From a virus: DNA of 22,354 nt. The DNA is taken from positions 1-22,354 of IMG/VR virus record IMGVR_UViG_3300021378_000180, one strand, 5' to 3'. Made by a program: the position numbers and the translations under genes. Numbering within the stretch: position 1 is the first letter of the stretch; each line of letters opens with the position of its first letter. This document shows positions 1-22,354 of the stretch, piece by piece. Under the pieces are notes generated by a model, which worked only from the letters and a program-made list of their open reading frames with translations, ran no database searches and had not been told where the DNA came from.

Positions 1-1
1 A

Positions 2-85
2 GCCGAAGCCGCACAAACCACTCCTTACGTTCGACCAGCAACCCCGTCCGCGTCAGGAAGTATTGCCTTTTTAGGTAGGGCGTAG
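2..85 (+). CDS. C-terminal end of an upstream protein (partial)
   Basis: An open frame enters from the left edge and stops at TAG 83-85. It encodes 27 visible residues rich in Ala, Thr, Pro and Ser (beginning AEAAQTTPYVRPATPSAS), the composition of a flexible tail. It lies on the same strand as, and directly before, the virion genes, so it is probably the end of another structural or packaging gene. No domain can be recognised from so short a piece. The frame is preferred over the other two forward frames because its composition resembles the neighbouring virion proteins. Confidence 0.5.
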   Translation, partial: AEAAQTTPYVRPATPSASGSIAFLGRA

Positions 86-87
86 AT

Positions 88-177
88 ATGCCCACTAAGA
101 ATCCCTATCAAACATCTTATTCTTGTGGCTACACGTCTAAAATGTTACGATTGAATAACCCCCCGAGGTACTTATGA
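88..177 (+). CDS. 29-residue ORF translationally coupled to the next gene
   Basis: An ATG at 88 opens a 29-codon frame whose TGA (175-177) overlaps the ATG of the following gene (174-176), forming an ATGA junction like the one between the next two genes. The only ribosome-binding candidate is a weak GGTAGGG stretch about 8 bases upstream. The peptide is Tyr/Asn/Pro rich with two Lys-containing segments and one Cys. It has no recognisable domain, signal peptide or membrane helix. It fills an otherwise empty 88-base gap and keeps the coupling pattern, which supports a real gene, but a chance ORF of this length is possible. Confidence 0.35.
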   Translation: MPTKNPYQTSYSCGYTSKMLRLNNPPRYL

Positions 178-1793
178 GCATAAAAAACGCCGCTGAGATG
201 ATCCGTCAACAAGGTCGAGGTAATGACTCGGTGCTTATGCACGTCACGCCAAGTGAGATTAAGTCCTTACAAGGTATTGCACAAGCGCATGGTGGCTCCC
301 TATCTATTAATCCGCAGACCGGTTTACCCGAAGCTGGGTTTTTAGAAGACATCCTACCTACTATTGCCGGTATTGGTATCGGCTTTGCTACAGGTAATCC
401 ATTTCTCGGCGCTGCCGCAGCGGGTCTCGGTGGGTACGCAACATCAGGCAGTCTAGAAAAAGGTTTGATGGCGGGTCTCGGTGCATTCGGCGGCGCTAGT
501 GCGTTGAGTGGTTTAGCTACAGTTGGTGGGGCCACCGCTGCCGGTGCGGGTATTGGCCCTACGGTTCCCGGTGCAGCCGCTGCTACGTCGATCACCCCCG
601 CTACATCCTCAGCATTCCAAGCGCTACCTGTTGCGGATAAATTCTCTGCGCTTAGTTCTGGCTTCTCACAATTAACTTCAAACCCATCAGCTACTTTTAG
701 CACTATGGGTGGGTTATCGGGGCAAGGAGCTAATCTGGCTATGGCTAGTGCTCCACTGCTAGGCGCATTAAACGAGCAACAAACAACCACCGATATGCCT
801 GAGCAAGAGGGGTATGTTCGACCCGCAGTATACGATCCTAAAACACAACAGTACACGCGCTTAGACCCAGTTAAAAACCAAGATTGGGGAGACCGTTCGT
901 TTGCTCAGTATGCACAAGACCAAGGCTATCAAGAAGGCGGTGCGGTCGAGCAACGTTACCAGCAGCCTACACGAACCGTCGATCCTGCGGTGACCGAATA
1001 CAACCAGATGCTGATGAACCAAGCCCAGCAAGAGTACGTCCAAGGTATTTCTACACCGCCGGTTATGGCCCCACAAGCCGCGCCCGCACAAGCCACAAAT
1101 ATCGCAGCAACCCCAGAAATCAATACAACGCGTGCTAAGTTATACGACCCTGCAACGCAAATGTATGTCACCAACCCCAACTATGTAGATCCTAAACCCC
1201 CACGCACTGATTTTTCAAGTGGTCGTTATGACATGTATTACGACGGCAACTACGGCGAGGGTGATGGCAGTGGTAGCGACGGTAGTCCCGGGGGTGGAGT
1301 TGGTGATGACGGCTCTGTGGGTGGTGGGGCTTCAGGCACGGGCACTGACGGTGAGGATGCATGGTCGCGTGGTGGTGCGCTACGTTATGCAGGGGGCGGT
1401 GGTATTACTAACATCCCTAAGTTCCAAGCTGGCGGTGATATGGAGTCCGATGCGTTCGTGGTTCCCGCAGATGTGGTCAGTGCGCTCGGTAATGGAAGCA
1501 CCAAAGCAGGTCTACAGCGTCTAAATGAGTACCTCGGTATTGCGCTTCCTATTGAGGGTGAGGGTGATGGCCTGAGTGACGATATTCCTGCGACTATTGA
1601 AGGTGACCAACCCGCTCGTGTAGCTGATGGTGAGGCGTATGTACCACCAGAAATTGTAGCCCAATTGGGTGGCGGTGATCCTGAGCGCGGTGCGGCTATG
1701 CTGTATACAATGATGGACAAGATTCGTGAGTCTGCGCATGGTAAGACCGACCAGCAACGAGAAGTAGCACCTGAAAAGGTTATGCCCACATGA
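174..1793 (+). CDS. Glycine-rich virion-associated protein with duplicated C-terminal VPxxVxxLGxG module
   Basis: 539 residues, ATG preceded by GAGG (165-168). After a polar N-terminus (1-55), residues 56-140 form a long Ala/Gly hydrophobic stretch (IAGIGIGFATG onward) that could pack as membrane-active or glycine-packed helices. Residues 200-400 are polar, Gln/Pro/Tyr rich, and end in a Gly/Asp/Ser linker. The C-terminus has two related modules: DAFVVPADVVSALGNG from residue 426 and GEAYVPPEIVAQLGGG from about residue 487, each followed by a helix. A DDIPATIEG segment separates them. I recognise this pattern (DDIPA..., GE.VVPADVV..LGNG) from virion proteins of environmental marine phages. 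The exact function is unknown. Short GG-hydrophobic-GG motifs near residues 400-420 recur in the 1143-residue protein downstream, which supports a shared virion location. It could be a tail or internal core protein. Confidence 0.6.
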   Translation: MSIKNAAEMIRQQGRGNDSVLMHVTPSEIKSLQGIAQAHGGSLSINPQTGLPEAGFLEDILPTIAGIGIGFATGNPFLGAAAAGLGGYATSGSLEKGLMAGLGAFGGASALSGLATVGGATAAGAGIGPTVPGAAAATSITPATSSAFQALPVADKFSALSSGFSQLTSNPSATFSTMGGLSGQGANLAMASAPLLGALNEQQTTTDMPEQEGYVRPAVYDPKTQQYTRLDPVKNQDWGDRSFAQYAQDQGYQEGGAVEQRYQQPTRTVDPAVTEYNQMLMNQAQQEYVQGISTPPVMAPQAAPAQATNIAATPEINTTRAKLYDPATQMYVTNPNYVDPKPPRTDFSSGRYDMYYDGNYGEGDGSGSDGSPGGGVGDDGSVGGGASGTGTDGEDAWSRGGALRYAGGGGITNIPKFQAGGDMESDAFVVPADVVSALGNGSTKAGLQRLNEYLGIALPIEGEGDGLSDDIPATIEGDQPARVADGEAYVPPEIVAQLGGGDPERGAAMLYTMMDKIRESAHGKTDQQREVAPEKVMPT

Positions 1794-2242
1794 TTACTGA
1801 AGAGCGCAAACTCGAGTGGTTCGGCGGTAATACTGACGCGTTGAATATGTTTTACACCATTGTCGATCTTGCGCACGTCTGGGATGATTTAATTGACCGT
1901 GACAAACCTGTCAGTGATTTCGATGTCAACAGAGCCTTTCTCAGTGCGTTAGTATACCTACCGGCAAACCCGTTTTATAATCGCATTCAGACGCAAGTGC
2001 TCCCGTTGTGGATGACTGTTATATCAGCGTATGAAACTGCGAACAAGTTTGAAAACGACAAAGACGAACATGGTTTAGAAATAGCGCATAACTTACGTTA
2101 CGCTACTGGGCACATAGTTGTTTTTATGTCACAAGCCTGCCTTGGCTATGAGAAGGCACAAGAATTCATGCCTGAAATATGGAAAACCATTGTGGATGAT
2201 CGAATTGACGATTATCGTAAGGAGCACTTAAATGCTGCATAG
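1790..2242 (+). CDS. Conserved phage all-helical protein with DDxxD motifs, function unknown
   Basis: 150 residues. Its ATG overlaps the previous TGA (ATGA), so it is probably translated by coupling. The protein looks all-helical and aromatic rich. Residues 31-36 read WDDLID, an exact DDxxD. A second DDxxD (DDRID) lies at 136-140, and conserved-looking LPANPFYNR is at 57-65. Small phage proteins with a WDDLxDxD core are familiar from virion gene clusters, but I know of no assigned function. DDxxD is the metal-diphosphate signature of class I isoprenoid synthases. At 150 residues this protein is about half the usual length of that family, so enzymatic activity is only a possibility. There is no signal peptide. 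Its position between two large virion genes suggests an assembly or scaffold-like role, or a small virion component. Confidence 0.65.
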   Translation: MITEERKLEWFGGNTDALNMFYTIVDLAHVWDDLIDRDKPVSDFDVNRAFLSALVYLPANPFYNRIQTQVLPLWMTVISAYETANKFENDKDEHGLEIAHNLRYATGHIVVFMSQACLGYEKAQEFMPEIWKTIVDDRIDDYRKEHLNAA

Positions 2243-5200
2243 TAGCCGAGTCTTACTTGATTTGGGGATCCCGGAGCTAGACGACCGGGCTTTTCGCCGT
2301 GATGGTGGGCAGATCAAAGCTTATATTGGTGGTGGTGGCTCAAGCGGCCCAACAAGCCAAACAGTAACCCAGACCAATATCCCTGAGTACGCTCGTCCCT
2401 ACGCAGAAGAAATGCTGGGTTCGGCGCAGGCATTAACGGATATTAACCAGAATCCATTTCAATCCTATGGTGATCAGCGCTTTGCCGGGTTTACCCCGAT
2501 GCAGGCACAGGCGTTCCAGAATGTTGCAGGGCAGCAAGTCGCTCCTCAGCTAGCAGACGCATCTAATTTGGCGTACTCCGGTGCCCAGCAAGGTCTCGGT
2601 GCTCAACAGACCGCACAAGGACTACAACAGACCGCACTGGGTTATGGTGGTGCAGGCGCTGGGTTCGGCGGTGCCGCGTCTCAGTTTGGTATCGCAGGGG
2701 CACAGCAGGCGCAAAGAGCGTCTCAGTTGGCTCAAGCCCAAGCGCTAGGGTATGGCGCTCAAGGTGCTCAGTTCGGTGCTAGCGGTGCGGATATGGCGGC
2801 TCAAGCACAACGTGCGGCAGAAAGTCAGGCTGATTTATATGGTCAGATGGGCGCCGGGTTTGGTACGTCCGCCGCTGGGTTAGCTCCTGAAGCTCAGATG
2901 TACGGTGCGCAAGGTGCTCAGTTTGGTCAAGCTGGTATGGGCTTTGGTGCTCAAGGCGCGGGTATCGGTGCACGGGGTGTTGGCGCGGCAGAACAAGGTT
3001 TTGGTGCAGGTGCACAATACGCACAACAGGCAACGTCCCCAGAGGCAATGCAAGCCTACATGTCGCCCTATATGCAGAACGTGGTTGATGTGCAGTCGCA
3101 AGAGGCTCGCCGTCAGTCAGAGATTGAACAGCAAGGCATTCAGTCACAGGCCGCTCAACAAGGTGCGTTTGGTGGTAGCCGTTCTGCGATCTTAGAAGCT
3201 GAAAGACAACGCAACCTAGGCACTCAACTCGGTCGGATTCAGGCTGAAGGATCGCAACGTGGTTTTGAGCAGGCTCAACAGGCTCAGCAGTTCGGTGCGG
3301 GCTTAGGCCTTCAAGGTCTCCAAGCCGGGTATCAGGGTCTTCAAGCTGGTATGGCGGGTACCGCTCAAGGTATGCAAGGTGCTGGCGTCGGTATCTCGGG
3401 CGCTCAGGCAGGTCTCCAAGGTCTTGGTCAGGCTGGTCAGTTATATGGTCAGGGTATGCAAGGTGCTGGGCTCGGTCTTCAGGGTACTGGGCAGCGTTTG
3501 GCTGCGGGTCAACTTGGTTTGGCGGGTACTGCCCAAGGTATGCAGGGTTCTGAAGTGGGCTTGCGTGGTGTTGGTCAACAACTTGCTGGCGGTCAATTAG
3601 GGTTGGAAGGCGCTCGTACCGGTATCGCAGGTCAGCAAGCAGGTATCTCTGGTGCCCAAGCCGGTATGCAAGGTGTTGGTCAGGCGGTCGGTGCGGGTCA
3701 GTATGGTCTTTCCGGTGCACAGCTCGGTATTTCCGGTGCCGGTGCCTTGGGTCAGTTGGGTCAAGAACAGTACGCACAAGAGATGGGTATCACAGACGCA
3801 ATGCAGAAGTTTGGTGCGTTGCAACAAGGTCAGTCTCAGCAAGAAAAAGACTTTCAATATCAACAGTTCTTGGCACAACAGCAGTATCCGTACCAACAGC
3901 TCAGTTATATGTCTGACTTGTTGCGTGGGGTACCTTCTACACAGAGTGCGCAACTTACTTACGCCCAACAGCCTAACCAGACCGCTCAGTTATTGGGTGC
4001 TGGTCTCGGTGCTTACGGTGCGCTTGGTCGTAAAGAAGGTGGGCAGATCAAGAAGTACCAAGAAGGCGGTCAAGTATCGCCCACAGCGATGTCAACAATG
4101 GCTGTGCAAGAACTGCCCTCAAGACTTAAGCGCTTGTCAGACTCGCAATTGGCGGCTTACGCTAGAACGGTCAAAGATGCTATTACATTAAGCGCAGTGC
4201 AAAGCGAGATGCAACGTCGCTCTAAGACCCGTGCGCCAATGGGGGAGATGCCCCAAGAAACAGTAGCCGATGAAGTTGTTAAACGTGCAGGTGAAGCGTC
4301 AATTGGTCAGCCTCGTGTCGGTATGTACGGTGGTGGGATTGTGGCTTTGCAAGGTGGTGGGGGTACTGGACCCTTTAGTGGTATGGAAGAATATGGGTTT
4401 GATCCATATGGTCAACCATCTGTGCCGGAATCAACGGGGCCTACGTTTAGGGAGCTGCTTACACCGGAATCAGTAAAGCAATCCTCATACTATAGAACGG
4501 GCAGTCGTGATGCAAGAGAGCTAGCCCAACAGGAAGCAAATGCGCGGGAAGCACAAAACGCTGCTTTTCTTGGCGATTCTGTGACTATTGACGATCCTTT
4601 TGTACGCGGTTCAGTTGATCCTGACACAGGTAGGGCAGTTGCTACCCCAGAACAATGGGCAGCGGGGAGGAACGACCCCATACCAGATTCTGGAGCCAAG
4701 CCGCAGGTGCCAGAAGGTAGTCCAGACTGGTGGGCCAGTACTGTGCCACAAGAACAAGTACCTGATACCTACATAGAGCAGCCGCCTCAGCAACCTCAGA
4801 CTGGTATTGCAGGGGCAGGGGCAGCTAGACGGGGTATGCTAGGTGGTACATTCGAACAGTTCCGCTCCATGATACCAAAAGGTGAGATGGATCCTCAGCA
4901 ACAAAACCTCCTCAACGATATGCAGTCGCGGCTAACTAAAAAACTAGACCGCGCTGAAAGCCAAGAAAACAACGCTAAGTTTGACGCTATCATGATGGCT
5001 GGGCTTGCGATGATGGGCGGGACTTCCCTAGCTGATGGTATTGCTCGTGCAGCTCAAACCGGTGGTGCTACGTATATGTCGAGCAAGAAAGACGCTGCGA
5101 AAGCCCTCAACGCTGCTGAAGACGCAGAACTAGCTTTCCGTCAGTACGAAATGAGCGTTATGAAAGGCAATGACGATGCTGCTCGAAAGGATTGGAGTTC

Positions 5201-5663
5201 TTATATGGGCCACATTGCTAAACTACAAGACATCGACTCTCGATACGCAGTTGCGGGTATCAACGCCCAGACAAGGGCAACTGCTGCGGCTGAACAACGA
5301 GCATTTACTGCAGCAGAAAGTGAAAAAGACCGAGCAGCGCGGATGGAACAAACCAACATAACTGCCGGTGCTGCAGCAAATAGAGCAGCGCTCAATGCGC
5401 CGAGACTAGCCTTACAAGACGAAGCTAGAATAAATGATTTAGTAAAAGATAAGTTTGAGGACCGACTAGATGCAGTGGCTATAATGCCCGCTGGCCCTGA
5501 GAAAAACACGGCAGCGGCGCAACTTGAACAGGACATGGAAGCATATAGACGGCAGAAGCAAGCTAGTTTAGGGGGCGGAAGCCCTCAAGGGGCAGTTGCA
5601 CCACCCAGTGCAAGAATAGGGAATAGACCCGACATAGCGTCCACTATGAAGCCGTTTAACTAA
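2232..5663 (+). CDS. Large Gly/Ala/Gln-repeat protein, probable internal (ejected) virion protein
   Basis: 1143 residues. The ATG is preceded by AAGGAG (2218-2223) and overlaps the previous gene by 11 bases. In order: an N-terminal GGQIKAYIGGGG motif (25-36), then a conserved-looking segment (TQTNIPEYARPYAEEM, about 48-63). A Gly/Ala/Gln region follows (about 113-265), then a more ordinary helical segment (268-353) containing AQQGAFGGSRSAILEAE. Residues 355-501 are 21 consecutive heptads of the form Gxxx[GRQ]-hydrophobic-x. GG motifs recur at 603-613 and 700-711. The C-terminal third is helical and charged, with an AGLAMMGGTSLADGIA segment near 920-935. The GGSRS and AGLAMMGGTS segments recall virion proteins of environmental marine phages. 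The long glycine-packed helix and its place before the giant polyvalent-type protein suggest an ejected core or channel protein. A tail tape-measure role is the main alternative. Confidence 0.6.
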   Translation: MLHSSRVLLDLGIPELDDRAFRRDGGQIKAYIGGGGSSGPTSQTVTQTNIPEYARPYAEEMLGSAQALTDINQNPFQSYGDQRFAGFTPMQAQAFQNVAGQQVAPQLADASNLAYSGAQQGLGAQQTAQGLQQTALGYGGAGAGFGGAASQFGIAGAQQAQRASQLAQAQALGYGAQGAQFGASGADMAAQAQRAAESQADLYGQMGAGFGTSAAGLAPEAQMYGAQGAQFGQAGMGFGAQGAGIGARGVGAAEQGFGAGAQYAQQATSPEAMQAYMSPYMQNVVDVQSQEARRQSEIEQQGIQSQAAQQGAFGGSRSAILEAERQRNLGTQLGRIQAEGSQRGFEQAQQAQQFGAGLGLQGLQAGYQGLQAGMAGTAQGMQGAGVGISGAQAGLQGLGQAGQLYGQGMQGAGLGLQGTGQRLAAGQLGLAGTAQGMQGSEVGLRGVGQQLAGGQLGLEGARTGIAGQQAGISGAQAGMQGVGQAVGAGQYGLSGAQLGISGAGALGQLGQEQYAQEMGITDAMQKFGALQQGQSQQEKDFQYQQFLAQQQYPYQQLSYMSDLLRGVPSTQSAQLTYAQQPNQTAQLLGAGLGAYGALGRKEGGQIKKYQEGGQVSPTAMSTMAVQELPSRLKRLSDSQLAAYARTVKDAITLSAVQSEMQRRSKTRAPMGEMPQETVADEVVKRAGEASIGQPRVGMYGGGIVALQGGGGTGPFSGMEEYGFDPYGQPSVPESTGPTFRELLTPESVKQSSYYRTGSRDARELAQQEANAREAQNAAFLGDSVTIDDPFVRGSVDPDTGRAVATPEQWAAGRNDPIPDSGAKPQVPEGSPDWWASTVPQEQVPDTYIEQPPQQPQTGIAGAGAARRGMLGGTFEQFRSMIPKGEMDPQQQNLLNDMQSRLTKKLDRAESQENNAKFDAIMMAGLAMMGGTSLADGIARAAQTGGATYMSSKKDAAKALNAAEDAELAFRQYEMSVMKGNDDAARKDWSSYMGHIAKLQDIDSRYAVAGINAQTRATAAAEQRAFTAAESEKDRAARMEQTNITAGAAANRAALNAPRLALQDEARINDLVKDKFEDRLDAVAIMPAGPEKNTAAAQLEQDMEAYRRQKQASLGGGSPQGAVAPPSARIGNRPDIASTMKPFN
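2583..3026 (+). repeat. Degenerate Gly/Ala/Gln seven-residue repeats (first block)
   Basis: The stretch encodes residues of about 118-265 of the 1143-residue protein. It carries repeated units of the type aromatic-G-A-Q-G-A-Q (for example YGAQGAQ followed by FGASGAD, and later MYGAQGA, GFGAQGA, GIGARGV). The register slips in places, unlike the second block. The DNA is correspondingly rich in GGTGCTCAA/GGTGCGGG-like words. It probably arose by internal duplication of a 21-base unit. Confidence 0.55.
3294..3734 (+). repeat. 21 in-register 21-bp/heptad repeats encoding a glycine-zipper-like helix
   Basis: Residues 355-501 of the protein encoded here divide without gaps into 21 heptads. Glycine is at position 1 in nearly all of them (exceptions begin L404, A425, A488). 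Glycine is mostly at position 5, with Leu/Met/Ile/Tyr mostly at position 6, as in GTAQGMQ, GAGVGIS, GAQAGLQ, GAGLGLQ. GTAQGMQ occurs twice (376 and 432) with nearly the same codons, which indicates duplication of 21-bp units at the DNA level. Glycine spacing of i, i+4, i+7 puts small residues along one helix face. Confidence 0.85.
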
Positions 5664-5672
5664 GGAGTCCGT

Positions 5673-8600
5673 ATGGCTGCCGTTGATGTTTCAGGTGCTT
5701 ATAAAGCAGGGTACTCCGATGCCGAAATAGCGGATTATTTAGCCCAGCAAGTTGGAATGGACATTAGTGATACCCGTAAGGCCGGGTACTCCGACAGAGA
5801 AATTGTTAACTACCTAGCGGCTAATCAGCCAGAAGGCGGGTTCGGTGCAGCGTTTGAGTCTGGTGTAGCAGGGGTTAAGTCCGCCGGTGCAGCGTTGTTA
5901 GGTAGAACCGGTGTTATTGATACCGAAACTGCTGAGCAGTACATGGCAGAAAAAGCAGCCGAGCAGCGCATGGCGTTTAAGCCGACTGAAGAAGGTTGGC
6001 TAGAAGCACCGTTAACGAAAGTAGGTGAACTTGCAGGGGGCTCCCTGCCTTATATGGTGGCTCCTATCGCTGGTGCTGTTGCGGGCGCTGCTGCTGCGGG
6101 TTCTGCTCCGGCATGGTTAGCTGCGGGTTTGGGTTCTACAGCGTTGTCCGCCCTACAATTTACAGGCACAAACTTAGAGCGCCAGATTGAAGAGGGTAAG
6201 ACCCTCGAAGAGACTGATCTTCTAAAGGCAGGTGCCACAGCGGTTCCTCAAGCATTGCTAGACACGGTTGCATTACGGTTTATCCCCGGTGTACGACGCT
6301 TGTTAGGGGCGAAAGCCAAAGAGCTTACTGAAGCGCAGTTACAGAACGTCGCCAAACGGGCTATTGCTACAAACCTAGCAGCAGCAGGGGCGAAAACTGC
6401 TTCTACCGAAGCCTTAACTGAAGTTGGGCAGCAAGCCCTAGAGCGTTTCCAAGCTGGCCTGCAAGTACTAGACGACGAGGGTAAAGACGAACTCATCGAA
6501 AGCGCCATCGGTGGTGGTGTGCTGGGCTTCCTATTTGGTGTCCCCGGCGGTGTTAATGTACGAGGTCAAGCACGAAATAAATTAGCCGAAGCAGAAGCTG
6601 CACGCCAGAAAATAATCGACGATGCTATAGCAGCAGATAACGAACAACAAGCACCGCAACTACCAGCACCGGTCACCGGAGAAGCACCAGCCGTAACAGA
6701 AGCTGACTTCCTAACCGCTGAAGAAGCGCGTGATCAAAAGCAACGTGCAGTACAAACACAACTAGACGAACAAGCGCCAGCACGTCCTGCGGTAGATCCG
6801 GTACAGGGTGATTTGTTTTTAGATGCGGCTAATCGTGAACTTCGTGCAGGTAGACCCGTCGTTGCGGCTAATCTTTTTGACGCTGCAGACACTGGGCCAA
6901 GAACCGAAACCCGCGCTGAAGAACCTGATATAACCGCGCCGGAACTACCTGCGGGGGCGGCGCCGGGGCAATTATCCTTACCCTTAATCGGTGGTCGTAC
7001 AGCCTCGCAAGTTGAGATCGAGAAGTATCTCGAGAAAGAGAACGCCACAGCAGTAGAAGGAGCGCGTCGTGCACAGGCCAAGCGGGAAGAGCAAGGTGAG
7101 CAGGCAGCAGCTCAAGCAGAAAAAGATAGGCTAAAGTTCGAGTCAGACTTAGCAGAAGTCGATGGGCGGGTACGTAGTACTCAGGATAAAACTGTAGAGG
7201 ACAACCGTCTAGAATTACTCCTGCCGCTAGTTGCAAACCCTCAAGTTACTAATATACCGAAAGCATTCGGCAGGGCGCTTCAACAGGCTGGGATTACTGA
7301 TCTTGATTTTAACCCCCGTGAACGTAAACTTATTGAACGTGCGTATGACGTTCGCGGTGCGGCGACTCCTGAACCTACAGTAGTTACTGCTCCCTCTACA
7401 CCGAATGAAATGGATGTTGCGGGGTTAATACCAGAACGTGTAGTAGGAGCTAGAGAGCCCGAGCAGATGGGCTTACCCGGTGTTATGGGTCGTGGCGCAG
7501 CTAAACGCGCAGGTAAAACTCGTCCTATAGACGACACTACAGTGCCAGAACCTGAAGCACCTACACCGATTCTTACAGAGGCCGCACTTGATGACCTACT
7601 GTTACCTAAATCATCAATGGCTAGAAAGCGGTTGTTGGGTAAAGACTTAAACGACCCTGAGCAGCGGCAAGGCGCGGTCAAAGAATTGCAGGGACTCGTT
7701 GCCAACCCACGCACTAAACCTGAAACTAAAGCTCGGATACAGGAAGTACTAGATTCGGCATTTTCATTACGCACTCAGGGTGAAATGTTTAACCCTCGCG
7801 GTGGTGTGCGTCCTGATGCTGTGCCACCTAGAACTGCGGCTCCTACTGCGGCTCCTACTGCGGCTCCTACTGCGGCTCCTACTGCGGCTCCTACTGCGGC
7901 TCCTACTGCGGCTCCTACTGCGGCTCCTACTGCGGCTACCACCGCAACGCCCACTGCGCCACAAGGACTTACTGGTGCGGGTAAGAAACTATACGATCGC
8001 TATGTTGCAGAGGTCGCAAGGACGACGAAAGCGACACCTCGTGACGCGCTTAAATCTTCGTCTGCGCCTACCCCAACCATGTTGACACCGGAACAAAAGG
8101 TGTTAGAGAACGTAGCGGCGGATATGTACGCAGGGGAAAATACTCGTGCGGCGAATGCAGTGTACGAAGCGCTTCCGGCAGAGCAAAAAGCCCAGATGGA
8201 TCAGTTCTTAGCCAACTACAAGGGTATGGAGAGACGGGCTAACATAGAAATTGCTCGACTAAACGCTATACAAGAAGCCGCTGATGAGCTCCAAAAGCAA
8301 GTAGACGCTGACATGAGCAAGTTGATTAACGTAGACGCTGCTCCCTTGATGAGGCCACTTACAGGTTCGGTTGTTACTCAGCTACAAAACAACAACTTAG
8401 TCGGTGCTTTGAATGAGTTAGCTGGGCTTACCAAGGGTGAAGTGTCTCGTATTGCGAAGAAGCTAGCGGAGCGCACTGCAGGGGTCAATGTACGGGTAGT
8501 AGATGATGCAACTCTAAACCGCATAATTTTTGAACGCACAGGCGGTGCCGAGAAAGACATTCAAGGTGTTTACTTTGCCTCGGATAACACTATCTACATT

Positions 8601-11600
8601 AACTCCGACCTAGGGCTAGATGTCCACACCCTGCTACATGAAAGCACCCATGCGGTGGTTGACGCTACGCTGGATAACAAAGCGCATCCGCTAACAAAGC
8701 AGCTACAAAAAGTGTTCGACGACGTTATCGACAACATCGGCACAGCGTACGGCTCTACTGACTTAAAAGAGTTCGCCGCCGAGTTCATGGGTAATCCAAA
8801 GTTTCGTACGTCATTGAGTACGTTATACCCACAGGGTGGCAATATATCTGCCTTGCGTAAAGTAGTGAATGCGATAAGCAACTTCGTGCGTAGGTTGGTT
8901 GGCTTAGAGCCAAAGAGTGTTGAGTCTGCTTACGACAAAGCCGGAAGTATTATTTACTCGATCCTCGAGCCGGGGCAAACTGCGCTGCAACCTACCACTA
9001 CTATGCAGGAGTACTCGTACCTACGTAAGGGCAACGTGGTTCTTGATGCGGTTGCTAAGATGTACAACAACTTGCCCGGCCTTACCGAGGCGCGTAAAGA
9101 CAAGATCGATCAGGTTGTTACTGGCACTCTGTATGGTGCGATTAAAAATGTGGTTAAAGCGGCGACGCCGTTGGATGCGTTGACAGACACAGCCGTAAGA
9201 GTGTTGCCTAGCGCTAAGCAGTTAAACACGGTTGTTAACGAGAAACACGGTGCTGAAAACCAACGTCAACAGGCTCTGGAACCCATCCAGAATGAAGCTG
9301 CGAAGTTTGCAAAGGGTAAGACTCTTGAGCAGATGACCAAGTTTAACAACGTCGTATACGGCAGTACGCTAGCTCAGGTAGATCCTAGTAAGCCTCGGAA
9401 TGACTACGTAGGTAACAATGACAAGTTAAAAGCTTGGGACGGTATGCAGGCTGAGTGGAAGTCCCTCGGTGCAGATGGTCAACGGCTTTACACCCGTATG
9501 CGTGACTCCTACGCTGTTATGTACAAAGATATCTTAAAGGTTATTGAGCAGCGCCTAGACTCAGCGACATCCGACCCCGAAGCAAACGCAAGGGTGAAGA
9601 AAGACATATTGGCTAGATTAGCCAACCAAGCCGGAAACATTGAGCCGTACTTCCCGCTGACCCGTAAGGGCGACTATTGGTTGCAGTACACAATTAGGTC
9701 AAAAGACGGCTCTTCGCAAGAAGTTGTTGTTGAGGCGTTTGAATCCGAGCGGGCTCGCCGTCGCGCAATGGAGGCCGTGCAGAAAGACCCAGAGTATGTT
9801 GCCGACAGTGTGTCGGTGTTCTCTAACCTTAAGCAGATGAAATACCGCGATGCGCCTCCGGGCTCGTTTATGAACGCTGTGTTTACTGTAATGGAGGCAA
9901 ACAAGGTACCGGCAGATGTGACCGATCAATTAATGACTTTGTTTGTTAACTCTTTACCTGCTACGTCATTTGCGCAATCGTTTCAGAAACGCCAAGGTAG
10001 GCTCGGTTTTGAGCGTGACTCTATTGCGGCGTTCCGTGAAAAGACATACAGCATATCTCGCCAACTGACCAATCTAGAATACAGCGCCAAGTTAAATGAC
10101 GTAAGGGAGCAACTGCGTCAGGAGGCCGAGGCCGCTGCCCGGCGAGGGGACAACCGAGGTAAAGAGTACTACAACGAATTCGACAAACGAATTGACTTTG
10201 CCATAAGCCCCAGCATTGATAAGTGGTCGCAGTATGCCACCTCCTACGGCTTTGCGATGACGCTCGGGTTTAACATCTCCTCTGCAATAGTTAACTTGTC
10301 ACAGATCCCATTGATGGTGCTACCTTACTACGGCGGTAAGTACGGCTATGGTGCGACTATGCGGGCAATCGCCAACGCAACAAAGTTGTTCATGGGTAGT
10401 GGGTTTAGCCAAGACCGCACAACTATCTTAGGTGATAAGGCCTCTATGCGGGTTGGGCCCTCGATCGACAACTACGACTTTGACGCTATGGCGGACACTG
10501 ACCCAAGAAAGCGTTACAAGGTTCTAGCAGAAGAGGCTGGACGGCTCGGACAGTTAAACCGCAGTCAGGTCTATGACATCTTGGACGTTGATAACATCGA
10601 CAACCCAATGGCAAAGGTAAACGCTGTTTCCGGTTTTGTTTTCCACCACGGCGAACGGATGAACCGTCAGATTGCCCTTGCTGCTGCGTACGACCTAGAG
10701 CTCGGTGCGATGGAAAAAGCTGGTCGGAAGATCGACGACGCAGCAATGCGTGAGGCTGCACAGAAAGCCACAGAACTCACCGAACTTACCAACAGCGGTA
10801 TTGCCTCGGCAGCGGCACCTAGAATTGCACAGAACTCCCTTGGGCGTGTAATGTTTATGTACAAGCGCTACGGCGTGTCTATGTACTACGCGATGTTCAA
10901 GATGGCGCGGGATTCGTTGTTTGATCAAGATCCTGAGATCCGTAAGGCTGGTATGCGCCAGATTGCAGGTACCTTTTTGTCTGCAGGGATGATGGCTGGG
11001 GTTCAGGGATTACCCTTATTCGGTGTCGGTGCACTGGTTTACAACCTCCTGAAAGAAGATGACGAGGACGATGCCGAAACCACCGTGCGTAAGCATCTGG
11101 GTGAGCTCCGATATAAGGGTCTGCTAAACGCTGCTTTCGGTGCAGATGTGGCCTCACGTATTGGACTGAGCGATCTGTTGTTTAGGGAAAACCCGGTCAA
11201 GCGTGATCAGGAGCCGATGGCTGAGATTATGGAGATGATTGGTGGCCCAGTGTATAGCATCGGTAACCGCACCTTAAGAGGTCTTAAGGACATTCAGCAG
11301 GGTGAAACTCAACGCGGTATCGAGCAGATCATGCCCTCGGCCTTCTCCAACGTGCTCAAGACAATCCGGTTTACTACTGAGGGCGTTAACACCCGACGGG
11401 GCGATCCTATCCTTGAAGAGTTTAGTTACGGTTCTGCTGCAGCGCAACTTTTCGGCTTTGCCCCTGCCAAGTACACCCGCCAGCTAGAAATCAACGCGAT
11501 GGAGAAAGGTAAGAATCGGGCGATTGACCAGAGAAGAACGAAGCTGTTGCGTCAATACAACCTAGCCGCACGTCAGGGGGACAACTCAGAGGCGCAGGAC

Positions 11601-11786
11601 ATCCTGAAACGGATCGAAGAGTTTAACGCACGTAACCCTAACGACGCTATCGACGCATCTACTATCCGTAGGTCAATGAAACAGTTTGCTAGAACGTCAT
11701 CCGAGATGCGTAGTGGTGTGACGTACAGCAAGCGTTATTTGCCTGTGTTTGAAGAAAGTATGCGGGAATACGGCGACGACGAATAA
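5673..11786 (+). CDS. Giant polyvalent-type ejected virion protein with HExxH metalloprotease motif and PLxRFG-like C-terminus
   Basis: 2037 residues. ATG preceded by AAGGAG eight bases upstream. The N-terminus carries two copies of AGYSDxEIxxYLA (12-24 and 37-49). Hydrophobic Ala/Gly segments follow (about 120-165 and 277-293). Residues 330-830 are low-complexity and charged, with a PTAA tandem repeat (721-755) and four Gln-x-x-Leu/Met-Phe/Pro peptides (378, 433, 598, 702). Residues 989-993 read HESTH, a zinc-protease HExxH, with possible third ligands E1033 or E1037. The C-terminal half has the segment GFNISSAIVNLSQIPLMVLP (from about 1532). A hydrophobic stretch before an acidic loop follows (about 1764-1800), then a charged helical end with FGFAPA. 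These resemble the PLxRFG and large-polyvalent-protein domains of phage proteins that are packaged and enter the host with the DNA. The likely roles are membrane passage and processing of host or phage proteins. Virion location is inferred, not shown. Confidence 0.7.
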   Translation: MAAVDVSGAYKAGYSDAEIADYLAQQVGMDISDTRKAGYSDREIVNYLAANQPEGGFGAAFESGVAGVKSAGAALLGRTGVIDTETAEQYMAEKAAEQRMAFKPTEEGWLEAPLTKVGELAGGSLPYMVAPIAGAVAGAAAAGSAPAWLAAGLGSTALSALQFTGTNLERQIEEGKTLEETDLLKAGATAVPQALLDTVALRFIPGVRRLLGAKAKELTEAQLQNVAKRAIATNLAAAGAKTASTEALTEVGQQALERFQAGLQVLDDEGKDELIESAIGGGVLGFLFGVPGGVNVRGQARNKLAEAEAARQKIIDDAIAADNEQQAPQLPAPVTGEAPAVTEADFLTAEEARDQKQRAVQTQLDEQAPARPAVDPVQGDLFLDAANRELRAGRPVVAANLFDAADTGPRTETRAEEPDITAPELPAGAAPGQLSLPLIGGRTASQVEIEKYLEKENATAVEGARRAQAKREEQGEQAAAQAEKDRLKFESDLAEVDGRVRSTQDKTVEDNRLELLLPLVANPQVTNIPKAFGRALQQAGITDLDFNPRERKLIERAYDVRGAATPEPTVVTAPSTPNEMDVAGLIPERVVGAREPEQMGLPGVMGRGAAKRAGKTRPIDDTTVPEPEAPTPILTEAALDDLLLPKSSMARKRLLGKDLNDPEQRQGAVKELQGLVANPRTKPETKARIQEVLDSAFSLRTQGEMFNPRGGVRPDAVPPRTAAPTAAPTAAPTAAPTAAPTAAPTAAPTAAPTAATTATPTAPQGLTGAGKKLYDRYVAEVARTTKATPRDALKSSSAPTPTMLTPEQKVLENVAADMYAGENTRAANAVYEALPAEQKAQMDQFLANYKGMERRANIEIARLNAIQEAADELQKQVDADMSKLINVDAAPLMRPLTGSVVTQLQNNNLVGALNELAGLTKGEVSRIAKKLAERTAGVNVRVVDDATLNRIIFERTGGAEKDIQGVYFASDNTIYINSDLGLDVHTLLHESTHAVVDATLDNKAHPLTKQLQKVFDDVIDNIGTAYGSTDLKEFAAEFMGNPKFRTSLSTLYPQGGNISALRKVVNAISNFVRRLVGLEPKSVESAYDKAGSIIYSILEPGQTALQPTTTMQEYSYLRKGNVVLDAVAKMYNNLPGLTEARKDKIDQVVTGTLYGAIKNVVKAATPLDALTDTAVRVLPSAKQLNTVVNEKHGAENQRQQALEPIQNEAAKFAKGKTLEQMTKFNNVVYGSTLAQVDPSKPRNDYVGNNDKLKAWDGMQAEWKSLGADGQRLYTRMRDSYAVMYKDILKVIEQRLDSATSDPEANARVKKDILARLANQAGNIEPYFPLTRKGDYWLQYTIRSKDGSSQEVVVEAFESERARRRAMEAVQKDPEYVADSVSVFSNLKQMKYRDAPPGSFMNAVFTVMEANKVPADVTDQLMTLFVNSLPATSFAQSFQKRQGRLGFERDSIAAFREKTYSISRQLTNLEYSAKLNDVREQLRQEAEAAARRGDNRGKEYYNEFDKRIDFAISPSIDKWSQYATSYGFAMTLGFNISSAIVNLSQIPLMVLPYYGGKYGYGATMRAIANATKLFMGSGFSQDRTTILGDKASMRVGPSIDNYDFDAMADTDPRKRYKVLAEEAGRLGQLNRSQVYDILDVDNIDNPMAKVNAVSGFVFHHGERMNRQIALAAAYDLELGAMEKAGRKIDDAAMREAAQKATELTELTNSGIASAAAPRIAQNSLGRVMFMYKRYGVSMYYAMFKMARDSLFDQDPEIRKAGMRQIAGTFLSAGMMAGVQGLPLFGVGALVYNLLKEDDEDDAETTVRKHLGELRYKGLLNAAFGADVASRIGLSDLLFRENPVKRDQEPMAEIMEMIGGPVYSIGNRTLRGLKDIQQGETQRGIEQIMPSAFSNVLKTIRFTTEGVNTRRGDPILEEFSYGSAAAQLFGFAPAKYTRQLEINAMEKGKNRAIDQRRTKLLRQYNLAARQGDNSEAQDILKRIEEFNARNPNDAIDASTIRRSMKQFARTSSEMRSGVTYSKRYLPVFEESMREYGDDE
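7833..7937 (+). repeat. 12-bp tandem repeat (ACTGCGGCTCCT), eight full copies plus a partial ninth
   Basis: Eight identical copies of ACTGCGGCTCCT run from 7833 to 7928, followed by nine bases of a ninth before divergence at 7938. They lie in frame in the giant virion protein and encode Thr-Ala-Ala-Pro repeats, a flexible extended linker between the N-terminal region and the protease-containing part. The perfect identity implies recent expansion by slippage or unequal recombination. Copy number changes would keep the reading frame. Confidence 0.95.
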
Positions 11787-11787
11787 A

Positions 11788-11818
11788 AACCCCCCGGGGT
11801 TGCCGGGGGGTAGTAGGT
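11788..11818 (-). terminator. Intrinsic terminator at the convergence of the two arms, oriented for the minus strand
   Basis: A perfect 8-bp stem, CCCCCCGG (11790-11797) with CCGGGGGG (11803-11810), encloses a five-base loop. Read on the minus strand the hairpin is followed at once by TTTTTATT, whose bases overlap the stop codon of the giant + strand gene. Read on the + strand the downstream sequence (TAGTAGGTATAAA) lacks a T-tract. It therefore fits a rho-independent terminator for leftward replication-arm transcripts. It may also slow + strand transcripts through the hairpin alone. Confidence 0.8.
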
Positions 11819-11867
11819 ATAAACCCAAGGAGAGTAGACAGGGAGAGAATCTGTCAAACAAATAATA

Positions 11868-12128
11868 TCATAATATACGCCAAATACGAACCCCAAGTTT
11901 GGAATTTTCTATCCTATAACGGGTTTCCATAGTCCATTTATATATGGACACAACCTTGTTTAGCTGTTCATGCAACGTGTCGGTGTCTATAACGGGGACA
12001 AAAACTGATGCCCCCACCGGAAAATTATCCCAGTCCACAATAATCCTGACCCCGTCAGGACTCAATTCGGTTAGTTTGATCCTTTTGTCTTTCTGTAAGG
12101 ACTGCTTGGGCAGCAATGGTTTCTTCAC
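11868..12128 (-). CDS. Small phage protein of unknown function (last gene of the replication arm)
   Basis: Up to 86 residues from a GTG at 12128, overlapping the end of the primase-helicase gene by 74 bases. The core, from about residue 22, has a soluble alternating pattern: IIVDWDNFPVGASVFVPV, then a predicted helix, then ENSKLGVRIWRIL at the end. The GxSVFVP...ENxxxGVRxWR pattern is familiar from small phage proteins of unknown function, probably a compact alpha-beta fold. No clear Shine-Dalgarno precedes the GTG. A TTG at 12063-12065, just before the primase stop, would give a 65-residue protein with a shorter overlap and may be the true start. It is the last gene before the terminator. 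Confidence 0.6.
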   Translation of the reverse strand: MKKPLLPKQSLQKDKRIKLTELSPDGVRIIVDWDNFPVGASVFVPVIDTDTLHEQLNKVVSIYKWTMETRYRIENSKLGVRIWRIL

Positions 12129-14940
12129 GTTCGTCGTCCATGAAATGAGTGCAGTCGAGAACCCATACGTCAGTCGGTGGTAGGTTGACGTGAGTACCCT
12201 TACCTAAGCGCTGTTTCATCTTCTGGGCGTTGGTGCGCCCGTCCCTTAGACTCTCAATGACACCGGAGTAGTTGATCTGATGCTTGGCACACCAGTCTTT
12301 GAACGGCTTGGGCAAAATAAAGAGGCGCTTCGTATCGTACTCGTACCGCATAACCAACGTACCACGAGGGGATGCTTCTGGTAGGCTAGCTTTCTCGATA
12401 CCATTGGCGTCACGCCGTACGTCTTGGGTGCTGTCAATGCGCAACATGTTGTTGTAGTTCTCGGCGATATAGTCGGTGAGTACATCTTCCACCGTGCCAC
12501 GCATACCGTCTGCTGAGTCTTTCGCAGATACCAGAAGGTCAGTAATAATCCATTTAACCAAGCCCTTGGTGTCGAAGTTAATCAGCCCTGCGCGTTTGGC
12601 AAATATAAGTCCTGTCACCACACAAGCTACCTGACTCGACCAGAATCTGTTCTCAGCCTTAAGACCCGCCGCTAAGTCTATCTTCTTCTGTACTTCTTCG
12701 AGCATAGGTACAATCTCGCTTTGGTGTTGCAGTAAATACTGCGCGTAGATAGGCCCTGCGTGTCCGTAGTGTTGCTTCAGTGCCGTGCTGAAGTTATCGG
12801 TTTCTTCCTTGGTCGCGAACGCAATGATCGGAGCACGGTAACTAAGTATCCGCTGGGCTTCTGCTTTCGGCATAGCCTTGTAAGAACTGATGCGCTCCAC
12901 CATGTCGGTGTTTCCGGTTGAGCCTACTAGCGTGTGCCACGGTATACCTCTGTACCGCTCGACGTTACTCCGTGCGGACATACGGTTGCGTTGGCTACCT
13001 GCGGGGACACTGTACGCAAAGTCACTGAGCTCTTTCGGTGCGGTGTTGGTCATCTCATCAAAGTAACCGGGGAGATTCTTGTACACCTCTAGCCTGTTCA
13101 TCTTGGCGTTAGTGGTGTCTCGCTCGTACATGACTAGCGATTCTGGGTTACCCCAGACAGACGCACCTGCCAACATGCACGTAGTTTTACCCAGCCCTGA
13201 CTCCTTGTGGTACAGGTGAAAAATCGAGCCATTGATCGGAGTGAATTCGGCTAAGACAGAGCCAAACGCTAGCCCCATCATATACTGATGCACCTCGAAC
13301 CCGGGACGATTGTAAAACTCAACGGTGTCTTTCCACCCTTCCAATGTGCCCACAGGTTTGAACATAGGGAACAACGAGACAGTACTGGTAGCAGGGGGGT
13401 TTATGTCTATGCGGTGGGGTTTAATTTCCATGTTACCCACGATAAACGACTTCCTGTCCTCGGCCCAGCCGAACTGTCTGTGTGCTTCTTCCGCTTCGGA
13501 TTCCATCTGTAATTTGTTAACCCACGTTGTTACATAAGCCATAAGTTCCTCCAGTTTCATAACCGCCACACCGTTCTTAGCCATATGAGTACGAAATTCG
13601 TCCCGAGCCATAACTGACATGAGCGGCATTGTAAATTCGCGAACCCCATCCTTCGGTAAGTGCAGTCGCATGACGATAGACTCACCACTATCTGGGTCGT
13701 TTATCCGTTTAACCACGTACAGCGGATTGTGGTACACGGGCACTTCTACTTCTTCATCGTCCTTCTGTACAACTTTAAATATCGCACCTGATGCACCGCG
13801 CCTATACGGTAGCGGGTAACTAGGAATCACGTACTCTTGCAAAGGACGGCTGTCAACATCCATATCGCTTGGGTGGTCTACAACTGTTATGTCCTCGTCA
13901 GGATTACCTGACAACTCCCGCCCCAGTACGATAGGGGATTTAATCTTCCCGTAGTTAGGGCACGAACCACACACGCCGGGGTTGTACTCGTCAAACTTAC
14001 TACATGTGTACGGGCCACGTATATGGGCGACTTTACGTTCGGTGTCTTCACGGTTGTAATCGGGGTACCCTGCGGACAGACGATGCACTGCCTTATCTCT
14101 GTCCTCACAAAAGCTAGCGATAGACAAGCCAGCCCGCCACATAGGTTCGGACATCTCGGACTGGTTCTGCACGATGTACTTCAACTGCTCACAGCCTGTA
14201 CCTTGCGCGGTCTTCATCAATATAGTTTTAAACTTACTGGTGTAGTTACCCATCAAGGCCCGCATAACCAAGTCAGCTTCTTTTGGCACGTAAGGTTTCT
14301 TAAGCGACCCAATAGGACTGTCACCCAGCAACGCTTTAAACGTGTCGAACGAAACCGAATCCACCCGGTTGCCTATAAGGGAAACTGGCTTCGGTGGGTT
14401 GTCCTTGTAGTTGTGTGTACCCAGCACGCGCAGTATGCGAGATATATCAGCAGTGACTACGGGATCCGCGTACACACTGTGTTCAACGCACAACTCCTTA
14501 AGCCTGTACGCAACGGGCAACCACACATCTGGAGCTACGTCCCTGTCTAAAGGCCAGTACACGTGTATACCTCTGCCGGAGTTAACCAGCATAGGGGTAG
14601 GTAATTTCAATGCCTTGCAAAATTGTCGGAGCGACTTTAGCGCCTCAGCTTGGGACTCATAGTCTTTACCGGTACCACAGTCGAGATCAAGAAAGAAAGA
14701 CCTGAGTGCCTTTACGTTATCGTTTTTTCTAGAACCACCGTCCTGAAATGTTGCCAAAGCGAAATAGGAATCTAATCCTTCCTGATCAAACCCTAACGCA
14801 GTCTGAATCGCTTCGTCGATATCGGTAAAGAATTTTGACTCAACTCGGTTTCTCTCCCCTTCCCCTTTACTGCCGATGCCTGTAACACAGTAGTACCCTT
14901 CACCGCTAAGGACCGCCCCCAAAAATTCTTTTGTATCCAT
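12055..14940 (-). CDS. Primase-helicase fusion (AEP-type primase plus P-loop helicase)
   Basis: 961 residues. The ATG has GAGAGG about nine bases upstream. The N-terminal third looks like an archaeo-eukaryotic primase (PrimPol) domain. The metal-binding pair is D85/D87 in FFLDLDCG, SGRGIHVYW is at 121-129, and the R(I/V)LRVLGTHN segment is at about 168-177. A Cys-rich region follows (about 308-335, with TC, VC and SC) before GKIKSPI, probably a zinc-binding or primase C-terminal module. The C-terminal half has a Walker A motif, GLGKTT (582-587), and a Walker B-like YFDEMT (D628, E629). The overall pattern resembles DUF927/SF3-like helicases. The protein should unwind the replication fork and synthesise primers for the family A polymerase encoded upstream. 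No separate replicative helicase is visible in the window, which fits a fused enzyme. Confidence 0.85.
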   Translation of the reverse strand: MDTKEFLGAVLSGEGYYCVTGIGSKGEGERNRVESKFFTDIDEAIQTALGFDQEGLDSYFALATFQDGGSRKNDNVKALRSFFLDLDCGTGKDYESQAEALKSLRQFCKALKLPTPMLVNSGRGIHVYWPLDRDVAPDVWLPVAYRLKELCVEHSVYADPVVTADISRILRVLGTHNYKDNPPKPVSLIGNRVDSVSFDTFKALLGDSPIGSLKKPYVPKEADLVMRALMGNYTSKFKTILMKTAQGTGCEQLKYIVQNQSEMSEPMWRAGLSIASFCEDRDKAVHRLSAGYPDYNREDTERKVAHIRGPYTCSKFDEYNPGVCGSCPNYGKIKSPIVLGRELSGNPDEDITVVDHPSDMDVDSRPLQEYVIPSYPLPYRRGASGAIFKVVQKDDEEVEVPVYHNPLYVVKRINDPDSGESIVMRLHLPKDGVREFTMPLMSVMARDEFRTHMAKNGVAVMKLEELMAYVTTWVNKLQMESEAEEAHRQFGWAEDRKSFIVGNMEIKPHRIDINPPATSTVSLFPMFKPVGTLEGWKDTVEFYNRPGFEVHQYMMGLAFGSVLAEFTPINGSIFHLYHKESGLGKTTCMLAGASVWGNPESLVMYERDTTNAKMNRLEVYKNLPGYFDEMTNTAPKELSDFAYSVPAGSQRNRMSARSNVERYRGIPWHTLVGSTGNTDMVERISSYKAMPKAEAQRILSYRAPIIAFATKEETDNFSTALKQHYGHAGPIYAQYLLQHQSEIVPMLEEVQKKIDLAAGLKAENRFWSSQVACVVTGLIFAKRAGLINFDTKGLVKWIITDLLVSAKDSADGMRGTVEDVLTDYIAENYNNMLRIDSTQDVRRDANGIEKASLPEASPRGTLVMRYEYDTKRLFILPKPFKDWCAKHQINYSGVIESLRDGRTNAQKMKQRLGKGTHVNLPPTDVWVLDCTHFMDDEREETIAAQAVLTERQKDQTNRIES

Positions 14941-15027
14941 TGTCTAGGGCCTCTCATCGTTGAAACGGGGGGATCCATGTTGCCTGAAATTTCTCTCCTG
15001 CGCAACACTTCACCCCAAAGACTTATA

Positions 15028-15945
15028 TCAATCGTCCCAGTTATCAACGATAGAAGCTAAATCAACTTCTTCTCCGGCTGGAGGAGCCGATGTCTTCTTA
15101 ACTACTTTCTTAGGCTCAGCAACAACCTCCTCGGCTGGTTCCGGCTCAGACGGTACCTCGACTTCTGCTTTCGGCGCAAACAACGATGGCTTAGCTTCTG
15201 GAGCAGGAATTACCTTATCCGTTTGTGACACGTTAAGAGTCAGTGCTTTGACGGTGTCCTCGTGCGTAACCATATCGAGCACGGCTTGCTGTTCTGCATC
15301 ATCAAGAGGACGCACAGCTTTAAACACGAGCTTAGGTGTAGCACTTGAGTTATCGAACCGCATCTCGGTAACGATGGTAACGATGTTGGTGTTGTGTGCG
15401 CTCAGGTACCTACCGTACGCTTGCAAAGGCATCTTGTCTTTCGCGCCTTCACCGAAAACGGATGTGGCAGGGAGCTCGAGTTGGTAGATCTCTTTCTTGT
15501 CGAGCTTACCTTCCAACATAACAGCGATACGCTGTTTGAATCTACAAGCCTTACCTTCACCGGCACCGGAGCCCTTGATGTTCTGTGTGCAGTCCATGCA
15601 TCGCTCGGCTTGCTTCTGGTCTTGTGGTACTGACTCATCGGGGATGCGGCTATCGGATGACCAGCACGTTGGCTTGATGACTTTACCTTCCGCATAGGTT
15701 CCGGCAAAGAACATACGTGACACGGGTGCGGCGCTTACAACAACCATGTTCATTGCATTGCTGTCGCTTACTTCATATTCTTTGCCGTTGATGAACTCAC
15801 GAAAAGCTTTACCCTTAATAGAAATACGGCGGTTCTGGCTACCTGTAGCACCACCAGCAATAGTGCCCATGATGTTGGGTAGCTCTGCTAATCTAGCGGC
15901 GGTAAGGGCTGTGTTCTGGGTACCAAATAAAGTTACGTTGCTCAT
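15028..15945 (-). CDS. Probable single-stranded DNA-binding protein with Cys4 site and acidic tail
   Basis: 305 residues. The ATG is preceded by AAGGAG, which overlaps the stop of the HTH gene. The N-terminal two thirds look like a mixed beta domain. It contains four cysteines arranged C94...C116-x2-C119...C134 in a Gly/Lys context, likely a zinc site. A Pro/Glu/Lys linker (about 250-290) leads to an acidic end, DLASIVDNWDD. An acidic C-terminal tail is the hallmark of phage and bacterial SSBs, where it contacts polymerase and helicase and shields the DNA-binding surface. The Cys cluster recurs in phage proteins encoded beside replication genes. The location between primase and helicase genes supports the role. 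No OB-fold signature can be proven by eye, so the function is inferred. Confidence 0.55.
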   Translation of the reverse strand: MSNVTLFGTQNTALTAARLAELPNIMGTIAGGATGSQNRRISIKGKAFREFINGKEYEVSDSNAMNMVVVSAAPVSRMFFAGTYAEGKVIKPTCWSSDSRIPDESVPQDQKQAERCMDCTQNIKGSGAGEGKACRFKQRIAVMLEGKLDKKEIYQLELPATSVFGEGAKDKMPLQAYGRYLSAHNTNIVTIVTEMRFDNSSATPKLVFKAVRPLDDAEQQAVLDMVTHEDTVKALTLNVSQTDKVIPAPEAKPSLFAPKAEVEVPSEPEPAEEVVAEPKKVVKKTSAPPAGEEVDLASIVDNWDD

Positions 15946-15956
15946 TACTTCTCTCC

Positions 15957-16244
15957 TTAGATGTCTTCGTCATCACTAAAATTAAGTTCTAATTGCACTG
16001 GCTCAACAGTGAGCTCAGCGTTGTCTACCTGCACGGGGTCGGTTGTTTCCGGCTCCGGGCTTTCAATATTACCACCAGTTAAAGCTTCCATAACACGGGG
16101 TACGGAAAATCGATAGGTGTTCCCTGCTTTTATATAGGCGTTTCTAGGTATATGCCCTTGCCTAACCCAAGACCGTATTGTGTGTACTGTTACGCAAAAG
16201 TGCGTTGCTAACTTCTCTATCGGAACAAAAGCCTCGTCTGTCAT
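15957..16244 (-). CDS. Small helix-turn-helix DNA-binding protein (MerR/excisionase-like) with acidic tail
   Basis: 95 residues. ATG overlaps the upstream TGA (ATGA), with AAGGAG upstream. Residues 6-35 form a helix-turn-helix of the MerR/excisionase (HTH_17) kind: the VPIEKLATHFCVTVHTIRSW segment, then RQGHIPRN. A short wing with YRFSVPRVMEAL follows. The remaining third is acidic and Pro/Glu rich, ending LNFSDDEDI. There is no effector or catalytic domain. It could regulate the phage promoters, or act as an accessory DNA-bending factor. Being co-encoded with the probable SSB and primase, it may instead serve origin recognition. Excisionase function is unsupported because no integrase is visible. 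Confidence 0.75.
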   Translation of the reverse strand: MTDEAFVPIEKLATHFCVTVHTIRSWVRQGHIPRNAYIKAGNTYRFSVPRVMEALTGGNIESPEPETTDPVQVDNAELTVEPVQLELNFSDDEDI

Positions 16245-16642
16245 TTACTTCTCCTTACGGTTACAGAATACTCAGCATCGCAGTTAAGACCCGGAGGTAG
16301 CAGGTCAGGATGCTCGGTTAAAAATTGCTCCACGTTCCCCTGATGCAAGCGCTTCTCTAGCAAGTCGGGTACTTGGTGCTCCAAAATAAAACGATTCATA
16401 GACTCCCAGTCCGCTGTGGTGTACCGACGCTTAACTGTCCGATAGAACATGCCCTCGGCGGTCTTCACACTTTCTAGGTTGTTGTCTTTGCAGTACTGCA
16501 GAAGTGCGCCCTTAACCTTACCCATGTGCTCTTTGATCCGGTTCTCCTCCTCTTCAAACTTGTGGAGTAGCTCGGTGTGCACATCACGCATCTTTATGTA
16601 TGTTCTAACCAACTTGTCTACGGGTATATCTTTGGTGTCCAT
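16241..16642 (-). CDS. Conserved phage hypothetical protein with N-terminal coiled coil
   Basis: 133 residues. ATG preceded by AAGGAG (16646-16653 region), first gene after a good promoter. Residues 8-60 are charged helix with a likely coiled coil (LLHKFEEEENRIKEHMGKVK). Then come a short beta segment (MFYRTVKRRY) and a second helical part, DWESMNRFILEH...LLEKRL. The end is LPPGLNCDAEYSVTVRR, probably a beta hairpin. I associate this domain order with small phage proteins encoded beside SSB and helicase genes, with no assigned function. The layout loosely resembles the Mu Gam type (coiled coil plus small globular domain) but this is not strong enough for a name. It may be a DNA-end or replication accessory factor. 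Confidence 0.7.
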   Translation of the reverse strand: MDTKDIPVDKLVRTYIKMRDVHTELLHKFEEEENRIKEHMGKVKGALLQYCKDNNLESVKTAEGMFYRTVKRRYTTADWESMNRFILEHQVPDLLEKRLHQGNVEQFLTEHPDLLPPGLNCDAEYSVTVRRSK

Positions 16643-16682
16643 ATATCTCTCCTTGGGACTGTAGTATTTAACCTGTTCTTGA

Positions 16683-16712
16683 ATTATAACAACAAATCTT
16701 TATAAAGGTCAA
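16683..16712 (-). promoter_or_regulatory. Sigma70-like promoter for the HTH/SSB/primase group
   Basis: On the minus strand, TTGACC (16712-16707) is separated by 18 bases from a perfect TATAAT (16688-16683), which overlaps the stop codon of the SNF2 helicase gene. The expected start site is near 16676, giving a leader of about 34 bases with the strong AAGGAG of the 133-residue gene. It would let the downstream genes be expressed separately from the long upstream transcript, using host RNA polymerase. Confidence 0.6.
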
Positions 16713-18234
16713 CAACTTTTGAATGAACGTCTATTTTGTTGTCAAGTAGTTTATAAACGTGGCGTTCTACGTTAGATCCTTGTAGCTGAACCACAGTACT
16801 TGGGTGGCGTTGCCCCGTCCGATGCACCCGAGCGTTAGCCTGTGCATAAGTTTCTAATGAAGGCACCGGGCCCCACCACACAACAGTATTCGCGGCGGTC
16901 AACGTAACACCATGCGCTGCTGCTTGGGGCTGGATAATCAACACGCGGGGATCGTCCTTTGTCTGGAATGCGTCAAATACTTCGGTACGTTTTCTGACCG
17001 GGACATCACCGGAAATAACTTCGGAAGTGATCTTATCAGCGGCTAGTTTATCCCTCAGTATGCTGATAACGTGCTTAAACGGTACGAACACCAACACCTT
17101 CTGGCTTGACTCCTCGATGACTTCCAGCAATGCCTTGTATCTGTGCTTGATGTCAAACTCGATAGTCTCCCCGCTGTTTGAATAGACCGCCCCGCACGAT
17201 ATCTGTAGGAGCTTGTTCATGTTTACAGCGGCGTTCACTGAGGTTATCTGCTCACCTGCGGCTTCCATAACCATGCGGGTCTTGAGCAGTTTGTAATACT
17301 TTTCCTGTTGAGGGGTCAACGCGACTTCACGCTTAACATATGTCATCTCAGGCAAGTCAAGGCATTCATCTTTTGTGAATCGTATAGCAGGTTGCAGTGC
17401 GTTAAACACGAGCTTCGTAGCGGAATCTTTGGGCATCCATTTAAAGTTGGTCAGCTTATACATAACCATCTCACGGAAGGCGGAGTAGAACTTAGGCACG
17501 TTCGCTGGGTTGACTAGCTTGGCGATACCAAATGCATCTAACGGTGACTGCGCGGCGGGGGTACCTGTAAGCATCCAAAGCCACGTCTTTGGGGTCAGCA
17601 AGCTGTTCAATACCTTCCATCGCTTGGACTGAGCGTTTTTATATGCGTTGGCCTCGTCGATAACAATTAGGTCAAATCCACCCTTGGCTATCTCATCCCG
17701 AACAATCTCAACACCGTCGTAGTTGATGACGACAAACTCAGCGTCACCCTCGATAATCTCACGGCGTTTGGGTGCCGCACCGTAAGCGATATCCACTGTC
17801 CTGTGCATGGCGAATTTAAATAAGTCCGCCCTCCATGCGGAGTCCATAATCGATAGGGGGCATATAACCAACACCCTGTTTATCTTACGTTCCGACATAA
17901 GATAGTCCGCCGCCCATATGACACTCCCGGTTTTGCCAGTCCCCTGCTCGTTAAAGCAGAACGCCCGCTTGTGTAGTGTCAAAAACGCTGAGGTTGTCTT
18001 CTGGTGCTCAAACGGTTTGTGCTGTCCTGTCCAGCTATACTGCGCCAGAATAGGAGAAGGCACGTTGCGGATCTTTAGATTCTTTAACACCTGTGCCTCG
18101 TCAATACCCCACTTGACCAAGACCTTGTTACCTTCGACTATCTTACTTTTTGGGATTACTTCTGTGACTCTCTGGGGATTACGTAACTGCAAAAGCAGTG
18201 CCTTGTTATCTACGATTTCCAACTTCTTCTCCAT
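16684..18234 (-). CDS. SNF2-family (SF2) DNA helicase/translocase
   Basis: 516 residues from the ATG at 18234. All main SF2/SNF2 motifs are visible: GTGKT near residue 100 (motif I), VIDEAN near 190-195 (motif II, DEAN rather than the usual DEAH/DEGH), MLTGTPA (III), a C-terminal RecA-like lobe with VLVFVPF, and QANARVHRTGQR (VI). The N-terminal 70 residues are a small domain with VIPKSK...VLVKWG. The open frame extends upstream to GTG 18324 and ATG 18321, adding about 30 residues with a CxxC. I prefer the internal ATG because the family-like sequence begins at MEKKLEIVDNKALLL. Neither start has a good Shine-Dalgarno. The likely role is ATP-driven remodelling of duplex or branched DNA during phage replication or recombination. 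Confidence 0.85.
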   Translation of the reverse strand: MEKKLEIVDNKALLLQLRNPQRVTEVIPKSKIVEGNKVLVKWGIDEAQVLKNLKIRNVPSPILAQYSWTGQHKPFEHQKTTSAFLTLHKRAFCFNEQGTGKTGSVIWAADYLMSERKINRVLVICPLSIMDSAWRADLFKFAMHRTVDIAYGAAPKRREIIEGDAEFVVINYDGVEIVRDEIAKGGFDLIVIDEANAYKNAQSKRWKVLNSLLTPKTWLWMLTGTPAAQSPLDAFGIAKLVNPANVPKFYSAFREMVMYKLTNFKWMPKDSATKLVFNALQPAIRFTKDECLDLPEMTYVKREVALTPQQEKYYKLLKTRMVMEAAGEQITSVNAAVNMNKLLQISCGAVYSNSGETIEFDIKHRYKALLEVIEESSQKVLVFVPFKHVISILRDKLAADKITSEVISGDVPVRKRTEVFDAFQTKDDPRVLIIQPQAAAHGVTLTAANTVVWWGPVPSLETYAQANARVHRTGQRHPSTVVQLQGSNVERHVYKLLDNKIDVHSKVVDLYKDLLL

Positions 18235-18456
18235 GCGAAAACACCCGAAACACACGTTCGGATTGTAGGTGGGCCCCCGATAAAGCACGGGTCCTAAGCT
18301 GCGAAGCCTGCCAAGGAACATCACTTATGGTCGCTAACACCGATACCCACCGGGTTGGGGACTAAACCTCATATAGCAGAGTAATTTGACAAAACACACG
18401 GGGTATATATTTTTGCGGCGCTAACCCGCAACTTCAATCCCCAATCCGGTAGATAC
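18235..18456. promoter_or_regulatory. Largest gap in the replication arm; candidate control region
   Basis: About 220 bases lie between the half-HNH gene and the preferred helicase start. A perfect 6-bp inverted repeat, TTGCGG (18413-18418) and CCGCAA (18426-18431) with a seven-base spacer, could be an operator. Next to it is an AT-rich run (TATATATTTTT, 18404-18414). On the + strand TTGACA (18386-18391) stands 16 bases before TATTTT (18408-18413), a weak antisense promoter candidate. Part of the gap (18235-18324) is open in the helicase frame and may be coding if the longer start is used. Confidence 0.35.
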
Positions 18457-18711
18457 TTACTTCTTCTTGGTCTTACCGTTACGGCTACGGTTTTTACTCG
18501 GGGACACTAGCCGTGTACCGTCTGAATTCTTACCACCCTTGCTTATCATCTTCTTGTGGTCGATGTCTTTACCCGTGCGGTCAATACCCTTGGCATCGTA
18601 AGCACGTCTAGCTCGTTGGCGCTCCATGCGCCCGTCGTGTTCCCCACGTTCTTTCTGGAGTTCGTACTCCTTGGCGTAGGGGCGGTCTTTTTTAGGGTTC
18701 TTGTACGGCAT
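18457..18711 (-). CDS. Small basic HNH-like protein (half-motif)
   Basis: 84 residues. ATG has TTAAGGAT upstream and overlaps the preceding gene by 20 bases. The N-terminal half is highly charged (Lys/Arg/Glu). Residues 49-75 carry the second part of an HNH fold: DIDHKK (D51, H52), SKGGKNS (58-63), then SPSKNRSRNG with N73. The end is a Lys-rich tail. The zinc-binding CxxC pairs of complete HNH nucleases are absent and the protein is short. It may therefore be a minimal phage HNH nicking enzyme, a recombination or packaging accessory, or a nonnuclease DNA-binding relic. The metal-binding His of the HNH core is retained. Confidence 0.7.
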   Translation of the reverse strand: MPYKNPKKDRPYAKEYELQKERGEHDGRMERQRARRAYDAKGIDRTGKDIDHKKMISKGGKNSDGTRLVSPSKNRSRNGKTKKK

Positions 18712-18856
18712 TTTGTTTATCCTTAATCGCTTGTACTATTCGCACCAACTCCACCTCGGGGTCTAAATCTTCGGGTAACGGTAGGTTCAGGTACGCGTAT
18801 ATATCTTCAAGGAACTCCACCAATACGTCAATAACATCTTCTGGGTCATAGTCCAT
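18692..18856 (-). CDS. Small acidic helical protein, function unknown
   Basis: 54 residues from the ATG at 18856, which overlaps the nuclease stop in a TAATG junction and is preceded by GGGAGGA. The frame is open 25 codons further upstream, but that part lies inside the nuclease gene and the ribosome site marks the internal ATG. The peptide is strongly acidic and helical (PEDVIDVLVEFLEDIYAYL, then PEDLDPEVELVRIVQAIKD). No known domain is recognised. Its tight coupling to the nuclease suggests a partner or inhibitor role, but that is only contextual. Confidence 0.6.
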   Translation of the reverse strand: MDYDPEDVIDVLVEFLEDIYAYLNLPLPEDLDPEVELVRIVQAIKDKQNAVQEP

Positions 18857-19527
18857 TAGTTCCTCCCGTTGTGTGGGCAACTTAATACTACACAGTGTCT
18901 TCGGCATAGACCTGACGGGCGGGGGTTCCATACATCATTTTTGTACGCCGCGTCGAGCTTATTGTACTCTGCCATCCACTTTTGCCATAGCCTAGGCGCG
19001 TCATCCGTCGTATATGTGGCCTTGATAAACTCGTTGCACACCACAAAAATAAGCCCCGCCCGCACCCGCTTAACTTCAGGGAAATGCTTGAATGTAGCTA
19101 GCGCCATCAGTTCCAACTGCCCTGTATCTGCGTACCGCGTAGACTTCCCGGTCTTATAATCAATGATACGAGCTTCACCGTTTGCAGGGTTCACAATCGC
19201 TAAGTCCACGATGCCCCGCCACCACACGTTTGGGTCTTTGAACCCGCACGGCTCTAGGTTTTCCGTAAGCCCCATCTCGTACTCACAGTGCTTGTCCCCT
19301 TCCATTCGGTTCAGGGAGTCTAGGACAGGCTTGGCGTATTCAAAATACTTGGGCAGTGGTGTGCCGTCCCGTATGTATTCTTCCGCCGCCGTGTGAAACT
19401 TCGTGCCATACAGTGTTGCCTCCGTTGGAGGATCCTTAAAGTCCTTCACCACTTTTAAGTGGTAGTACTTCTTGGGGCACGAATCAAACGATTTTATCCC
19501 GCTAAACGACCACGATGGGGAACTCAT
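18856..19527 (-). CDS. PD-(D/E)XK exonuclease, Cas4/RecB-like, with Fe-S cluster cysteines
   Basis: 223 residues. ATG preceded by AAGGA and overlapping the upstream TGA by four bases (ATGA). Nuclease landmarks in order: SFSGIKSFDSCPKKYYH (8-23), GTKFHTAAEEY (41-51, H45), D108 in GIVDLAIV, the catalytic D123-x-K125 in IIDYKTGK, and Q137 in GQLELMAL. Cysteines C17, C208, C212 and C217 match the four-cysteine 4Fe-4S arrangement of Cas4 and AddB-type nucleases. This family degrades or resects DNA ends. Here it probably works with the SNF2 helicase and SSB in phage recombination, replication or host DNA breakdown. No CRISPR array or cas genes accompany it, so a CRISPR role is not indicated. Confidence 0.85.
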   Translation of the reverse strand: MSSPSWSFSGIKSFDSCPKKYYHLKVVKDFKDPPTEATLYGTKFHTAAEEYIRDGTPLPKYFEYAKPVLDSLNRMEGDKHCEYEMGLTENLEPCGFKDPNVWWRGIVDLAIVNPANGEARIIDYKTGKSTRYADTGQLELMALATFKHFPEVKRVRAGLIFVVCNEFIKATYTTDDAPRLWQKWMAEYNKLDAAYKNDVWNPRPSGLCRRHCVVLSCPHNGRN

Positions 19528-19703
19528 TGCACATGGTCCTTTAAATCTTTTACCGCTGTTCTAGCCATGCGCATTTCAACAATGATGTTATCCACTTCTT
19601 CAATGGCTTCGTCGTACTGGTTCTTCAACAACATAGCCCGCATACGTTGGAGCCCTTGACGGACTTTGATCATGTGGGGGGAATAATCTAGTGGGTCACT
19701 CAT
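19524..19703 (-). CDS. Small helical protein between polymerase and nuclease, function unknown
   Basis: 59 residues from the ATG at 19703, which overlaps the polymerase stop (TGATG) and has GGAG seven bases upstream. Two in-frame codons upstream (GTG, TTG) are less likely starts. The protein is nearly all helix, with heptad-like spacing of Met/Leu/Ile (VRQGLQRMRAMLL, then IEEVDNIIVEMRMA), and could form a coiled-coil dimer. No enzymatic motif is visible. The gene is coupled on both sides, so it is expressed with the DNA polymerase and nuclease, perhaps as an accessory subunit. Confidence 0.65.
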   Translation of the reverse strand: MSDPLDYSPHMIKVRQGLQRMRAMLLKNQYDEAIEEVDNIIVEMRMARTAVKDLKDHVQ

Positions 19704-21529
19704 CAACACTCTCCATAACTATTGGCGTAACCGGATTCGCAGTTGAGGGGTAAGCCTTCGGCCCAATCAGGAACCCATCGCATACACTGCTCGACGTACT
19801 CCACAGCCGCTGCAACTTCACTCTCTTTAACGACACACGCAATAGCGTCATGCACCGTTAGCACGACCCGGTATCTCTTGGCAATTCTAAGCATCTGCTC
19901 TCCGATGATGCACCGAGCAATTCCTTGGCACACATTCTCAACTACCTTGCCCCCGTATATCCGAGTGCGCCCCTTGCGGGTCTTGTAGCTGAACTCGAGC
20001 CCCTGCTCTCCTTGCTCGTAATCCAAACCATCATACCGCATTAGCAAACCTGAAGGAAGCCGAATTGCGTTTTGTTTAGGTACGACTTCAAGAACTCCGT
20101 CCTTCCCTATCGGCGCGGCTATGTTGCTCAGCATATTTATAAGGACGTTCTGCGACTGCTTCCACAAGCCTACGATCTGGTCGTTCTTGCTACGATAGAT
20201 CTGGATAACACGGCGAGCTTCCTCGATGTCCATGTCATGACCAAACGTCTTTAACTGTGCTTGGAACTTGACCGCACCCATGCCGTACCCACACCCAAGA
20301 ATTGTTGTCTTACCAACGAAACGTTCTGCTGATGTAACGTCTTCTTCGGGCTTGTTGTAGATAGCCGCCGCCATTTTCTTGTACACGTCTTCCTTGTTCT
20401 CGAACGCTGTAACCAAGTCATCCTGCCCCGCTAACCAAGCCAACACCCGTGCTTCAATCTGTGCTGAGTCGGCGTCAACGACGTAATGTCCTGCGGGTGC
20501 AACGATGGACTTCTTTAACTTGTTAGCGTTTGCCCCACGGCTAGGCAGGTTCTGTAGATTGATTTTGTCGTCCCCACCCCAACGTCCGGTGTGCGCGGCG
20601 TAGTACCTCACAGGCACGGGCAACAGCCCTCGCTTGGCGATGTCGATAAATCTTTGGGTGCGTGTTTCTTCCAACGTGCTTTTAGTCCCCAACCTAGCGG
20701 CTACCAACGCTTGCACCCGCACATCCTCATGAGCCTGCAGTGCCTTGAAGCCCTCGTCACTCTTGGCTAGCGCCAACGTCTGCTTACCTGTGGTGGGGCT
20801 TTCCTTCATCGGCGGCTCTACGCCCAGATCTTTGAGTAACTCCGCAAACTTGGGGTTCGACATGAGCAGTTCTTTATCTACACCCACACTCTCTAACAGC
20901 TTGTGCTTGCGGTCTTGTACTTCTTCTAAGTGTTGCTCGAGCAGTGGTAAGTCTAAGTCCAGCACGGGGTCGATAAACATACGTAAGGTCAGGTCGATCA
21001 ACCTCAACTCCTGCTTGGGAAACCCCTTGTGCATTAACGCGAACAACTTATACGTCAGCTCCACGTCGTTCACGCAGTAGTCCCCATAGCGGGCTAGTTC
21101 CGGCGCGGTAAAGTCTAGTCTGCGTTTACCCTTAGCGTTGATTACTTCTGTGCCTTTCTCGCCAACACCGTACCGCTCAGTCATAGCTTTAAGAGACCCA
21201 CCGACTTCCACCCCATGCAATGCACGGCCCATACACAGGGTGTCAAGAAACACAAACGGCTTAACCCCAAACCGCCACTGCAGGATAGCACCGTCAAACA
21301 TCATGTTGTGCGCCAGCACCATAGACTTACCCCAGTTAAACTCCGACTGAAGCCATTCCTTTATTTGTTCGTGGGTTCCGCTCGCCCACTGGGTGCCCTC
21401 GTTGTTACGCTTGACCGCTACACCAATGACTTCAAACCTAGGATCCCGCACGTACTCCTCTGTGGTCAGCTTGGTCAGACTAAAGTCTTGGTCGTAAAAC
21501 GTTTCAAAATCCACCGTGATTAAATCCAT
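19703..21529 (-). CDS. Family A DNA polymerase with 3'-5' exonuclease domain
   Basis: 608 residues from the ATG at 21529 (TGATG junction with the VRR-NUC gene, GGAG upstream). The exonuclease domain has VDFETF (D7, E9), AHNMMFD (N75, D79) and YCVNDVE (Y151, D155), the complete proofreading set. Polymerase motif A is DADSAQIEAR (catalytic Asp near 354). Motif B is RFVGKTTILGCGYG (R403, K407, L411, Y415), and motif C is VHDAI (Asp near 561). There is no 5'-3' exonuclease domain, as in T7-type phage polymerases. The residue matching E. coli Phe762 is Leu411. The short linker between exonuclease and polymerase lacks the DnaJ-like Cys insert reported in some marine phage polymerases. This is the replicative polymerase of the phage. 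Confidence 0.95.
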   Translation of the reverse strand: MDLITVDFETFYDQDFSLTKLTTEEYVRDPRFEVIGVAVKRNNEGTQWASGTHEQIKEWLQSEFNWGKSMVLAHNMMFDGAILQWRFGVKPFVFLDTLCMGRALHGVEVGGSLKAMTERYGVGEKGTEVINAKGKRRLDFTAPELARYGDYCVNDVELTYKLFALMHKGFPKQELRLIDLTLRMFIDPVLDLDLPLLEQHLEEVQDRKHKLLESVGVDKELLMSNPKFAELLKDLGVEPPMKESPTTGKQTLALAKSDEGFKALQAHEDVRVQALVAARLGTKSTLEETRTQRFIDIAKRGLLPVPVRYYAAHTGRWGGDDKINLQNLPSRGANANKLKKSIVAPAGHYVVDADSAQIEARVLAWLAGQDDLVTAFENKEDVYKKMAAAIYNKPEEDVTSAERFVGKTTILGCGYGMGAVKFQAQLKTFGHDMDIEEARRVIQIYRSKNDQIVGLWKQSQNVLINMLSNIAAPIGKDGVLEVVPKQNAIRLPSGLLMRYDGLDYEQGEQGLEFSYKTRKGRTRIYGGKVVENVCQGIARCIIGEQMLRIAKRYRVVLTVHDAIACVVKESEVAAAVEYVEQCMRWVPDWAEGLPLNCESGYANSYGEC

Positions 21530-21819
21530 CACCACTTCTCCAAGATCTTCGCAACATCATCAATGTTGTCCTCATTAACCACAATAGCTACCGCGCCTGA
21601 ATCGTTGATGGCTTTAATCTCGTTTAACTGTAGCGGTGTGGGTTTGTTGTTACCTGCTTTGCATTCAATCGCAAAGAACCTACCCTTGTAGCTAATAACG
21701 ATATCGGGCACACCACTGCGACCGAACCCCCCCGTAGCGGGGAAGAAATAATACGCACCAAACGTGTCCAGCAACTTCCTGCATTTGGCTTTAACCTTTG
21801 CTTCGGGGGTCATTGCCAT
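21529..21819 (-). CDS. VRR-NUC domain nuclease
   Basis: 96 residues. ATG with GGAG seven bases upstream, overlapping the preceding stop by ten bases. A second in-frame ATG two codons in (ATGA overlap) is possible. The sequence is a stand-alone VRR-NUC fold of the PD-(D/E)XK superfamily: a helix (PEAKVKAKCRKLL), then GGFGRSGVPDIVI with D39, FFAIECKAG with catalytic E52 and K54, and TPLQ with Q64. Stand-alone VRR-NUC proteins are common in phages and have been linked to cutting branched DNA. It likely resolves replication or recombination intermediates, working beside the polymerase. Confidence 0.9.
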   Translation of the reverse strand: MAMTPEAKVKAKCRKLLDTFGAYYFFPATGGFGRSGVPDIVISYKGRFFAIECKAGNNKPTPLQLNEIKAINDSGAVAIVVNEDNIDDVAKILEKW

Positions 21820-22160
21820 ATTCTTTCTCCGCTCGCGGGAGCGAATCGAGCGTAGTTCGAACGGAAAGCGCGTCTTTGTTTGCCCGAGATCTGCTTTGTT
21901 TCTTTATCGATGTGCATCGTAGCCACTAAGTGAGTCCGGAAAGACGGTAAGTCGATATCGAGAAGCTCAAAATACATTTGGCATATAAAGTTATCGATAA
22001 ATAAAAACCGCATCGCGCCATGAGCCTCCGTAGAAAGTTTGGGGTCTTTTTTACCCCCCACCGGGCGTTCGCAACAATCTGTAATCGCCTTAGCAATAAT
22101 CGCCGCGAGCAACCTCTTTTCAGGCACAACGTTATTATGTGTTAGCAAGCCCGTAATCAT
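21810..22160 (-). CDS. Conserved phage hypothetical protein of the replication arm
   Basis: 116 residues from the ATG at 22160, chosen because GGGAGG stands five bases upstream. An ATG 15 bases earlier lacks a ribosome site. Residues near 15-30 read RLLAAIIAKAITD, followed by an insertion, then HGAMRFLFIDNF, and an end rich in Arg/Lys. The RLLAAxIAxAIxD opening recalls small phage proteins of unknown function encoded near polymerases. There is no catalytic motif or membrane helix. The basic C-terminus could bind nucleic acid. Its stop overlaps the VRR-NUC start, so the two are coupled. Confidence 0.65.
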   Translation of the reverse strand: MITGLLTHNNVVPEKRLLAAIIAKAITDCCERPVGGKKDPKLSTEAHGAMRFLFIDNFICQMYFELLDIDLPSFRTHLVATMHIDKETKQISGKQRRAFRSNYARFAPASGERIWQ

Positions 22161-22193
22161 GAGCACCTCCCTCATCTATAAAAATTAAACCCA

Positions 22194-22354
22194 TCACACT
22201 TCTCCTAGTACCTCAAGCAACTTCTGAATGTAGTGCTGGCCCTTACGGATCTCTTGTAAGGATTCGTCCTTACTACCCATGCGCATGATGTACTTGAGCG
22301 CACCACCTCGGTAGTACCCTATGCGCTGTTCGAGAGGCCAAGTGTCAACCACGT
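22194..22354 (-). CDS. DUF3310-like protein, C-terminal end (partial at right edge)
   Basis: The frame enters from the right edge and ends at TGA 22196-22194, giving 52 visible residues. It reads EQRIGYYRGGALKYIMRMGSKD, then a helix with QEIRKGQHYIQKLLEVL. This matches the DUF3310 pattern (Y.RGNA.KYL.R.G.KD...L.KA..Y...L.E) common in phage replication regions. The biochemical role is not settled, though such proteins are sometimes labelled nucleotide kinase-like. The N-terminus is outside the window, so length and start cannot be judged. Confidence 0.75.
   Translation of the reverse strand, partial: VVDTWPLEQRIGYYRGGALKYIMRMGSKDESLQEIRKGQHYIQKLLEVLGEV

Follow-up and report, generated by a model that had tools for sequence, protein, structure and literature searches.

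The window, a 22,354-nucleotide stretch of viral DNA (IMG/VR record IMGVR_UViG_3300021378_000180), encodes a 2037-residue protein whose gene closes the late, structural side of the genome. This large multi-module protein combines a variable linker region with a zincin-like region, an LPD39 domain shared by all 29 relatives searched for it, and a C-terminal half that matches DarB-like PHROGs (Table 1). Within the zincin-like region, the H, E and H of the motif and a later E are invariant in the relatives, and fold searches return weak matches only, minigluzincins among them. Collecting 80 IMG/VR loci via the C-terminus of the giant protein and 80 via the neighbouring primase/helicase gene yielded 83 distinct giant proteins or long fragments of 1250–2600 residues. 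Its cultured relatives are distant only, with the C-terminal ~800 residues common to the "DarB-like" giants of Bcep22-like podophages. Polyvalent proteins, marked by LPD39 and a zincin, are regarded as injected along with the DNA (Iyer et al. 2017, PMC5512222), and JC1 gp69, a homologous giant, was detected in purified virions with 51 peptides (PMC9144972). Because it has LPD39, a zincin-like motif and a homologue in JC1 virions, the protein is presumably a polyvalent LPD39/DarB-like protein carried in the virion and ejected with the phage DNA.

Table 1. Features of the giant protein gene and of the second motif carrier in the window
Feature	Position	Strand	Basis
Giant protein, 2037 aa, polyvalent, presumably ejected	5673..11786	+	ORF; LPD39 Pfam and DarB-like PHROG matches; ~83 IMG/VR relatives
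QGDLF, aa 378–382 (QGDLFL), clamp-binding-like	6804..6818	+	QG[DE]LF class recurs in relatives
QLSLPL, aa 433–438, clamp-binding-like hexapeptide	6969..6986	+	Letters identical to E. coli Hda
Helical module between motifs, aa 444–562	7002..7358	+	AlphaFold2, pLDDT ~90
QMGLPG, aa 598–603, family motif PEQ[MLP][GS][FLI]PG	7464..7481	+	Q in 29/33 and P in 31/33 relatives
Helical module directly before QGEMF, aa 631–700	7563..7772	+	AlphaFold2, pLDDT ~90
QGEMF, aa 702–706, clamp-binding-like, best conserved of the four	7776..7790	+	Q702 invariant in 33 relatives
HESTH, aa 989–993, zincin-like HExxH after the linker	8637..8651	+	HExxH in 83/83 relatives
LPD39, aa 1159–1306	9147..9590	+	Pfam PF18858, E 6e-13
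P0007, 95 aa, MerR/HTH_17-like, replication module	15957..16244	-	Weak Pfam HTH matches; >100 homologues in the loci
QLELNF, aa 84–89 of P0007, C-terminal clamp-binding-like hexapeptide	15978..15995	-	28/43 representatives vs 0.34 in shuffles

The pattern Q-x-x-[LM]-[FP] has four matches in the giant protein and no others, at residues 378, 433, 598 and 702. These are the peptides, spanning positions 6804–7790, that the original prediction had likened to sliding-clamp-binding motifs, and all are present as placed. Shuffling of residues 331–800 gives an expectation of 0.26 matches with P(≥4) of ~1e-4, and shuffling of the whole protein gives P(≥4) = 0.013; since the pattern was picked after the sequence had been read, these P values are weak alone and the homologues provide the real test. 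An AlphaFold2 model of residues 1–800 (mean pLDDT 60) positions all four peptides inside or at the edge of gaps with pLDDT below 50 (residues 369–383, 432–439, 597–628 and 704–707), suggesting that the motif sites are accessible within predicted disordered segments. Disorder had been ascribed to the region as a whole; the model retains it for the motif sites and interrupts it with two confident helical modules, one between motifs and one immediately preceding QGEMF. An APTA repeat (PT disordered repeat, residues ~721–754, positions ~7833–7935, + strand) follows QGEMF, the last motif.

Alignment of the N-terminal halves of 33 relatives, with a mean column identity of 27%, contains four invariant columns: G239, E490, N678 and Q702. 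At the 702 site, M and F are each found in 29 of 33 relatives, positions 704–706 being mostly [ED][ML]F. The 433 site retains Q in 18 of the 20 relatives that align there, in the forms QGELPL, QQELPL, QLPLGL, QLGLDL or QGDLF, and the 378 site aligns poorly, yet the QG[DE]LF class is present in many relatives. The expectation that clamp-like peptides are kept while the linker diverges therefore holds at 378, 433 and 702. The peptide at 598 is conserved too, but 17 of 33 relatives have F at position 4 and the prevailing form is Q-x-x-F-P-G. That site was rejected as a clamp motif, and its peptide is probably a family motif of another kind. The stretch PEQ[MLP][GS][FLI]PG[MV] is strongly kept there and lies off the clamp consensus in most relatives.

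Motif enrichment was assessed in 34 linkers that share less than 50% pairwise identity. They contain 59 copies of Q..[LM]F where shuffled sequences give 3.0, 56 of Q.[DES][LM]F (0.55 in shuffles) and 29 of Q..[LM]P (8.4 in shuffles), counts that are not independent, as the linkers have common ancestry. The excess of the first two patterns is thus ~20–100-fold, and the folded core has none for Q..[LM]F (9 against 7.0 expected). The Q..[LM]P count is inflated by matches such as RLQLLLPI of the relatives, which corresponds to RLELLLPL in the window and lies inside a confident AlphaFold2 helix (residues 444–521); we therefore base our conclusions on Q..[LM]F. When each of the 20 amino acids is tried at position 1, clear enrichment is seen for Q only (22-fold). 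Among the control patterns, reversed order, Q...[LM]F, and the [VIA]F or [YW] variants are all flat in the linkers, and the wrong-spacing pattern Q.[LM]F has a mild threefold excess.

At least one Q..[LM]F copy is found in 27 of the 34 linkers, with copy number ranging from 0 to 6. The flanks assign 17 of the 59 copies to the 702 site; the other 42 are found elsewhere and have different flanks, the classes comprising QG[DE]LFP.EL near the N-domain, ERQGELPLVGGR, QPDLFG and LAKQGEMFGPRGG. The linker of relative L148 carries six copies close together (QGELF, three QPDLF, QLDLF and QLTLF). Recent duplication of one segment was rejected as the source of the copies, since flanks and codons mostly differ; two L148 copies do have the same codons. 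The sequence comparison leaves little doubt that the linker motifs are real and under selection.

A chance origin, in which ancestral, structurally constrained segments without common function fit a loose pattern, could draw on site 702 abutting a conserved helical module and on the family motif at 598, which is not clamp-like, and is largely refuted and hardly credible given an excess that is specific to Q1 and to spacing in linkers of such low identity, and given the changing positions and flanks of the 42 copies outside site 702.

The motifs are confined in their distribution. Distant giants (Bcep22-like, from the annotated phage collection) have motif counts at chance level, and we accordingly rejected the motifs as a trait of the whole DarB-like family. 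They are also absent from the nearer cultured phages Rollin, RHph_TM27A and KPP25 (KPP25 in part only). In a far group of relatives without linker motifs (L115, L131, L133, L134, L136, L141 and L162), the conserved core segment LSQIPLF[AV]YP matches the pattern.

The clearest clamp-like peptide of the window, absent from the original prediction, resides in P0007, whose C-terminal end reads ...VQLELNFSDDEDI. Its homologues mostly end in PVQLELDF plus acidic residues, with a preceding stretch that changes. Among 43 representatives with less than 70% identity, the hexapeptide is usually located 12–14 residues from the end. A published review names LQLELDF, with which the P0007 hexapeptide agrees in form, as the peptide most often selected in phage display against the clamp. 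Across the window and four relatives of 59–66 kb, the giant protein carries the motif consistently; the HTH protein is the second recurrent carrier, and the remaining matches are scattered. Where both genes are present, 44 loci have both features, 8 neither and 14 one only, counts uncorrected for ancestry; L148, with six linker motifs, has no P0007 tail motif.

The pocket of the bacterial β-clamp (DnaN) accepts motifs of the forms QL[S/D]LF and QLxLx[F/L], and published clamp binders include QLSLPL, QADMF, QLDLF and QLELDF. The proposed identity of QLSLPL with the clamp-binding hexapeptide of Hda is correct (PMC3836487), and this peptide has a KD of 280 nM for E. coli DnaN. The general form QxxL[FP] assumed at the outset is loose, P at position 5 belonging to the hexapeptide QLxLPL; the peptides at 378, 433 and 702 and the P0007 tail fit Q-x-x-[L/M]-[F/L] or Q-x-x-[L/M]-x-[F/L]. 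With the motifs of Hda (QLSLPL), DnaE (QADMF and QVELEF) and RecB (QVEMEF), the phage peptides share Q1, L or M at position 4, a terminal F or PL at positions 5–6, an acidic residue at position 3, and a setting in disordered linkers or tails. Three known peptides recur letter for letter in the window or its relatives: QLSLPL at 433, QADMF of E. coli DnaE in L104, and QLDLF in L148; QGEMF at 702 resembles QADMF. They differ from the bacterial examples in belonging to a phage protein, in occurring as several copies per linker, in often having G, P or Q at position 2, and in that binding here is predicted.

The revised consensus has an aliphatic residue at position 2, where L is found at 433 and in the P0007 tail, G at 378 and 702, and mostly G, P or Q in the phage linkers. 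These three residues lower affinity in E. coli peptides, Gly being tolerated but weaker according to a recent review. Gly at position 2 appears to be a natural form, because at least 15 of 30 DnaE proteins of one bacterial phylum carry QG[SAT][LM]F at the expected place. The phylum is that of a Verrucomicrobiales MAG and served just to view natural DnaE motifs; in its DnaE loci (L189 and L191–L219), the clamp motif is mostly QGSLF, not QADMF or QLxLF. The MAG itself came from the host search, in which two scans of bacterial genomes matched one short contig, L188 (8.9 kb, JARGNI010000084.1), which carries a relative and is binned with the MAG; this weak hint was set aside as too weak for a host claim.

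Motif identity suggests DnaN binding, and the presence of the same motif in two unrelated proteins of one phage points to one partner, the host clamp. A phage-encoded clamp was not detected by PF02768 in 29 relatives or by PF00712 in 26. On this sequence evidence, host DnaN is quite probably the partner of the motifs.

The evidence leans slightly towards a joint reading, in which the ejected giant protein tethers host DnaN multivalently at entry and P0007 uses the clamp later. QGDLF, QLSLPL and QGEMF of the linker would dock in the hydrophobic pocket of host DnaN, and avidity would arise because a single flexible chain bears several motifs of weak to moderate strength and each clamp dimer offers two pockets. 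The giant protein would thereby tether host clamps both to its own chain and to the entering phage DNA as infection begins, and P0007, with its stronger-looking motif, would use the host clamp later, in phage DNA synthesis or transcription. More tentatively, this may describe a podophage lineage in which a virion-borne multivalent chain captures DnaN at DNA entry and an HTH tail reuses the clamp later; the captured clamp, perhaps with the adjoining peptidase, would be brought onto the incoming genome.

All the motif evidence applies equally to a decoy, in which the ejected multivalent linker fills DnaN pockets and stops host replication or repair, or keeps enzymes that depend on the clamp, RecBCD for example, off the entering DNA. 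Copies of an ejected protein are few relative to the clamps in a cell, which suits a tether over titration, and an HTH protein with the same motif among the replication genes suggests productive clamp use. The low copy number expected in virions and the presence of the motif in a replication-module protein favour tethering over decoy action, and the purpose would be recruitment of the clamp rather than its inhibition. Inhibition nonetheless has precedents: growth of E. coli is inhibited when the cells make a clamp-motif peptide (PMC11139829), SocB in Caulobacter blocks elongation via a clamp motif (PMC9690074), Twort Gp168 is a phage clamp inhibitor, and RecB binds the clamp. We regard the decoy as unlikely. 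As relatives of the proposed system, Gp168 and SocB are likewise phage or toxin proteins aimed at host DnaN, with replication inhibited, and SocB uses a canonical clamp motif; Gp168, in contrast, sits in the DNA channel of the clamp rather than its pocket, and both are made inside the cell rather than virion-borne, neither being known as multivalent.

Two further explanations dispense with the clamp. The peptides could bind the capsid, the portal or a partner ejection protein as a packaging signal, as the late structural position of the gene and the need of ejected proteins for packaging would allow; this is improbable, as the neighbouring ejection-type proteins P0002 and P0004 and their counterparts have no consistent motif, whereas the replication-module HTH protein does, and some copies match published clamp peptides letter for letter. 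Alternatively, the zincin-like peptidase domain or another protease could cut the giant protein between modules at the linker peptides. The sites flank folded modules, the zincin motif is found in every relative, and peptidase processing of polyvalent proteins has already been proposed (PMC5512222); however, L115, L133, L134 and L136 retain HExxH without linker motifs, the six L148 copies are close together, the HTH protein ends in the same kind of motif with no modules to separate, and the agreement with known clamp peptides would have to be accidental, which makes processing very unlikely. Both explanations are disfavoured because they leave the HTH tail and the exact clamp-peptide matches unexplained.

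The giant protein resembles the polyvalent proteins of PMC5512222 in its large multi-module architecture, late genome end, LPD39, HExxH and C-terminal homology to DarB-like giants; it differs in that the clamp is unmentioned in the text of that paper and that the Bcep22-like DarB-like giants are without the motifs. P0007 is comparable to the T4 late-transcription factors gp33 and gp55, small regulators of that phage whose C-terminal tails bind the clamp (predicted for P0007), although T4 has its own clamp, whereas the relatives searched here yielded none and the presumed partner is that of the host, and P0007 is HTH-like.

Clamp motifs and polyvalent proteins are each known, and their combination is new within the literature searched, in which no publication joining the two was found, most subscription papers being outside the search. 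To our knowledge, no ejected phage protein has so far been shown to target the clamp, and the giant protein would, if the proposal is true, be the first. The host action of ejected polyvalent proteins is mostly unknown, and a conserved, testable partner is proposed here. A clamp tether in the virion would link genome entry to the host replisome and would supply a naturally occurring multivalent ligand of the clamp, in numerous variants that could be studied. Searching linkers and tails for clamp motifs also offers a simple rule for recognizing clamp-directed phage proteins.

Adjacent to P0007, P0006 (15028–15945, - strand) terminates in ..ASIVDNWDD (..ASLLDEFDD in L188), an acidic tail resembling that of single-strand DNA-binding proteins, preceded by a [PT]-[SA]-L-F-A stretch.
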